From contig NZ_CP116967.1 in assembly GCF_032050975.1 (NCBI RefSeq), forward strand, positions 2,167,001 through 2,231,000: a DNA stretch of 64,000 nt, written 5' to 3'. Of this stretch, positions 1-64,000 are shown in pieces; the stretch's first letter is position 1; each line of letters starts with the position of its first letter. Both the position numbers and the translations under genes were made by a program. Under the pieces are notes generated by a model. The model was not told the origin of the DNA. It was given only the letters and a program-made list of their open reading frames with translations, and made no database searches. This DNA comes from Candidatus Nitrospira allomarina. GTDB taxonomy: Bacteria > Nitrospirota > Nitrospiria > Nitrospirales > UBA8639.

Positions 1-281
1 AGCGCTCATCATCCTGAACAGATGAATCCTGATGGGGTCCATAAAGGTTTGAGGATGACAAGAAAATTAGGTGGGAGATACCCTCAACAGCATTGTCATG
101 CTGAACAGCGAGAAGCACCTGGCTGAGCCCCTTCGACTTCGCCCAGGGCAGGCATGGCCGGGTTGGGCTGGCCTCAGATCTCTCGTTCTCTCAGGATGAT
201 AGGCAGAGGCACGGAGCCTTCCAGAGCTTGTCCTGAGAGTGACGTCGAAGGGCTCGAGTCATAATTTCCGTATAATTCATC
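1..281. repeat. Dispersed intergenic inverted repeat
   Basis: No gene is visible here. The stretch holds two imperfect inverted arms. One around 122-152 reads CTGAGCCCCTTCGACTTCG, and the other around 228-259 is its approximate reverse complement (GACGTCGAAGGGCTCGAG). Related words (CGCTCAGGGCAGGC, GGCTCAGGATGAC) recur at 56580-56645 and 62600-62690. This looks like a short non-coding repeat family that folds back on itself. It lies downstream of the PPK2 gene and could act in transcript ending or stability, which is inference. Confidence 0.5.
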
Positions 282-1152
282 TTACTTCACCAAACGTTTA
301 CGGATTGACTGCAATTCTTTCTGGCGCGCCTTGGTTATGGTCGGGTAATTCATATTGAGACTCTTCAATGTTTCGACGATCACATTCGAAATGATGAGCC
401 TGGCGTTCTTTTTGTCATCGGCAGGAACGATATACCAGGGAGCGGCCTCTGTGCTTGTGGCACTCAAACAGGCCGCATAGGCCTGCATATACTCTTTCCA
501 ATACTTTCGTTCCTTTATATCGGCCAGGCTGAATTTCCAGTTCTTTTCGGGTTCATCAATCCGTTGAAGGAACCGCTTTCGCTGCTCTTCCTCTGAAAGA
601 TGAAGAAAGAATTTAATGATTCGCGTGCCATTGCGGTAGAGATGGCTCTCAAGGTCAATGATGGAGCGATACCGGTCTTGCCAAAGATTTTTTTCGTCAA
701 GCAATTCGTCCGGCAGTCCCTGGCTCAACAGAATCTCCGGATGCACTCGCACGATGAGAACCTCCTCGTAATAGGAACGATTGAAAATACCGATGCGTCC
801 GCGTTCAGGCAGAGACTGGGTGGTGCGCCATAGAAAATCATGGTCCAATTCCTCAGCGCTGGGATGTTTGAAGCTGAACACCTGGCACCCTTGTGGATTC
901 ACTCCTGACATGACATGCCGGATGGCGCCGTCCTTGCCTGCGGCGTCCATGGCCTGAAATATAAGCAACAACGCATAACGGTTCGACGCATAGAGGAGTC
1001 GTTGCAGGTCGCTGAGCTCTTCAATATGTTTGTTGAGAACCTGCTTGTACTGTTTTTTTCGAGTTATAGATAGCCTTGACTCTGGTTGGCCTGTTGCTGA
1101 GATCAACCGTTGTGCCTTCAGCTATGCGAAACCCTTTGGTTTGAATGTTCAT
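282..1152 (-). pseudogene. ppk2: Polyphosphate kinase 2 (PPK2), frameshifted in an A7 run
   Basis: PPK2 enzymes transfer phosphate between polyphosphate and nucleotides in the cytoplasm. The long 3' part (from about 1106) carries the Walker A-like AMDAAGKDG and the lid/Walker B region [17 protein letters not shown], both typical of the family. The expected N-terminus ([18 protein letters not shown]...) lies in another frame. It starts at ATG 1152 behind a GAAGGAAG ribosome site, 13 bp after the atpG stop. The two frames meet at seven A residues (T-run 1053-1059 on the plus strand). Removing one A restores a continuous protein reading ...[13 protein letters not shown]. It could be a sequencing error, a true mutation or slippage-dependent expression. 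It is the last gene of the ATPase operon. Family assignment is firm; functional status is open. Confidence 0.85.
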
Positions 1153-1165
1153 GATTGTTCTTCCT

Positions 1166-2098
1166 TCATAGTGCGATGTGTGGGGTACCTGCATGGCCTT
1201 CTCTGGCGGCTGGTTTGTCGGCCAGCGCCTCAAAGCCGGAGATGACATCAAAGAGTTCCTCGTCGATGCCACTTTGGCGCAACTGGTGGAAGTGGCGATT
1301 GAGGTCCTTCAGAAGCTCGTCGATGTTTTTCTCGGCGCGTTGCATGGCGGTCAGTCGGCTGGCGTTTTCGCTGGCCAGAGATTCCGCGCATGCCCGGAAG
1401 AGGGAGATAAAAAGATACTCATGAATGAGCGACCGCAGTGTGGCCCCGCCACGGCCGATGACCTCCGGCAGATTTCCCGTCGGCCACGTGAGTATGGCCA
1501 ACTCGCTTCGCCAGATTTCGTCCAGGGGCAGCAAGCGCTGATTGACCGGCGCATAGATCGCTCTGGAGGTGGGGCGGTTGTAAAAGATTTGGAGTTCGTG
1601 GATCGTTCCCCGGCTATGAGCCGCTTCGCTTTCCAGGAGAATCTTTCCGACAAGTGGCGTAATGGCTTTGATCGAATTCGGGACCGGAAAGAATCCTCCT
1701 AATGCGAGTCCTGTGTCTGCCAGGCGTGACTGCACCCGCTCACCCACAGCCCATACGGTATGACGTCCAGGCCGAGCCGACAAGGTCTTAACCGCAAAAT
1801 CGGCGATCACCTCATTGAACTGGCCGACCAGTCCCTGGTCTGAACCGAACACCACTGCGCCACACGCACCTGTCTGTCGTGTCCTCTTCTGTTCTCCCAT
1901 CAAGCCTACAGGCGGGTTTTCCCGAAAGCAAACGCTTAACCCCAGTTCAACCGCGCGGGCATAGTCGGCCAATGCGTTCACCGATTGCTCGTATTGTCCG
2001 ATGCTTGAGGCGGCCAAGGCTTTCATCGTGCGAACAACAGATTGGAGATCTCCCGCTCCGTCGATCTGTCGACGCAAACCGACCATGGTATCGCTCAT
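1166..2098 (-). CDS. atpG: N-type ATP synthase gamma subunit
   Basis: This 310-residue protein is the central rotor shaft subunit of F1, which couples the c-ring to the alpha/beta hexamer at the cytoplasmic face of the membrane. The N-terminal helix ([20 protein letters not shown]) and the C-terminal helix ([17 protein letters not shown]) have the gamma pattern, although divergent from ordinary AtpG, as is usual in N-ATPases. The start ATG overlaps the atpA stop (ATGA, 2095-2098) and has a strong AAGGAAGGAG ribosome site inside atpA, which indicates translational coupling. It is the ninth gene of the operon and is followed closely by PPK2. Confidence 0.93.
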
Positions 2099-3648
2099 GC
2101 CTTCTCCTTCCTTTCGGGCGTGGGTTGAAAGCGTGCTAATGCTTGACGGGCAATTCGAATAATCGTTTCACGATCTTCCGCATTCAATTTGGCTGCGCCT
2201 TCCAATCGTTTGCACACGTCAATCGGGATGTTGAGGGATGCCTTGTGTACAGTCTGTTCGGCCTTCACCATCTGGTCAAGTGGCACAGGATCGAACAATT
2301 TGTCGGTTAACGCCAGAAGCAGGGTGATTTGAGCGGGCACGGACATCGGGGCGAATTCAGGCTGTTTGAGGCAGGCACGGATCCGCCGTCCGTGCTCGAT
2401 AATCATTCGTGTGTCCTCATCAAGCCGGGCACCGAACCTGGCGAAGGTTTCCAGTTCCTCAAACTGGGCATAGGCCAGCTTGAGATTTCCCGCGACGGCC
2501 CGGTAGGCCGCCCGTTGTGCCTTGCCTCCAACGCGGGAAACGGATCGACTGACATCGACCGCAGGGAGCACCCCTAATTCGAATAAAGAGGGTGAAAGGT
2601 AGCTCTGTCCATCTGTGATAGAAATTAAATTGGTCGGAATGTAGGCGGAAATGTTTTGTGCTTCGGTTTCGATGACGGGCAGGGCAGTCAGGGAGCCGCC
2701 CCCGAGTTCTTTGCGAAGATGTGTGGCGCGCTCCAGAAGCCGCGAGTGGATGTAAAAGATGTCGCCGGGAAACGCTTCCCGACCGGGTGGGCGGCGCAAG
2801 AGCAAGGATAGCTCACGATAGGCGCGGGCGTGATGGGTCAGGTCGTCATAGACTATCAGCACATCGCGACCCTGGTTCATGAAATGTTCCGCAAGACTGG
2901 TTGCGGCATAGGGCGCGATATAGGCGAGCCCCGGCGGGTCGTTGCCTTCGGTCACGACGACGACGGTATACTCCATCGCGCCTTGTTCGCGGAGTGTGGA
3001 AATGACTTTGGCCACGCCGGATGCGCGCTGGCCGATGGCGCAATACACGCAGACCACATTCTGGTCGCGCTGGTTGAGAATGGTATCGATCGCAATGGCA
3101 GTCTTGCCCGTCTGCCGGTCGCCGAGAATTAACTCGCGCTGGCCGCGCCCGATGGGAATAAGCGCATCGATGACCTTGATGCCGGTTTGTAACGGCACCG
3201 TGACGGGGCCACGATTCATGATGGGTGGTGCCGGACGTTCAATAGGCAGACGCTCTGTGGAAACCACAGGCCCGCAGCCATCCAGAGGCCGTCCTAATGG
3301 GTTGATGACCCGTCCGATTAATTCGTTGCCTACCGGCACGTCCATGACGTGTCCCCTTCGTTCGACTTCATCACCCGCATGCAACTGCCAGTAGTCGCCA
3401 AGGAGCACGACGCCGATTTCGTCTTCATCGACGTTGAAGGCGATGCCGTACATATCACCAGGAAATTTCAGCACCTCTTCAAACCCCACGCCTGGAAGAC
3501 CGGAAACCCTGGCGATGCCGGTGGAGACGTATGTGATTCTCCCTATCTCGTGGGCTGTTATGCCGGGCTCGAAACCTTCGCGTGCGTGGCTCATACCAGT
3601 GAACGTTTTGTCGAAGAGACTGTGCAGGCTCTCAAATGGGTTGTTCAT
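2095..3648 (-). CDS. atpA: N-type ATP synthase alpha subunit
   Basis: This 517-residue F1 alpha subunit is the non-catalytic nucleotide-binding partner of beta. Walker A GDRQTGKT sits at residues 176-183. The Walker B stretch [18 protein letters not shown] and the alpha signature around [17 protein letters not shown] with [15 protein letters not shown] are all present. Length is normal for the family. The gene starts 7 bp after the atpF stop and overlaps atpG by 4 bp, as expected for one co-transcribed unit. The ribosome site before 3648 is weak, so its translation is probably coupled to atpF. Confidence 0.97.
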
Positions 3649-3655
3649 TGGTAGG

Positions 3656-4450
3656 TTATTCGGGGTGTGCTTCGGGTGTTGTTGCCGCTTTTGGACGCAC
3701 TTTCAATAGGTCGTCGACGCTTTTTTGAAGCGACGCAAGATAATTCCTGATGCTCCAGGCAATCTTGTGTCCATTTGCCGTGAGTTCGATTCCGCTGACC
3801 AGGTCCGGGGCTGTTTCGAACTGGACGTGGGTGTTCACAGCGAGCACGTCCTTGACCGCAATTTCAATCGCCTGACGCTGAGTTGCAGGCAGATGGAAGG
3901 TGCTGCGTACGATTGCGGGAGTGGACGCAGTTTTGAAGGCCGACTCTAGCCCCTCTCTTTCCACATTATTTAGTTCGTGCAATCGGCGGACGAAGGCGTC
4001 GGCCATCTGTTCTTCCAGGTTCGTTGTGGCAAGGTCCACCAATGTTTTTCGCACGATGGCAAAGACTTCTTCCCGTGCTCGACGGCTGAGTTCTTCACTT
4101 AAACTTTGATGTTCGCTTTTTAGCGCCTCCTGCCACTGGGCCCGCAAGATGTCCAATTCCTTCCGCGCGTTCTCGAGGAGCTGTTGACGTTCAGTGGTGG
4201 CCTGGTTCACGGCGTTGGTCAGCAGTGCCGCACGCTGTTGGTCGAACTCCTCGTTTTTACGCTTGAATGTGTCGCGTTCCTGCCTGGCTTCGGCTTCTTT
4301 CGCGTCGGCGTCTGCCAGTTCAGTGGCGATCCGTTTTTCCCTGGCGTCTATCGCATTCAGAATGGGTTGGTACAGGAAGCGCTTCAACAACCAGACCAGG
4401 ATGAGAAAGTTGAGTGCCTGCGCAACTACGGTGAACCAGTCGATGAGCAT
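3656..4450 (-). CDS. atpF: N-type ATP synthase b subunit with C-terminal delta-like domain
   Basis: With the start chosen at MLIDWFTVV (4450, just after the atpE stop and behind GGAAAG), the protein has 264 residues, far longer than a usual b subunit of about 156. An N-terminal membrane helix ([17 protein letters not shown]) is followed by a long charged coiled coil (about 30-140). The C-terminal 80 residues contain [17 protein letters not shown] and [18 protein letters not shown], which resemble the C-terminal domain of the delta subunit. No separate atpH is present in the operon, so this subunit probably does both jobs in the stator. That matches what is known of N-ATPases. Confidence 0.93.
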
Positions 4451-4454
4451 CGTC

Positions 4455-4736
4455 TTACTTTCCTGCGGTCTGGGCAAGGACATGATTCCAGAACGGGTTG
4501 GCAAAAATCAGAATCATCGAGACCACAAAAGCATAAATGGCCGTGGACTCGATCATCGCCAGGCCGACAAACAGCGTCCTGGTGATGGTGTTGGCGGAAT
4601 CGGGCTGCTGGGCCAGCGAAGTCAACGCTGCTGCAGTTGCTCTTCCTTCCCCCAGCGCTGGGCCGATCGTACCGATTCCGGTGGTGAGGCCGGCCGTGAC
4701 AATTGATGCCATGGCGATAAGAGTCATGTTGTCCAT
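4455..4736 (-). CDS. atpE: N-type ATP synthase c subunit with Na+-type binding motif
   Basis: This is a 93-residue proteolipid that forms the rotor ring. The start is MDNMTLIAMAS at 4736, behind AAGGAGATCCT; upstream in-frame methionines lie inside atpB. It has two hydrophobic hairpin helices with the loop LAQQPDSANT. Helix 2 carries E63, S64, T65 and Y68 (IESTAIY), the ES/T..Y set known from Na+-coupled rings such as Ilyobacter tartaricus. At the position of the Ilyobacter Q32, helix 1 has E30 (PALGEG), giving two carboxylates per site. Na+ coupling is inferred from these residues. Confidence 0.95.
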   Translation of the reverse strand: MDNMTLIAMASIVTAGLTTGIGTIGPALGEGRATAAALTSLAQQPDSANTITRTLFVGLAMIESTAIYAFVVSMILIFANPFWNHVLAQTAGK

Positions 4737-4767
4737 AGGATCTCCTTGGGTTGTTGTGAGTGGTGTG

Positions 4768-5469
4768 TCAATCCGGTGCTCCAGAATCAGGTGGAAGTTC
4801 ATGCTGTCGGGTTCGTGTCGCGGCCGCAATATAGACCGTGGCCAGGATACTGAAGATATAGGCCTGCACCATCCCGGTGAGCAGACCGAGCAGACTCATG
4901 ACGATCGGGAAGATGAAGGGTGTGATGGTCAGGAGAATGGCGAGAATCATGGCCCCGCTCATCATGTTGCCGAATAAGCGGACGGCCAGAGCCAGCGTGC
5001 GGGAAAACTCGCTGATAATGTTAAACGGGAGCATAATGACGGTTGGCTTCAGGTAGGATTTGAAATAGTTGCCGACTCCTTGCTCCTCAATGCCGAACAG
5101 CGGCACAGCCACAAACACACACAGGGCGAGGGCCACCGTGGTTGAGAGGGAGCCTGTGGGGGGTTCGTAACCGGGAATGATGGTGCAGAGACTGGCTAAC
5201 GCGATGAACAGAAAGATCGTTCCCAGAAAACTCAGATACCTGTGCGGATGAGGCAGGCCGACTTCTTCAATTTGGTTCTGGATGGCGGTGACGACAATTT
5301 CCAGGAGATTTTGCCAGCGAGAGCGTGTCAGTCCGGTGGCCAGGCGGCGCGTAATGACTGTTGATCCAATAGCCAACAGGAGCATCAATCCCCATGTGAC
5401 CAAAATCGTGGCATTCAGCTTGATGAACCCGTATTGCCAGAATATGATGTCGTCCGGACTAAGGTGCAC
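4768..5469 (-). CDS. atpB: N-type ATP synthase a subunit
   Basis: This 233-residue integral membrane stator protein carries the ion half-channels facing the c-ring. Several strongly hydrophobic segments are seen (about 18-40, 80-100, 112-128, 142-180, 182-225). The essential arginine is R164 in LAVRLFGNMMSG, matching the E. coli R210 segment. The start is GTG with an excellent AGGAGGGCGGCC ribosome site, and the gene overlaps the 3' end of atpR by 11 bp. It is shorter than standard AtpB, as in other N-type enzymes. Confidence 0.96.
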   Translation of the reverse strand: MHLSPDDIIFWQYGFIKLNATILVTWGLMLLLAIGSTVITRRLATGLTRSRWQNLLEIVVTAIQNQIEEVGLPHPHRYLSFLGTIFLFIALASLCTIIPGYEPPTGSLSTTVALALCVFVAVPLFGIEEQGVGNYFKSYLKPTVIMLPFNIISEFSRTLALAVRLFGNMMSGAMILAILLTITPFIFPIVMSLLGLLTGMVQAYIFSILATVYIAAATRTRQHELPPDSGAPD

Positions 5470-5773
5470 GGCCGCCCTCCTGTGCCAGGGGGGGGGTTGC
5501 CTTTTCGTCTGAGCGTGTGAGCCGCGTCACGATCGAACGCGCCACGGTAAATCCAACCAGGCATATTAGCAGCCTCTCCCAATGGCCGTCTGAGATCAGA
5601 TAGAAACCGGCCAGGGTCACGCTCGTTCGAAGGAGCAGGCTGACGGAGAACCATAGAACCGGCCGCGTGGAGGTCAGGCCTTTCCGAACCGTCCACCACA
5701 GACCTCCGAAAAACATCGCTCCAAGTAACATTCCTGTGAACAGTGAGGGCCCGAGATTCAAGATTTCACTCAT
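5459..5773 (-). CDS. atpR: N-ATPase membrane subunit AtpR
   Basis: This is a 104-residue membrane protein with about three hydrophobic segments (7-28, 40-60, 66-80) and a polar tail (SDEKATPPLAQEGGRAP). AtpR is a small subunit found only in N-type ATPase operons, between atpQ and atpB, and it is thought to help c-ring assembly or ion access. Position, length and hydrophobic pattern agree with that. It overlaps atpQ by 8 bp at the 5' side and atpB by 11 bp at the 3' side. The identification rests on gene order as well as sequence style. Confidence 0.88.
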   Translation of the reverse strand: MSEILNLGPSLFTGMLLGAMFFGGLWWTVRKGLTSTRPVLWFSVSLLLRTSVTLAGFYLISDGHWERLLICLVGFTVARSIVTRLTRSDEKATPPLAQEGGRAP

Positions 5774-6104
5774 CGTGATTCTCCTGTTCCGCTCGTATCT
5801 CCCGGTCTTCCCTGGTCACCCAATGCCACGCATTGACACAGCCGATGATCAGGCCGATGAAGAGCAGTGTGAGCGTCCATGAATGTGGTGCGGGATGGTG
5901 TTTGTCCAGCCAGAGACCGAGTATCGCCCCAAGTAGTGTCGGAATGGCGACCGACCAGCCGATCAACCCCATCATGCCCAACCCAAACCAGATGGTCCGC
6001 GTTGTGTGACGTTGCGCCTTGAGTTTGCGCGCGGCTTTCGTACCGATCTGTCGGGCTAAGGGCGTCTCTTCCCCGAGAGGCTTCTCTTCCGGGTCCTCAG
6101 TCAT
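5766..6104 (-). CDS. atpQ: N-ATPase membrane subunit AtpQ (AtpI-like)
   Basis: This 112-residue protein has a charged N-terminus (EDPEEKPLGEE...RQIGTKAARKLKAQR) and two hydrophobic helices (about 40-68 and 76-95). It resembles AtpI/AtpQ family proteins, with the glycine-rich helix TLLGAILGLWLD. AtpQ is specific to N-ATPase operons and is placed between atpC and atpR, as here. I chose MTEDPEE (6104), which overlaps the atpC stop by 8 bp; a longer start at 6131 is possible. It probably assists assembly of the membrane sector. Confidence 0.85.
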   Translation of the reverse strand: MTEDPEEKPLGEETPLARQIGTKAARKLKAQRHTTRTIWFGLGMMGLIGWSVAIPTLLGAILGLWLDKHHPAPHSWTLTLLFIGLIIGCVNAWHWVTREDREIRAEQENHDE

Positions 6105-6501
6105 GGCGAAAATCCGCGTAGCGGCGTACAAAGCTACTTTCCAACTTGGCCATCACCGAGCGAAGGCTCTGCTCGTGTTCGTCCAGAATGAGGAATTCAC
6201 GTTCCACAGCCTCGCGCAATTGGTGGAGGTCGGTTCCGGCTATGGCGTTGCGCACGGAGATCATCACGTCCAGACCGCTTTTGACCAGTACCCCTTCATC
6301 AAGGGCGACGTATATTTCTTTTTCCGTGTCGGTTTCATAGGTTAGAATCCCCGGCTCGAGTGCGGCCACGCAATCAAGCCGTAGCGGCAAAAGACCGAAT
6401 GAGCCTTCCCGGGTTTCTGCGATGATTCGCATCACCGATTTCTGCTGGGTGAAAATCCTGAACGGCAGAAGAATGTTCAGAGTCATGAAGTTCGGCGGCA
6501 T
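6097..6501 (-). CDS. atpC: N-type ATP synthase epsilon subunit
   Basis: This 134-residue F1 stalk subunit has an N-terminal beta-sandwich (MTLNILLPFRIF...REGSFGLLPLRLDCVAALEPGILTY; the GSFGLLP element is typical of epsilon) and a helical C-terminus rich in Arg and Glu. The start at 6501 has a clear GGAGGTCAGAC ribosome site. It lies 102 bp after atpD, the largest gap inside the operon, and it overlaps atpQ. Having atpD and atpC first in the operon is diagnostic of the N-type gene order, unlike ordinary atp operons where they come last. Confidence 0.92.
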   Translation of the reverse strand: MPPNFMTLNILLPFRIFTQQKSVMRIIAETREGSFGLLPLRLDCVAALEPGILTYETDTEKEIYVALDEGVLVKSGLDVMISVRNAIAGTDLHQLREAVEREFLILDEHEQSLRSVMAKLESSFVRRYADFRHD

Positions 6502-6603
6502 GTCTGACCTCCGGTTGCGATATCAACGATGGCTTTGTCTATCGTTCGGACTTTCCATGCGGTGTCGGGTTTCCGTTGGTGGGGTGTCCGATTCACCTTT
6601 GTC

Positions 6604-8501
<1,898 letters not shown>

Positions 8502-9410
8502 ATGAAAATCCTGTGTGCGGTTGATGGCTCGGAGTTTTCTCTCTGGGCCCTGGAATGTATAGGCAAGCTATTTCGCCATTCGGTAAAAGAGTTGGTGCTG
8601 TTGCATGCGGTTGATCCACGGATCTTGAGAGGTGGTGGGGGAAAGCGACCCAAAAAACATGAGTCAGGTACCAAAGATATTTCTAGGAAACTAGAGGCAG
8701 CGGGTCAGAAGGTCTTGACGGGGTGTGCCCACCGAATCGATTTGGCATTAAGCCAGGCCACCACGAAACCCTTCGCGGCGATTAAGACGGCCTTGGTGAA
8801 AGGGCATGTGGCTGATTCAATTATTACCTATGCCGAGCGAAGCCTCCCTGATTTGGTGGTTGTGGGATCACGCGGAATGAACGATCTCCCGGGATATTTG
8901 CTTGGAAGTATTTCAAGAACGATTCTGACCCATTGTCCTTGCTCCGTCCTGACGGTCAAGAGTCCCCTCGACGTGCCGGCTTCCGTCCTACTTGCCTTGG
9001 ATGGGTCCAAGCCATCCAAGTTCGCGGCAAATAAGGTGAAAGAATGGCTGTCTCCCGAAGAGGTGACCCTTCATCTGGTGTCGGTTGTGCCCGATATCTT
9101 GACGGATGCGTCCAAAAAGATACTCCCGAAATCACGGCTGAAGACCCTGGTGGCTCCTCTTCGGAAGCATGCTCAGGAATACCTTGAGCAATATCGAGAA
9201 TTGTTTCTCAAGGAAGGTTTTCAAGTGGTGGGAGAACGTCTTCAGGGGAATCCACGGGAGAAAATCGTCGAGACGGTTCCAGCCTGTCACGCTCAGTTGG
9301 TGGTCATGGGATCCAAGGGTCTCACGGGTGTTGAACGGTTTACTATGGGAAGTGTCTCGGAATGGGTGAGCGCCTATGCGCCTTCGTCTGTGCTGGTCGT
9401 CCGGCATTAA
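8502..9410 (+). CDS. Tandem-domain universal stress protein (UspA family)
   Basis: This 302-residue cytoplasmic protein has two Usp domains (about 1-152 and 158-302). The first begins MKILCAVDGSEFS and ends with VVGSRGMNDLPGYLLGSIS, the G-x2-G-x9-GS type ATP-binding loop. The second has LLALDGSKPS and the loop VMGSKGLTGVERFTMGSVS. Both loops look competent for nucleotide binding. The start has a GAGGAG ribosome site. A candidate sigma-54 promoter and a 3' hairpin suggest a single-gene unit. A second tandem UspA lies at 13528. Usp proteins support stress and starvation survival; the specific role is unknown. Confidence 0.93.
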   Translation: MKILCAVDGSEFSLWALECIGKLFRHSVKELVLLHAVDPRILRGGGGKRPKKHESGTKDISRKLEAAGQKVLTGCAHRIDLALSQATTKPFAAIKTALVKGHVADSIITYAERSLPDLVVVGSRGMNDLPGYLLGSISRTILTHCPCSVLTVKSPLDVPASVLLALDGSKPSKFAANKVKEWLSPEEVTLHLVSVVPDILTDASKKILPKSRLKTLVAPLRKHAQEYLEQYRELFLKEGFQVVGERLQGNPREKIVETVPACHAQLVVMGSKGLTGVERFTMGSVSEWVSAYAPSSVLVVRH

Positions 9411-9420
9411 CCATAATCGC

Positions 9421-9450
9421 ATGAAGGCCGAATGCTTTGTCTGCCTTCAT
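9421..9450 (+). terminator. Hairpin after uspA
   Basis: The inverted repeat ATGAAGGC ... GCCTTCAT has 8-bp perfect arms and a 14-base loop, 10 bp after the uspA stop. No T-run follows, so it may be a weak terminator or an RNA-stability stem rather than a classical intrinsic terminator. Confidence 0.4.
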
Positions 9451-9509
9451 AGTTGCCCATCCGATGAAGCTCCGACCTTACACGACATAAACGGAAGAAA
9501 GGAGGGATA

Positions 9510-10836
9510 TTGTTGAACATAAGCAAGACAGGTTATTCGCATCCCGGCCCGGTGAAACCAAGAGGGTGGTGGATTGGATGGCAGATGGGATTCGTATTCA
9601 TCGGATTGCTGATGGCCACCGGAGCCTATGGGGAGCATCTGGATGTGGCCGGTGGCCCCACAGACACCTCCTTGGACTGTCGTGGGGCATTCCTCGGAAA
9701 ACAGGTTCCGGGAGAGACGCTGACCCGGATGTTTGCCGCACATGCCCGATGGCTCGCCGATCATCAAGACCCGAAAGGCGTGCAGGCTGATTTATGCGGG
9801 GCCGATCTGGCCGGGGTCGACTTTCGGGAAGAAGATTTAAGCGGGGCCAATTTTCAAGGGGCCAACCTGACGCGTGCCGTATTCACCACGGCCAAGTTAG
9901 TCCATGTGAACTTTCAAAAAGCCAATCTCACAGAAGCCTCGTTCTACTCGGTTGATATGCGTGGAGCCAAAGTCTCAGGTGCGAGGGCCCGGTTGGCGGA
10001 TTTTCGAAAAGCCGATTTGACCCAAGCCAATTTCACAGGAGCCGATTTGCGAGAAGCGAGAAGCGAATCTCGCAGAGTCCCGTTTCCGCCTGGGTGTTTT
10101 ACGGGGCGCTGATTTGGAAGAGGCCTATCTGGTCAGAGCGGATTTCGAAATGGCCAATTTGGCAGAGGCGTCTCTTATTCGAGCCGATAGTCGAGAAACA
10201 AATTTTCAGCGAGCCTTACTCGCCAATGTCAAACTTTTGGATGCGGATCTAAACCGAAGCAACTTACAAGAAGCCGATATTCGCTCGGCCGATTTGTCCG
10301 GGGCGGATTTGGGATTAGCCAATCTGAATGAGGCTGTGCTAACGCAGGCCAATCTCCGCGAAGCGAATTTGGACAGAGCCGTCCTGTTTCAGGCCAATCT
10401 CGAAGGAGCCAATTGCGCCGGGGCAAGTTTTCAAAATGCCGACTTGCTTGAGGCGAATTTAGCGAGTAGCAATCTCTTACGGGCGACACTGGATGAAGCC
10501 TATCTCGCGAAGGCGAATTTGCAAAGGGCAAATCTGGAAGGCGCCGATGTCTCGTGGGCGAACCTGGTTGAAGCAGATCTTTCGGAGAGCAATCTGGAAT
10601 TTGCCGTGCTGTTCCGTACCAATCTGCAAGAGGCAAAATTGGATGGGGCGAGGTTTTACGGGGCTGATCTTCGGGGGGCGAATCTCGAAAACGCCTCTTT
10701 TCAGGGCACGCGTTTGGAGGGTGTGGCCATCCGGTATGCCCAAGGATTAAACCAGGCACAACTGAATCAGGCTTGTGTCGATGCACGAACCCGGTTGCCG
10801 GAAGGATTGCTGGGACCATCTCCATGCCTGCGCTGA
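9510..10836 (+). pseudogene. Secreted pentapeptide-repeat protein, frameshifted by a 7-bp duplication
   Basis: The 5' part (TTG start at 9510 behind GGAGGG) encodes a signal or anchor segment (MGFVFIGLLMATGAYG) and A(D/N)LxxA(D/N/x) pentapeptide repeats. It stops at 10112 after nonsense residues. The 3' part (in frame to 10836) continues more than 35 repeats and ends with a Cys-containing tail (QACVDARTRLPEGLLGPSPC). At 10049-10062 the heptamer GCGAGAA is present twice in tandem. Deleting one copy joins the frames as ADLREANLAES, restoring the repeat period and giving a protein of about 440 residues. Pentapeptide proteins fold as right-handed beta helices; the target is unknown. The lesion may be recent, reversible or an assembly error. 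Confidence 0.85.
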
Positions 10837-10947
10837 GCACGAAAATTTGGACCTCACAAAACCCTGAAGGGGGTTCAACGAACATGCGCAAAATCTCATT
10901 CACAAGTATAGAGTGTGAATCCATGCCACCACACACGGAGTGTCGGA

Positions 10948-11592
10948 ATGTTCACCCTATTTGAGCCGGGAGGCATGCGGATTCCCTATGTGCCGGGTTC
11001 GTTCCGGCAGAGAAATGTCGAGAAAATTTCCAAGGCCTCTCCATCCCGCCAGGTGAAGGTTGGACAGGAAGATCCTCCCTCGGTTTCCCAGAAGAATGCC
11101 GGCCCATCTTCCTTGCCGGCCCGTTTGTATGAACAGGTTGACTCGCTCACGCAATCTTCTCGAGCAAAGATTCTTGCCAGGGACATCATGTCCTCCCCTG
11201 TCGTCACGCTTCCTGTGACGTCCTCACTTGCCCAAGCCTGGTCTGTTGTTCATTCCAGGCGTTTTCGACACATTCCTATTCTCGGCGCAGAGGGCGTCGT
11301 AGTCGGGATGTTGTCCGATCGGGATCTGTTCCGTGGAACCATAGAGTCGGTTCTTCCAGGGACAGTGGAGTCTCATACACCAGCCGGGGGTTCTATCCAA
11401 GGTCTGGTCAGTCGCCCGGTGTTAGTCGCATCCCCGGAGGCCGAGCTTTGCGCACTGGCGAGAGTGTTGTTGGAGGAACACATTGGCGCATTGCCGATTG
11501 TGTCTGAATCCGTCGGCTTAGTGGGCATGATTACCAGAAGTGATATTCTGCGTGCCCTGGTCGCCCATCCTGACTTTGACCAATGGGTATAA
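10948..11592 (+). CDS. CBS-domain pair protein
   Basis: The 214-residue protein has a poorly conserved 80-residue N-terminus followed by two CBS motifs. The first (ILARDIMSSPVVTLP...LGAEGVVVGMLSDRDLF) covers about 78-140, and the second (LVSRPVLVASPEA...VGLVGMITRSDILRAL) covers about 150-207. CBS pairs bind adenine nucleotides and usually act as energy sensors. I placed the start at MFTLFEPGG (10948), which has a GGAGTGTC ribosome site; a start 33 bp upstream is also open. It follows the pentapeptide gene by 111 bp. Confidence 0.88.
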   Translation: MFTLFEPGGMRIPYVPGSFRQRNVEKISKASPSRQVKVGQEDPPSVSQKNAGPSSLPARLYEQVDSLTQSSRAKILARDIMSSPVVTLPVTSSLAQAWSVVHSRRFRHIPILGAEGVVVGMLSDRDLFRGTIESVLPGTVESHTPAGGSIQGLVSRPVLVASPEAELCALARVLLEEHIGALPIVSESVGLVGMITRSDILRALVAHPDFDQWV

Positions 11593-11672
11593 GCGAAAGA
11601 GATTCTCGGCCCAATGTTGAGGGAGCGGGCAATTCCTTCCGTATCCTTTTGCCGAGTTAAAGGAGAAGAGGC

Positions 11673-12026
11673 ATGCTTAACCAAGGAGAGAAACTGTTAA
11701 TCGTCCATCGCCGACTATTTGAAAAAGATACGCCCCGGTTTTTTGTGGGAGAGGTGCTGATCTATGAAGCCGGGATCGTCAAGGTGAAAGGGTATACGTT
11801 TGTCAAAGATATGTTTAGCGGAAACATGCAAAAGAAGTCCGATCTACGCACAAAGGTCATGTCGATTGTCTCAGGGACCCTTATTGTGTATCAATTGCCG
11901 GTGACGGCTCTCTTGGATTCGATGGGATTTAGTCTGGATCAGGATGGAGGGTTGGTGCTCACGGATGAAGGTGGATTTTCGATGGATGTGTCGGAATCCC
12001 TCTATAAACACGAAACGCATCAATAA
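11673..12026 (+). CDS. Conserved hypothetical protein
   Basis: This 117-residue soluble protein has no signal peptide or membrane helix. It starts with a strong AAGGAG site and reads as an all-beta protein (FFVGEVLIYEAGIVKVKGYTF, SGTLIVYQLP, GLVLTDEGGFSMD). I do not recognise a named family. The alternating beta pattern with a central KSDLRTKVMS stretch looks like a small barrel or PH/GRAM-like fold, which is a guess. It sits 80 bp after the CBS gene on the same strand and could be co-transcribed with it. Confidence 0.75.
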   Translation: MLNQGEKLLIVHRRLFEKDTPRFFVGEVLIYEAGIVKVKGYTFVKDMFSGNMQKKSDLRTKVMSIVSGTLIVYQLPVTALLDSMGFSLDQDGGLVLTDEGGFSMDVSESLYKHETHQ

Positions 12027-12209
12027 CAACAGGTCCTTGTTTTTTCTTTGCCAAGGCTTGCCACCTTCCTCCTTTTTTTGTCTAAGCGTTCAGTCTCCTA
12101 TGGCCAATTCATGGTCTATGCAAGGATTTGCACGGGTGCGAGTTTCTGGCCTTTAGCGAGAGAATGGCCATTTCGAAAAGAGTCAGCGGGAAGAACATAT
12201 CGTGAATGT

Positions 12210-13466
12210 TCAGGAGGGATTGGCGACCCCGTCAAATGTGCTACGGAATTGGTCGGGGGTCATATTTAGGGTTTCCGCATACTGCGCAACGGTCTCCATG
12301 TTTGCCAAATCTTCCGGTTCCAATCGGGCCATATAGGCACGGGCAATCTTATAGGATTCCGAATCAACGTCGACCATGCGCACCCGGGTGCGGCCGGTGG
12401 CGGAGTCCACGATGTCGCTAAACGGCAGGGGGGTAAAGCGTCCGTTTACGATAGACACCATGGCGCCATTTCCTCCATCCAGAAGAAATTGGGCGGCGCA
12501 ATACCCCAAGTCCCGTGTGTATTCCATGTCGAACGGAATAGGATCGGCGCAGCGAAGTTCATAGCCGATATTTTTAGACACAATGGTGATCTTGATGCCA
12601 GAGTGTTTCAGCTTTTGAGTGACGGTTTCCTTCAAGACTTTTCCGATATCCAGTTCCGCCAGCCGGATATTGCCATGTTCATCTCGTTCAACTCCGCCTA
12701 AGAGTGCGAGGTCGTCCTGATCCAAAAACTCCGACAGTCCTTCAGCCAGCACCGCCACGCCATCCGAGCGGCCTTGGACCAGACGTTTAGCCATGGCACC
12801 CACCAGAATGTTGGTTAAGTGACCAAGCTTGAGTGTGGTCCCCTTGAATTCCTCAGGAATCAGGGTGAGGGTCGCCCCTGCCGCTTTACCGATGCCTAGG
12901 GCCAGGTGTCCGGCCTTTCGCCCCATGGTGACCACAAAATACCATCGGGATGTGGTATGGGCGTCAATCATGAGATTTTTGACCAGTTCGACTCCCATGT
13001 GCCGGGCCGTTTGAAAACCAAAGGTCGGCATGCCATGGGGAAGGCATAAATCGTTATCAATCGTTTTGGGAACGTGAACAACGTGCAATTGCCCATTGGC
13101 CTGTTCTGCCAGTTTTAATGCGGAAAAGGCCGTATCATCCCCGCCAATGGTGATAAGGCCGGTTACATCCAATTTTTGCAGGGAGCTCAACGTGGTTGAT
13201 AAATCTTGAGGGCGCTTGGTCGGATTGGCTCGAGATGTGCCCAATAAGGAGCCACCACGGAAGTGCAAGTGGCTGACCGTTTCGCGGGTGAGAGCTTGAG
13301 TATGGGAAAGGTCGCTTTTCATCAACCATTGGAATCCATCTTCAATCCCAAGCACCTCCACCCCACAAAGACGGCTTCGAATCGTGGCGGCCTCAATGAC
13401 ACTATTAATGCCGGGAGCAGGTCCGCCCCCGACTAGAATGGCGAATTTTGGGGATGGGGAATCCAT
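12210..13466 (-). CDS. pfp: 6-phosphofructokinase, pyrophosphate-type signature
   Basis: This 418-residue PFK-A superfamily enzyme phosphorylates fructose 6-phosphate in glycolysis. The N-terminal loop is GGGPAPGIN (13-21). The donor-site motif is GGDDT at 108-112, where ATP enzymes have GGDGS. The catalytic region is PKTIDND at 133-139, with the lysine that marks PPi-dependent enzymes. These residues argue for pyrophosphate as donor and a reversible reaction, though residue-based prediction is not absolute. The protein continues with the substrate motifs MGRKAGHLA and PEEF. The gene stands alone on the minus strand, 61 bp from the next minus-strand gene (uspA2). Confidence 0.9.
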   Translation of the reverse strand: MDSPSPKFAILVGGGPAPGINSVIEAATIRSRLCGVEVLGIEDGFQWLMKSDLSHTQALTRETVSHLHFRGGSLLGTSRANPTKRPQDLSTTLSSLQKLDVTGLITIGGDDTAFSALKLAEQANGQLHVVHVPKTIDNDLCLPHGMPTFGFQTARHMGVELVKNLMIDAHTTSRWYFVVTMGRKAGHLALGIGKAAGATLTLIPEEFKGTTLKLGHLTNILVGAMAKRLVQGRSDGVAVLAEGLSEFLDQDDLALLGGVERDEHGNIRLAELDIGKVLKETVTQKLKHSGIKITIVSKNIGYELRCADPIPFDMEYTRDLGYCAAQFLLDGGNGAMVSIVNGRFTPLPFSDIVDSATGRTRVRMVDVDSESYKIARAYMARLEPEDLANMETVAQYAETLNMTPDQFRSTFDGVANPS

Positions 13467-13527
13467 GGTGTCGTTTCTCGACCTAAAGATTATAGCAGAT
13501 CATCATAGGGAGAGCCCGTTCGAGTAA

Positions 13528-14445
13528 TCAAGCCTGAGCATGTGAAGTCGGTTCACGAATCAAGAGCACCGAACAGGGCGAGTGGTGAATGGTCGCATGA
13601 GACACACTTCCCTGTGCCAGTCGTTGAAGCGGTTTACGACCGGGAGTACCCATGAGGACTAATTGGGGTTGAAGACGTGAGATCTGTCTTTGAATGACTG
13701 AGAAAGGAGCCCCGGGTTCGACTATACTCTCTACGGAATATCCCAGGCTTGAGAGTTTGTCCGCGACGTCTTTCGTTAAACGGGCTCCTCCATCCTGGAG
13801 TTCCTTCTTCCAGGAGTCAGGTAGGAGTGCGGCAATCGGGAGAATAGGCTGGGCAAAGGGGATGACATGCAGTACGGTAATATGTGGAGTGCCTCGAAAA
13901 GGCTTCTGGGATAAAAACTCAATGGCCCATTCGGCATCAAGGGGATGTTCGATGAGAAGAAGGATGTTGTTGAACGGGACAACGGGAGCCTTGACGAGAA
14001 GTATGTGGCAAGATGCGTGGGTTGCGATCCGGTGCGAGACGCTTCCGATGAGATGTTCTTGAATGGTGCCTAACCCGCGCGACCCCATAATGATGAGGTC
14101 CACCGATTCATGTTCCGCCATCGATAGAATGATCGAAGCGGGAATCCCGTTTTCAAGGTGGGGAAAGACCTTCCCGCATTCCGGTGGCAAAAGGGAAGCG
14201 GCCTTTTCGAGGATTCGAGCGCCTTCTTCCCGCAACGCCGTTTCTGCGGCCTCGGAAAAATTATGACCCACACTCATCCCTGTTCCTGGATAGGCGAGTT
14301 GAGGGAGGGAAATGGTGTGGAGCAGCAGGACGCGTTCAGGAGGAGATAAGGCCTGGACGCTTCGAACGGCCTCTTCCGTGTGGGACGAACCATCCAAAGG
14401 AATCAAAATAGTTTTGGGTTTCAATGGTGGGGCTGGTGTCTTCAT
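13528..14445 (-). CDS. Tandem-domain universal stress protein (second copy)
   Basis: This 305-residue protein has two Usp domains. Domain 1 starts at KTILIPLDGSSHTEEA and has the nucleotide loop IMGSRGLGTIQEHLIGSVS. Domain 2 starts at NNILLLIEHPLD and has LMGTPGRKPLQRLAQGSVS, in which the first glycine pair is altered. The start is ATG at 14445. Overall architecture matches the UspA at 8502, but sequence identity is modest, so they are old paralogues. It lies upstream of the PPi-type phosphofructokinase on the same strand with 61 bp between them and may share its transcript. Confidence 0.92.
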   Translation of the reverse strand: MKTPAPPLKPKTILIPLDGSSHTEEAVRSVQALSPPERVLLLHTISLPQLAYPGTGMSVGHNFSEAAETALREEGARILEKAASLLPPECGKVFPHLENGIPASIILSMAEHESVDLIIMGSRGLGTIQEHLIGSVSHRIATHASCHILLVKAPVVPFNNILLLIEHPLDAEWAIEFLSQKPFRGTPHITVLHVIPFAQPILPIAALLPDSWKKELQDGGARLTKDVADKLSSLGYSVESIVEPGAPFSVIQRQISRLQPQLVLMGTPGRKPLQRLAQGSVSHATIHHSPCSVLLIREPTSHAQA

Positions 14446-14816
14446 ATGTCCTCAATTTTAGTGAAACCCCACCAGTTTGCGGCATGAGGCTCTGTGTAAT
14501 CTGGTAGAAGAATCTGTTGGAGTATCCTGGCATGGTTAAGGTTGGGCTTTCATGAGTGGTGATACCAGTTGGCCTTCCATCTAGGGAACCTATGGCATTC
14601 GAGCCCCAACCGCGTTTTAAGATCATGCGTGGGGAGAACCCACCAGCGTTCGTCTATGATTGATGATCCTGACCGGTCCAAATAAACTACCGACAGTTGT
14701 CGTTGAATTTCGCATCGTGGACCCATGAGTCTCTGCGCAGAACATATCAGAGTTCATCATTATCCTGGTGTTGTTCTTGCCGGGGAGTTTGATTTGCAAG
14801 TTGAAATTACGCTTCT
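14446..14816. other. Gene-free gap upstream of the second uspA
   Basis: No supported gene lies in these 370 bp. It should hold the leftward promoter for the 13528-14445 gene. A short reading frame that runs through it on the minus strand is out of frame with anything conserved. Confidence 0.4.
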
Positions 14817-15098
14817 TTACGATCTGTGGGATGAGGGATCCGCCTGTTCATGAACTGTTGGATTAGAGTGTGAACGCGGATGCTCAGGTGTTTGGAGTGG
14901 GCACGTATTAATTCCCAACGCTTGCCACGCCGGACAGTATGCGATTACACCGGTCAACAAGGCGATAAGTCCGACACTCATAAGGATGAGATCCCCCCAC
15001 CCCGGCAAGAAGGAAAATCCTGATAAGGCAAGGAGGAGAAACCCTACCCCGACGCGAATCACTCGTTCATGGTGTCCGATGTTACGATACTTTTTCAT
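14817..15098 (-). CDS. DUF2892 (YgaP-type) membrane protein
   Basis: The 93-residue protein has the DUF2892 pattern: NIGHHERVIRVGVGFLLLALSG, a second hydrophobic helix (LILMSVGLIALLTGVI) and the closing CPAWQALGINTC. Two membrane helices are followed by a polar histidine- and proline-rich tail of about 25 residues. This domain is often found next to or fused to rhodanese domains (YgaP), with the cysteines near the membrane. No rhodanese gene is nearby. The start has the ribosome site AAGAGGTGTGAT. The function is unknown. Confidence 0.85.
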   Translation of the reverse strand: MKKYRNIGHHERVIRVGVGFLLLALSGFSFLPGWGDLILMSVGLIALLTGVIAYCPAWQALGINTCPLQTPEHPRSHSNPTVHEQADPSSHRS

Positions 15099-15140
15099 AT
15101 CACACCTCTTGGGATGGGGAAAGCTAATTTAGTCGGTCAC

Positions 15141-15500
15141 TTAGTCTAAGTCGCCACTGGCGACTCGTACTGCGCCCAGTACCTGGTTGGCGTTGAAAGG
15201 ACGTCCGATAATTTGAATGGCACCCAGTTGACTGGCTTCGGGAGCGAGGCTTTGGTTAGATTGCCCTCCCAATACCACCACCTTTCCTGAGAATCCCTTT
15301 TCGCGGAGTTGACGTAAAATTTCCAGACCGCTCGGCTGGGTCAAATATAAATCCACCACGACCAGGGAAGGGTCATGACATAGTACGGATTCAATAATAT
15401 TTTCCCCCTCATCCAGCAAAAGAAAAGGGTCGCCCTTTTCCATTAAAGTCCGCTGTAAGTTTTTTCGTAAGATGGGGTCGATGGTGGCAATGAGTAACAT
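15141..15500 (-). CDS. Degenerate response-regulator receiver domain
   Basis: This 119-residue stand-alone receiver keeps the phospho-acceptor region VVVDLYLTQPSG (D51) and the beta-alpha periodicity. It has lost parts of the active site: the N-terminal acidic pair is reduced to ATIDP, and the conserved lysine before the C-terminal Pro is arginine (GRPF). The position of the switch Ser/Thr is glycine-rich (VVLGGQSNQ). It may be a pseudo-receiver that signals without phosphorylation. It lies 42 bp upstream of the DUF2892 gene on the same strand. Confidence 0.8.
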   Translation of the reverse strand: MLLIATIDPILRKNLQRTLMEKGDPFLLLDEGENIIESVLCHDPSLVVVDLYLTQPSGLEILRQLREKGFSGKVVVLGGQSNQSLAPEASQLGAIQIIGRPFNANQVLGAVRVASGDLD

Positions 15501-15843
15501 AAGAAGAGATATCCGTTATGGAAATATTGTACAATCTGGAACCATCAAAACCTGTGCCAAAATCCCAGGAGGAGATGACTTTGATTTTTTAGGAAAGAAA
15601 AACTTCCAACATGGAAAAGTGGCGCAAAAATCCTCATTTCAGCTTCGGTGAGGTGTTGCGCTTGTCCTCAGTTTCACCAGGTTTAGAGTCTCACTTTTTG
15701 GGGTATTTCATTTTAAATATCTGGCATACCCAATCAAATCAATTGATGACTAAAATGAGAATCATGGTGGGGTAGGGAAGTATGTTGGTCTGATGGGCTG
15801 TCACAAACGTGTCATCATATTTTTCAAAAGGAGTCATAAGTTC
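15501..15843. other. Divergent intergenic region
   Basis: This AT-rich gap lies between the minus-strand receiver gene and the plus-strand PagL-like gene. It has no supported reading frame and presumably carries both promoters. I see no strong palindrome. Confidence 0.4.
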
Positions 15844-16386
15844 ATGAGGGCGTTATTAGTGTTTCTTTGCTTCTTGGGATGTTCAGGAACCGGATGGGCC
15901 AAAGACATTGAATTGGTTACCTTGGGGGTAAGAGGTGGCATGAACTTTAAAGATGCCGGTTTGCAGCCTGGCGAAAAGGAAGATTTTGAACAATTTGACG
16001 TCATTGGCATTCTGGGGCTTCCCTGGAGGTGGGAGGGTGCGTCCGGGTGGGAGGTGCGTTCGCAAGTTTGGGGTTCTGCGGGTGCGTTGAGGGGAGCCGG
16101 GGATCTCGGTTTTATCACCACGCTCACGCCGGGTTTAGCTTTAAAAATTCCAAGATGGTGGTTGATTATTGATGGCGGAGTCGGAGGTGCGCTCATCAGC
16201 AAGTGGAAGTTTGGCCGCCAAGATATCGGTGGTCCGTTTCAATTCATTGCACACGTTGGTGTGGGTGTTCAGCTCCCCAAAAACATGATTGTGGGCTGGC
16301 GATTCCATCACATGTCTGATGCGACAATTTATGGAAAGAGTCGTGGTGTAGACTTGCACATGCTTGAACTGAGTTACGCTTTCTGA
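15844..16386 (+). CDS. PagL-like lipid A deacylase / acyloxyacyl hydrolase family protein
   Basis: The 180-residue protein begins with a signal peptide (MRALLVFLCFLGCSGTGWA-KD) and consists of amphipathic beta strands ending in the aromatic C-terminus LELSYAF expected for an outer-membrane barrel. The segment GWRFHHMSDATIYGKSRG resembles the PagL catalytic region (His-Ser) just before the last strand. PagL removes a 3-O acyl chain from lipid A. I chose ATG 15844, behind AAAGGAG at 10-base spacing; an in-frame start at 15793 lacks a signal-like N-terminus. Confidence 0.75.
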   Translation: MRALLVFLCFLGCSGTGWAKDIELVTLGVRGGMNFKDAGLQPGEKEDFEQFDVIGILGLPWRWEGASGWEVRSQVWGSAGALRGAGDLGFITTLTPGLALKIPRWWLIIDGGVGGALISKWKFGRQDIGGPFQFIAHVGVGVQLPKNMIVGWRFHHMSDATIYGKSRGVDLHMLELSYAF

Positions 16387-16423
16387 AGAAGTATATGGTC
16401 TTCGCATATGGCTCTTTTAGCAA

Positions 16424-16478
16424 GCATGGATAAAGGGAACGAGTCTGGTCCCTTTCCCCATGCAAGGACGTCCTTTTT
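16424..16478 (+). terminator. Terminator region after the PagL-like gene
   Basis: There are two nested or successive stems. GCATGG-n3-AAGGGA ... TCCCTT-n3-CCATGC spans 16424-16463. The palindrome AAGGACGTCCTT at 16464-16475 runs into a short T-tract. The position, 40 bp after the stop, fits a rho-independent terminator; it may work in both directions. Confidence 0.6.
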
Positions 16479-16627
16479 GTCTTGACTTTTTCCAGAAGTG
16501 GAAGGAGACAGGTGGATTAGTGGTCGGAAAGGCCCTGCCTTCTTGGGACCGAAACAGCCTTCAACCTGACCGACTTTCGAGGAGGCTACATCCTCCTCGA
16601 TGCTTGAAAAATTGACTCCCCCGGCTG

Positions 16628-17047
16628 CTAACCTCCATAGACATTAATCAAATGGTTATCAATCAGGTGATTCAAGAGGTCTGTGCGGGAGACCATACCC
16701 AGAAGCTTGCCATCACGTACGACGGGAATCCGGATAATCTGATGCTTGATCATGCGTTGGACAATTTCCTCCGCTGTTGCGGTTTCTTCAACCGTCACCG
16801 GGTTCATGGTCATGACGTCTTCGGCCTTTAGCCCGTGCAAATCTTTCCCATCGACCAGGGCTTTCAACACATCAAATTCGGTGACCATTCCTACCAGATG
16901 ATTGCCCGGTTCAATGACAGGTACTCCGCTAAACGTGCCGGAATGGATGAGGATCGAGAGGTCACGAGCACTATACTGACGAGTCACCGCGACCATACGT
17001 GTTTGCATAAGATCACGGGCCTTAATGTGAAGATTCGGTGTAGCCAT
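16628..17047 (-). CDS. Stand-alone CBS-pair protein
   Basis: This 139-residue protein consists almost wholly of two CBS motifs. Motif 1 (IKARDLMQTRMVAVTRQYS...LVGMVTEFDVLKAL) covers about 8-65, and motif 2 (LKAEDVMTMNPVTVEETAT...LLGMVSRTDLLNHLID) covers about 73-133. It is a compact Bateman module that probably binds AMP, ATP or a similar ligand and regulates a partner. The ribosome site is AGGAGGTTTC before ATG 17047. It is a different paralogue from the longer CBS protein at 10948. Confidence 0.93.
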   Translation of the reverse strand: MATPNLHIKARDLMQTRMVAVTRQYSARDLSILIHSGTFSGVPVIEPGNHLVGMVTEFDVLKALVDGKDLHGLKAEDVMTMNPVTVEETATAEEIVQRMIKHQIIRIPVVRDGKLLGMVSRTDLLNHLIDNHLINVYGG

Positions 17048-17589
17048 GAAACCTCCTAGTAGATGAATAGAAATTCCCTATGGGACGATCCTGTAGAGGA
17101 CCATGTGGACGTGTATACTAAATCTCGCACAGTGGTTCTAGCAAAACATAGAGCCGTACGATTTCCGGATTCTTCTCGCTATTCTCGGATGTCACCATCT
17201 TCTCTCTGCTTTTTTTTGAATAGATCGGACGCGAGGGATGACTATACAAAATGGCGAGGCCTGAGGTCATATGCCAAGAGGTTTTTTGCTATGACAAAGG
17301 GATAGGTAGAAATTCAGGGGAAAGGCCTGTAAACAAATCAGGGCTCACCCGGCACGGGCTAAGTCTGTAAGGGCATTCAGTAGGCCGGTAACCATGATTC
17401 CTGACTGGTTGATTTGAAAGCTGCCTTTGGTGTTTTAAAGGTTTAACGGGATCTGACAGAATGGTGATGGTTTGATAAAAAACCGGCACCCCTTGAGAAA
17501 CGTGAGACTGCATTTGCATAAAAGATGTCCATGTGAGTGAGATATCCCATTTTATAGGGAAAGCTCCCTCCTATGCCGGGGGAATAAAC
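17048..17589. other. Divergent intergenic region
   Basis: These 540 bp lie between the CBS gene and the Ap4A phosphorylase gene. Short open frames here show no recognisable domain and no ribosome site. Both neighbours point outward, so two promoters are expected. Confidence 0.4.
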
Positions 17590-18507
17590 ATGTCTGTTAT
17601 CATTCAGCAATTCGAACCAGGAACCTTGAAGGCCAAAGTACAAACTAGAACCGTTCACGCCCTGCACCGAGGCGCGATTCATAGGATTCCCACCCGTTTC
17701 GAGTTGGTGGAACAAGCTGGGGTCAATTTTCTCATTCGAGTGGTCTCCAATCTGGTCAGGAAGGCTCAGGCAAGCGTCGATCAACCGCATACTTCCAAGT
17801 CTGGTAATATGGATCAGGACCCCTTTCTGCCTTACGATCCCGATTTGTTTGTGGCGGACATTTCCGATACCCATGTGTGTTTATTGAATAAATTTAATGT
17901 TCTGGATCATCACATCCTCATGGTGACGCGATCGTTTCAGAAACAGGAATCCTTCCTCACACTGAGTGATATCGAAGCCCTGTTATTGTGTTTGATCGAA
18001 TTCGAAGGATTGGCCTTTTATAATGCTGGGGAAGCTGGTGGCGCGAGTCAACGACATAAGCATTTGCAAATGGTTCCTCTTCCCCTGACGGCTGAAATGT
18101 CTCATCTTCCTATTGAACCCCTTTTGGATAGAGCCCGATTCGGGGGGACGATTGGGAGAGCTCCCGGTCTTCCTTTTTCCCATGTTTTGGTCCGGATGAA
18201 CCCGGAATGGATTGCCTCTCCCTTGAAAGGGGCACCAGAGTTGCTGAATCAATATCTGCGTATGTTGCAGATTCTCGGCTTGGCGGACAGTGGAACGGGA
18301 GAGGAAATTAGAAGCCCTGGTCCTTATAATTTACTGGTCACACGACAGTGGATGTTAGTGGTTCCTCGGTCCACCGAGTGTTTTGAAGGCATTTCCGTGA
18401 ATGCCCTGGGGTTTGCCGGAGCCTTGTTGGTGAAGAATCAAACGCAGCTTGATCGATTGAAAAGCTGTGGACCAATGACCGCACTTCGTCACGTGGCCTT
18501 ATGCTAG
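17590..18507 (+). CDS. Ap4A phosphorylase (ATP adenylyltransferase, HIT superfamily)
   Basis: This 305-residue enzyme splits diadenosine tetraphosphate with phosphate into ATP and ADP. The catalytic motif HKHLQMVPLPL is at 156-166 (histidine triad-like, with a preceding GGASQR typical of the APA2 branch). Upstream it has NKFNVLDHHILMVT, the conserved nucleotide-binding strand, and downstream GPYNLLVTRQWMLVVPR. I set the start at MSVIIQQFEPG (17590) behind GGGGGA; an upstream start at 17533 is open but without similarity. The gene is monocistronic or leads into the HPF-like gene 113 bp later. Confidence 0.92.
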   Translation: MSVIIQQFEPGTLKAKVQTRTVHALHRGAIHRIPTRFELVEQAGVNFLIRVVSNLVRKAQASVDQPHTSKSGNMDQDPFLPYDPDLFVADISDTHVCLLNKFNVLDHHILMVTRSFQKQESFLTLSDIEALLLCLIEFEGLAFYNAGEAGGASQRHKHLQMVPLPLTAEMSHLPIEPLLDRARFGGTIGRAPGLPFSHVLVRMNPEWIASPLKGAPELLNQYLRMLQILGLADSGTGEEIRSPGPYNLLVTRQWMLVVPRSTECFEGISVNALGFAGALLVKNQTQLDRLKSCGPMTALRHVALC

Positions 18508-18620
18508 GGGGATTTTTCCATGTTTCCCTCTTGCACTTCCATGAGTATACTGAAGCCTAGTTTGTGGTGTTGCGAGTGTCTGTGGTCTCTAATGCTCAAA
18601 TCGAGAGGGAAGAAAACACT

Positions 18621-19187
18621 ATGGATCTTCAAATTGACAGTCGAAATGTGACAATGACCCCACGGTGGAAAACGGAGATTGAAAGTCGGATGGCCGATCT
18701 CCAGGCCGGCCATGAGGACCTGATCCACGGGCGGGTGACGCTCACAAAAAACGCCCATCACAAAAAATCTCAAAATGTGGCCGAAGCCCTGGTGGTTGTC
18801 ACGATGCCTGGCCGTCATACCCTGACGGCGAGAAAAGAGGAAAAGACGTTCGAAGAGGCGATCCGTGCAGCATTCTTTGCCATGGCAATCGAAGTGAAGA
18901 AGTTTCGGGACAAACGGGCCTCCAAAGAAATACGTGTCCCTCCTATTCCGTTACGCGGAGTGATCTCTAAATTGTTTCCCAAGGAAGGATATGGTTTTCT
19001 TCTCCAGGACGGAGGAGGCGAGGTCTACTTTCACAAAAATGCGGTACACGGAATGAAATTCGAGGAACTTGAGGATGGGGTGGAGGTTTCCTTCAATGTG
19101 GAAGACGGGGAGAAGGGGCCACAGGCAACCACGGTTAATCCACTTCCCAGTGTCCCGGGAGCCGTCGATAAAGCTGCCTTCTCCTGA
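18621..19187 (+). CDS. HPF/RaiA ribosome-hibernation domain fused to a cold-shock domain
   Basis: The first 105 or so residues of this 188-residue protein (MDLQIDSRNVTMTPRWKTEIE...TARKEEKTFEEAIRAAF...VKKFRD) match the HPF/YfiA fold, which binds the 30S decoding site. From about 112 to 170 a cold-shock domain follows (RGVISKLFPKEGYGFLL...GEVYFHKNAV...GVEVSFNVEDGEKGPQA) with an RNP1-like KEGYGF and RNP2-like VYFHKNAV. The fusion suggests a ribosome-associated RNA-binding factor. I chose ATG 18621 behind AGGGA; an upstream start adds 19 residues without similarity. Confidence 0.88.
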   Translation: MDLQIDSRNVTMTPRWKTEIESRMADLQAGHEDLIHGRVTLTKNAHHKKSQNVAEALVVVTMPGRHTLTARKEEKTFEEAIRAAFFAMAIEVKKFRDKRASKEIRVPPIPLRGVISKLFPKEGYGFLLQDGGGEVYFHKNAVHGMKFEELEDGVEVSFNVEDGEKGPQATTVNPLPSVPGAVDKAAFS

Positions 19188-19877
19188 AGTGGCTTGACCA
19201 ATAAACTCAGGGATTCCGGAAGAATTTTCCTCCTTTTGAGGGAAAGCTTGGTATTTGGCAGGAGCAGGAAATCCCTGTTTATTGGAAAAGAGTGTGCGGA
19301 TCTTTTCGCATTGAATTTGGCAAAGAATACGATTCGGGCTTGGAAAGCCAAGGCGGACGAAAGTATGACTGCTGCTGTTCAGGCAATCTATGTAGCCGAA
19401 CCCTTTTTCAGCGAGTGCTGGTGTTCGATCTTGTCCAACCTGGCTAGGCCCTTTCAGTACCAGCCCCAGATTCTACCTTCGAGTGCCATGATTGTATCTA
19501 GGAGGAAGACAAGGGTTTCTTTTTGAAGAAAGTGGGTGGGCTCTCCGGATAATCTCGAACATGGGGTCTGGAGGTGTCCTGTTCTATATGCCTCAATGCG
19601 TACAGGAATGGACCACACAGGGCCGTTTGTTTGTAACCTCAATACCCGAGTTGCAACCTCAAGTTCTCCTTAATCTTCGCAAAGAAGTCAGTTTATCCCA
19701 ACCATCAACGTCTTTATTGACAGAGCCACTCACATAGGGGCTCCATTGAGGGTTTTCCGCCGCCAGGACAGAGAACTATCTGCTCAGGGGACGAGGCAGT
19801 CATCAGCTAGCCGGATCGCACCAAAGCCCGAGGCCGTGTGAAGGCGACGGGCTTTGATGTTTATCTGCCGGGGGCTT
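19188..19877. other. Gene-poor stretch
   Basis: Short frames exist on both strands (for example 19194-19526 plus) but show no domain, signal peptide or convincing composition, so I annotate no gene. An 8-bp stem (AAAGCCCG ... CGGGCTTT, 19823-19855) near its right end is listed separately. Confidence 0.5.
19823..19855 (-). terminator. Possible terminator of the 19878-20417 gene
   Basis: Perfect 8-bp arms AAAGCCCG/CGGGCTTT enclose a 17-base loop with an inner GCC/GGC pair, 23 bp beyond the minus-strand stop at 19878. The arm ends in TTT but no longer T-run follows. Confidence 0.45.
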
Positions 19878-20417
19878 TTAAGGGGTACGTTTCTGTAAAA
19901 TCGGGCTTCGAGGACTCTGTAGTATTGGGCTGAGTGGCTCCTGCCTATTCACTGTCGGATTTCGTGTTTCTGGTCTTTGAATATTCGTGGGACAACCCGG
20001 TGAGATCTGTCCAATAACACAATCTCGTGAGGGATTTACAGTCTGAGTGTCGATCCTTCGTTCGAGCAAATTATTGGGGTTTAGGAAAAATATCATCAAG
20101 AAGTGATCAAGCGAGGCCGCCTCACCGGAAGTCACACCTCCGGTTCCGGGACCCAGCACATATCCTTTGACCAATAACTTTTGCACAGCTGCTGCACAAT
20201 CCAACCCTCTATTGATGTCCACGTCGACGGTCGATGACATATTATCAACCACAAAAGTATTTGTTGCACTCTCGACGCAATCCAAAAGAACAACATTCCG
20301 ATCGAAAAAGGGGATCTTCTGGGCCTCAGATACTCCCCCGGTTAGATAAACTATCGTCAGACCTCCAAGTACCAGCGCTATTCCAAAAATGTTCTTATTT
20401 GGTGAAATGTGCCTCAT
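19878..20417 (-). CDS. Exported hypothetical protein
   Basis: This 179-residue protein has an N-terminal signal or anchor segment (NKNIFGIALVLGGLTIVYLTGGVSEA). Its ribosome site is GGAGGACCC before ATG 20417. The middle part has several cysteines (DCVES, LDCAAAV) and a hydrophobic stretch HFLMIFFLNP. The C-terminus is rich in Pro, Arg and Gln and includes a repeated SPILQ unit. No known family recognised. It stands alone between two gene-poor stretches and may be lineage-specific. Confidence 0.65.
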   Translation of the reverse strand: MRHISPNKNIFGIALVLGGLTIVYLTGGVSEAQKIPFFDRNVVLLDCVESATNTFVVDNMSSTVDVDINRGLDCAAAVQKLLVKGYVLGPGTGGVTSGEAASLDHFLMIFFLNPNNLLERRIDTQTVNPSRDCVIGQISPGCPTNIQRPETRNPTVNRQEPLSPILQSPRSPILQKRTP

Positions 20418-20765
20418 TTGGGTCCTCCGTCTGTGTAAATGTTAGAGCTATGCCGAGACCATTCCTTAACCCTTTTCACTTCCTTCCTGCGATGGAGAAT
20501 TGTTCTTCTTTGTCTTGTAGCCCTCGTTCCGGGAAATGGATGTGTTGTGAAAACAATCTCCGGTTCATACGTGGATAACGTTTGGATAAAATCGTCGAGT
20601 TCCTCCTTTGATGAAGTTAAAAAAATGGCCTTTGAGGTTTTCATATTCCTCAAAGGCCCTCCATTGCCTTCGCCCAATGTTCTCAACCACCTATCAACTG
20701 ATCTTATGATAGGCAAGTGAAATTTTTACCACAATTTGAATGAGAAAGTCCCACCCCATGTGGGT
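20418..20765. other. Intergenic region upstream of the exported protein gene
   Basis: Overlapping short frames on both strands (for example 20414-20716 minus, 20439-20720 plus) lack ribosome sites and recognisable domains. I see no supported gene. The leftward promoter of 19878-20417 should be here. Confidence 0.4.
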
Positions 20766-21110
20766 TTACGGCGTGCTGACAGTGACAGTCTCAGAGTCAG
20801 GCCCCATAGAAATCCGACTTGATGGGGTCGTGTTTATGAATAGTTGAGGAAAACTTTCAAGTTGCTTGGGAGAGGAATGCGAGGTCAGGAGAGCAATCAT
20901 CTGACAGATGGCTCCGGGTTGCTGATGGGGATTTTCAGGGTATGAGGTTTTTTCCGGATCAAGCTTCAACGAAAGAAATTTCAAGATGTCTTTCAAGGCC
21001 ACAATGCCGACGAGACAAATTTTTGTCTATGACGATGGGCCAGCTGTTTCCATTCCGGTTCATCAGGGAGACTGCTGACAGGATTGTGTGGTCATAAAGC
21101 ATTGGATCGG
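20766..21110 (-). pseudogene. Remnant of a CBS-domain protein
   Basis: On the minus strand the segment decodes in one frame as TDPMLYDHTILSAVSLMNR followed by NGNSWPIVIDKN. After a frame change it reads VGIVALKDILKFLSLKLDPE. Together these form one CBS motif, as found at the C-terminus of some membrane peptidase/CBS proteins. The downstream 60 residues to 20766 are open but not conserved to my eye. The frame break at about 21015-21035 and the lack of a 5' part mark it as a decayed fragment. It is flanked by gene-free DNA. Confidence 0.6.
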
Positions 21111-21407
21111 TATTCTTTTAAAAACTGGGTGACGAACAGTTGTTCATCTGTGGCATCGGGAGGCTTTTTGTCGAGTCACTACGTCAGAAATAAATAACCT
21201 AATCCATGTCACCACATCAACGCGCATGAAATTCGGATCGGTCGTTCGCTGCGCTCTGGAGCTCGTGTGGCCTAATTCGGGAATGCTCGTAAAACCCTTC
21301 TGATTGCCACGGTTGCGGGGAATTTGATGAAGCATGATAATTTTTTAGTGAGGTGGCCTCCGGGACGGATTTTCGCAAGGAGGGTTCCCATGCCCGATTC
21401 TATTTCC
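21111..21407. other. Gene-free stretch
   Basis: It may contain more of the decayed CBS-protein gene, but no further segment is clear enough to claim. Confidence 0.35.
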
Positions 21408-22160
21408 TTAACGGGACTCCTTTTTTAATTTCTGCACCCTTGTTTGAAGGGAAAGTGCATTGATCGGGGCATACCCGTTCTGGTCATTGTCGAAATAGCA
21501 GTAGACATTCTTGCCTGATTGCGCCCACGTGTGACATTTGTTGGCCCAAAGGCGAAGGGTTCGGGAACGATACTTTCCGTGATAGGCTTCGCCGGGGCCA
21601 TGAAACCGGATATATACAAAATCCGTGGTGACGATTTCCGGTGCCCACCGGCCGGCTAGATGATACAGGCAAAAGGCAGCATGATATTTGGTGAGCAGGT
21701 CGTAGACGGGTTGCGCAAACCAGCTATGGTCACGGAATTCGAAAGCATACCGGGAAGTTTTTGGTAGGGCCTCCAAGAATTCTTCCAGCCTGAGCGCGTT
21801 CATCCTCCAACGCGGCGGCAACTGAAACAGGATCGGTCCCAGTTTGTTGCTCAGGGGGTTGACCGTTTCAAAAAAATGGTGGAGGGTCTGTTCTGGATCT
21901 TTAAGTTTTTTCATGTGGGTGATGAACCGGCTGCCTTTACACGTGAACAAGAAGTTCCTGGGTGTTTCGGTTTTCCACTCTGCCACTGTGTGAGTGAGAG
22001 GAAGCCGATAAAACGTGTTGTTGATTTCAACAGTGCTGAAGTGGCGGGCATAAAACCGGAGAAACGCTTCACTGGCCATACCTGACGGATAAAAGGGGCC
22101 CACACAGTGTGGATAATGCCAGCCTGAAGTCCCGATATGGATTCTGCCGATCTTCTTCAT
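21408..22160 (-). CDS. DUF72 family protein (YecE-like)
   Basis: This 250-residue protein is predicted to be a TIM-barrel. The family hallmarks are present: HIGTSGWHYPHCVGPFYP at the N-terminus, YARHFSTVEINNTFYRLP, GPILFQLPPRWRMN, RYAFEFRDHSWF, YIRFHGPGEAYHGKYR, and NVYCYFDNDQNGYAPINA at the C-terminus. DUF72 proteins occur widely and have no settled function; a metal or nucleic-acid link has been suggested for some. Length is normal. The gene is isolated on the minus strand with a short leader. Confidence 0.93.
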   Translation of the reverse strand: MKKIGRIHIGTSGWHYPHCVGPFYPSGMASEAFLRFYARHFSTVEINNTFYRLPLTHTVAEWKTETPRNFLFTCKGSRFITHMKKLKDPEQTLHHFFETVNPLSNKLGPILFQLPPRWRMNALRLEEFLEALPKTSRYAFEFRDHSWFAQPVYDLLTKYHAAFCLYHLAGRWAPEIVTTDFVYIRFHGPGEAYHGKYRSRTLRLWANKCHTWAQSGKNVYCYFDNDQNGYAPINALSLQTRVQKLKKESR

Positions 22161-22305
22161 GGGTATTCAGGTCATGCTGGAATGACAAGTCATAGGCATC
22201 TGTTCAAATTGAAAAGGATTCTTATCCCTTCCACAAAGTGCGGCTGGGGGTTATGGGTAGGACCTTGCGAGTATACAAAAAAACATGCCGGAAAAATGAC
22301 GAAGT

Positions 22306-22437
22306 GTTGAAAAATGGTCGTCCAGTCCTGCCCGGAGTCATGCCGAAGCAAGGCCATAGCCGCTTTCAGTCTTCGTAGCTCATTCGGTGAAGCCGCTCCG
22401 GCGAAGACAGAGAAGGCCGATGGTGGCCTTTTTCAAC
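22306..22437. mobile_element. MITE-like element with terminal inverted repeats
   Basis: The 132-bp stretch begins GTTGAAAAATGG and ends CCTTTTTCAAC, so the two ends form inverted repeats of about 9-10 bp. The interior is GC-rich with small hairpins (CGCTCCGGCGAAG). It contains no coding sequence and sits in the gap between DUF72 and the floA cluster. Short elements with GTTGAAAAA termini are a common style of non-autonomous repeat; assignment to a family would need a genome-wide search. Confidence 0.5.
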
Positions 22438-22446
22438 TCACATGGT

Positions 22447-22800
22447 CTAGTCACCGGGGTGTTCCAGGGCCCTACAAGGTCCAAGAACCGTCATGATGAT
22501 AATCCCCTGTCGAAGATCTGCCTTATTGCGTAAACGAAGCCGGCTGGCGGTCCGGCGTTTCGGAGGGGTCGTGGGTCTGAATGGCTGTATGGGCGGTTTT
22601 TGTGCGGACGGAGAAATGTTCGTGATGTCGGGTGTTTCAGGGGCACGCTGGTTTGCGGAGTCACCGTCTGAAAGAAAGAGATCCTTTAGGTCTCTGAGGG
22701 CGATGTCTCTCCGTATTCGTTCGTTCAGCCATCGAATGGCAAGGGCGATCAACGACAGAAAAAGAAAAATGGTGAAAGATATAAATGCTTCCAGGCTCAT
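22447..22800 (-). CDS. Small single-pass membrane protein downstream of floA
   Basis: This 117-residue protein starts MSLEAFISFTIFLFLSLIALAIRWL, a single N-terminal membrane helix. It is followed by a charged stretch (NERIRRDIALRDLKDLFLSDGDS) and a proline- and arginine-rich cytoplasmic tail. The start at 22800 follows GAGGTAATG and lies 10 bp after the floA stop, so the two genes are surely co-transcribed. No family recognised. Its position suggests a partner or membrane-domain companion of the flotillin, which is inference. Confidence 0.7.
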   Translation of the reverse strand: MSLEAFISFTIFLFLSLIALAIRWLNERIRRDIALRDLKDLFLSDGDSANQRAPETPDITNISPSAQKPPIQPFRPTTPPKRRTASRLRLRNKADLRQGIIIMTVLGPCRALEHPGD

Positions 22801-22810
22801 CATTACCTCA

Positions 22811-23785
22811 TTATTTTGAAGGTCCCGGCGATTCCTCTTCCGTGCCGGCAATGGCTCCTCGCATAGCCGTATCGGCTTGCACATTTTTCATCCGATAATA
22901 ATCCATGATCCCTAAATTTCCCTGACGAAAGGCTTCAGACATGGCCTTGGGAACCTCCGCCTCCGCCTCGACGACACGGGCGCGCATTTCCTGTTCCAAT
23001 GCGACCGCCATCGCCCGCCGTTCTTCCGCTTTGGCTTGAGCAATTTGCTTGTCCGCATTGGCCTGGTCGATTTGCAGCTTTGCGCCGATATTTTCTCCCA
23101 CATCGACATCGGCAATATCGATCGACAGAATTTCAAAAGCTGTTCCGGCGTCCAGGCCTCTTCCCAATATATTTTTGGAAATATGGTCGGGGTTTTCCAG
23201 CACGTCCTTATGTGTGGCGGATGAGCCAATGGTGCTCACCATGCCTTCCCCCACTCGCGCAATAACGGTTTCTTCACCGGCTCCGCCGACCAACCGGTCA
23301 ATATTGGCTCGAACGGTGACTCGTGAGACGGCAATCAGCTGGATGCCATCTTTGGCGACTGCGGTGATACGGGGAGTTTCGATGACTTTGGGAATGACCG
23401 ACATTTTGACGGCTTCTAAGACGTCACGTCCGGCCAGATCTATGGCGGCGGCGCGTTTAAAGGTCATGGGGATATTGGCCTTGTCGGCTGAGATCATGGC
23501 GTTGACGACTTTGACCACATTTCCTCCGGCCAGAAAGTGGGCTTCCAGGTCGTTCACGGGAATATCGAGTCCGGCCTTGACTCCGCTGATTCTGGCATTG
23601 ATCACGGTGACCGGGGGAACCCTGCGTAATCGCATGCCAATGAGGGTAAAAAGACCAACATAGGCGTTCGAGGCCCACGCGGCAATCCACAGTGGGATAG
23701 GTATGACGTAGAGAAATCCAAACATGAGCACCAGAACCAAGACAAGAAGTCCGAGTGAACCGAATGCCTGTGTTTCAATGTCCAT
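22811..23785 (-). CDS. floA: Flotillin-like protein FloA
   Basis: This 324-residue membrane scaffold protein organises functional membrane microdomains. An N-terminal hydrophobic hairpin (about 8-50) is followed by [22 protein letters not shown] and an SPFH-like core ([57 protein letters not shown]). The C-terminal helix is rich in Ala, Glu and Lys ([19 protein letters not shown]). Length and motifs match the FloA/YqfA family well. In many bacteria floA is paired with an NfeD gene; here an NfeD lies 2 kb away at 25751 on the same strand. Confidence 0.96.
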
Positions 23786-24124
23786 TATGCGGGGTCCTTT
23801 TCTGATTGTGAAAAATTGTCAAAGAAGGAAACAGGGGAAACGTTCACAGAATGATTTTCGATTGGTGAATTTTCCAGGACTTCATGGATGAGACTTCAAA
23901 GCAGCCTTGACAGAGAACCAGTATAAAGTATAACAACAATGGTCAAGGTTTTGGCGTAGTTTTTTGCCCTTCTTCCTCAGATCCCCTTAGACTCGTATGC
24001 GGTTCCAATTAAATGAAAAACAACAGGCATCAGGTGGAGTTACCATAGGGACATCTCCATTTTGGTCCAGGACCCAAACCCTTTTTGACCATTATGAAAA
24101 AGCCTTATCCCTGAAAGGGAACCT
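23786..24124. other. Divergent intergenic region
   Basis: It holds promoters for floA (leftward) and the SGNH-like gene (rightward). A TATAAAGTATAAC stretch near 23920 could be a -10 element. No gene is seen. Confidence 0.35.
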
Positions 24125-25585
24125 ATGAACAAAAGAGATTGCAATGCCATGATTTTCGCGACTGCCAGTCTTGGGTTGTTGTGGTTATATTTAGCGCTGA
24201 TCATGTTCTTAGGCCAGTCTATAGGCGGGAAGGGCATAGGGCTGGGCCTGATAGGCCTCTCCCTTCCATTTGCTGTTGGCGTGTGCTTCATTGTAATTCG
24301 AACAATCATGATTCGCGGCCTAGTCTCCTCAAAGCAGCTTGTAAACCTCTCGATAGTAGTGTGTGTGTCATTGGGTAGCCTCTTCATTTTGGACATCATA
24401 TATGCTATCCACCTCAAGTCTCAGTCCGTCGGAAAACCTCGTCTGGAGGAATCGAGACGATTTGATTCTGCGATGACCTGGCCGGAGTTGTATCCTCCTC
24501 TTTACTATCCCACGGAACGCAATTTCCGATTGCATAAAGCCAATATTTCGGTCAGTGGGGAACATTATGGACTTATGTATAGTCCCGAATTGATGCAATC
24601 GCCGACTCTTGCCAAATCTGTATTCGAACTCCAACAATTTTCTTGTATCATCGACCAGCACGGATTTCGCAATACCATACCATTGGACCAAGCTGACATT
24701 TTTACACTTGGAGATTCCTTTACCTTCGGATGGGCCATTGATTCCGGACGCTCATGGGTTGGAATTCTCGAAGATGCCATACATCGGCCGATTTACAATC
24801 TAGGAATACTTGATTCCTCCCCAAAGCAAGAACTCGAACTACTAAAATACATGATAAGAACCTCGGGAAAAGCAATGAAAATACGCACGCTGCTTTGGAT
24901 GATCTACGAGGGAAACGATCTTGAAGATAGCACAAGAGATAAAGGTTGGGCTCAACCCAACAATCCCAATAATATGAAGCAATTGATGGAGGGAACCGTC
25001 CTTCAAAGTTTGTATCAAATTCCGTTCCTCATTAAAGAGCAAGCGATGATCACGAAAATACGAAATAAAGACATTGTTTTTCGCTTTCCAAGTTTGCAAA
25101 AAAATGGGTCGAATCCGAATGTCATTGACGGAATACAATCCTGGTATCCTCTTTATCATTCTACTACCCTTGGACCGCGTTTGTTTATTCCAGAATATAT
25201 CGATAGGGCAGGGAAGCCATCCTCTTATGTTTTAAATCACAACAACAGACCAGGTTTGGATAAAGTGTTTGAAGAAATGGCCCAGCTGGGAAAAGAATAT
25301 TCTTTCAAGGTCATTGTGGTCATTGCTCCGACGGCTGTAAGGCTTCACGGGCGTTATTATGAAAATTTTCCCCCAATATCCGACAATCCTCATTTTATCG
25401 ATTACATCGCTACGCTGTCTGAGCAGAAGGGATTCAGAACGCTCAATCTGCTCCCATTTCTCTCGACCTATGGAGACAAGGAACTCTTATATTTAAGAGA
25501 CGATGATCATTGGAACAAAAAAGGCCATGCCGTAGCTGCAGAGATCATATATCGACAAATATTTCAGCAGGAAGCTGGAAAATGA
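24125..25585 (+). CDS. Membrane-anchored SGNH hydrolase-like protein
   Basis: The 486-residue protein has three N-terminal hydrophobic segments (about 9-30, 38-62, 75-95), then an exported domain. A GDSFTFGWA motif at 196-204 provides the nucleophile block of the SGNH fold. The C-terminal DDDHWNKKGHAVAAE gives the Asp-His pair. Block III-like residues (EGNDLED) are also visible. AlgX/AlgJ-type O-acetyltransferases of exopolysaccharides share this plan, so a role in modifying a surface sugar is possible, but no polysaccharide operon is adjacent. Codon use looks more AT-rich than the neighbours, hinting at transfer. Confidence 0.8.
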   Translation: MNKRDCNAMIFATASLGLLWLYLALIMFLGQSIGGKGIGLGLIGLSLPFAVGVCFIVIRTIMIRGLVSSKQLVNLSIVVCVSLGSLFILDIIYAIHLKSQSVGKPRLEESRRFDSAMTWPELYPPLYYPTERNFRLHKANISVSGEHYGLMYSPELMQSPTLAKSVFELQQFSCIIDQHGFRNTIPLDQADIFTLGDSFTFGWAIDSGRSWVGILEDAIHRPIYNLGILDSSPKQELELLKYMIRTSGKAMKIRTLLWMIYEGNDLEDSTRDKGWAQPNNPNNMKQLMEGTVLQSLYQIPFLIKEQAMITKIRNKDIVFRFPSLQKNGSNPNVIDGIQSWYPLYHSTTLGPRLFIPEYIDRAGKPSSYVLNHNNRPGLDKVFEEMAQLGKEYSFKVIVVIAPTAVRLHGRYYENFPPISDNPHFIDYIATLSEQKGFRTLNLLPFLSTYGDKELLYLRDDDHWNKKGHAVAAEIIYRQIFQQEAGK

Positions 25586-25669
25586 GAACCATGAAGGCTT
25601 TTCTTGGGAATAGAAAGATCGAGGAAAAAGTAGGCTTAAATAGACTTGAAACGGTCACGGGCGGTACGA

Positions 25670-25694
25670 AAGGAGAAGTCACGCGTGTGCAGGG
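25670..25694 (+). other. Short fragment resembling part of the 37562 gene
   Basis: This 25-base segment decodes as GEVTRVQG and matches 37737-37761 at about 22 of 25 positions. It is in the tail of a 64-residue frame with no other sign of being a gene. It might be the last piece of a decayed paralogue or a chance match. Confidence 0.3.
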
Positions 25695-25750
25695 TCATAG
25701 ATAGCCCCGAGTTCATGGAAATTTCATGAATGCCAAGGCTTCTCGTTCGA

Positions 25751-27139
25751 TTAGACCGTGTCCTTTTCTGATTGGGGTTGTGCGAGTCGAACCACCACCC
25801 GATTGCCATCGATGCGCACGACTTCAAGAGGTTGCCCGGCATCAATAAAGGTCCCGTCGGATACCACATCCACTCGTTCTCTATCAAAACGGGCAATGCC
25901 GGAAGGGCGAAGATCCGAGACGGCTACACCCTGTTTCCCCAGCCAACGATGATCTTCCGCCGGGCTCGATTCGTAGCCCTCTTGAGCCTGAAGATTGGTC
26001 TCCAGTATGAGGCGCCTTCCAAATGGAAGTCGTGGAAAATAGCGTAAAAGAAGGAGGGTGGCGAGGATGGCCACTAGAATTGAAAAGGCAACTTGCCCCA
26101 ATGCGGACAACATGAAGTCCCATGTCGCCCCGGTCCCGATGAGACTGAGTCCTAGTCCTCCCATGAGTGCCATGATTCCTAAAATTCCGGCAATGCCAAA
26201 GCCGGGGATGACGAAAATTTCCAGCCCAACCAAAATCAGACCAAGTCCGACAAGTAGAAATTCTTCCAATCCTGCTAATTGGACAATCCCATGTCCCCAA
26301 AAAAAGAGGGCAAGGCTGATGAGCCCAAGGCCGCCGGGTACCCCGAAGCCGGGCATCCGCATTTCCAGCATAATTCCCAAAATCCCAACGGTCATCAATA
26401 GGGAGCTGACCACGGGATGTGTGAGGAACCGCACCAGGGACTCAGCCCAAGTTTCTGATGCGTAGCGGATGTCAGCATCAGCGAGGTTCACAGATTCTAG
26501 CACAGCCTCCAGAGAATTGGCTTGGAAGTCTGCGATGTTGGCCTGTAACGCTTCTTTGGTGGTGAGGGTCAACAATTTATTTTTTTCAATTAGGTCGGGA
26601 ACTTCCACATCCGCATCAACCATCGCTTCGGCGATGAGCGGTGGACGATTCCGTTGCTCAGCGGTTGCCCGGAACTCTTTGCGCATATACGAGACGGTTT
26701 TTTCTTCAACCGGTTGGGCCGGTGACCCCGGGAGTCCGATCTGCACCGGCGTTGCGGCACCGATAGTGCCGCCGTCTGCCATCGCAATTTTTTCGGAGGC
26801 CAGGCTAATAAGCGCACCGGCGGAGATGGCTCGCTTATTGATAAACGCGACGGTGAGAACTTTGGAGTTCAGGAGTGCATCACGAATCAGCACCGCAGCA
26901 TCAACCCGGCCGCCAAAGGTATTAATCTCTAATATGACGGCTTCGGCTCCGGCGGCGGTGGCTTCGTCTAATACCCGCTGCACAAATGGCGCGAGGCCTA
27001 AATCGATGACACCCTCAATGGGAGCCACAAATACGATAGGCTTCGGGGTGACGGCGAGGCTTACACCAAACACCATGAAGACAGACACATAAATGACCAG
27101 GGTGGAAAGCACATGGTGGAATCGGATTTGTGCCAGCAT
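25751..27139 (-). CDS. nfeD: NfeD-family membrane serine protease (ClpP-class, NfeD1b type)
   Basis: The 462-residue protein has a signal or anchor helix at about 12-30 and a ClpP-like protease domain (VFVAPIEGVIDLGLAPFV ... EINTFGGRVDAA). The putative nucleophile is S106 in NKRAISAGALIS. Several membrane helices follow (about 235-370), then a C-terminal NfeD OB-fold (GKQGVAVSDLRPSGIARFDRERVDVVSDGTFIDAGQPLEVVRIDGNRVVV). These proteins work with flotillins and stomatins at membrane microdomains, which fits floA nearby. Full length is retained. It converges with the SGNH-like gene. Confidence 0.94.
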   Translation of the reverse strand: MLAQIRFHHVLSTLVIYVSVFMVFGVSLAVTPKPIVFVAPIEGVIDLGLAPFVQRVLDEATAAGAEAVILEINTFGGRVDAAVLIRDALLNSKVLTVAFINKRAISAGALISLASEKIAMADGGTIGAATPVQIGLPGSPAQPVEEKTVSYMRKEFRATAEQRNRPPLIAEAMVDADVEVPDLIEKNKLLTLTTKEALQANIADFQANSLEAVLESVNLADADIRYASETWAESLVRFLTHPVVSSLLMTVGILGIMLEMRMPGFGVPGGLGLISLALFFWGHGIVQLAGLEEFLLVGLGLILVGLEIFVIPGFGIAGILGIMALMGGLGLSLIGTGATWDFMLSALGQVAFSILVAILATLLLLRYFPRLPFGRRLILETNLQAQEGYESSPAEDHRWLGKQGVAVSDLRPSGIARFDRERVDVVSDGTFIDAGQPLEVVRIDGNRVVVRLAQPQSEKDTV

Positions 27140-27235
27140 TTTTTAGAATCCTCTTATTTTATCCTACCTTGTTTGACCGGACTCAAGCGATGGCATGCTT
27201 ATGGGGGTGCTTGAGTCGCGGGAATATGCTGATTT

Positions 27236-27292
27236 TGACTCATTAGACATCTCTGACCGTCTCGAATCATTAAAATCCAATGTGGAAGAGTT
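27236..27292 (+). pseudogene. Decayed 3' fragment of the crystallin-like gene
   Basis: The stretch TTAGACATCTCTGACC...TCGAATC closely follows the 3' end of the adjacent gene (27715-27772: TTAGACATGTCTGACG...TCGAATC) and ends GTGGAAGAG versus GTGGAAAAGAG. Roughly 45 of 57 positions agree by eye, with an indel. It is probably the tail of a lost tandem copy about 480 bp upstream. Confidence 0.6.
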
Positions 27293-27363
27293 TTGGCGAA
27301 GGCTAATATGAGCCATCGCAATTCATTTTTAAATGGACCTTATAACTTATACGGAGGTGTTAA

Positions 27364-27774
27364 ATGAAATGTACCTACATGCTTAACGGGGCATTGGCTC
27401 TGACCTTCATCGCGGGAATGGCCTATGGCCAGGAAAATATGGTCGCAGGTGCGAGTGATATGGAAATGCAAGTGGTCGATAAAAATTGTTGGGTAGAGTT
27501 ATTTGAGGATACTGATTTTGATGTTGACGATCCCCATGTCCGTGTAGCGGGACCTTTTCAGTCAGCCACGTTAGAGGATGTGGCCGGTCAGAATTGGAAT
27601 AATGAAATTGAAAGTCTGATTGTGGGGCCCAATGCAATGGTTTATGCCTATAAGGATCCGGATTTTTCCGGAACCGAAGTAGTGTTTGTCGCAAATCAAC
27701 GAAACAGTGACTTAGCAGAATTAGACATGTCTGACGATATCGAATCCTTAAAAATCAAATGTGGAAAAGAGTAA
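27364..27774 (+). CDS. Exported beta/gamma-crystallin-like protein
   Basis: The 136-residue protein has a signal peptide (MKCTYMLNGALALTFIAGMAYG-QE). The mature part has one Greek-key-like unit (CWVELFEDTDFDVDDPHVRVAGPF ... EIESLIVGPNAMVYAYKDPDFSGTEVVF) and the closing SDDIESLKIKC. The pattern of aromatic and acidic residues and the terminal ESL-KI-C fits beta/gamma-crystallin proteins, which often bind Ca2+. Two cysteines flank the domain and may form a disulfide. The ribosome site is GGAGGTGTTAA. A partial duplicate of the 3' end lies just upstream. Confidence 0.75.
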   Translation: MKCTYMLNGALALTFIAGMAYGQENMVAGASDMEMQVVDKNCWVELFEDTDFDVDDPHVRVAGPFQSATLEDVAGQNWNNEIESLIVGPNAMVYAYKDPDFSGTEVVFVANQRNSDLAELDMSDDIESLKIKCGKE

Positions 27775-27890
27775 GTAAGTGCTGTATTTAGTCCTCCCAT
27801 CCTTGAGAGAGATCAGATTGTAAAGGGTCACTTCAAGGGTTCTCATTGCATTTTAATTTAGTATTCAAACCATAGGTGTGGATGAGGAAA

Positions 27891-27920
27891 TTGTGGCAAT
27901 CCGTTATCGGACTGCCACAA
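27891..27920 (-). terminator. Strong hairpin overlapping the end of the debranching-enzyme gene
   Basis: On the minus strand, TTGTGGCAGTCCG-ATAA-CGGATTGCCACAA forms a 13-bp stem with one G-T wobble and a four-base loop, followed by TTTCC. The stop codon TAA (27904-27906) lies in the loop. It is the best intrinsic terminator in the window. Confidence 0.75.
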
Positions 27921-30072
27921 TACTCAGTAGATCATCTTTTCGAGTCACATTGATCATGACATCTGATTTGGTCCGGGTAAATTCCAGATCTGCCGAAACA
28001 TTTCCTATGGGAAGATTTTTAATCTGAATGGCCGGTAAAAACTCGGGAAGAGAGGGATGCGTGAATCGGATTTCCCGATTGGTACCGTGGAAGGAAATGC
28101 CGAGACAGGCCTGTAACAGTAAAAATACGGCACCTGCCGCCCATGCTTGAGGAGCGCAGGCGACCGGGTAGAGAATTGGACCTTCCCCGGGTTTTCGGGG
28201 AAACCCGCAAATCAACTCAGGGAGTCGATGCAGGTCAACCTGAATACTTAAATCGAAAAGTCCTCCTAAGAGCCGTTCGACACCTTGTGTCAATCCATAG
28301 CGGCTCATCCCTAAGGCAATGAGAGCATTGTCATGTGGCCAGATCGATCCATTATGGTAGGCCATAGGATTGTATCGGATCTCACCGGTCGGGATTGTTC
28401 TGATTCCCCAACCAGAAAAAAAGTCCTCCTCTAATAATCCTTTGGCGATGCGTTCGGCTCGATCCTGTGTGGCAATCTCAGTAAAGAGCGTATGCCCGGC
28501 GTTGGAAGATCGAATTGCACAGGGTTTTTTGTTCCCATCAAGGGCGAGGATGTACGAGCCTAATTCGTCTGACCAGAATTGCAAATTGAATTGGTGGCGG
28601 AGTGTTTGAGCTTCACGTAACAGTGATTCTGCTCGATCATGGTATTTAAGAAGGGTCGCTAAATGAGACGCCGCCCGTTTTGCCGCATACACATATCCTT
28701 GAACCTCGCAGAGAGCAATCGGTCCTTCGGCGATGGTGCCGTCTGCATGGAACACCGCATCATTGGAATCCTTCCAGCCCTGCTGAGCGAGGCCGTTGGG
28801 TGTTTGCCGAAAATACTCCACGAAACCGTCCTTGTCTTGATCTCCATATGCATCAATCCATGCCAGCGCCCGTTCCAGGTGAGGCCAGAGCGAGACGATA
28901 AAATCTTTGTCTCCCGTTCGATCGAAATATGCTCCGGCCAAGAGCACAAAAAGCGGGGTCGAATCGACACTTCCATAATACTGCTCAAAGGGAATTTCCT
29001 TGAGGGCCGCCATTTCGCCCTTGCGGGTTTCATGCAAAATTTTACCCGGTTGTGCATCCTGATCCGGTAGGATATCCGTGGCTTGGGTGGAGGCCAAAAA
29101 GGTCAACACCCCCCGCGCAAGATCCGGATTAATCCATAAACATTCCAGCGCTGTAATAATGCCGTCTCTCCCAAAAGCGGTGCTAAACCATGGCACACCC
29201 GCATAGGGATAGGCACCCTGAGGAAGATCAGTGGTCATCATGCAGATGTCATCGAGAGACCGATTCAGCCAGTCATTGAATTGTTCATTCCCGCTGTAAA
29301 TCTTACAGTACTGTGCCTTGGCCGTTTGCAAGGCATGGGCGGCATGGACTCGAGCCGTGGAAAAATTCATTGGCTCCGGCACCTGACCCTCCACCGAACA
29401 GGCAACATTAATATGAAAAAATTTTTCTTCATGCGGAGCAAGTGAAACCTCAAAAATCATCGACTTTGTGGAGGCTGTTGTTGGAGAAGGATCGACGGTA
29501 AGATTCGTGATCCTTTTGATGTGATCCAGCCCCTGATATTCAAACACGACGGCTTTGCTTTTCAGGAGCGTCGCGGTCATCACTCCTCGCTGAGGACGTA
29601 GTTCCCCTCGTACTTCGAAGATGTCTGCAAAATCCGCCTCAAATTGGATCGAAAAATTCAGGATTAACGGATTTAATGAGTAATTGGTGAACTGAACCTG
29701 TTCATAGCACCCAGCTTGCCAAAGAAGCTTTGTTCGAGAAATATGGAGAGTGCCTCGGGGGAGGAACGTCAGATCGTTTTGATAACGATCAGGATTAGTC
29801 AGATCCACAGCAAGTAAGGCGTTGTCTTCCTTGATGGTGGAGCTGAGAAGAAAAGGATGGGATTCTTCAAGATTAAATTCAAATTTGGAAAGAAACCGAG
29901 TTCCTTCATGATACAGTCCCTGCTCGCCCAACCCAACGCGTTGAATATCACCGTACCGATTGAAAATGCCAAACGTTTCTCCATGCTTTAAGACATGCGT
30001 TCGGGCGTCGGCAAGGGCGGATGTCGCCAGAATATAATGCTCATCTCCTATCCGGATGATTTTCTTCTCCAT
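27904..30072 (-). CDS. Amylo-alpha-1,6-glucosidase / glycogen-debranching family enzyme
   Basis: This 722-residue cytoplasmic protein has an N-terminal beta-rich domain (ATSALADARTHVLKHGETFGIFNRYGDI ... YHEGTRFLSKFEF, about 1-230) and a C-terminal (alpha/alpha)6 barrel. The barrel motifs PYAGVPWFSTAFGRDGIITAL, QQGWKDSNDAVFHADG and PMAYHNGSIWPHDNALIA hold the expected acidic residues. This architecture matches trehalase-fold debranching enzymes that act on alpha-1,6 linkages, often encoded beside glycosyltransferases. Here a GT4 gene follows about 400 bp upstream on the same strand. It acts on glycogen or a related glucan; the exact substrate cannot be read. Confidence 0.93.
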   Translation of the reverse strand: MEKKIIRIGDEHYILATSALADARTHVLKHGETFGIFNRYGDIQRVGLGEQGLYHEGTRFLSKFEFNLEESHPFLLSSTIKEDNALLAVDLTNPDRYQNDLTFLPRGTLHISRTKLLWQAGCYEQVQFTNYSLNPLILNFSIQFEADFADIFEVRGELRPQRGVMTATLLKSKAVVFEYQGLDHIKRITNLTVDPSPTTASTKSMIFEVSLAPHEEKFFHINVACSVEGQVPEPMNFSTARVHAAHALQTAKAQYCKIYSGNEQFNDWLNRSLDDICMMTTDLPQGAYPYAGVPWFSTAFGRDGIITALECLWINPDLARGVLTFLASTQATDILPDQDAQPGKILHETRKGEMAALKEIPFEQYYGSVDSTPLFVLLAGAYFDRTGDKDFIVSLWPHLERALAWIDAYGDQDKDGFVEYFRQTPNGLAQQGWKDSNDAVFHADGTIAEGPIALCEVQGYVYAAKRAASHLATLLKYHDRAESLLREAQTLRHQFNLQFWSDELGSYILALDGNKKPCAIRSSNAGHTLFTEIATQDRAERIAKGLLEEDFFSGWGIRTIPTGEIRYNPMAYHNGSIWPHDNALIALGMSRYGLTQGVERLLGGLFDLSIQVDLHRLPELICGFPRKPGEGPILYPVACAPQAWAAGAVFLLLQACLGISFHGTNREIRFTHPSLPEFLPAIQIKNLPIGNVSADLEFTRTKSDVMINVTRKDDLLSIVAVR

Positions 30073-30483
30073 TGGATCTCCTTTGACCCTGGGAAGGGAA
30101 ATGAAACAATTTTAAAGCCTTTGTATCAAGAGATGGATATTCAGAGATGTAACTATGAGTGAAACATTTCAGGAATTTCCATTGGTTCTCTAAATGGTTG
30201 ATTCACGAACAAATGGGCAGTCCTCGCGAGTAAATGAGATGATTTCAAACATACTTGATTGCGTATCTGCATGCCAAGATAATGCTTGGGGAGTTTATGA
30301 TATGGTCAAAAATGCTTCAGGTTAGAAGGATACTGTCATAACCTCGACGGTTGCTTCCTGCCGGGATAACTTTTCTCGTTATCAGCGGGTGTAAAAATGG
30401 AGGTGCCTACTTCGCTTTTCTTCCCCTGCATTAAAAGGGAGAGGGGAGACATTAATTCCTTCAGGCTCGTCTTGTTGTATTAA

Positions 30484-31530
30484 TTACGCTGCCTCCAATT
30501 GAGGTCCCAGGCGCATGAGTGAGGAGTAGAGATCAAGATAGTTTTTCGCCATAACTTCTGCAGTAAACCGTTCTTCGAATATTTGCCGACATGCGGTTCT
30601 TTTGAGAGTCTCAATATTTTCAACAGCTTTCACCGCCTCCTGAATATCTTGGACGATAAATCCCGCTACACCCTGGGTTAACACTTCAGGAACCGATCCG
30701 CGATGGTAGGCAATGACAGGAGTCCCGCACGCTAATGCCTCAATCATGACCAACCCGAAGGGTTCCGGCCAATCAATGGGAAACAGGAGAGCTTTGGCCT
30801 TTCCTAAAAAGGCATCTTTTTCTCTTTCCCCAATTTCTCCCAAAAATTCCACAAGGGGATGCTTCAGAAGGGGTTTGATCGTTTCCTCAAAATAGACATG
30901 ATCCACTTTGTCCACTTTCGCGGCAATACGAATAGGAAGACCTACGCGTTTCGCCACGGCAATTGCGCGATCCACCCTCTTTTCCGGCGATATCCTTCCG
31001 ATGAAAGCCAAATACTCACCAGACTCTTCCCGGAAGGTGTAGTGCTCTGCTGGCAAGCCATGATAGACATTCCCAACCCAATTAACCCATGGCAGGGGTT
31101 CCCGCTGAGAAAAAGAAATAGAGGTCAGCGGCATATCGCTGAATTGTTTATATAACGGCACGAGGTCAGGAATATCCAGTCGGCCATGCAAGGTGGTCAA
31201 CGTTTTATGTTTTATCTGTTGGAAAAGGGGAAAATGCAGGTAATCCGTATGGAAATGAATGATATCGAATTGATGGGAGTCCCGATGAACCAGTTCCAGC
31301 ATCGTAACATGGTGGGCCAGGGGGTCAATGCAATGGCGATCAAGCCGGAGAGCCCTATGACAGGGTGCAACCAAATGCGCCGTGGTCACCGAATCTCCAC
31401 TAGCAAACAACGCCACTTGATGGCCTTGCCGGACCAGTTCGTCAGTCAAATACGAGACGACCCGTTCCGTTCCTCCATAGAGTTTCGGGGGCACACTTTC
31501 ATATAAGGGAGCGACCTGCGCTATTCGCAT
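30484..31530 (-). CDS. Family 4 glycosyltransferase
   Basis: The 348-residue protein has a GT-B fold: N-terminal MRIAQVAPLYESVPPKLYGGTERVV (acceptor side), HFHTDYLHFPLF, LTTLHGRLDIPDL, the nucleotide-sugar side EYLAFIGRISPEKRVDRAIA, and the E-x7-E motif in WPEPFGLVMIEALACGTPVIA. It resembles glucosyl or mannosyl transferases with the GGTERVVSYL signature. A close paralogue is at 42696-43775. It is encoded upstream of the debranching enzyme on the same strand, so both may belong to one storage-glucan or surface-glycan function. Confidence 0.94.
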   Translation of the reverse strand: MRIAQVAPLYESVPPKLYGGTERVVSYLTDELVRQGHQVALFASGDSVTTAHLVAPCHRALRLDRHCIDPLAHHVTMLELVHRDSHQFDIIHFHTDYLHFPLFQQIKHKTLTTLHGRLDIPDLVPLYKQFSDMPLTSISFSQREPLPWVNWVGNVYHGLPAEHYTFREESGEYLAFIGRISPEKRVDRAIAVAKRVGLPIRIAAKVDKVDHVYFEETIKPLLKHPLVEFLGEIGEREKDAFLGKAKALLFPIDWPEPFGLVMIEALACGTPVIAYHRGSVPEVLTQGVAGFIVQDIQEAVKAVENIETLKRTACRQIFEERFTAEVMAKNYLDLYSSLMRLGPQLEAA

Positions 31531-32494
31531 ACCCTCAACTCTCAGGTTTTCACATTGAAGAAAAATGACATATCCGTATTTCTAAAGGCATGAGAGCCCT
31601 GTAACGTATATCTTTTTCTCGATCTGCTTCAGAGTATATTCGGACAGGATTCTCTCTACGGCGGAAAATTCAAGAAGTCTAAAAAACAATTCTTGCGATT
31701 TCCCCGCCGGCCCAAGTCGGGAATTTTACCTCCAGGTTTGGGAATGTCCTGTCACATATGATTGACCAAAAGCTTGAAACGTTTGGGCAACTCAATCAAA
31801 TTGTCACATTGTTGGTGAGTAAATAATCTTTCCCTAAAAAAAGTCAAGTAGTATGGTACAAGCAAATGCTTCCATTTCGATAAAACAAGAAACGCAGTAT
31901 GCCATGGTGCTTTCTCTTGTGCACAATAAGCACTTTTCACCGGATCATATTTCCAGATGAGATTTACAAGACTGTGCTCCACAATTGGATCTCGACGAAC
32001 AGTTCCTTCATTCGACGTGCTCTGAGGGAATACTCTGAAGATATGGATCCCGATCGTTACCCAAAGATAGATCAGAGAGGTTTGCGCTTCTCCCTCCTGC
32101 CTCCGAGGCAGATGTGGGAAACTCGATCAGACATTTTTCAAGATTGATTAATCAACATATACCTATCATCAAATTCCTAAAAATACCTATTTTTGAGCTT
32201 CAATTCCGTGGGTATCCAAAGAATGGCGCATACATTGAATTGGGAGGCAAAAAAGGCAAAAGAAAGTTTGTCCAATAAATAAAAGGTACGCTATTTCCTT
32301 TTCAGACAGCGAATGACTTTAAAATGTTTTGAGAACAACGAATGGCTGGTAATACTCAAAGTTGTTCTTTTGTGATGAAGATTCTCAAGCCAAGGGGTAT
32401 AATTTTGAGAAAGTCCACAATGATCTCATAAAAAAGGGGTAAACCTGAGATCTGAATGATCTGGGATCATGAATGCCGCAGGGTGAGACGAAAC
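31531..32494. other. AT-rich gene-poor stretch
   Basis: I support no gene in these 960 bp, although short frames exist (31752-31982 minus, 31899-32147 plus). A 57-base segment at about 31972-32028 matches one at 48072-48127. The low GC stands out against the neighbours. Confidence 0.5.
31972..32028. repeat. Segment repeated at 48072-48127
   Basis: TGTGCTCCACAATTGGATC ... GACGTGCTCTGAGG here corresponds to TGTGTTCCACAATGGGATC ... GACGTGCCCTGAGG there, with about 45 of 57 positions the same. At the second site it overlaps the 3' end of a zinc-ribbon gene. It may be a decayed copy of that gene's downstream region. Confidence 0.5.
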
Positions 32495-33874
32495 ATGCCA
32501 AAAAAAATCTTTGTGGTTGATGATGAAGAGGCTTCTCGTGAAGGGTTGGCTATCCTTTTGGCCAAATGGGGCTATGAAGTGGAACAGGCTGGGGATGGGA
32601 AGGAAGCCCTGACTAAAATCCCTCACTTGCATCCTGATGTGGTCATTACCGATTTGGTCATGCCTGGATTCAATGGGCTCGAGCTCATTCAGTTTCTCCA
32701 GAAAGAATTAATATTTAGTCCGGTCATCGTCCTGACTGGTCATGGGACCATTGAGACGGCCGTGTCGGCTATCAAGCAGGGTGCGTACGATTATTTGACT
32801 AAGCCCCTGGATGTGGCCAGGCTTCGCATAATGGTGGAAAAAGCACTGGAAAGAGGAGAGACCCATCGAGAAATGGTTCTATTGCGTAAACGACTGAAAG
32901 GGTTGTGGGGACTGGGCAAATTGGTGGGTAAGAGTAAACCCATGCAGGAAATTTACAGTCTCATTGAACTGGCAGCCCCGACGCCGGCGAGGGTCCTAAT
33001 CCTCGGGGAGAGTGGCACAGGAAAAGAATTGGTCGCGCAAAGTCTCCACGAACTGTCGGATCGAAATAAAGGGCCATTCATTCCGGTAAATTGTTCGGCC
33101 ATCCCTGAAACCCTCCTGGAAAGCGAAATTTTCGGGCATGAAAAAGGCGCCTTTACAGGGGCCTTGGATAGAAAACCAGGGTGTTTCGAACTGGCACATG
33201 GCGGGACACTTTTTCTGGATGAAGTGGCCGAAATGAGTCCTTCTATTCAAGCCAAATTTCTGAGAATTCTTCAAGATTCTTCAGTCAAAAGGATTGGCGG
33301 AACAGTTCCGATCCAGGTGGATGTCCGTGTCGTAGCGGCGACGAATAAGGATCCTTTAAAGGCCATTCAGGATGGATCATTGCGCGAAGATCTTTATTAT
33401 CGCTTGAATGTGTGTATCATCCATCTCCCGCCCATCCGGGACAGAACAGACGATATTCCATTATTGGTGAAGGCCTTCATTGAAGAATTTAATGTCAATT
33501 ATTCGAGAACCGTCCAGTCAATTAATGATGAAGCCTTAGAGCGCTTAATGAAGCATACCTGGCCCGGAAATGTCCGTGAATTGCGAAATGCCGTTGAACG
33601 GGCCGTGATGACGTGTACGGCTGATGTGATTACGACTGCGCATCTTCCCGAATTTGCCAAACAAGCGGACAGTGAAAGTTCAGAGGAGAAGGGAGGCGCG
33701 GTGCACCTGCCCATGGGATCGACAATCGAAGATGCTGAACGCCAACTTATCATTCAGACCTTGAAACATCATCAAAACAATAAGACACGGGCAGCGGAGA
33801 TTCTTGGTGTCAGTTTGAAAACCCTTCACAATAAGCTTCACCGGTACGGATTACACGATGCGATTGAACGTTAA
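32495..33874 (+). CDS. Sigma-54-dependent response regulator (NtrC family)
   Basis: The 459-residue activator has a receiver domain (phospho-acceptor D53 in VVITDLVMP, T81, K103), an AAA+ domain with Walker A GESGTGKE (171-178) and the sigma-54 contact loop GAFTGA (218-223), Walker B GGTLFLDEVAEMS, and R-finger-region motifs. The C-terminal Fis-type helix-turn-helix reads NNKTRAAEILGVSLKTLHNKLHRYG. The start MPKKIF (32495) is preferred over an upstream one for similarity. The stop overlaps the histidine kinase start by 17 bp, so the two are a translationally coupled pair. It needs RpoN; candidate -24/-12 sites are at 37046 and 44484. Confidence 0.96.
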   Translation: MPKKIFVVDDEEASREGLAILLAKWGYEVEQAGDGKEALTKIPHLHPDVVITDLVMPGFNGLELIQFLQKELIFSPVIVLTGHGTIETAVSAIKQGAYDYLTKPLDVARLRIMVEKALERGETHREMVLLRKRLKGLWGLGKLVGKSKPMQEIYSLIELAAPTPARVLILGESGTGKELVAQSLHELSDRNKGPFIPVNCSAIPETLLESEIFGHEKGAFTGALDRKPGCFELAHGGTLFLDEVAEMSPSIQAKFLRILQDSSVKRIGGTVPIQVDVRVVAATNKDPLKAIQDGSLREDLYYRLNVCIIHLPPIRDRTDDIPLLVKAFIEEFNVNYSRTVQSINDEALERLMKHTWPGNVRELRNAVERAVMTCTADVITTAHLPEFAKQADSESSEEKGGAVHLPMGSTIEDAERQLIIQTLKHHQNNKTRAAEILGVSLKTLHNKLHRYGLHDAIER

Positions 33875-35672
33875 GGGAAAGGAAGCGTTAGGCGTTACAG
33901 TCCTTACCCTGGTAGTGGTGGTTGGTAGTACATTTCTCAATCTTTCTCAGTTAAGCCGTGTCATCGTCCAGGAAACCTCGGAGCAGGTTTCTCTCATTAA
34001 ACGACAAATTTTTGAGTACAGTAAGCGGGTGGTGCTGAATGCTCAGTCACCCGATATCCATCCTGTTGTCTTGCTGGCCACCAATCAGGAACTCAAAAAA
34101 TTTCTTGAAGCCAGCGTGGGGTACTCGCCTCATCTCCTCTATGCCCTTATTGTTGATCCTCAAGGGAAAACCCTTTTACATTCCGAAGGCGCTAAAACGG
34201 AGCGCCCGCATCCGACCAGGCCCAAGCTCGAGGACCTTCTTTCCCTGGGGCCCATTGACCGTTTCACTGTGCTATATCAGGAAGGATCCATTTTTGACAG
34301 TGCGCTTCCCATAACCTGGGAGAATGTCCCCATCGGCAAAGTCATTGTCGGAATCCATACCAGTCTGCTTCGTGAAAGAATGACTTCTTCTTTGAAAACC
34401 AGTGTTGTATTTGCGTTGGTGGCCTTGCCAATTGCCTGGTTGTTAACCATGGGCCTAGCGACGTTGACCTTGCGTCCCATCCATGCCCTGGCCGAGCAAA
34501 TGGAGCAACTTCGTCAAGGACGTTTTGATGTGTTAACGGATTTAAGCCGGACCGATGAATTTCGAGAATTGGCGTCGCAGCTTCAATTGTTGGGGCAACA
34601 ACTGAAATCGGATCGTCTCAATACCCTGAGTGAGGAGACGCACCTTCAAGGAGTGATCGAACATTTGGAAGATGGGGTGATTGTCGTTGACGATCAAGGA
34701 AAAGTCCTATTTCTCAATCAAGCCATGGAATTCATGGTGGATATCCCTGGGCCTCACCTTCCAGGACATCGATTGGAGTCGTTGGGAGAATCCTTTACCC
34801 CACTGATTCGATTGGTTAACCAAGCGTTAGCGGAAAGGAAAGATCTGAAGGCCGTCCCCTGCTCTTTGCCCAGAAAAAGAGAAAACAAGTCGTTTTATAT
34901 TTCGGTGATCTATTTAAGTTCCTCCCCACGTTTTCATGGAGCAATGATTTTATGCAGAGATATAGAATCCATGAAAACTCTCCAATCGTTGGTTCGATAT
35001 GCCGCCCAGCTAACGACTTTGGGACAACTGACTTCAGGGCTCGCCCATGAGGTCAAAAATCCTCTGAACGCAATGGTTATTCATCTTGAAATTTTAAAGG
35101 AGGAAGCCAAAGGCCTCAATGGAGACTTCCAGAAAAGCTTGGAGGTCCTGGAAGGGGAAGTCCATCGTTTGGATCGTGTGGTACTTGGTTTTTTGAAATT
35201 CATGCGCCCGCAAGAGCTGGAACTTTCCTCCGTGGATGTCAATCAGTTGCTCAAGAGGGAGTTGAGCTTATTAGAAAGGGAATGGGGAAATAAGGGCATT
35301 CGCTTTGTCCTGGATTGTGAGTCGGATCTGCCAGCCATTTCCGCGGATCCTGACCTCCTAAGTCAGGTGTTTCTCAATATTATCTTGAATGGCTGTCAAG
35401 CCATGGAAGAACAAGGCGGGGATATTCGAATTGCCACGTCGACCCATCAAGATAATGAAATACGGATTTCCATCAGCGACCAGGGTCCTGGTATTCCTCC
35501 TGAAATGCAAGAAAAAATTTTTCAATTATATTACACTACCAAACATCATGGAAGCGGTCTGGGGCTTTCGTTGGTCTACCGCTTTATTCAATTGCATGAA
35601 GGAGTAATTGATGTTCAAACCGAAATGGGAAAAGGCACCACCTTTATTATCCGATTACCAAGAAAAATCTGA
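33858..35672 (+). CDS. Sensor histidine kinase paired with the sigma-54 regulator
   Basis: The 604-residue protein has a membrane helix at 10-28, a periplasmic sensing domain (about 30-178, dCache/sCache-like), a second helix at 181-203, a HAMP linker (204-255) and a PAS domain (about 262-372). The HisKA domain has the phospho-accepting H397 (LAHEVKNPLN). The HATPase domain has N-box NIILNGCQAM, DQGPGIPPE and GSGLGLSLVYRFI. The layout resembles ZraS/AtoS/NtrB-type kinases. The stimulus cannot be read. It overlaps the regulator by 17 bp and the downstream frame by 65 bp. Confidence 0.95.
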   Translation: MRLNVKGKEALGVTVLTLVVVVGSTFLNLSQLSRVIVQETSEQVSLIKRQIFEYSKRVVLNAQSPDIHPVVLLATNQELKKFLEASVGYSPHLLYALIVDPQGKTLLHSEGAKTERPHPTRPKLEDLLSLGPIDRFTVLYQEGSIFDSALPITWENVPIGKVIVGIHTSLLRERMTSSLKTSVVFALVALPIAWLLTMGLATLTLRPIHALAEQMEQLRQGRFDVLTDLSRTDEFRELASQLQLLGQQLKSDRLNTLSEETHLQGVIEHLEDGVIVVDDQGKVLFLNQAMEFMVDIPGPHLPGHRLESLGESFTPLIRLVNQALAERKDLKAVPCSLPRKRENKSFYISVIYLSSSPRFHGAMILCRDIESMKTLQSLVRYAAQLTTLGQLTSGLAHEVKNPLNAMVIHLEILKEEAKGLNGDFQKSLEVLEGEVHRLDRVVLGFLKFMRPQELELSSVDVNQLLKRELSLLEREWGNKGIRFVLDCESDLPAISADPDLLSQVFLNIILNGCQAMEEQGGDIRIATSTHQDNEIRISISDQGPGIPPEMQEKIFQLYYTTKHHGSGLGLSLVYRFIQLHEGVIDVQTEMGKGTTFIIRLPRKI

Positions 35673-35712
35673 GGTGACGTTTATTTTGTCATATTTTCAA
35701 CAGAGGGCCTTC

Positions 35713-36261
35713 ATGGGTGGTAGTCAATTTCTCATGTGGGGAATGACGGTGATCTGTAGTGGATGCTCTTTTGATGGTGTGATACCAGGAGCGGACCGTT
35801 GGTATCCTAATCAGATCACACACAGGATAGAGGCATTTTCCCCGTCATTCCTTCATCTTTCCTCCAATTCGTTTCCTATGAGGCCGGTTTCTGTGAACGA
35901 TCCCACGCCGTCTAAGGCTATCCCGGGTAAAAATGAAATCCCATCCGATATACCTCAACAACCAATCCCGCCTTCTCAAGAGCAAAAACCGGCAATCCTT
36001 GTCCCCGAGATTCCTAATAAAGATAATCGTCAGGAGATTGTGACCTATAAGGCTAAAATAGATGAGACGCAAAATTTGTTGCGTACCATTAATGAAAGCC
36101 AACTGTCCAAGGAACAGCACGATACCTACGTTTCTATTAATAGTTTTCTGGAAAAAGCCCATGAGGCTTTTTCACAAAATGATCTGTCAATGGCATTAAA
36201 TTTATCGGAAAAAGCCCATACCTTGACCAAGGAAATTGTCAATAATTCCACAAAACCTTAG
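35713..36261 (+). CDS. Probable lipoprotein downstream of the two-component pair
   Basis: With the start at MGGSQFLMWG (35713, behind GAGGGCC) the product has 182 residues. It begins with a hydrophobic segment ending VICSGC-S, a lipobox-like site, though with Cys rather than Leu/Val at -3. A proline-rich linker (about 55-105) is followed by a C-terminal helical region (YKAKIDETQNLLRTINESQLSKEQHDTYVSINSFLEKAHEAFSQNDLSMALNLSEKAHTL). That helical pattern is TPR-like and common in small lipoproteins of chemotaxis or signalling loci. It is likely co-transcribed with the kinase. Confidence 0.7.
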   Translation: MGGSQFLMWGMTVICSGCSFDGVIPGADRWYPNQITHRIEAFSPSFLHLSSNSFPMRPVSVNDPTPSKAIPGKNEIPSDIPQQPIPPSQEQKPAILVPEIPNKDNRQEIVTYKAKIDETQNLLRTINESQLSKEQHDTYVSINSFLEKAHEAFSQNDLSMALNLSEKAHTLTKEIVNNSTKP

Positions 36262-36381
36262 GAAGAAAACGTGTTGAAAATTGACGAGAAAGAGGTGCAA
36301 GGTAGGCAAAGGAACCTTGGGAATGAAGTGAAACTTTTTTTTGATTTTGGGTAAGGATGATGCCCCATCAATTGGTGTCGA

Positions 36382-36750
36382 ATGGCTAAAAAAAACGTTT
36401 TAATTGTCGAGGATGATATGAATAGTCGTGAGGGCCTCAAGGCCATGCTCGGAATGTATGGATATAATGCCGACACCTCCAAAGATGGGTTGCAAGCCAT
36501 TAAGAAAATTAAAGAGAAATTTTTCGAAGTAGCCGTCATCGATATCAACCTTCCCCCGGTGTTGAACGTAGAAATCAACGGGTGGGATCTAATTAGAATT
36601 TTTCGATCGTATAACCCAAGTATCGATATCATCGTCGTCAGCGGAGAAAAGGGCATTCAATCCCGGGCTCAACATTTCAATTTGGTCGGATGTTTGGAAA
36701 AGCCCATTCGACCATCCCATCTTAAATCTCTTATGGAGACACTAGACTGA
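36382..36750 (+). CDS. Stand-alone response-regulator receiver
   Basis: This 122-residue single receiver domain has acidic pocket EDD in LIVEDDMNS, phospho-acceptor D53 in VAVIDINLPP, switch S in IIVVSGEKG and lysine in GCLEKPIRP. All key residues are intact, so it is probably phosphorylated. It has no output domain and may act by protein contact or as a phosphate sink. It is 120 bp downstream of the lipoprotein gene in the same orientation as the sigma-54 pair. Confidence 0.9.
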   Translation: MAKKNVLIVEDDMNSREGLKAMLGMYGYNADTSKDGLQAIKKIKEKFFEVAVIDINLPPVLNVEINGWDLIRIFRSYNPSIDIIVVSGEKGIQSRAQHFNLVGCLEKPIRPSHLKSLMETLD

Positions 36751-37146
36751 TTCAATCCGGTTGATATCTGAAGGGTTTCGCGGATTTTACTCCTTTTTTG
36801 CCTTTCCGCCAGTTTCCTCTGTTCTGTAATCCTTTCCAAATATCCTCGATTCTTCTAAGCGGGACCTCGCCCAATAACATTATCTTTCCCTCTTTCATAA
36901 TTTTGTAAAAAATTCATCATTTTTGTAATTTTTTCTCGATCCGAGGATTTATTACATGATCTTCTCTCCTATGCCTCCTAATCGAACATATGGGAAAAGC
37001 CTGAATTGTCAGTAGTTTATCTTTGAAAAGTGTTTTAACCGGCATGGCCTGAAGTTTGCGCATAAAAGAATAAGAGCTTTCCTCAATGAGATCTTCAGCA
37101 GGAGGAAAGAGAACGCAATATTACCCAATAACGTAAGGAGGATCCT
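36751..37146. promoter_or_regulatory. Intergenic region with a candidate sigma-54 promoter
   Basis: These 396 AT-rich bp have no gene. TGGCCTGAAGTTTGC at 37046-37060 has GG and GC with the exact 10-base spacing of a -24/-12 element. It ends 86 bp before the ATG at 37147. It is a plausible target of the nearby NtrC-type regulator. Confidence 0.5.
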
Positions 37147-37458
37147 ATGAAATCATTTTGTTATTTATTCTTTGGGTTTTTCATTTTCATTTTTGGCGTA
37201 CCGTTAGCCCAGGCTTCGGAAAAATTGGGGATGGCAGCGAATACAGAAAGGGAAATTGCGTCTCTGACCATGTTGAGCGGAGAAGTTAAAGATGTAGACG
37301 GGGATTGGTGCGTCGTACAGGATTCTGAAGGGACTGAATGGAAAATCCAAGTGGACAACTATACAGAAACTATAGGGAATGTTTTACCGGGTGTCACGAT
37401 TGCGGCCATGGTAGAGCCGGACGGTCATGCCAAAGAAGTGAAAGTGCTACCGGAGTGA
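37147..37458 (+). CDS. Small exported OB-fold-like protein
   Basis: This 103-residue protein has a signal peptide (MKSFCYLFFGFFIFIFGVPLAQA-SE). The mature part is beta-rich (LTMLSGEVKDVDGDWCVVQDSEGTEWKIQVDN ... VLPGVTIAAMVEPDGHAKEVKVLP) in the style of periplasmic OB-fold proteins. The ribosome site is AAGGAGG before ATG. It stands behind the candidate sigma-54 promoter. The following gene at 37562 encodes a larger protein with the same kind of domain. Confidence 0.75.
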   Translation: MKSFCYLFFGFFIFIFGVPLAQASEKLGMAANTEREIASLTMLSGEVKDVDGDWCVVQDSEGTEWKIQVDNYTETIGNVLPGVTIAAMVEPDGHAKEVKVLPE

Positions 37459-37561
37459 GAATTGAAATTCCTGGAATCGGGAAAGTTCGGAAAAGTGAGG
37501 TCTGAAAGTGCGTTCCTTTTTTAGTCGAATTTCGCGAAGAACAAAAAAGCAGGAGGGTGTT

Positions 37562-38194
37562 ATGTATAGAAAAAATTCTGGAAAAATTAAACACCAATTT
37601 TCGGTGAGGAAGGGGTTTGTCCTGATGGTTGTGGTTGGGGTCCTGGGTTTGAATACTTCCATGAGTATGGGATTAATTTCCGACGACAGGCAGGAGGTGA
37701 TTCAAGGACAAGGAGAAATCGGACAGACCATTATTGAAGGAGAAGTCACAAGGGTGCAGGGAGAATTCGTAGGAAAAGATTTTTCTCAAATGAAGGATCA
37801 GCGGTACATCGTGGAGACGCCTTTTGGGAGGGCCTGGGATCTTCACTTTGGAGAAAACACTCGGAAGATAGGGGACATATTTTTAGGGGATCGCGTTAAG
37901 GCAAGTATTGGCAAAGATGGTTCCCTCCAAACAGTTCAAAAAATTGAGCAGAATAAGGCGAATCCTAAACACGCAATGGTACTTCGGAGTATTAAAGGGA
38001 TGCTCGAGAAAAGAAAGGGGAACTTTCTTTATGTGAAACTGGGGGACCGCACAGAAATAGTGCATCTTGATCCCCAGAGCGTTCTTGAAGGAAACATTCG
38101 AGAGGGGAGCAAAATTGTGGCACAGTTAGGAGAGGCTGGATATGGGATTAAGATTCAGGAATTAAAAGGAGAAGCAGAAGCCACCTCTAAATAA
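37562..38194 (+). CDS. Exported protein with two OB-fold-like repeats
   Basis: The 210-residue protein begins with a basic segment and an uncleaved-looking hydrophobic helix (KGFVLMVVVGVLGLNTSMSMGL). Two beta-rich modules follow: IIEGEVTRVQGEFVGKDFSQ...DRVKASIGKDGSLQTVQKIEQ (about 60-135) and KGMLEKRKGNFLYVKLGDRTEIVHLD...IVAQLGEAGYGIKIQEL (about 145-205). Each follows the plan seen in the preceding 103-residue protein. The start at 37562 has GGAGGGTGTT. The likely location is periplasmic or membrane-attached, with no known function. Confidence 0.75.
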   Translation: MYRKNSGKIKHQFSVRKGFVLMVVVGVLGLNTSMSMGLISDDRQEVIQGQGEIGQTIIEGEVTRVQGEFVGKDFSQMKDQRYIVETPFGRAWDLHFGENTRKIGDIFLGDRVKASIGKDGSLQTVQKIEQNKANPKHAMVLRSIKGMLEKRKGNFLYVKLGDRTEIVHLDPQSVLEGNIREGSKIVAQLGEAGYGIKIQELKGEAEATSK

Positions 38195-38418
38195 TGCGAG
38201 AGATCGGTCCGAGTGTCCGGATTGGACACGGTGCCTAATAGGGGGAATGAATGCCTTACCGGATCGGTAACACCTGGGATGTACATAGAGATCCTGGTAC
38301 CGAAGCCCATTTAGATGGCAACTTTCAAAAAAAGAAATATTCTTTAATGACCGTGTGTAGAGTTGGAAGGCATTTTATCGGGAGAAAAACCGAAATAAGA
38401 GATGTCAGGAGACAGGCG

Positions 38419-38865
38419 ATGAGCAACGGATTACTTGTGGACATATTCAATCGGGATCGTTCCGTCATGACAAAGGAAATAAGGCATCAGAAAGGATCAG
38501 CAGGAAAGACCATCCTGATTGTTGATGATGATACAGACTTTCGAATACTTTTGCGCGATCGTTTGGTCCGAATAGGAATGACATGTGTTGAAGCAGGAAA
38601 TGGGGAAGAGGCCAAAGTACAACTCCAAAAAAGGGATGTTGATATGGTGGTGACAGATTTTCGCATGCCCAAGATGGATGGCTTAGCATTAATCGATTGG
38701 CTGCACCAAACTCACAGGTACGTGCCCATTATTTTTGTGTCAGGAGATGTAAGTGTGGGCATTCGAAAGAAAGCTGAACAGGCAGGGGTTTATGCCATTT
38801 TGGAAAAACCATGTTCTCTCTCTGATTTAGCGACGAAAGTTAAAGAAGTGGTTAATAACATTTAA
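38419..38865 (+). CDS. Response-regulator receiver protein
   Basis: This 148-residue protein has a 35-residue N-terminal extension and a receiver: DDD pocket in ILIVDDDTDF, phospho-acceptor D in VVTDFRMPKMDG, switch S in IFVSGDVS and K in ILEKPCSL. I placed the start at MSNGLL (38419) behind AGGAGACAGG; a frame open from 38251 has no similarity upstream of this. It closes the signalling cluster that begins with the sigma-54 pair at 32495. Confidence 0.85.
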   Translation: MSNGLLVDIFNRDRSVMTKEIRHQKGSAGKTILIVDDDTDFRILLRDRLVRIGMTCVEAGNGEEAKVQLQKRDVDMVVTDFRMPKMDGLALIDWLHQTHRYVPIIFVSGDVSVGIRKKAEQAGVYAILEKPCSLSDLATKVKEVVNNI

Positions 38866-39120
38866 AAATTTTTCGGGATCCCAATAAATGTAGAACAACA
38901 CATTCAGTGATCTCTTTCCGGACAAAAGCCAATTATTGGCGAGGGACCCAAAAATTCTCCTCGATAAAATTTATTGAAATCCTATCTCCCCCATTCCTTG
39001 TGGGAATCACTCTCCTCATCCAATTGCTGGTGGTAGCCCAAGAGATATCTCCGCGATGAATGCCGTTTCGGGCAAAAAACCATCAGGTTGGATTGATTAA
39101 GAATCTGCAGAGGGAGTTGA

Positions 39121-40434
39121 TTATTCAAGACACTTCACCTCCTGGTTGGAATTTCGGACTCGTCGGGAAATTTTAAACGCGATATAAGAAGTCAGAAGCA
39201 GAACCATTCCCATACCCAGTAGGGTCCAAACTTCTCCGAACTGTTCCGTCACCCAACCAAATGTGGTCATTCCCCCAATGGCGGCGAGCATGGCCAATGT
39301 TCCATACAGGGCCAGGACTCGCCCGATAAGTTGTGGAGGAGAAATCTCCTGGATGATTCCCCATTCAATCGGGGTTAAGACCCCACTTCCCATTCCAATT
39401 AGGACGACGACCAGGAGGCTGAGGGGCAATTCCGATATCCCGGTAAATCCCCAAAGAGCCAATGCCGTGAAGAGGCTGGTGGTCACGAGTAGGCGAATGC
39501 GTTGCCATGGTGGTCCCAGGGCGACTTTCGCAAGGAATACAGAGGCCAAAAATAGACCCACACCCACCCCGGAAGTGAGATAACCGACCTCCACCGGACC
39601 CAGTTTCAACATATTCCTTCCAAGGACCGGCAACAATGTATGAAAGGCACTGATGACAAAACTATACAATCCAGCTGTCAAAATAAGCAGACGGATGACA
39701 GGCTGACGAAAGAAAGTAAATTGAACGCCTTCTTTGAAATCTTTGACATAGCTGCGAATGGAAGTTTTAAGGGTTGCCGCCGGGAAAGCCGCTTTGTGTG
39801 GTATTTCCGGAATGGAAATACATACGAGGCATAAGGCCGACCCGATATATGTCAAAACATTAAGGCAGAGAACGTCCTGGGAATTTAATAGGGCGATCCC
39901 CAGTCCGCTTAACAGGGGGCCGAAAATCACCCCCAAACTCATGGTGCTCTGTAGTAAAGCATTGGCAGCCGTCAATGCAGATTTCCTCACGATGAATGGA
40001 ATGGTGGCGAATAAGGCTGGCGCGAATAAGGAAGTCGCGACGGCATTGCAAAACACCAGGACATACAAATATTCAACCGTAAACGCCTCATGAGAGACCA
40101 GGCAGGGAATGAGCCCAATTAGCAGGGCTCGTATGAGGTCCGTGCTGATGAGAATGATTTTTTTTGGAAAACGATCAATCAATACTCCTATGAAGGGACC
40201 GAGTACAATTGGAGGGAGGGTTTGCAAGATTCCAATGACTGTGGTTTGGAGAGCGGAACCGGTCACCGCATAGACAAACCATAACAAGGCCAGTTTGGTT
40301 ACCCCATCCCCGATTTGGGAAATGAGCTGACTCCACCAAAGCAGTCCAAAATTCCTTTGAAATAAAAGGGGGGGATTAGTGGCGAGAGCTAGAGGGTGAG
40401 GAATGTCGGAAGAAGATAGAGAAAGATTGGACAT
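39121..40434 (-). CDS. MFS transporter (MFS_3/EntS-like), copy 1
   Basis: The 437-residue protein has about 12 membrane helices. The N-terminal NFGLLWWSQLISQIGDGVTKLALLW and the loop GVLIDRFPKKIILISTDLIRA match the MFS_3 branch that includes enterobactin exporters. A second DxG-type loop in the C-terminal half is less clear. It is an inner-membrane exporter of an unknown substrate. A tandem paralogue lies at 41173-42642 with the same signatures; the BON gene sits between them. All three genes point the same way, spaced 21-50 bp, so they form one likely transcript. Confidence 0.92.
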   Translation of the reverse strand: MSNLSLSSSDIPHPLALATNPPLLFQRNFGLLWWSQLISQIGDGVTKLALLWFVYAVTGSALQTTVIGILQTLPPIVLGPFIGVLIDRFPKKIILISTDLIRALLIGLIPCLVSHEAFTVEYLYVLVFCNAVATSLFAPALFATIPFIVRKSALTAANALLQSTMSLGVIFGPLLSGLGIALLNSQDVLCLNVLTYIGSALCLVCISIPEIPHKAAFPAATLKTSIRSYVKDFKEGVQFTFFRQPVIRLLILTAGLYSFVISAFHTLLPVLGRNMLKLGPVEVGYLTSGVGVGLFLASVFLAKVALGPPWQRIRLLVTTSLFTALALWGFTGISELPLSLLVVVLIGMGSGVLTPIEWGIIQEISPPQLIGRVLALYGTLAMLAAIGGMTTFGWVTEQFGEVWTLLGMGMVLLLTSYIAFKISRRVRNSNQEVKCLE

Positions 40435-40454
40435 GATGTGGCGATTGAGTCCCT

Positions 40455-41123
40455 TTAATCATTCCCTGCCTCGAGACGAACATTTTGAGTATTGACTGCG
40501 ATGACGCCAGGAATTTCACGGGCCGTTTGTGCCCCTTCCAAGACAATCACTTGAAATCGGGTCCGTCCGCTCAGAGATACCACCCCCCGAATCGTCATGA
40601 CTTCAAAACCGGCATCCCGCAGTGTTTGACTATGAGCAAACCGTTGTTTCACTAATTCAGTCAGTCGAGCGTCCATTTTGGCCTGTATGGCGGCGCGTAA
40701 AGAGGGGCGCACTTCGATGTGATTGATAATTTTTTTCCCGTTGAACAGATTGGTGGCGATGGTTGTGGCTATGGTTTTTTCTTCCTCCACCGAAACTTCA
40801 CCTCTCAACTCCACCGTTTTTTCCTGGACCTGGCACTAAATATCGTATGGAAAAAGGCGAGGATCCTCCATAAATGCCAGTTTTAATGTCAAATTCTGAG
40901 ATTGAAGAATGTTGTCTTTGTCTGATGATTTCTGCGGGGGTTCCTCGGAAGATTCCAGTTCCTGGGAGGGCTTCGCTTGATGATCTTGGACTTGGACCAC
41001 AAGAGTCTTGTCAGGAACAGAAGAAGTCAGTTCCAAAAGGGTTGGTGAGCCGAATACCTGGCTCCAGGCAATTAGCGTCACAGTCAGACTCATGACTAGA
41101 AGGTCACGAGAGTGATGTTTCAT
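40455..41123 (-). pseudogene. BON-domain exported protein with an internal amber codon
   Basis: The 5' part (start 41123) encodes a signal peptide (HHSRDLLVMSLTVTLIAWSQVFG) and a linker, and reaches LKLAFMEDPRLFPYDI before TAG at 40836-40838. The same frame continues without interruption as CQVQEKTVELRGEVSVEEE to a second BON-like half ending at 40455. Read through, LFPYDI-x-CQVQEKTVELRGEV is a normal BON repeat, so the stop lies inside the domain. A GTG at 40814 could start the 3' part alone. It could be a nonsense mutation, a sequencing error or a read-through site. Confidence 0.8.
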
Positions 41124-41172
41124 TCTACACCTCTCCTTTTCATGGAATAGCCCGTAGATTAATTATGTGGAT

Positions 41173-42642
41173 TTATTTTGACCATGGTGGTGCGCGAGAC
41201 CCACGTTTTGGGGAAATATTCGGGATTTTATCAGAGGAATATGGCGAGGTATCCAACATCCATGGGTGGTTCTCCCTCCTTGATCTATGCATGGAGAGTG
41301 GCTTGGAACAAGAAATTCTGACAGGTCTCCATACTTTTTTCGTGTCATCAGGGGCAGAAAGTTCCATCTTCTTCCATGGGAGAAGCCTTTCTCCTTGAAA
41401 GGAGGAGCGATTCAAGAAAATCACGACCATGCCTGTAATCAAAAATACGAAACCAATCATCGAAATGCCAGCCACTGAACCAAAGGTATCAGCCACCCCT
41501 CCAAAGGCCACCATGCCTCCGCTGGCCATGGCCATGCTCGCAGTATTGATTAAGGTAAACACTCGTCCCATTAAATGGTTGGGGGTTGTTTCTTGGATGA
41601 TAGACCAGGCAATAGGCGTGAAGGCAGCCGTACTGGCCCCAATAAGTGTTACGAGAATAAACCCCCATACGACCGAATGTGAATGAGCTAGCAATTGCAA
41701 CGCACTTCCTCCCGCGATCATTGAGATGGCGATGAGAAAGATCCGTTTATTTAGCCCCAGGTTCTTCACGCAACTCAGGCCAAAGGAGGTAGCCAGCATT
41801 CCTGCCCCCATTGCAGACCACAGCCACCCCAACCATCGAGGATCGGCTTCAATGTGATCGTTGACGAAAAGTGGAAGCACATAGATAAAAGCGCTGGCCC
41901 CCAACGTATAAAAGACTGTCGTAATGAGGAGCGCGCGAAGAACGGGTTTTTCTCTAAAGACAAATTGTACTCCGACAGCCAGGTCCTGACTCACTTTCGA
42001 CGGTACATTGGCCATCCTGGGAGCGGTCGTCAATGAATGACCTTTGATCGGCAATAGGCACAAGGCGGATAACAGAAACGTTGCTGCATTTACATAGAGA
42101 ACATTCTGGGTGCCCAGCCATGCAATCAAAACTCCGCATATGGCCGGGCCGATAAGTATGCCCATATTTGTCGTGGATTGAAGAAGGGAGTTGGCGGACA
42201 TGAGTTCAGAGGGTTTCACTAGAAGGGGGAGCGATGCAGCCAAGGCCGGCCCAAAAGCTGTTGAGAAGATGGCTGTGAAAAACACCAAAATAAACAGCAC
42301 TTCCAAGGTCAGGGCATCAAAAAGATACAAGACCGGAATGAGAACAATTATAAAAGCTCGGATGACATCAAGAATCACCATCACGGGTTTTTTAGGCAAT
42401 CGATCTAAATACACACCCACGATGGGGCTCAGGACCAGCGGGGGGATCGTTTGCAACAGTCCGATGATCGTCATCTTTAAGGCCGATCCCGTCAATTGGT
42501 ACACAAACCATAAGAGAGCCACTTTGGTTAAACCGTCTCCAATTTGTGAGACTGCCTGGGAGGCCCACAGCATGCTGAAGTTTCTATTGTTAAACAAATC
42601 CCATTTATTTGGTGAGATGTCAGCATGATTAGAGGTAGTCAT
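41173..42642 (-). CDS. MFS transporter (MFS_3/EntS-like), copy 2
   Basis: This 489-residue paralogue of the 39121 transporter shares NFSMLWASQAVSQIGDGLTKVALLWFVY, TGSALKMTIIGLLQT and GVYLDRLPKKPVMVI at the same places, by eye more than half identical in this region. It has about 12 helices. It differs by a polar C-terminal tail of roughly 75 residues after the last helix (QGERLLPWKKMELSAPDD...), absent from copy 1. The tail may be cytoplasmic and regulatory, or an extension caused by loss of an earlier stop. Confidence 0.92.
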   Translation of the reverse strand: MTTSNHADISPNKWDLFNNRNFSMLWASQAVSQIGDGLTKVALLWFVYQLTGSALKMTIIGLLQTIPPLVLSPIVGVYLDRLPKKPVMVILDVIRAFIIVLIPVLYLFDALTLEVLFILVFFTAIFSTAFGPALAASLPLLVKPSELMSANSLLQSTTNMGILIGPAICGVLIAWLGTQNVLYVNAATFLLSALCLLPIKGHSLTTAPRMANVPSKVSQDLAVGVQFVFREKPVLRALLITTVFYTLGASAFIYVLPLFVNDHIEADPRWLGWLWSAMGAGMLATSFGLSCVKNLGLNKRIFLIAISMIAGGSALQLLAHSHSVVWGFILVTLIGASTAAFTPIAWSIIQETTPNHLMGRVFTLINTASMAMASGGMVAFGGVADTFGSVAGISMIGFVFLITGMVVIFLNRSSFQGERLLPWKKMELSAPDDTKKVWRPVRISCSKPLSMHRSRRENHPWMLDTSPYSSDKIPNISPKRGSRAPPWSK

Positions 42643-42695
42643 GATTTTCCGGTCTTACATGAAATGGTTTCTAAAATCCCGGCCAAAGTTACGAG

Positions 42696-43775
42696 CTAAA
42701 AATTCATTACTGTTTCACGACTGGTAAATGAAGGTTGGTATGTCTCCTCCGGTAAGTTCAACAGGTTTTCATAGGCCCTTATGTAATCTTGAACCATTCG
42801 TTTAACGGTAAACCGTCGTTCAAAGGCCAGTCGGCAAGGCTGACGGTCAAGGGAGGAAATGCAGGGGACGGCTTTGACCATGTCTTCCAGGGTGTCACAG
42901 ATGAATCCAGTATGCCCGTCATCGATGATTTCGGGGACGGAACCTCGCCGATAGGCTAGAACCGGTGTGCCGCAAGCCAAGGCTTCGATAAAGACCAAGC
43001 CGAAAGGTTCCGGCCAATCAAAAGGTGCCACCAACGCATAGGCATTGCCGATGAGGTCATTTTTTTCGCCATCCGTGACTTCACCCACATACTCCACCAA
43101 GGGATCCGATAAAAGCGGGTGAATGACGGCACGAAAATATTCCTGGTCAACCGGATCGACTTTCGCGGCTATTTTTAAAGGCATGCCCACACGCTTGGCA
43201 ATTTCAATGGCATGATCGGGTCGTTTCTCGGGTGTTAATCGACCAACAAAGATAAGGTAAGACCCTGACTGAGGATGGAAGCTATACAGGTCTTCGGGTA
43301 AACCATGGTGGATGGTTTGTTGCCAATTCGCCCAGGGTAGGGGATTCCGTTGAGCATTCGAAATAGAAATAAGCGGGCAATCTAAAAATTCTGCAAATAT
43401 CGGTTTCAATTCGGGGAGGTCAAGGCGGCCATGAAGGGTGGTGAGGACCGGAGTTCCACAACGCCGAGCTAAGGGAAAGGCTAGAAAATCCAAATGAGAA
43501 TGGAAGAGGTCAAATTGGGTTGCAGAGGAGAATGTTTTTTCCAACATCATAGTGAACGGAGCCTGAGGATTGGAAACCCCATTAGTTTTTCGGAGGCCCT
43601 CCCGACACATTGATTTGAGATGAGCGCTGGTCTGAGAATCACCGGAAGCAAACAGGGTGACTTCATGCCCCTGACGAACAAGTTCTTCGGTTAAATATGA
43701 AACAATCCGTTCGGTTCCACCATATTGTTTGGGTGGAACACTTTCAGCCAAGGGAGCCAGTTGGGCGATTCTCAT
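42696..43775 (-). CDS. Family 4 glycosyltransferase, paralogue of 30484
   Basis: This 359-residue GT-B enzyme has MRIAQLAPLAESVPPKQYGGTERIVSYL, LTTLHGRLDLPEL, YLIFVGRLTPEKRPDHAIEIAKR and the E-x7-E block WPEPFGLVFIEALACGTPVLA. It is clearly duplicated from the same ancestor as the 30484-31530 protein. It lies upstream of the two MFS exporters on the same strand with 53 bp between them, so glycan synthesis and export could be linked here, which is inference. Confidence 0.94.
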   Translation of the reverse strand: MRIAQLAPLAESVPPKQYGGTERIVSYLTEELVRQGHEVTLFASGDSQTSAHLKSMCREGLRKTNGVSNPQAPFTMMLEKTFSSATQFDLFHSHLDFLAFPLARRCGTPVLTTLHGRLDLPELKPIFAEFLDCPLISISNAQRNPLPWANWQQTIHHGLPEDLYSFHPQSGSYLIFVGRLTPEKRPDHAIEIAKRVGMPLKIAAKVDPVDQEYFRAVIHPLLSDPLVEYVGEVTDGEKNDLIGNAYALVAPFDWPEPFGLVFIEALACGTPVLAYRRGSVPEIIDDGHTGFICDTLEDMVKAVPCISSLDRQPCRLAFERRFTVKRMVQDYIRAYENLLNLPEETYQPSFTSRETVMNF

Positions 43776-44554
43776 TGGAAACTCCTTTCTAGGAAAAGAC
43801 AGGGTAAGAAAATTTTCCGGGGGAAATTTTTTATGTTGTATTTGTCATACAGCAAACCTGATGCCCGGAAAATTCCTAAATAAAGGCCCAGATAAGTGAT
43901 TGATTGTGTGGCCATTTTTTTTTGGAATGAAATGAAATCCAAAGAAAAGTGCAATCAGATCAAAATGAAAAATGTAAAAACTACCAAAGAGGGTGTAAGG
44001 GTTACACGAATGAGATGAAACATAATTTGTGAAATTGGAACGAAAAGATTCTCGCCAATTGAGAAAATGAGTTGTTTTTATAATGATGCGTGCCAGGAAG
44101 CGTTGAGACGGAATAAAGGCAGAGAATAAATTCCTATACAAACAGGATATTCAGAACAGACAAGATGGAAAATATTATTAAGAAGTTAATGAGAAAAGAG
44201 GGACATAATAAAGTCGTCTTTCATCGTCCCAATCCGGACTGCGAATTAGAATTTTGTGAGTAGCAGGGGAAGGATACATTGATGCAATAATCAATGATGG
44301 CCATAATCTATACATGATTTTTGTTTCAGCCTTCAGATTTGTAGGAATTACTCGGGTTGCTGTAGTTTTTACTTCAACTAGTTCCTTTCCAATATTTCCT
44401 GAAGAGGATGCCGTCACGCCGGATCTTTCGCAATCCTATGAAAAATAAGAAATAATTTAAATGGGTCTGGAGGAGTGTGTTTTGGGCCCACCTTTTGCTT
44501 TGAAGTAAATTAACAGTAGTTAGCAAACCTTAAATAGAGAGAAAGGAGGGAGTG
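43776..44554. promoter_or_regulatory. AT-rich intergenic region with a candidate sigma-54 promoter
   Basis: No supported gene lies in these 780 bp; a 79-codon minus frame with a GTG start (44178-44417) has no family likeness. GGGCCCACCTTTTGC at 44484-44498 has correct GG/GC spacing for a sigma-54 promoter and lies 57 bp before the small frame at 44555. Confidence 0.4.
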
Positions 44555-44692
44555 ATGACTATAGCGGGAATGTCGGCAACAGGGTATTCAACGGTTGGAG
44601 ATATCGTACCAACTCATATGTCGATTTATCATGCTCAATCGGGGGACGAGTCATTGGCTCCCTGTCTCGGAATGATCTTATTCGGGCCTTAA
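44555..44692 (+). CDS. Possible 45-residue small protein
   Basis: The frame starts ATG with an unusually strong AAAGGAGGGAGTG ribosome site and encodes MTIAGMSATGYSTVGDIVPT followed by HMSIYHAQSGDESLAPC and LGMILFGP. It has no known family. A candidate sigma-54 promoter precedes it by 57 bp. Strong translation signals favour a real small gene; the short length and lack of homologues known to me argue for caution. Confidence 0.4.
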   Translation: MTIAGMSATGYSTVGDIVPTHMSIYHAQSGDESLAPCLGMILFGP

Positions 44693-44811
44693 CCGGAGCC
44701 GATTGGGCGTAGAAAAATAGGTCAGTAGGATTGATTGAACGATATGAAAAGTATGAATAAAACGGCATGTAAAATTAAGATTTTCATTATTTAATTCAGA
44801 AGGAGGAGACT

Positions 44812-45195
44812 ATGAAATTCCAACAATCCGGTTTAACCAATTTGAGAATTATGGTGTGTTTCGTCGGCGCCTGTTTAATGATGCCGGCGGCTGTTCTACC
44901 TGCCGCTGATGGTTTTTCCCAATCTGCCCCTGAGGAAATGGTTCGAAAAAATCTTGAGCCTTTTGCCGGAGCTTACAAAGAGGTGTCTGAGCTGAGTAGC
45001 ACATATGCACAACGGATTATTCAATCCGAGCCGGATCAAGCTGACGTGTTACAGGAGGAAGCAAATCAAAAAATGACTCAGGCTGTCACCAATCATGGGC
45101 TTTCTGTCGAAGACTATAATTTCATTTTTCACACGATCCAAAGTGAGCCTGAACTTCAAGAGGAATTTATGATCGCACTGCAACGAGCTCAGTGA
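44812..45195 (+). CDS. DUF4168 exported protein
   Basis: The 127-residue protein has a signal peptide (LRIMVCFVGACLMMPAAVLPA-AD). A helical DUF4168-type domain follows: LEPFAGAYKEVSELSSTYAQRI ... EANQKMTQAVTNHGLSVEDYNFIFHTIQSEPELQEEFMIAL. The ribosome site is AAGGAGGAG. The family is of unknown function and found in the periplasm of many Gram-negative bacteria. It stands between the small frame at 44555 and the lipoprotein at 45290, all on the plus strand. Confidence 0.85.
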   Translation: MKFQQSGLTNLRIMVCFVGACLMMPAAVLPAADGFSQSAPEEMVRKNLEPFAGAYKEVSELSSTYAQRIIQSEPDQADVLQEEANQKMTQAVTNHGLSVEDYNFIFHTIQSEPELQEEFMIALQRAQ

Positions 45196-45289
45196 ACATA
45201 AGTAATTTATCGGTCAATTCCTCGATCATGCAAAAATATGAGGTCTGCAGAAGAGCGGCATGATCGGGAAGGCCTGGAGGAAATAAAGA

Positions 45290-45919
45290 ATGATTATAAC
45301 GCATTTTAAGCTGACCATACTTAGTTTCATTTTCACGATAGGACTCGTTGTGGGGTGTTCCGATTCATCCACCGATAAAAGTCATTTCGACTCCAAGAGT
45401 GAACATTCCGGATTCATGGCAAATGTAGACGGGGCTGTTCATGCCGAAATATCGGGAAATGGAATTGTGACATACCTACCGCCGAAGGAACGGGATCCTG
45501 TGACCGGAAATCGTCCAGGTTACTATATGCTCTTTAACAATCTACCCACAGATACCATGGAAGGGCGAGAATTAGTCATTATATTTCGGATACCAGATGG
45601 AGCCCGGCCTGGCCACTATAACTTGATGACGCCCGATCCTCTCAGGGTGGGACATAATTTTGATGTACAGGTAGAAGCCGTAGAACAAGGCCAATCCATT
45701 CCTTACCAAACGAACACGGAGGGAACAATTACTTTGGATAACTTTGCTCCTGACCGCATATCTCCAGAGGCAAGTAGGATTAAAGGCACCTTTCAATTTG
45801 TTGCAGAGAACACTGTTGGAGAAAAGGTTTCAGTAAATGGGGCATTCGATTTTCCCTCGAAAGAGAAAGTGGTATCTTTGAATGCAGGGTATTCTGTTAG
45901 GGAAGGGTTAAGGATCTAA
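45290..45919 (+). CDS. Hypothetical lipoprotein
   Basis: The 209-residue protein has a canonical lipobox (LVVGC-SDSS) at residue 23 after a hydrophobic helix. The mature part is a soluble beta-rich domain (HAEISGNGIVTYLPPKERDP..., ELVIIFRIPDGARPGHYNLMTPDPLRVGHNFDVQVEAV, GTFQFVAENTVGEKVSVNGAFDFP). No family recognised. The repeated short beta segments suggest an immunoglobulin-like or jelly-roll fold. A likely terminator follows at 46163-46192. Confidence 0.75.
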   Translation: MIITHFKLTILSFIFTIGLVVGCSDSSTDKSHFDSKSEHSGFMANVDGAVHAEISGNGIVTYLPPKERDPVTGNRPGYYMLFNNLPTDTMEGRELVIIFRIPDGARPGHYNLMTPDPLRVGHNFDVQVEAVEQGQSIPYQTNTEGTITLDNFAPDRISPEASRIKGTFQFVAENTVGEKVSVNGAFDFPSKEKVVSLNAGYSVREGLRI

Positions 45920-46162
45920 AGAAAAATTAGAAATCACCCTCCCGAAAAGCATTGCAAATTTTTTAAATTTTTCTCCGGCTATTAGAAAGTGTTGCCGGGG
46001 TTAGGGTGGTTCAAGAGAAAATTTAATACATGGAGGGATTGTGGCTCGAAGGATATTCAAAGCATCCAATCCTATCGACGGAACAGACATGAGAGCTTGT
46101 CACCTGGCGGGAGAGGCCTAAGAAAATGAGGCCCGCCCGATTGATGTTCAAGAAAACGTAAG

Positions 46163-46192
46163 AGGGAAGCGGGATCTCGTTTTCCCGTTTTT
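46163..46192 (+). terminator. Intrinsic terminator after the lipoprotein gene region
   Basis: GGGAAGCGGGATCTCGTT folds against TTCCCG and is followed by five T residues (46188-46192). It lies between the plus-strand lipoprotein gene and the convergent sigma-factor gene. The rest of 45920-46268 shows no gene. Confidence 0.55.
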
Positions 46193-46268
46193 ACGGAATA
46201 GCCAATATGTTTTTTTCTCTACCGCCGACAAAGGGAATTGATTGGGCTTTGAAACGAAATCAATACGC

Positions 46269-47921
46269 TCAATTGTTTCGTAAGCTCTCCAATTGTTGTC
46301 GAACAACCGGGTCGCGCAATTTTTTTAAGGCGTTGGTTTCGATCTGTCTGATCCGTTCCCGAGTAACCCCTAAGGTTTGTCCGATTTCTTCCAATGTGGA
46401 CTCTTCGTCGTACCCGATGCCAAACCGCATGCGAAGAATGCGTTCCTCACGTGGGTTCAAGGCTTTCAGGAGGCGGGAGATGGCGGCCTTCGAGCTGAAT
46501 TCCTCCGAAATCTTTAAAGGTGAAGGCGCTTCGTGATCCTCAAGAATATCCCCGAACGTCCCCTCACCCTGCTCATCCAACGGGGAGTCCAGAGAAACGG
46601 GGTCATAGGAGCCCTCCAAGATTCCTTGTACTTTTGCAACAGGTAGCCCGATGGTTTCCGCCAGTTCTTGAAGAGTCGGCGTCCGTCTTAATCGTTGAGT
46701 AAGATGCTGTGAGGTCTTCTTGATTTTTTGGGTAATCTCATAGATATGTACGGGCCTTCGAATCGTATTCCCTTTTTCGGCAATGGCTCTGGTGATGCCC
46801 TGTCGAATCCACCATGTCGCATAGGTGCTAAACTTATAGCCACGTGCATAATCAAATTTATCGACCGCTCTCATCAACCCAATGTTGCCCTCTTGGATTA
46901 AATCCAAAAAATGCAACCCGCGGTTCGTGTAGTGCTTGGCCACACTCACGACTAATCGCAGATTGGCTTCAACCATTTTGGCTTTTGCCTGATGAACCTG
47001 GGCGACGGTCTGTTCAAGCATTCTACAGGATTGCAAATATTCCAGGTGCGGCATCAAGATAAGGGACTCCTCGATTTCCCGAATACGTGCCAGAGCTTTT
47101 CTGGAGTCATCCCCGGGTTGTTTGCGGCGGCTGGTTTCCAAAAACTGTTGGTGGGTGAGAATTTCTTCTTTAATCTGGTGAATTTCCTGAATCAGGGTTT
47201 CCTGTACGTCAGGGCGCAAGTTCAAGGCATCTATTCTTTTGATCAGTTGTTGAATGGGTTTTTTTAAGGAGGAAGAAGTACAAAAAGTATCTGGTGCGGA
47301 CCCAGGCATGCCCAGACGTTGCGCAAAATGGGACAAAAATGGTTTGGCTAAACGAGCGATGGCATCCAGATGCTTGAGAGTCTTGTCGAAATTATGTCCT
47401 GCCTCGGGCCGGTTTCCGGATGCAGGAGTTTCGTCTTCGGAACCGGCTGCAGCGCTCATGATGACGAGATTACTGACACGGAGGTCTCCTGTCTGCAACT
47501 GATCCCGAAGTGCAAGGAGACGAACGAGGGTGACGGGTAAACTGAAAAGAGTTGCGACCAGGTTATTGGTCCCCTCTTTGATCTGTTGAGCAAGCTGGAA
47601 CTCTGCATTTCGTGTTAACAGCGGGACTCGACCAATGTCTTTTAAAAAGAGGGGGATCGTCATGTCGGTGGTGACGGCGTCCTCATGATGTTGACGGGGA
47701 GGTTCCATGAATTCGTCAGGATAGGAGTCTGGCATCTTATTGCCGGTCTTCCGACCCCTTTCCTCAAAAGAGGAGCGAAAAGGTTGAAGGGAGGTTGATG
47801 ATTCCAGAGAAGCACCAGATGAATACATCAGGCCATCCTGTGGGAGGGAGTAATTTTTCAAGACCCGTCTATTCTTTCCCGAGCGTTGCAAGGGTTGCTG
47901 TAATAATTCATTTGATGCCAT
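46269..47921 (-). CDS. RpoD-like sigma-70 factor
   Basis: With start MASNELL (47921) the protein has 550 residues. It has a region 1.2-like segment ([30 protein letters not shown]), a long non-conserved insert, region 2 ([43 protein letters not shown]...[14 protein letters not shown]), region 3 ([24 protein letters not shown]) and region 4 with the helix-turn-helix [21 protein letters not shown]. The -10 and -35 recognition helices are close to primary sigma factors. The divergent [17 protein letters not shown] and the unconserved N-terminal 80 residues suggest a second, group 2-type RpoD, perhaps for stress. Confidence 0.92.
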
Positions 47922-48071
47922 GGTGGCCTCGCTTTCTCTTGCGCGCAATAATCACTTGCAGCCGAAACGTTCTTGGCACATGATGCAAACCGTCGCACTG
48001 GTCATTCCACTCATTCCTCACGCCCATATCCGAAATGCCCTTTATTTTGGTCTTTTTTTAGTTTGGATTTA

Positions 48072-48127
48072 GTGTGTGTTCCACAATGGGATCCCGTCTA
48101 ACATTTTTTTTCAATTGACGTGCCCTG
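48072..48127. repeat. Segment repeated at 31972-32028
   Basis: This is the partner of the 57-base segment described at 31972. It covers the stop codon and downstream flank of the zinc-ribbon gene at 48111. Confidence 0.5.
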
Positions 48128-48323
48128 AGGAAAATTGGAGTTCCTTTTTATTACTCTGTTCATTTTTCATTCCACGGGCTTTGAGAATGGTCGTATCTAC
48201 CGTTTCTCCACAATTGAGGCACCTCAGTACTTCTAGATGGTAAAACTGCCCGTCGAGATTATAAATGCTATCTCGCACTAATAAGCCTTTACACCGTTGG
48301 CATTTCATCATCTCAGTTGTCAT
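48111..48323 (-). CDS. Small zinc-ribbon protein, copy 1
   Basis: This 70-residue protein has two CxxC knuckles: MKCQRCKGLLVRDSIYNLDGQFYHLEVLRCLNCGETVD. The spacing (CxxC-n27-CxxC) fits a single zinc ribbon. The C-terminus is polar and Lys-rich. The start MTTEMM at 48323 has AAAAGGAG upstream at 12 bases. The 46-bp operator block 48381-48426 lies upstream, and an HxlR regulator faces away on the other side. Two paralogues are at 50060 and 57889. The function is unknown; such ribbons may bind nucleic acid or protein. Confidence 0.8.
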   Translation of the reverse strand: MTTEMMKCQRCKGLLVRDSIYNLDGQFYHLEVLRCLNCGETVDTTILKARGMKNEQSNKKELQFSSGHVN

Positions 48324-48380
48324 GAAATTATTTACTCCTTTTGGAAGCATCCACTTGCACCTTAACCCCACGATAGTTAT

Positions 48381-48426
48381 GATAAGTAACTAGTTACAAA
48401 AGTAAAGTAGGTACCATAAAGTAACC
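48381..48426. promoter_or_regulatory. Operator block, copy 1 (palindrome GTAACTAGTTAC)
   Basis: This 46-bp block between the zinc-ribbon gene and the HxlR gene matches 43 of 46 positions of 50305-50350. It contains the perfect 12-bp palindrome GTAACTAGTTAC at 48386-48397 and a second related stretch (TAAAGTAAC) that runs up to the HxlR start codon. It is most simply read as the autoregulatory binding site of the HxlR protein. Confidence 0.75.
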
Positions 48427-48870
48427 ATGAAATTGCCTCCCAGTTCCTTCGGATGCCCGTTGGATTCCCTTCTTCGTGTGCTTGCCGGGCCGTGGACGAT
48501 TTACATCCTCTGCCGCCTGCATAACAATGGGGATACCCGTTTTGGCCAGCTCAAGCGCCAAATGCCGGGTATTTCATCAAAAATGTTGACGGAACGATTG
48601 CGAGCCTTGGAGAAGGCCGAAATTATCTTTCGTCACCAAGCTCCGACCATTCCTCCACAGGTGACCTATGGGCTCACGACAGAAGGCCGTGAACTCACCA
48701 CGATTCTTGATCAAATTAATACATTGGCCGGCCGATGGCAGAATCTTGAGACCAAAAAGACGGCAAACACCAACATTCAGGTAAAAGACACAAAAAGAAG
48801 AAAGACGGTAGTTCAATATTCCAGGATTCCTCCCTCCAAAAAGGAAAAACTGAACGGTAAAATTAGGTGA
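48427..48870 (+). CDS. HxlR-family transcriptional regulator
   Basis: The 147-residue winged-helix protein has the family start FGCPLDSLLRVLAGPWTIYILCRL (the Cys10-type sensor position is present), the recognition helix GISSKMLTERLRALEKAEIIFR and the wing PPQVTYGLTTEGREL. It carries a Lys-rich C-terminal tail of about 45 residues not needed for the fold. HxlR proteins respond to aldehydes, quinones or oxidants through the conserved Cys. The operator abuts its ATG, so it probably represses itself and the divergent zinc-ribbon gene. Confidence 0.92.
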   Translation: MKLPPSSFGCPLDSLLRVLAGPWTIYILCRLHNNGDTRFGQLKRQMPGISSKMLTERLRALEKAEIIFRHQAPTIPPQVTYGLTTEGRELTTILDQINTLAGRWQNLETKKTANTNIQVKDTKRRKTVVQYSRIPPSKKEKLNGKIR

Positions 48871-49295
48871 ACATGGTTTTCGCCAAAGATTGGTTGGTCT
48901 TGGCATTCAACAGGACATAGGAATTATCCCTGGAAACATGAGACAACTCTTCTTTAAATCAGTTTGAAAGACATCGGCCGAGTCATCCTCCTCACCCAAT
49001 CACTTTCTGGAATGGATGTTATATTGTCGTCGGACTTTGAATGTGGTGGAATGGAAAGCGACCGCAAATGGAGAGCATCCATGTATGGCGAGCCAGACCC
49101 GAACAGCTTTCGCTGAAAAATTTCCTGAACTGAGGAGTTTTCCGGGGGGAAAAGGACTACACCCCTTTAAGTCGAAAGGGAGAGAAATGAGTGAATCTGA
49201 ATAGGAACGTGGTTCTCTTGTTTTAAAAATCCCGCCAACTTCGGTTTTTGAAGTGTGAAGGCCGCTCCCGATTTCGGGAAGGGACGGTAGCCGGT
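48871..49295. other. Intergenic stretch without a supported gene
   Basis: A 62-codon frame (49016-49204 plus) has no similarity or ribosome site. A small palindrome TCCCGA-AA-TCGGGA (about 49268-49283) lies just beyond the PDZ gene stop on the minus strand and could be part of its 3' end. Confidence 0.35.
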
Positions 49296-49766
49296 TTAGC
49301 TTTTTTCAACCCGGACAAAGTGAAAGTTAATTCCGCCGCTGATACCCTGGTTGTCGGGGTCAGACGGTTCATAGGTTGCCACGGAAAAATTTTCTGTGGG
49401 CAACGCATTCTGAAGAGCCAGGCCGAAATCCTCCAGAGTGGTCACCTCGACAGAATTGATTTCCTTAATGAGAGCCCGGGGTTTTATGCCTGCAAGAGCC
49501 GCAGGTTTTCCCCCGATTACCTCAAAGACTACCACGCCTTTGGCACGTTCTAGACCCAGAAAATCCCGAATTTCTTCGTCCACTTCTCCCACGATGATGC
49601 CGAAATCTTCTCCCAGCTTTATGGCCTTTTCCTTGGTCATAGCCTGAACAGCCGGTTCGGCAAGAAGTAAAGAGGGCGTTCCCAACGAGAAAGCCAAGAT
49701 CATGCTCGCAATTACGCGAGCAACCTGGTGGACCCTGTGTTGGATAATCGGACGAATCATGTTCAT
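49296..49766 (-). CDS. Exported PDZ-domain protein
   Basis: With the start at MNMIRP (49766, behind GGGAGGTA) the protein has 156 residues. A signal peptide (VARVIASMILAFSLGTPSLLLA-EP) precedes one PDZ domain (GIIVGEVDEEIRDFLGLERAKGVVVFEVIGGKPAALAGIKPRALIKEINSVEVTTLEDF). No protease domain is present. A free PDZ protein in the periplasm can act as an adaptor or substrate clamp. The ORF extends upstream but without similarity. Confidence 0.8.
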   Translation of the reverse strand: MNMIRPIIQHRVHQVARVIASMILAFSLGTPSLLLAEPAVQAMTKEKAIKLGEDFGIIVGEVDEEIRDFLGLERAKGVVVFEVIGGKPAALAGIKPRALIKEINSVEVTTLEDFGLALQNALPTENFSVATYEPSDPDNQGISGGINFHFVRVEKS

Positions 49767-50059
49767 CATTACCTCCCTCTTAGCTGTACAGACTCCTGCA
49801 TCAATGGATTTACCCAAGTAATTAAGTTTTCCTTCTTCGTCGAATTCATGCAGGGCGCTGTGTTTAGACACACAACTCACCGGAATCTGTCCCTGAATAA
49901 AGGGATCATCCTGGCGGCCAAGCACTCTTGGCAATAGAAACCGGCCAGAATCATGCCCATTAGTAGGTACTGAAAGCCCAGTTCTCCAAAAATCTCCGCC
50001 ATTGGCAATTCCCTTTTTCTTTTTTATGAGACCAACTCGAAATGATTAGAATGAGGTGT

Positions 50060-50248
50060 TTAGACAAACACTTCTTCCTGTTTAGCTGTCACGTTACTCT
50101 TTTCCCCTTGACGGGTTTTCAGAAGAGTGAGATCGATGACATGACCGCAATTGAGGCATCTCCCCATTTCAATTTCTAAAAATTGTCCGTCCACGTTAAA
50201 GATACTGTCTCTCACCATGAATCCTCTGCAGCGTTGACATTCTCCCAT
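50060..50248 (-). CDS. Small zinc-ribbon protein, copy 2
   Basis: This 62-residue paralogue of the 48111 protein reads CQRCRGFMVRDSIFNVDGQFLEIEMGRCLNCGHVIDLTLLKTRQ, with both CxxC pairs in place. The start ATG 50248 has AAGGTGACAAA upstream. The operator block copy 2 lies 57 bp further upstream, the same distance as in copy 1. This indicates the promoter and gene were duplicated together. Confidence 0.8.
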   Translation of the reverse strand: MGECQRCRGFMVRDSIFNVDGQFLEIEMGRCLNCGHVIDLTLLKTRQGEKSNVTAKQEEVFV

Positions 50249-50304
50249 TTTGTCACCTTCATTAAAATTATAACCATTTTTGCCTTGGTCTTGCTTATGG
50301 TTAA

Positions 50305-50350
50305 GATAAGTAACTAGTTACTAAAGTAAAGTAGGCACTATAAAGTAACC
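50305..50350. promoter_or_regulatory. Operator block, copy 2 (palindrome GTAACTAGTTAC)
   Basis: This block is almost identical to copy 1 (three differences in 46 bases), with the palindrome at 50310-50321 and the second TAAAGTAAC box. The spacing to the zinc-ribbon start is conserved. No intact regulator gene follows on the right side. Confidence 0.75.
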
Positions 50351-50351
50351 T

Positions 50352-50420
50352 ATGAATTCACCTGAAAGTCCTTTAACTGTCAACTGGATTTCCTCCTTCC
50401 GAACCGGGAGATTCGACCAT
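50352..50420 (+). pseudogene. Possible remnant of an HxlR gene start
   Basis: One base after operator copy 2 an ATG begins MNSPESPLTVNWISSF, which lines up with the first residues of the intact HxlR gene (MKLPPSSFGCPLDSLL) at about 60-65% of bases by eye. The frame ends after about 30 codons without the helix-turn-helix. It is best explained as a decayed second HxlR. Confidence 0.45.
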
Positions 50421-50525
50421 AGAGTCTCTGGACCAGTGGCCTAAGAACGGGTAGGTTAGTTTAAAAATTTGGCGGATCGATCAGATACATCCGTTGATCC
50501 TTCGAGGGGAGGATGGTTGATCACA

Positions 50526-50903
50526 ATGCGTAGGATGGGTCAAAACAGATTTTGGGGAACGCTGGTTTTTGTGTTGGTGGTGAATTTTTCCATCGTTGAA
50601 CCCTTCCACACCACAACTGCTCAGGAAATTAACAGACCGAACCCCTCGACTCCCTCATTAGAACGCATCCAACAGGGTAAAAGCTTATATGTGGGGCCTG
50701 CCAGGTGCGTTTATCGTCATGGTCAGACCGCTTTGCGCCGTCCCCTTACCGGGCAAGAACTTTTTTCCATTATTAAATCCGCCGTGCCAGGGACATCTCA
50801 TATGCCTTTTACGTATCTGCTTTCAGACGAGCAAATATGGGATATCGTGGCGTATCAGCTTCGCGAGACATGCCAAAACGGTTGCGCCAGGGACCCATCT
50901 TAA
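50526..50903 (+). CDS. Cytochrome c-like protein with altered heme motif
   Basis: This protein of about 125 residues has a signal peptide (FWGTLVFVLVVNFSIV...TTAQ). A class I cytochrome fold follows: IQQGKSLYVGPARCVYRHGQTALRRPLTGQELFSIIKSAVPGTSHMPFTYLLSDEQIWDIVAYQL. The heme-binding CxxCH is CVYRH here: codon CGT at 50715-50717 is one transition from TGT. Axial Met (HMPF) remains. Single-cysteine attachment would be unusual, so the protein may be non-functional or the base may be misread. The exact start is uncertain; the frame opens at 50469. Confidence 0.75.
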   Translation: MRRMGQNRFWGTLVFVLVVNFSIVEPFHTTTAQEINRPNPSTPSLERIQQGKSLYVGPARCVYRHGQTALRRPLTGQELFSIIKSAVPGTSHMPFTYLLSDEQIWDIVAYQLRETCQNGCARDPS

Positions 50904-50933
50904 GAAAAAAAGCACTGAGGGTATTATCACGTT

Positions 50934-51029
50934 TTAAAAGGATGGGTATACGATGAAAGTGAGTACTGCTCCCTCAAGGCCTGATGTCAGATTGAATGCG
51001 GATACGAATTGGTCGATCATAGTTTCCAT
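50934..51029 (-). CDS. Possible 31-residue small protein
   Basis: ATG 51029 follows a strong GGAGGTGTTCAC ribosome site and encodes METMIDQFVSAFNLTSGLEG and AVLTFIVYPSF. The amphipathic or hydrophobic C-terminus could be membrane-associated. No family recognised. The frame overlaps the end of the region after the cytochrome gene. Confidence 0.35.
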   Translation of the reverse strand: METMIDQFVSAFNLTSGLEGAVLTFIVYPSF

Positions 51030-51120
51030 GTGAACACCTCCAGGGGGCATTTAAATTCTATCATTGCGCTCTTGAATGTCGAAGGGACAAGCAAGATGGC
51101 ACGTATTCCGACCGCAGCAT

Positions 51121-51339
51121 TCACCGTTCTTCTTGCATGTTGACCTTTTCCAAAAACGCATCGAGTTCGGAATTGGCATAAATGCCATAGGCATCGACGA
51201 TAGTTCCTCGCAGACGGTCATGCGTTTCAACGGCATACACCACCGACTCATCATCGGGATCACTGATGCCTTCAAACCGATGATGCTCACGGATTGAGAG
51301 TTCTTCCGGTTTGAACGTTTTCCGATTTCGACCGCACAA
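51121..51339 (-). pseudogene. Probable truncated conserved hypothetical gene
   Basis: The 72-codon frame reads CGRNRKTFKPEELSIREHHRFEGISDPDDESVVYAVETHDRLRGTIVDAYGIYANSELDAFL, which resembles a family of about 100-residue proteins often labelled phosphoribosylpyrophosphate-synthetase-like. The upstream frame (AIDAMSKRGLHY, then a stop, then CLLCG) looks like the missing N-terminal part interrupted by TAA near 51360. A TTG at 51339 is the only nearby start. It may be decayed. Confidence 0.5.
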
Positions 51340-51584
51340 AAGGCATGATGAAGAATGCCAAAATTAGTAGTGAAGCCCCCTCTTTGACATGGCGTCTATA
51401 GCCCCGTTCTTGGGCAACCATTTCGAAGGAGGCGTCTTAGGATAATCGAATGATGATGCCGGAAGTCTGAAAACCGGGACCCACGAACCGCTCCAGGTAT
51501 TAGGCCGAGCCCACGGATGAGCGAGTGAAATCGATGAAGCGAATTCCCGTCGGGTATTTAGGGTTCATAGTAAAGGCCAAGGCC

Positions 51585-54020
51585 TCACGTGCTTACAGAA
51601 TTTTTATCTAAAGTCTGTTCCATTTCCAGAATTTTGACCGTTGTTTTGAGGATAGCATCGGGGTTCAGGGAGATGCTGTCGATGCTTTGCTCCACGAGGA
51701 ACTGTGCAAACTCGGGATAGTCACTGGGAGCCTGGCCGCAGATGCCGATCTTTCGCCCTTTAGCCTTTGCGGCTTTTATGACGTGGGCGATGAACGTTTT
51801 GACGGCGGGGTTGCGCTCATCAAAGACATGGGCCACGATTTCTGAATCCCGGTCTACGCCCAGCACCAACTGTGTCAAATCATTTGAGCCGATGGAAAAC
51901 CCATCGAAGATCTCGGCAAATTCTTCCGCCAGAATAACGTTACTCGGAATTTCGCACATTACATAGACTTCCAGTCCCTTGTCGCCACGTTTCAGTCCGT
52001 GCTTGGCCATCTCCTCGAGAACCCTTTTGCCTTCCTCAACGGTCCGGCAAAATGGAATCATGAGTTTCACGTTCGTGAGCCCCATCTCCCCCCTGACTTT
52101 TTTCATGGCCCGACATTCCAGAGCAAAGCCGTCCCTGTAGCGGGGATCGTAGTAGCGGGACGCGCCACGAAATCCGAGCATGGGATTCTCTTCTGTCGGT
52201 TCATAAGCCCTGCCGCCAATTAAATCCGCGTATTCGTTCGACTTGAAGTCGCTCATGCGGACAATGACATCTTTGGGGTAGAAGGCTGCCCCGATCATGC
52301 CTACACCTTGGGCAAGTTTGTCGATGAAGTATTGCCTTTTGTCAGGATAGGCAGTGGTGAGACGATCAATCTCAGCTTTCACGCCGGCATCCTTAATTTG
52401 GCCATACTCCAATAATGCCAAGGGATGGATTTTAATGAAGGTGCTGATAATAAATTCTTCGCGGGCTAGCCCGACTCCGTCATTGGGGATACCGGAAAGG
52501 GAGAAGGCTTCCTCAGGATTTCCAATATTCATCATGACTTTGGTGCGGGGGTGTCCCAAATTTTTCAGAGTAACCCGTTCGATATCAAACGGGAGCCGGC
52601 CTTCATAGACGAAACCGGTGTCACCTTCCGCACAGGAGACCGTCACCGATTGCCCGTTCTTGAGAGCGTCGGTCGCCCGCTCTGCCCCGACGATAGCCGG
52701 AAGACCAAGCTCCCGACTGACGATGGCCGCATGGCAGGTTCGTCCTCCTCGATTGGTCACGATGGCCGACGCTTTTTTCATGATCGGTTCCCAGTCCGGA
52801 TCGGTTTTGTCCGTAACCAGCACGTCTCCTTTTCGAAAGTCCTGAAGGTTCTGGGCATGGGTGATGACCCGAACCGGGCCCTGACCGATTTTCTCTCCTA
52901 TGCTCCGGCCTTGAATGAGAACCTCCCCCCGCTTGGTCAGGTGATAGGTTTCCATCACATCGGGATCTTTTCTGGACTGAACCGTTTCGGGCCGGGCTTG
53001 AACAATAAACAGCTCACCCGTCTGTCCGTCCTTGGCCCATTCGATGTCCATGGGGCAGGCTCGGCCTTTCTTTGCGCTGTAATGGTCTTCAATGAGGCAG
53101 CCCCATCGGGCCAACGTCAGAATTTCCTCATCGTTCATAGAAAAACGGTTTCGGTCATCAGGGGAGACCGGCACGTTTTTGACCATCTTGCTCCCCCCAA
53201 TATCATAAATCAGTTTGAATTCCTTGCTTCCCGCAATTTTATGAAGAATCGGCTGAAACCCCTGCTTGAGGGTGGGCTTAAAGACATAATACTCATCAGG
53301 ATTAACGGCGCCTTGCACGACATTTTCCCCCAGCCCGTAGGAGGCGTTGATCAGAACGACATCAGGGAATCCCGTTTCCGTATCAATTGTGAAGAGCACA
53401 CCCGCTGAGGCCAGATCGGAACGCACCATTTGTTGCACTCCGATAGACAGCGCGATTTGGAGATGGTCGAAATCTTTATCGACTCGATAGGAAATGGCCC
53501 GGTCGGTGAACAACGACGCAAAGCATCGCTTGCACGTTTCAAGGAGCGCCTGATGGCCCTGCACATTGAGATAGGTTTCCTGTTGTCCGGCAAAACTGGC
53601 ATCCGGTAAATCCTCCGCTGTCGCACTGCTTCGTACGGCCACGTCGGCTCCATCCTTCGACTGGGCACTCAGTCGGTCATAGGCTTCCTCTATGGCCTGT
53701 TCCAGTTCCGGAGGAAGGGTGGCACCAATAATCGCTTGTCGGATTTGTCGCCCTCTTTGACGGAGGTTGGACATATCCCCGGTATCCAGGTCGCCCAGGA
53801 TCTGTTGGATTTTGGTGTCGAGTCCGGCCTCACGCAGCACATAGCGATAGGCCTCAGCCGTGATGGCGAAACCGTTGGGAATCTTGACCCCCTGGGGAGT
53901 GAGCTCCCGGTACATTTCGCCAAGAGAGGCATTTTTGCCTCCCACTCGACTGATATCCTGCAAGCCAATTTCTTCAAACCAGAGGATGTAGGATTCAGAT
54001 GTTGAGGCATGAGTTTTCAT
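51585..54020 (-). CDS. ppsA: Phosphoenolpyruvate synthase
   Basis: This 811-residue enzyme converts pyruvate and ATP to PEP, AMP and phosphate at the gate of gluconeogenesis. The N-terminal ATP-grasp domain starts FEEIGLQDISRVGGKNASLGEMY. The phospho-histidine motif GGRTCHAAIVSRELGLPAIVG is around residue 425. The C-terminal PEP-binding barrel has EFIISTFIKIHPLALLEYG, GFSIGSNDLTQLVLGVDRDS and the catalytic cysteine region KIGICGQAPSDYPEF. Full length is present. It is the last gene of the minus-strand group from the cytochromes through rtcB. The PPi-type PFK and this enzyme act at the two control points of glycolysis. Confidence 0.97.
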   Translation of the reverse strand: MKTHASTSESYILWFEEIGLQDISRVGGKNASLGEMYRELTPQGVKIPNGFAITAEAYRYVLREAGLDTKIQQILGDLDTGDMSNLRQRGRQIRQAIIGATLPPELEQAIEEAYDRLSAQSKDGADVAVRSSATAEDLPDASFAGQQETYLNVQGHQALLETCKRCFASLFTDRAISYRVDKDFDHLQIALSIGVQQMVRSDLASAGVLFTIDTETGFPDVVLINASYGLGENVVQGAVNPDEYYVFKPTLKQGFQPILHKIAGSKEFKLIYDIGGSKMVKNVPVSPDDRNRFSMNDEEILTLARWGCLIEDHYSAKKGRACPMDIEWAKDGQTGELFIVQARPETVQSRKDPDVMETYHLTKRGEVLIQGRSIGEKIGQGPVRVITHAQNLQDFRKGDVLVTDKTDPDWEPIMKKASAIVTNRGGRTCHAAIVSRELGLPAIVGAERATDALKNGQSVTVSCAEGDTGFVYEGRLPFDIERVTLKNLGHPRTKVMMNIGNPEEAFSLSGIPNDGVGLAREEFIISTFIKIHPLALLEYGQIKDAGVKAEIDRLTTAYPDKRQYFIDKLAQGVGMIGAAFYPKDVIVRMSDFKSNEYADLIGGRAYEPTEENPMLGFRGASRYYDPRYRDGFALECRAMKKVRGEMGLTNVKLMIPFCRTVEEGKRVLEEMAKHGLKRGDKGLEVYVMCEIPSNVILAEEFAEIFDGFSIGSNDLTQLVLGVDRDSEIVAHVFDERNPAVKTFIAHVIKAAKAKGRKIGICGQAPSDYPEFAQFLVEQSIDSISLNPDAILKTTVKILEMEQTLDKNSVST

Positions 54021-54072
54021 ACCAACAGCGTTCCTTCTTTATGTTTAAAAACCAGTAAAACGGGAGTGCATT

Positions 54073-54456
54073 TTAATACACATCGTAAGGGTCGAAGGCG
54101 GTCATGGCGGTACGCGGTGCCTGCCGACCGGAAAGCGAAAGTCTTTTCCCGCAATTGGGACAGGTGAATTGTTCAACCTTTGTTTCGTTCGAATAATGGC
54201 TGCTGGCCATCACCTGAGGGGGCCATGTGCAGTGACAGAGTTGAAAACCAAGGGATTGTCCCATGGCCGCATGACCAACTTGGATCATCCTTTCCGCTTC
54301 TTCAATCTTTTTTTGAATGGATTTTCGTGCTTCGCCTGGCAGCAGTTGATCGTTCGCGGAATGGACGAGGGCAATCGCCTCCTTTAAGGAGGTCAACCCT
54401 TTCGTGAAGGCTTCCAAGACTTTGAGAAGACTCTGTTCCCGTTGAGCGTGATCCAT
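54073..54456 (-). CDS. Hypothetical protein with zinc-ribbon-like C-terminus
   Basis: The 127-residue protein has an N-terminal helical half (REQSLLKVLEAFTKGLTSLKEAIALVHSANDQLLPGEARKSIQKKIEEAERMIQ) and a C-terminal part with CHCTW and CPNCGKRLS, a possible metal site. I set the start at MDHAQR (54456) because AAGGGGA is then at a proper distance. It lies between rtcB and ppsA on the same strand, 52 bp from ppsA. No named family recognised. Confidence 0.7.
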   Translation of the reverse strand: MDHAQREQSLLKVLEAFTKGLTSLKEAIALVHSANDQLLPGEARKSIQKKIEEAERMIQVGHAAMGQSLGFQLCHCTWPPQVMASSHYSNETKVEQFTCPNCGKRLSLSGRQAPRTAMTAFDPYDVY

Positions 54457-54549
54457 AACCATTTCCCCTTGTCTTGATGCTTGTATTGATGAACGATGCG
54501 ATTGTGGCCTCCTGGGTTTAGTCGTTTGATATGTTCGAGTCCTTATCCC

Positions 54550-55974
54550 TTAATACAGATTAACGGGGCGCATTTTCGCTACTTTACGGGCCAAATGCGC
54601 CTTTTCAGCCGCATCGACCACGTCGGTGACGTTTTTATAGGCACCCGGAGCTTCTTCGGCGACCCCTCGCGCGGATGGACTTCTGATCAGGATTCCCTGA
54701 GCCCCTAATTCTTGAATCACCCTCTGACCTTTCCATTGGCGGGTGGCTTGATGCCGACTCATACTGCGTCCTGCTCCATGACAGGCGGACCCATAGGCCA
54801 GACCCATGCCCTCTTTCGTTCCGACAAGAAGATAAGAGGCTGTTCCCATGGTTCCACCGATAAGGACCGGTTGACCGAAGGACTGGAGGTCAGCAGGGAT
54901 GGCCGCATGTCCCGGACCAAATGCACGGGTGGCACCTTTCCGATGGACAAAGATGCGCCGACTCCGGCCGCCGATCTGATGCTCCTCCATTTTGCAGGTG
55001 TTGTGTGACACATCGTAGAGCAGTGGTAGGATCGTCTGAGAAAAGATCTCTGAGAAAGCTTGACGCACTAAGTGGGTGACGATTTCCCGGTTGGCTAAGG
55101 CGCAATTCATCGCCGCCCGCATCGCTCCAAGATATTCCTGCCCCAGGGGGGAGTTTATCGGGGCACAGGCCAATTCGCGGTCCGGCAGGGTAATGCCATA
55201 CTGGCTTGCCGCCACCACCATTTTCTTAAGGTATTCGGTACCGATTTGATGTCCAAGTCCTCGAGATCCGCAATGAATGCTGACCAGGATATCCCCGGTA
55301 TGGATACCGAGTTTTTCCGCCAAGGGATCGTGGTAGGTTTCCACGACCTCCTGAATTTCCAAATAATGATTCCCTGATCCTAACGTCCCCATTTCGTCCT
55401 GCTGGCGCTTCTTGGCGTGATCAGATACGCATGCGGGTTTTGCCCCGGGCATGCAGCCCTGTTCTTCAATGCGCGATAAATCTTTCTCTGTCCCATAGCC
55501 TTGTTGGACCGCCCATTGGGCACCGCCGGCGAGCATGTCATCCATTTCCTTGGGTTTCAGATGGAATCGACCAGTACTTCCCACGCCCGCGGGTACTTGT
55601 GCAAATAAGAGGTCCGCCAGTTTTTCTTTCACGGGCGTGATATCGTCCGCACGTAAACCCGTATAGAGGGCCCGTACGCCGCAGGAAATATCAAACCCAA
55701 CACCGCCGGCAGACACCACCCCGCCCTGTTGAGGGTCGAAGGCGGCGACTCCGCCTATGGGAAACCCGTAACCCCAGTGGGCATCGGGCATCGCAAACGA
55801 GGCTTGGACAATTCCCGGGAGTGTGGCCACATTGACGACCTGTTCATAAACCTTCAGATCCATATCGCGAATGAGTGACTCATCCGCGTAAATAATTCCC
55901 GGCACGCGCATTCTTCCCCTCTGAGGAATGTGCCACTCATACGCAGAGACAGGGGTGAGGAGATTCAGGTCCAT
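54550..55974 (-). CDS. rtcB: RNA ligase RtcB
   Basis: This 474-residue GTP- and Mn2+-dependent ligase joins 2',3'-cyclic phosphate or 3'-phosphate RNA ends to 5'-OH ends. Metal-binding C98 is in GVGFDISCGVR and there is the histidine motif HCGSRGLGHQIG. VSHNTCKMEEH and HRKGATRAFGPGH form the GTP pocket, and the guanylylated His is in SACHGAGRSMSR. Length and motifs are complete. The archease gene is next upstream in the same orientation, the expected partner. Confidence 0.97.
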   Translation of the reverse strand: MDLNLLTPVSAYEWHIPQRGRMRVPGIIYADESLIRDMDLKVYEQVVNVATLPGIVQASFAMPDAHWGYGFPIGGVAAFDPQQGGVVSAGGVGFDISCGVRALYTGLRADDITPVKEKLADLLFAQVPAGVGSTGRFHLKPKEMDDMLAGGAQWAVQQGYGTEKDLSRIEEQGCMPGAKPACVSDHAKKRQQDEMGTLGSGNHYLEIQEVVETYHDPLAEKLGIHTGDILVSIHCGSRGLGHQIGTEYLKKMVVAASQYGITLPDRELACAPINSPLGQEYLGAMRAAMNCALANREIVTHLVRQAFSEIFSQTILPLLYDVSHNTCKMEEHQIGGRSRRIFVHRKGATRAFGPGHAAIPADLQSFGQPVLIGGTMGTASYLLVGTKEGMGLAYGSACHGAGRSMSRHQATRQWKGQRVIQELGAQGILIRSPSARGVAEEAPGAYKNVTDVVDAAEKAHLARKVAKMRPVNLY

Positions 55975-56059
55975 ATCGTTGGTCGGAAGAAAAAATGGTG
56001 CAGCAATGGGTATCTTGACAGAGTCGGCTCAGCAAACATGGTACGTTCAAACCACGGGA

Positions 56060-56575
56060 TTAGACATCGACGACACATTGGGCAACCCAGCCATTTCCCT
56101 CAATCTTCCGGACAGATAACTCGGTATAGGTCGCCCCTTTTACTTCTACGGCTGGTTCATGTTTGATACGATCGACCGGTTCCCCTCGCGCAATGGCTTT
56201 GAGGTGATGATCCGTGATCGTGACGTCAAACCGGCCGAATACCATGTGACCGCATGCCATTTCATAGATGAGGGCATTCAGCCAATCAACAAGTAATAGG
56301 TCATCATCCGGCGCGTTGCAGGTGAAGTGGCGCTCCACCTGAGGATTTACCTGTTGGGGATCTGTAACGACAGCCGTCAGCGCTAATGCTGCCTGCTCGA
56401 AGGCCTGGGGCTTGGTGATTCCAAAGCCACGAATCCCCATATCCGCCTCATGGGGAAAATGCTCCCACTTTCCTGAAGGCTCAGCGCCGTCCATGTGTAT
56501 CATTATCCGATTGTCAGCCTGAGTTTCAAGCAAAGGACCTGTGCCCAGGTTAACGCTACCATAGCTCAGCGACAT
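56060..56575 (-). CDS. Archease (RtcB activator)
   Basis: The frame encodes up to 171 residues; the family core starts WEHFPHEADMGIRGFGITKPQAFEQAALALTAVV and continues with VERHFTCNAPDDDLLLVDWLNALIYEM, VFGRFDVTITDHHLKAIARGEPVD and the C-terminal KGATYTELSVRK...WVAQCVVDV. Archease lets RtcB turn over and broadens its nucleotide use. The start may be 56575 or one of two internal methionines (56503, 56494), which fit the usual length better. It is 85 bp upstream of rtcB. Confidence 0.92.
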   Translation of the reverse strand: MSLSYGSVNLGTGPLLETQADNRIMIHMDGAEPSGKWEHFPHEADMGIRGFGITKPQAFEQAALALTAVVTDPQQVNPQVERHFTCNAPDDDLLLVDWLNALIYEMACGHMVFGRFDVTITDHHLKAIARGEPVDRIKHEPAVEVKGATYTELSVRKIEGNGWVAQCVVDV

Positions 56576-56579
56576 CCTT

Positions 56580-56645
56580 CGGTGAACCTTGCCCTGAGGG
56601 CCTTGGACTGCGCTCAGGGCAGGCTTGCCGAATAGGTGAGAATGA
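56580..56645. repeat. Copy of the dispersed intergenic repeat
   Basis: CGCTCAGGGCAGGC and GCCCTGAGGGCC words form an inverted pair here, related to the elements at 1-281 and 62600-62690. It lies between dodecin and archease. Confidence 0.45.
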
Positions 56646-56680
56646 CAAGGAACGGGAAGCCATCCGCCATTAATTTCTGT

Positions 56681-56884
56681 CTAATCCAGAAGGAAGGATA
56701 TGTTGGCGTTAATGCGATACTTGGTGATCTTGTTATTTTCCACTTTGGCTTCCATATCCTTGATATAAATCGATTTAATACCATGCACGCTTTTGGCGGC
56801 TTTGGTCACGGCGTATGAAGCCGCATCCTCCCAACTCTTTTCTGATTCTGCTAACACTTCGATCACTTTTAACATGTCCGACAT
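56681..56884 (-). CDS. Dodecin family protein
   Basis: This 67-residue protein has the dodecin plan, a beta-alpha-beta-beta core: LKVIEVLAESEKSWEDAASYAVTKAAKSVHGIKSIYIKDMEAKVENNKITKYRINANISFLL. Dodecins assemble into twelve-subunit shells that store flavins or other ligands. The ribosome site AAGGAGG is strong. It is placed upstream of archease in the same direction, with the intergenic repeat between. Confidence 0.92.
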   Translation of the reverse strand: MSDMLKVIEVLAESEKSWEDAASYAVTKAAKSVHGIKSIYIKDMEAKVENNKITKYRINANISFLLD

Positions 56885-56948
56885 GGCTGAACCTCCTTAA
56901 TAGTAAAATGAATGATATTCCACTGACCTGGAGACAGGTGTTGAGCTG

Positions 56949-57350
56949 TTATCCGTGCCTCTCTGTTGAAGGACGAAGTTTGGCGATGGGATTAAAAGGA
57001 GCAAGGAATCTGATATATCGCAAGACATCCCAGCGCTCATCTTCCGTCAGGCGCCCTGACCATCCATGCATGGGAGAAAAGACGGCTCCATAGGTAATCA
57101 CATTCATTAATTCCCAATCGGTTTTTGATCGTGATTCCAACGAGTGAAAATTCGCGGGCTGTACCAACAGGAATTGGGTGTCCGGCCCATCGCCGGCCCC
57201 TTTTTCTCCGTGACAATTTGCGCAGTGCTTTTCAAACAGGATTTTCCCATTCTGAGGGTTGCCTGGAACTTCCTGACTGAACGCCAGAATGGGCCAGGCC
57301 ATGAGGAAGATGAAACTGAGAAACCAAAGGTATTTGTGTGGTTGATGCAT
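56949..57350 (-). CDS. Class I cytochrome c
   Basis: This 133-residue exported protein has a signal peptide (LWFLSFIFLMAWPILAFS-QE). Heme is bound at CANCH (FEKHCANCHGEKGAGDGPD), and the axial Met is probably in VFSPMHGWSG. The C-terminal helix is LTEDERWDVLRYIRFL. It is a mono-heme electron carrier of the periplasm. The start MHQPHK (57350) is behind GGAGGACACC. A second cytochrome lies directly upstream at 57423. The pair may serve one electron-transfer path. Confidence 0.93.
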   Translation of the reverse strand: MHQPHKYLWFLSFIFLMAWPILAFSQEVPGNPQNGKILFEKHCANCHGEKGAGDGPDTQFLLVQPANFHSLESRSKTDWELMNVITYGAVFSPMHGWSGRLTEDERWDVLRYIRFLAPFNPIAKLRPSTERHG

Positions 57351-57422
57351 GGTGTCCTCCTGCTCGCTTATCGGTAGAGTGTGGATACGTGCCATCGAAG
57401 TGTCATAACTTTCACCTCATAT

Positions 57423-57860
57423 TCATGGCTCCTGTATAGATTCCAGGTACGACAGCAGTTGCCAGATTCGCCCTCGCACTTGGTCCGCCCACTCCGTTTC
57501 AATCGAGACTTCATCATCCGGTATCCGAAACCATATTCCAAACACCGGCATATCGCGGGTGCCATGACTTGGAATGTGATCGCGCCCATCGATCGTACGG
57601 TACGCGTGCCAAAAGGGGAATGTCCCACCATGGTTGGCTGATAACCTGGTCAGATTTGCTGGCTTGGGCTTCAAAGATTCAGAAAGAGGGCCGTCCCCCT
57701 TGGCCTGGGTTCCATGACAGGTTACGCAGAATTTTTGAAAGAGCTGCCTCCCTCCGGCTATAACATCCTGTTCCTGAGCCCATCCCGAATTCATTCCTAT
57801 TCCTAGGATCAGCAAGGCGAGGCTCCCATTCCGCAGGAGAAGGCTAAACAAATATTTCAT
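57423..57860 (-). CDS. Class I cytochrome c (second)
   Basis: This 145-residue protein has a signal peptide (SLLLRNGSLALLILGIGMNSGWA-QE), heme motif CVTCH in FQKFCVTCHGTQAKGDGPLSE and a possible axial Met in TRDMPVFG. The C-terminal helix is RGRIWQLLSYLESI. The G-GPL after the heme site is shared with the neighbour (GDGP), so the two are probably old duplicates. The 72-bp gap to the next gene is consistent with co-transcription. Confidence 0.93.
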   Translation of the reverse strand: MKYLFSLLLRNGSLALLILGIGMNSGWAQEQDVIAGGRQLFQKFCVTCHGTQAKGDGPLSESLKPKPANLTRLSANHGGTFPFWHAYRTIDGRDHIPSHGTRDMPVFGIWFRIPDDEVSIETEWADQVRGRIWQLLSYLESIQEP

Positions 57861-57888
57861 AGTGCATTCTTTGGGGTGATGAAATCAT

Positions 57889-58080
57889 TTAGGCCACCTC
57901 TTGAGCATGTTTGGGGGAAGATTTGTATTGACAAATTTTGCGATTGGATCGGGTTGGTAAATCAAAGATTTCCCCGCAGTTCAAGCATCGCCATTCATAA
58001 ATCCAAACAGTTTTATAAATATTTTCCATATTCAGACAGGTTTCAATGACCATGAACCCATGGCAGCGGGAACATTCCAT
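57889..58080 (-). CDS. Small zinc-ribbon protein, copy 3
   Basis: This 63-residue third member of the family at 48111 and 50060 reads MECSRCHGFMVIETCLNMENIYKTVWIYEWRCLNCGEIFDLPT, with two CxxC pairs. The middle is more divergent and the C-terminus differs (NRKICQYKSSPKHAQEVA). The start at 58080 has GGGAGGCGACATT upstream. The GTAACTAGTTAC operator is absent here, so its control differs from the other two. Confidence 0.8.
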   Translation of the reverse strand: MECSRCHGFMVIETCLNMENIYKTVWIYEWRCLNCGEIFDLPTRSNRKICQYKSSPKHAQEVA

Positions 58081-59711
58081 AATGTCGCCTCCCGGTATCA
58101 ATTTTTTCTCAAAGGTATGTTCCTAAAGCAATGAAAATGTTGATCCCTCTCTTGAGCCATGCCGTCTCAAATTGTGAGCGAGGGAGAACATGGATCCGAT
58201 AACAAGGAGGAACTATCAAACCTTATGCCAAATCCTAAATATGGATTCAGGATGAAAGGAATGGCGAGAGAATAAGGAGGGGAAAGGGTGCCAATCCCAT
58301 TGAGAATAAGGCGAAACCCTACATAACCAGCAAAGAAAAATTGAACTGGAAAAACAGTTAACCTGGCATGGCACGGCGGAGAAAAGGTCGGGGATAGAAG
58401 TAAATATTAGTGGAACGCCCAGCGCACTGTGGCATCTTTCCCCAGAGCTTTCGAGCCGGTGGTCCCAGTCTTCCTCACCGGGATCCTTTCGGCACACGAA
58501 AAAATATATGACCGTGACAGGCTATCAAAGAGGGAGTATGGAGGGTATTCCTGGCAATACCGCGTGCCTGTAAGGGATCATGCCGATCAGGGCGAGTGGG
58601 GGGCAAAAATGGCGCACGCATCTCAGTGGCCCCCACACAGCCCGCAACAAATTCATCCCCGCCCGCCAAGGCACAAAGGAGGCACGGGTTGGTAAAGCTG
58701 ATGAATGCACTGTTTGCATCGTCCCCCATACCCTCATCCAAAATACTGAGGCGATCTTTTGGGAGGGTATTACGGCTCGTGGTGGTGCATGACATCTAAC
58801 CCGTTGCCCACTGGAATGTTCATGAGGTCTCCCTGTGAAAAATAGAATGGCAAATCTGAGAATGCTCCCAGAGGTGAAGGAATCAAAGAGAACAGATTAA
58901 CTCAAACACACTATGGCTAAAACCAGGGCCTAGGAAATAGGAAAAATTGATCTGGTAAGAGAACCATTCCTCAGTCTTCATGACGGTTATGACATGTCGT
59001 GTCTCTTTTATACCCGTGGTGTGGTGAGCGGGAACCCAAATCGCAAACCGGGGAAGATGCATGCCCGATCCCAGGCGTCGCAGGGTGTGTCATTGAAGGC
59101 CAGAGACAAAAAATGGCTGTACCTTTTGAATCAAAATGCCTATGATTGGACACTTCGCGAGTTGTTTCAGAATTATCTCTAGGGGGAAAGCTTCCCTGGC
59201 CACTGGAAAAAAGCAATTGCAATCCCAAAGACTTCCTGAAAAACCAAAGAGGAAAATTGCTTTTCCCCAAATGGTCTCCCCTCGGCGTCTTTTTACGAAG
59301 CAATCCAAATCCTCACGATCGCGTCCCCAGATTCCATCCCCATTCAAGATCAACATGGATTCATTTAAATTTCCCGGACTTCAGAAAGCTTTTCCCCCCG
59401 TTGGATTGAGATAGAAATGGGTTTACCAAAATCTGAAATAAGCTTAAATTGATGGATGGGAAACCTCACCCATTATTCCTTTTACCATTTAAAGGGGCCG
59501 GAGCATCACCAATGGATTTGACCGTGATTGCAATCATTGTCCCAATCGGCAAAATCTTTAAAAAGTGATCGTGTCATAACTGGTTACCTGGTGGTATGGG
59601 CATGACGAAGATTGAGGGAGATGGATATTCGATAAAAAAACTTCGGGCATGAGGTGAGGCAGGCAAAGCAAACCGTGTTTTCCGCCATTCCGCAAAGTGA
59701 GAAGAAAAGGC
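58081..59711. other. Long gene-poor stretch
   Basis: No convincing gene is visible in 1.6 kb. Overlapping frames on both strands at 58429-58800 and 58971-59414 reach about 110 codons but show no domain, and none has a good ribosome site. It could hold promoters for the zinc-ribbon gene and the histidine kinase, or old decayed sequence. Confidence 0.5.
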
Positions 59712-62510
59712 ATGAATCCAAAAAACAAACCAGCTCCCGGGAGTCATCCTTTACGTCAAAATCCTGAGACAGGGCTGTTGGTCACACGCGAGCAGGTAAA
59801 AAAGATGACGCTGGAGGAGGTACAGCACCTCGTGTATGAACTTCAGGCCCATCAAATCGAATTGGAGATGCAAAACGAAGAGTTGCGTCAGACCCAACGA
59901 GAGCTTGAGGTCACAGGCAAGCGGTATGCCGCCGTGTATGATTTTTCACCGGTGGGATACGTGACCCTTGATGATGGCCATAGCCGAATATTAGAGGCCA
60001 ATTTGACTTTTTGCCATTTGGTGGGTGTGTCACGCCTGGATATCCTCAATACGAAGTTTGAACAATATGTCATCCCGGATGATCAACGGGCGTTCCAACG
60101 GTATTTGGATTTTCTGAGGCAGACCCCGGGCATGCACCGTTCCGATCTTCTCACTCTGCAGCATGCCAACAATTTTCGTCGGGTCCGATTTGAAGGCTGT
60201 CTGGAGAACAGGGAACCTTCAAGTAAGACAAGAGTGTTTCGAATCGCGGTCGAGGATGTCACGATACAGGAGCAAGTCGAAAGTGCGCAGGATGAGCAAA
60301 GGGCCTTGATGGCGGTCGTGATGGACGGAGTTATGGATGCCATCGTGACCATTGATGAAAGTCAACGAATTGTCCTGTTTAATAAAGCCGCGGAAGACAT
60401 GTTTGGTTGTCCTGCCTCAAGCGCCCTTAAGCAATCGATAGACCGGTTTATTCCGAAGCGGTTTCGTGCCGCCCATCAGGAACATTTTCAACAATTTGGC
60501 CGAAACCCGAAGCCCTTTCGTCAGATGGGTGGGGCAAGGGAGATTTTCGGAGTTCGGACCAGCGGAGAGGAATTTCCTATCGAAGCGACCATTTCACAAG
60601 TGCAGGCTAAAGAACAAGGCAAGAAGCTCTTTACCGTGGTGCTACGGGACGTCACTGAGCGTCGACACGCTCAGGAGATGCTGAAAAAAGACCAGCAATT
60701 TATTACGGCCATTTTGGATATTGCCGGTGCTTTGATGGTTGTTATGAATCGCCACGGGCAGATCATCCGGTTTAATCGCGCCTGTGAAAGGCTGACGGGG
60801 TATTCATTTGAAGACGTTCGCCATAAGCTCATTTGGGATATACTCCAACTGCCCAAATTGGGAGTGGAGGAAGTGAAGGAATATTTTCAGGCCATTCTCC
60901 AAGGCCAGGCCCCGACTTTTCAGGAAAATTATTGGGTCACGAAGGATAATATTCGGCGCTGGATTGCGTGGTCTTATGCGGTGCTTAGGGACGACCAGGG
61001 TAGGGTGGACTTTGTGATCGTGACAGGGATTAACCTCACGGGACAACGGAACGCGCAGAGAGCGTTAAAAAACGAACAGCGGTTCATTGCCAATGTGTTA
61101 AATACGACAGGAGCCCTGGTAATCATTCTGGACCCCCAATGGAGAATTCTTCGCGTGAATCGGGCCTGTGAGCAGACGGTCAGGCACGCGTTTCAAGACT
61201 TGAAGGGACAGCCATTCTGGAATCTCCTGACTCCTTCCGAAGAAGACAACGAAGGAGCCACAGAGGTGCTGGAGTCTTACAAAACAGGCCGGTTTCCTTG
61301 CACCTTTGAATCGGCCATTCTGGATAAGGCGCGCCACCTTTGTTGGATCCAGTGGAACACGACCGCCAGCTACAAAAAAAACGGCGATGTGGAATATTTT
61401 ATTGTGACCGGCACCGATATCACCAGGCGCAGGCAGACTGAGCAGCTGCTTCAACAGAGCAAAGAGCAGCTTCAGGCCATTCTTGATCACAGTCCGGTCT
61501 CCATATGGCTCAAAGATCTTGAGGGTCGGTATTTGAAGGTCAATCGGCAATTCGAAAGGAATGCGGGTCTGTCCGAGAAGCAGATATTGGGCAAAACTGA
61601 TACGCAAATTTTTCCTTCCGAACGGGCTTCGCGGTTTTGGGAAATTGACCAAACCATTCTTCAGACCCGGCAGGCTCATGAATCCGATGAAAAATCGGAT
61701 CGTTCGGATGGAATACACACCGAACATGTGTTTAAATTTTTGTTGACGACTCCCAAAGGAAAACCCTATGCGCTCTGTGGAATTGCCACGGATATTACCC
61801 AAAGAAAACAAGCGGAAACCATTCTTCAGGAAGCCTCTCAACGCCTGGAAATTCAACAGCAGGAGCTTCGCTCACTGGCTGCCCAACTCCTGACTGCACA
61901 GGAAGAAGAGCGCCGGCGTATATCCCGTGATCTGCACGATGATGTCAATCAACGGCTTGCGCTGATGAGTTTAAAATTGCAATCCGCCCAAAATGATCTT
62001 CCGGACATGCACCCTGTCACGCAAATGCTTCACGAGCTCTATGCCAATGTCGGGGATCTGTCCGATGATATCCGGCGTTTGGCCTACCAGTATCATCCGT
62101 CGATCCTGGATGACCTTGGCTTGGGCTCGGCTCTTCGCTCGTTGTGCGAAGACTTTGAGAAGTGGGAAGGGATCTCGGTCACGTGTGAATTGGCTGATAG
62201 AGCAGGAAGAATTTCACAAGCGGTGGGCACATGTCTGTACCGTGTGGCACAAGAGAGCCTGCGGAATGTGGTAAGACATGCTCAGGCTTCGGCAGTCCAT
62301 CTCGTTTTACGGAATGAAGGACCGGACATTATTCTCTCAATTCACGACAATGGAAAAGGATTCGAGGTGGACGGGGTTCTTTCTCGAGGGTTGGGATTTG
62401 TCAGCATGAGAGAGCGGGTTCGTCTGGTGGGTGGAACCCTGTTCGTGGAGAGTCAGCCTGGCTATGGAACAACTGTGAAGGTGTCAATTGCTGTAAACGC
62501 TCAGTCGTGA
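59712..62510 (+). CDS. Multi-PAS sensor histidine kinase (NarL/UhpB type)
   Basis: This 932-residue, apparently soluble kinase has an N-terminal coiled coil (LVYELQAHQIELEMQNEELRQTQREL). About five PAS domains follow: YDFSPVGYVTLDD (80), MDAIVTIDESQRIVLFNKAAEDMFG (215), LMVVMNRHGQIIRFNRACERLTG (345), LVIILDPQWRILRVNRACEQ (470) and SPVSIWLKDLEGRYLKVNRQFE (600). The HisKA_3 dimer domain has its His near 745 (EEERRRISRDLHDDVNQRLAL), and the HATPase domain ends with GLGFVSMRERVRLVGGTL. A GTG 15 bp upstream is an alternative start. It precedes two NarL-type regulators. Confidence 0.95.
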   Translation: MNPKNKPAPGSHPLRQNPETGLLVTREQVKKMTLEEVQHLVYELQAHQIELEMQNEELRQTQRELEVTGKRYAAVYDFSPVGYVTLDDGHSRILEANLTFCHLVGVSRLDILNTKFEQYVIPDDQRAFQRYLDFLRQTPGMHRSDLLTLQHANNFRRVRFEGCLENREPSSKTRVFRIAVEDVTIQEQVESAQDEQRALMAVVMDGVMDAIVTIDESQRIVLFNKAAEDMFGCPASSALKQSIDRFIPKRFRAAHQEHFQQFGRNPKPFRQMGGAREIFGVRTSGEEFPIEATISQVQAKEQGKKLFTVVLRDVTERRHAQEMLKKDQQFITAILDIAGALMVVMNRHGQIIRFNRACERLTGYSFEDVRHKLIWDILQLPKLGVEEVKEYFQAILQGQAPTFQENYWVTKDNIRRWIAWSYAVLRDDQGRVDFVIVTGINLTGQRNAQRALKNEQRFIANVLNTTGALVIILDPQWRILRVNRACEQTVRHAFQDLKGQPFWNLLTPSEEDNEGATEVLESYKTGRFPCTFESAILDKARHLCWIQWNTTASYKKNGDVEYFIVTGTDITRRRQTEQLLQQSKEQLQAILDHSPVSIWLKDLEGRYLKVNRQFERNAGLSEKQILGKTDTQIFPSERASRFWEIDQTILQTRQAHESDEKSDRSDGIHTEHVFKFLLTTPKGKPYALCGIATDITQRKQAETILQEASQRLEIQQQELRSLAAQLLTAQEEERRRISRDLHDDVNQRLALMSLKLQSAQNDLPDMHPVTQMLHELYANVGDLSDDIRRLAYQYHPSILDDLGLGSALRSLCEDFEKWEGISVTCELADRAGRISQAVGTCLYRVAQESLRNVVRHAQASAVHLVLRNEGPDIILSIHDNGKGFEVDGVLSRGLGFVSMRERVRLVGGTLFVESQPGYGTTVKVSIAVNAQS

Positions 62511-62599
62511 GACCTTAGGAGTTATGGGCAACAATGGGGAGACAGAAATCAGGAAGGATGCCCGCTACAAACTGTGGGGCATGAACATCTCTGTCATCG

Positions 62600-62690
62600 T
62601 GAGTGAAGCGAAGGATCTGGCTGAGCCGAGACCTCGTCAACCTGGGCACAGATCCTTCGCCGCTGGCTCAGGATGACATACTCTTCCACC
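62600..62690. repeat. Dispersed repeat copy with a strong hairpin
   Basis: The perfect 12-bp arms GCGAAGGATCTG (62608-62619) and CAGATCCTTCGC (62649-62660) flank 29 bases, with GGCTGAG/GGCTCAGGATGAC words of the same family as 1-281. It lies in the gap between the kinase and the response regulator. Confidence 0.55.
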
Positions 62691-62802
62691 ATCCCCGCCG
62701 GCAACCGATGTCGAGAATGGTAGTAGGGGGGACGGATAAGGACTGGGACCAACGAATGCCTATGCGAATGAGCAAAAAGTGGAACGACATAGGGCATAGG
62801 TT

Positions 62803-63450
62803 ATGGTGACACGACCCCGTATCCTATTAGCCGATGACCATGCATTGGTCCTGGAAGGCCTGGCCAAACTGGTCACTGAGGATTGCGACCTTGTCGGGAA
62901 AGTGGAGGATGGACGAGCCCTTATCCAGGCCGCTCAGAAGTTGGAACCGGATGTCATCGTTTTAGACATTTCCATGCCAAAATTGAATGGATTGGATGCC
63001 GCCCGTCAACTGAAGAAATTACTTCCATCGATCAAGCTGATTTTTCTGACCATGCATGCGGATCCTCTATATGCAAAGGAAGCCTTTCAAATCGGGGCCT
63101 CCGGCTTTCTCTTAAAACGTTCTGCGGCTTCAGAGTTGATGCAAGCTATCAATGCCGTAATGAAAGGCCAGTACTACGTGACCCCGGCCATTGCCAAGGA
63201 TTTTCTGAGTACGTTCACTCAGGAAATGCCGGCTCCTCAAGATGAGGCAAGCTCTCTCACGCCTCGGCAGCGGGAAGTGCTGCAACTTATTGCCGAAGGC
63301 TACAGCACCAAAGAGATGGCGACAATTTTACACGTATCTCCCAAAACCATTGAATTTCATCGAGCCAAGATTTTTCGGGAATTAAACTGTCAAAGCACGG
63401 CGGAATTAACGAGATATGCCATTACCCATGGTCTCGTGTCTCCGGAATAG
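62803..63450 (+). CDS. NarL/LuxR-type response regulator
   Basis: The 215-residue protein has a receiver with DD pocket (RILLADDHALVLEGL), phospho-acceptor D55 (VIVLDISMPK), T in IFLTMHADP and K in FLLKRSAAS. A GerE/LuxR helix-turn-helix (about 146-210) reads LTPRQREVLQLIAEGYSTKEMATILHVSPKTIEFHRAKIF. It is the natural partner of the upstream HisKA_3 kinase. A near paralogue follows after 130 bp. Confidence 0.95.
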   Translation: MVTRPRILLADDHALVLEGLAKLVTEDCDLVGKVEDGRALIQAAQKLEPDVIVLDISMPKLNGLDAARQLKKLLPSIKLIFLTMHADPLYAKEAFQIGASGFLLKRSAASELMQAINAVMKGQYYVTPAIAKDFLSTFTQEMPAPQDEASSLTPRQREVLQLIAEGYSTKEMATILHVSPKTIEFHRAKIFRELNCQSTAELTRYAITHGLVSPE

Positions 63451-63491
63451 AAATTTGGGGAATCTCTAAACTAGGAAAATTTCTCTCGAAA

Positions 63492-63509
63492 ACTAGGGAT
63501 TTCCCTAGT
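63492..63509. promoter_or_regulatory. Palindromic operator candidate ACTAGGGA-TT-TCCCTAGT
   Basis: A perfect inverted repeat with 8-bp arms and a 2-base centre lies 70 bp before the second regulator. A half-site-like AAACTAGGAAAATTTC precedes it. It is a good candidate for binding of a dimeric NarL-type regulator, possibly the one encoded just upstream. Confidence 0.55.
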
Positions 63510-63578
63510 GGTGGTTTGCCCGTCCTTGTTTATATTACTTACCCCATTCAGACGGGGAACAATTTTTTGAAGGGTCAA

Positions 63579-64000
63579 GTGCCGGTGCCGGTCTCACATC
63601 CTTCTTATCCAAGCTCATGTGCCGGGAAATCCTCAAGGGACCTTCCCCGTATTATGTTGGCAGATGATCATCCCATGGTCTTAGAGGGGGTGGCAAAGCT
63701 TGTAGAGGATTTTGGCGTGGTCGTGGGGAAAGTGGAAGATGGACGATTACTGATTGAAGTCGCTTCACATTTGAACCCGGATGTGGTGATCATGGATATT
63801 TCAATGCCGAGTTTAAATGGGCTGGAATCGGCACGCCATCTCCAAAAACTTGTTCCCCGTAGTAAAATCATTTTTCTGACGATGCATGCGGATCCCGCTT
63901 ATATTACTGCGGCATTTGAGGCCGGAGCCTCCGGATATCTCATGAAACGGTCTGCCGGTTCAGAACTGCAGTTGGCGGTAAAGACGGTGTTGGCGGGCCG
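63579..64000 (+). CDS. NarL-type response regulator, second copy (cut by window end)
   Basis: The first 140 codons are seen. After an N-terminal extension (GTG start at 63579 behind AAGGG; ATG 63654 is an alternative), the receiver begins RIMLADDHPMVLEGVAKLV. It has the phospho-acceptor in VVIMDISMPSLNGLES, the switch T in IFLTMHADPAYIT and the lysine in YLMKRSAGSEL. It is about 60% identical by eye to the preceding regulator. The C-terminal DNA-binding domain is expected beyond 64000. Confidence 0.9.
   Translation, partial: MPVPVSHPSYPSSCAGKSSRDLPRIMLADDHPMVLEGVAKLVEDFGVVVGKVEDGRLLIEVASHLNPDVVIMDISMPSLNGLESARHLQKLVPRSKIIFLTMHADPAYITAAFEAGASGYLMKRSAGSELQLAVKTVLAG

Follow-up and report, generated by a model that had tools for sequence, protein, structure and literature searches.

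HxlR-family regulators bind DNA as dimers, and in many of them the response depends on a cysteine close to the N-terminus (PMC7835342). The HxlR of Bacillus subtilis is the formaldehyde-responsive activator of hxlAB, and its sensing of formaldehyde needs a Cys11-Lys13 pair, which becomes crosslinked (PMC7835342). The regulator described here (PF01638 winged-helix domain, E 4.4e-25, 87.8 bits against a cut-off of 20.8) is of the same fold family and has its cysteine likewise at the start of helix 1 (structures 7bze and 7bzd were matched). Its Cys10 is invariant in 10 aligned HxlRs and matches the conserved N-terminal cysteine that serves redox sensing in the family. Lys13 of the B. subtilis protein is replaced by Leu12 (the motif is GCPLD, with Cys10 followed by Pro11-Leu12), so the formaldehyde-type pair is absent and its chemistry is not expected here. 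The sequence relatives of the regulator include structures of YodB, HypR (YybR), and QsrR, and with YodB, CatR, HypR, QorR, and QsrR it has in common the winged-helix HxlR domain, the invariant N-terminal cysteine, and a predicted operator in a divergent intergenic region. Those systems have a quinone or nitro reductase as their target, whereas the neighbours of this hxlR encode zinc-ribbon proteins, a PDZ-domain protein, and a sigma-70 factor. They also differ from the present locus in that the latter has two predicted operators, one of them left behind by a lost copy of the regulator.

Organisation of the locus

The window, i.e., the whole stretch of 64,000 nucleotides that was analysed, comes from a genome of 4.55 Mb in a single contig, whose closest named relatives are Nitrospirales MAGs, including NPIRA and UBA8639. 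Two blocks of 46 bp each form the control region common to a divergent pair, made of a zinc-ribbon gene (ZnA or ZnB) and of hxlR, which is intact beside block A and a relic beside block B (Table 1). The initial annotation had described this setting correctly: the blocks agree at 43 of 46 positions (three differences), both contain the palindrome GTAACTAGTTAC, they end 57-58 bp upstream of ZnA and ZnB, an intact hxlR (Pfam HxlR, E 4e-25) starts at the base next to block A, and an HxlR-like start beside block B decays after 30 codons, at a stop codon in 50442-50444. Its claim that non-coding DNA is better conserved than the coding copies is borne out by identities of 93% for the block and 65% for the coding DNA of the zinc-ribbon genes. 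It had suggested that one HxlR controls both zinc-ribbon genes, which remains the best reading, and had taken GTAACTAGTTAC for the conserved operator, which does not hold as a deep HxlR site (see below).

Table 1. Positions in the window of the genes, promoters, and control elements of the locus
Feature	Position	Strand	Remarks
RpoD-like sigma-70 family sigma factor gene	46269..47921	-	3' of ZnA, co-oriented; NCBIfam RpoD/SigA
ZnA, small four-cysteine (CxxC...CxxC) zinc-ribbon gene	48111..48323	-	From ATG of MTTEMMKC; A clade in tree
ZnA promoter (plausible)	48379..48406	-	-35 TTTACT 48406-48401; 16-bp spacer; -10 TATCAT 48384-48379
Control block A	48381..48426	.	46 bp
Palindrome GTAACTAGTTAC, copy A	48386..48397	.	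Inside ZnA promoter spacer; genus-level element
Core HxlR operator A (predicted), GTAAAGTAGGTACCATAAAGTAAC	48402..48425	+	
hxlR, intact HxlR/DUF24 regulator, Cys10 invariant	48427..48870	+	Pfam HxlR; alignment
PDZ-domain protein gene, N-terminal signal-like stretch	49296..49769	-	3' of ZnB
Small conserved ORF between ZnB and PDZ gene	49877..50002	-	41 aa; in relatives 41-87 aa
ZnB, second four-cysteine zinc-ribbon gene	50060..50248	-	B clade in tree
ZnB promoter (plausible)	50303..50330	-	-35 TTTACT; 16-bp spacer; -10 TATCTT
Control block B	50305..50350	.	29/30 left-hand columns invariant, 8 genomes
Palindrome GTAACTAGTTAC, copy B	50310..50321	.	
Core HxlR operator B (predicted), GTAAAGTAGGCACTATAAAGTAAC	50326..50349	+	
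Relic of second hxlR, start region only	50352..50444	+	48 nt alignable to hxlR

The PDZ protein and the sigma-70 factor of the unit had been overlooked by the initial annotation. The sigma factor matches NCBIfam RpoD/SigA models, all below their equivalog cut-offs, and the genome has at least five RpoD-like genes, this one included. ZnA is barely above the cut-off for LIM (24.1 vs 22.9 bits) and ZnB matches no Pfam family; the predicted fold of the zinc ribbon is beta-rich and zinc-ribbon-like (pLDDT 77), and a fold search returned weak matches alone, to the N-terminal domain of MqsA and to ZifS. Up to about 17 small zinc-ribbon proteins with the pattern CxRCxG...CxxCG...D, the weakest of them uncertain, are encoded in the genome (e.g., 57940-58077, reverse strand) and form a lineage-expanded family. 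ZnA lies about 190 bp from the sigma gene, in the same orientation, and the gap of about 290 bp between ZnB and the PDZ gene holds a small conserved ORF; we infer that ZnA is co-transcribed with the sigma gene, and ZnB with the PDZ gene. The product of this ORF begins with MAEIFGEL... or MTEIIG..., and its position between ZnB and the PDZ gene is kept in nine genomes. On the other side of block B, a small cytochrome-c-like gene (50526-50903, forward strand) has CVYRH here where four relatives have CIHCH or CMHCH, and because of this replacement the copy in the window has probably lost haem binding. Reuse of block B as the promoter of this gene is not general, as the gene was not found beside block B in genomes G001 and G018.

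The palindrome and the predicted core operator

The exact palindrome GTAACTAGTTAC occurs twice in the 4,553,057 bp of the genome, both times in the blocks, and a search for AGTAACTAGTTACT with up to two mismatches adds a single unrelated place, against 30 for a reversed control pattern. The block is not widespread in unrelated places, and the idea of a specific control element survives this check. A sequence two mismatches away from the palindrome, ATAACTGGTTAC at 59576-59587, lacks the core described below and is consistent with chance.

Comparison between genomes indicates that the deeply conserved site is GTAAAGTAGGTACYNNNNAGTAAC, which adjoins the palindrome, and not the palindrome itself. 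Identity of the palindrome falls from 0.98 inside the genus to 0.66 between genera, whereas that of the core is 0.87 in both comparisons. The palindrome is gone from the sister genera G036 and G037, which keep the promoter hexamers and the sequence close to the hxlR start (GTAAAGTAGGTACTAAAAAGTAAC adjoins it in G036), so that the GTAAAGTAGGTACYNNNNAGTAAC core precedes hxlR in genera that lack the palindrome. Their HxlRs are 71-82% identical to the one in the window, with a near-identical DNA-binding region, and the recognition-helix region GISSKMLTERLR is identical throughout the genus and the sister genera. Since these two genomes retain HxlR without it, we rule out the palindrome as the main or deep HxlR operator. 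It is a genus-level element within the spacer of the zinc-ribbon promoter: TTTACT-16-TATNNT is found on the zinc-ribbon side of all 27 control regions (27/27) and is plausibly a sigma-70 promoter with the palindrome in its spacer.

The differing depth of conservation, together with the retention of HxlR and core in G036 and G037, could also mean that HxlR binds the core alone and that a separate regulator acts on the zinc-ribbon promoter through GTAACTAGTTAC. We regard this as unlikely, because the palindrome, read by eye, consists of AGTWACT-type repeats resembling those in the core, is found nowhere else in the genome, and the block that bears it is absent from the congeners without hxlR.

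A number of arguments favour the core as the HxlR operator. First, a search of 21 congeners (host genome included) with up to three mismatches finds it at the cassettes only, except for one stray match in G002, comparable to what a control pattern gives. Second, when 396 genomes from the phylum were searched with up to two mismatches, eight contained the core, and seven of these have an HxlR orthologue; eight of the 396 have such an orthologue (E < 1e-50), and the core is present in 7/8 of these. The eighth core-bearing genome has no hxlR near its site, a chance site. Third, the core precedes HxlR relatives, taken from named genomes, in six or more further lineages (Myxococcales, alpha-proteobacteria, Acidobacteria, Sericytochromatia, Verrucomicrobia, and FCPU426), with 0-4 mismatches of 20. 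It is exact upstream of hxlR in two Ferrovibrio genomes and one alphaproteobacterium, and has 1-4 mismatches in Myxococcales, Rhodospirillales, Albidovulum, Acidobacteria, Sericytochromatia, Verrucomicrobium, and FCPU426. In these loci, none longer than 12 kb, only one match, weak and from a Chryseobacterium locus, does not lie upstream of the hxlR. The more distant actinobacterial HxlRs keep half of the core, AAGTACGCACTT. Because the core tracks hxlR in congeners, in the phylum, and in other lineages, we predict that the block is an HxlR operator; conservation next to hxlR from the genus to other phyla is what a specific operator of the HxlR/DUF24 family would display. Our search of the literature for this core operator or this hxlR locus found nothing relevant.

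A sequence like AAGTACGCACTTTGAAGTGGGTGGTTAC recurs upstream of actinobacterial HxlR relatives (loci L163-L183) and looks like a divergent form of the core operator. The HxlR relatives of Ferrovibrio, Rhodospirillales, and Acidobacteria have the core before hxlR as here, but the genes divergent from core-bearing hxlRs elsewhere are different: FMN_red/flavodoxin, NmrA, DoxX, SDR, and YceI, often a quinone-reductase-like flavoprotein. Such genes are the usual neighbours of quinone- and electrophile-sensing HxlRs. In the window, a single base separates the core from the hxlR ATG (48411-48430), leaving no room for a Shine-Dalgarno sequence, and the hxlR mRNA may be leaderless.

Distribution and duplication of the cassette

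Thirteen of the 21 congeners have an HxlR orthologue, and the block is found in exactly those 13; the other eight have neither the block nor ZnA or ZnB, several of these genomes being incomplete, but G013 and G020 98-100% complete. As block, hxlR, and zinc-ribbon gene form one contiguous locus, their co-absence could go back to one loss. Nine congeners carry a pair of blocks spaced by 1.9-2.3 kb, two A-type blocks lie on separate contigs in G015, and three genomes (G003, G007, and G014) have one block each. Where contigs allow it to be read, the arrangement runs sigma - ZnA - block A - hxlR - PDZ - ZnB - block B. The sigma gene lies 3' of the operator in the sister genera too. Three genomes (G007, G009, and G019) have hxlR-ZnA without an intact adjacent sigma gene, with a short sigma-like remnant in G009, which rules out the sigma factor as an obligate partner; G038 has hxlR and the sigma gene without a recognised zinc-ribbon gene.

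The history suggested by these comparisons involved 1) an ancestral unit that was likely hxlR / operator / Zn-ribbon-PDZ-sigma70, an order that is probably ancestral because hxlR is divergent from an undivided Zn-PDZ-sigma series in G036, where the PDZ gene lies between the other two, and because in another Nitrospirota chromosome (L138) the zinc-ribbon and sigma genes flank a PDZ tail; 2) tandem duplication of [PDZ-Zn-operator-hxlR], as the comparison of gene orders attests; 3) in copy A, by the same comparison, loss of the PDZ gene, with hxlR, ZnA, and the downstream sigma gene kept; and 4) in copy B, on alignment evidence, retention of ZnB and the PDZ gene and decay of hxlR to a relic, with operator and promoter under purifying selection. 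A tandem copy of this stretch, minus PDZ in A and hxlR in B, yields exactly the order seen in the window. Of the relic, 48 nt can be aligned to hxlR, 32 of them identical (p 0.002 by shuffling). In the zinc-ribbon trees, which are made of short proteins and have some long branches, ZnA and ZnB form separate clades inside the genus. The zinc-ribbon gene of G003 falls in the B clade, and an intact hxlR adjoins this ZnB-type gene at the point where the contig ends. The initial annotation had proposed a comparison with related genomes for the intact second regulator; none was found among the congeners that carry both cassettes. An intermediate is seen in G005 (locus L064, contig C39), where the second hxlR is long but disrupted by indels and a stop codon in frame. 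Between hxlR and PDZ this genome retains a 3' piece of ppsA, which suggests that the duplicated stretch extended into the neighbouring ppsA; the scar was found in G005 only and not in the window itself.

Block B has been maintained while its surroundings decayed. Across eight genomes (G005 left out), its left 30 bp are invariant at 29 columns, against 12/100 in the adjacent 100 bp of hxlR relic (Fisher p 2.7e-18). The first part of the second hxlR of G005 was overwritten from copy A, by a conversion tract of about 200-250 bp that covers the block and the 5' part of hxlR, and one might suppose that gene conversion between tandem copies, instead of selection for common control, made the blocks alike in general. 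This we consider very improbable: in the other eight genomes block B has a base of its own, AGTTACTAAAG, along with B-specific neighbours, and conversion within a genome does not keep orthologous copies alike between genomes, where block B is conserved and the adjacent relic is not. Outside G005, gene conversion as the cause of the likeness is therefore rejected on these B-specific marks and is largely refuted.

Proposed control of the two transcription units

Taken as a whole, the best explanation of the locus, and one that we hold to be likely on comparative grounds, is a duplicated control region at which a single HxlR acts on both blocks, its binding being predicted. It is the best reading because a relic stands beside a conserved block, no intact second hxlR accompanies it, and block, HxlR, and zinc-ribbon genes co-occur. 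A single HxlR dimer would bind the GTAAAGTAGGTACYNNNNAGTAAC core at blocks A and B and would probably make a second contact in the promoter spacer, at the palindrome confined to the genus. The core overlaps the -35 of the zinc-ribbon promoter and abuts the hxlR start, and the palindrome lies between the -35 and the -10. HxlR would thus repress the zinc-ribbon transcripts and, since the core abuts its start codon, its own gene. Reaction of Cys10 with an oxidant or electrophile would release the repression, and both transcripts, ZnA with sigma and ZnB with PDZ, would then be induced together. We prefer repression released by thiol modification because occupancy of core and palindrome would block both the zinc-ribbon promoter and hxlR. 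The least secure parts of this model are the sign of regulation and the redox signal: a core upstream of and over the -35 also fits activation by HxlR, and two known regulators of the HxlR type activate instead of repressing, HxlR itself (PMC7835342) and HypR.

Part of the conservation of block B needs no HxlR, because the block is also the ZnB promoter. It could even have been kept solely as such, with HxlR no longer active there, as TTTACT and TATNNT lie inside the block in every one of the 27 regions and the 30 bp that vary least are largely promoter sequence. We judge this quite improbable, as a 16-bp spacer need not be conserved, yet the palindrome within it is 98% identical in the genus; the right half of the core, past the -35 (AAAGT.AC), is invariant at 8/16 right-hand columns versus 12/100 in the relic (p 0.001; the same eight genomes); and the sequence fits the HxlR core, not just any promoter.

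Implications

The locus is a clean natural case of a tandem duplication after which a regulator was lost and its operator retained; living relatives preserve intermediates, and it offers a model for the passage from a local autoregulated unit to a two-site regulon. The core motif recovered here is a candidate operator for an HxlR subfamily across phyla. To our knowledge, regulation in Nitrospira-type bacteria has hardly been described. We tentatively suggest that a thiol-based HxlR switch may have been rewired in these Nitrospirota, such that a redox signal would gate a dedicated RpoD-like sigma factor, through which transcription would be reprogrammed, together with zinc-ribbon proteins and an envelope PDZ protein, the regulon having been split by duplication over two operators that answer to one regulator. 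The recurrent pairing of hxlR with a sigma factor gene suggests a route from redox to sigma factor in Nitrospira-type bacteria.
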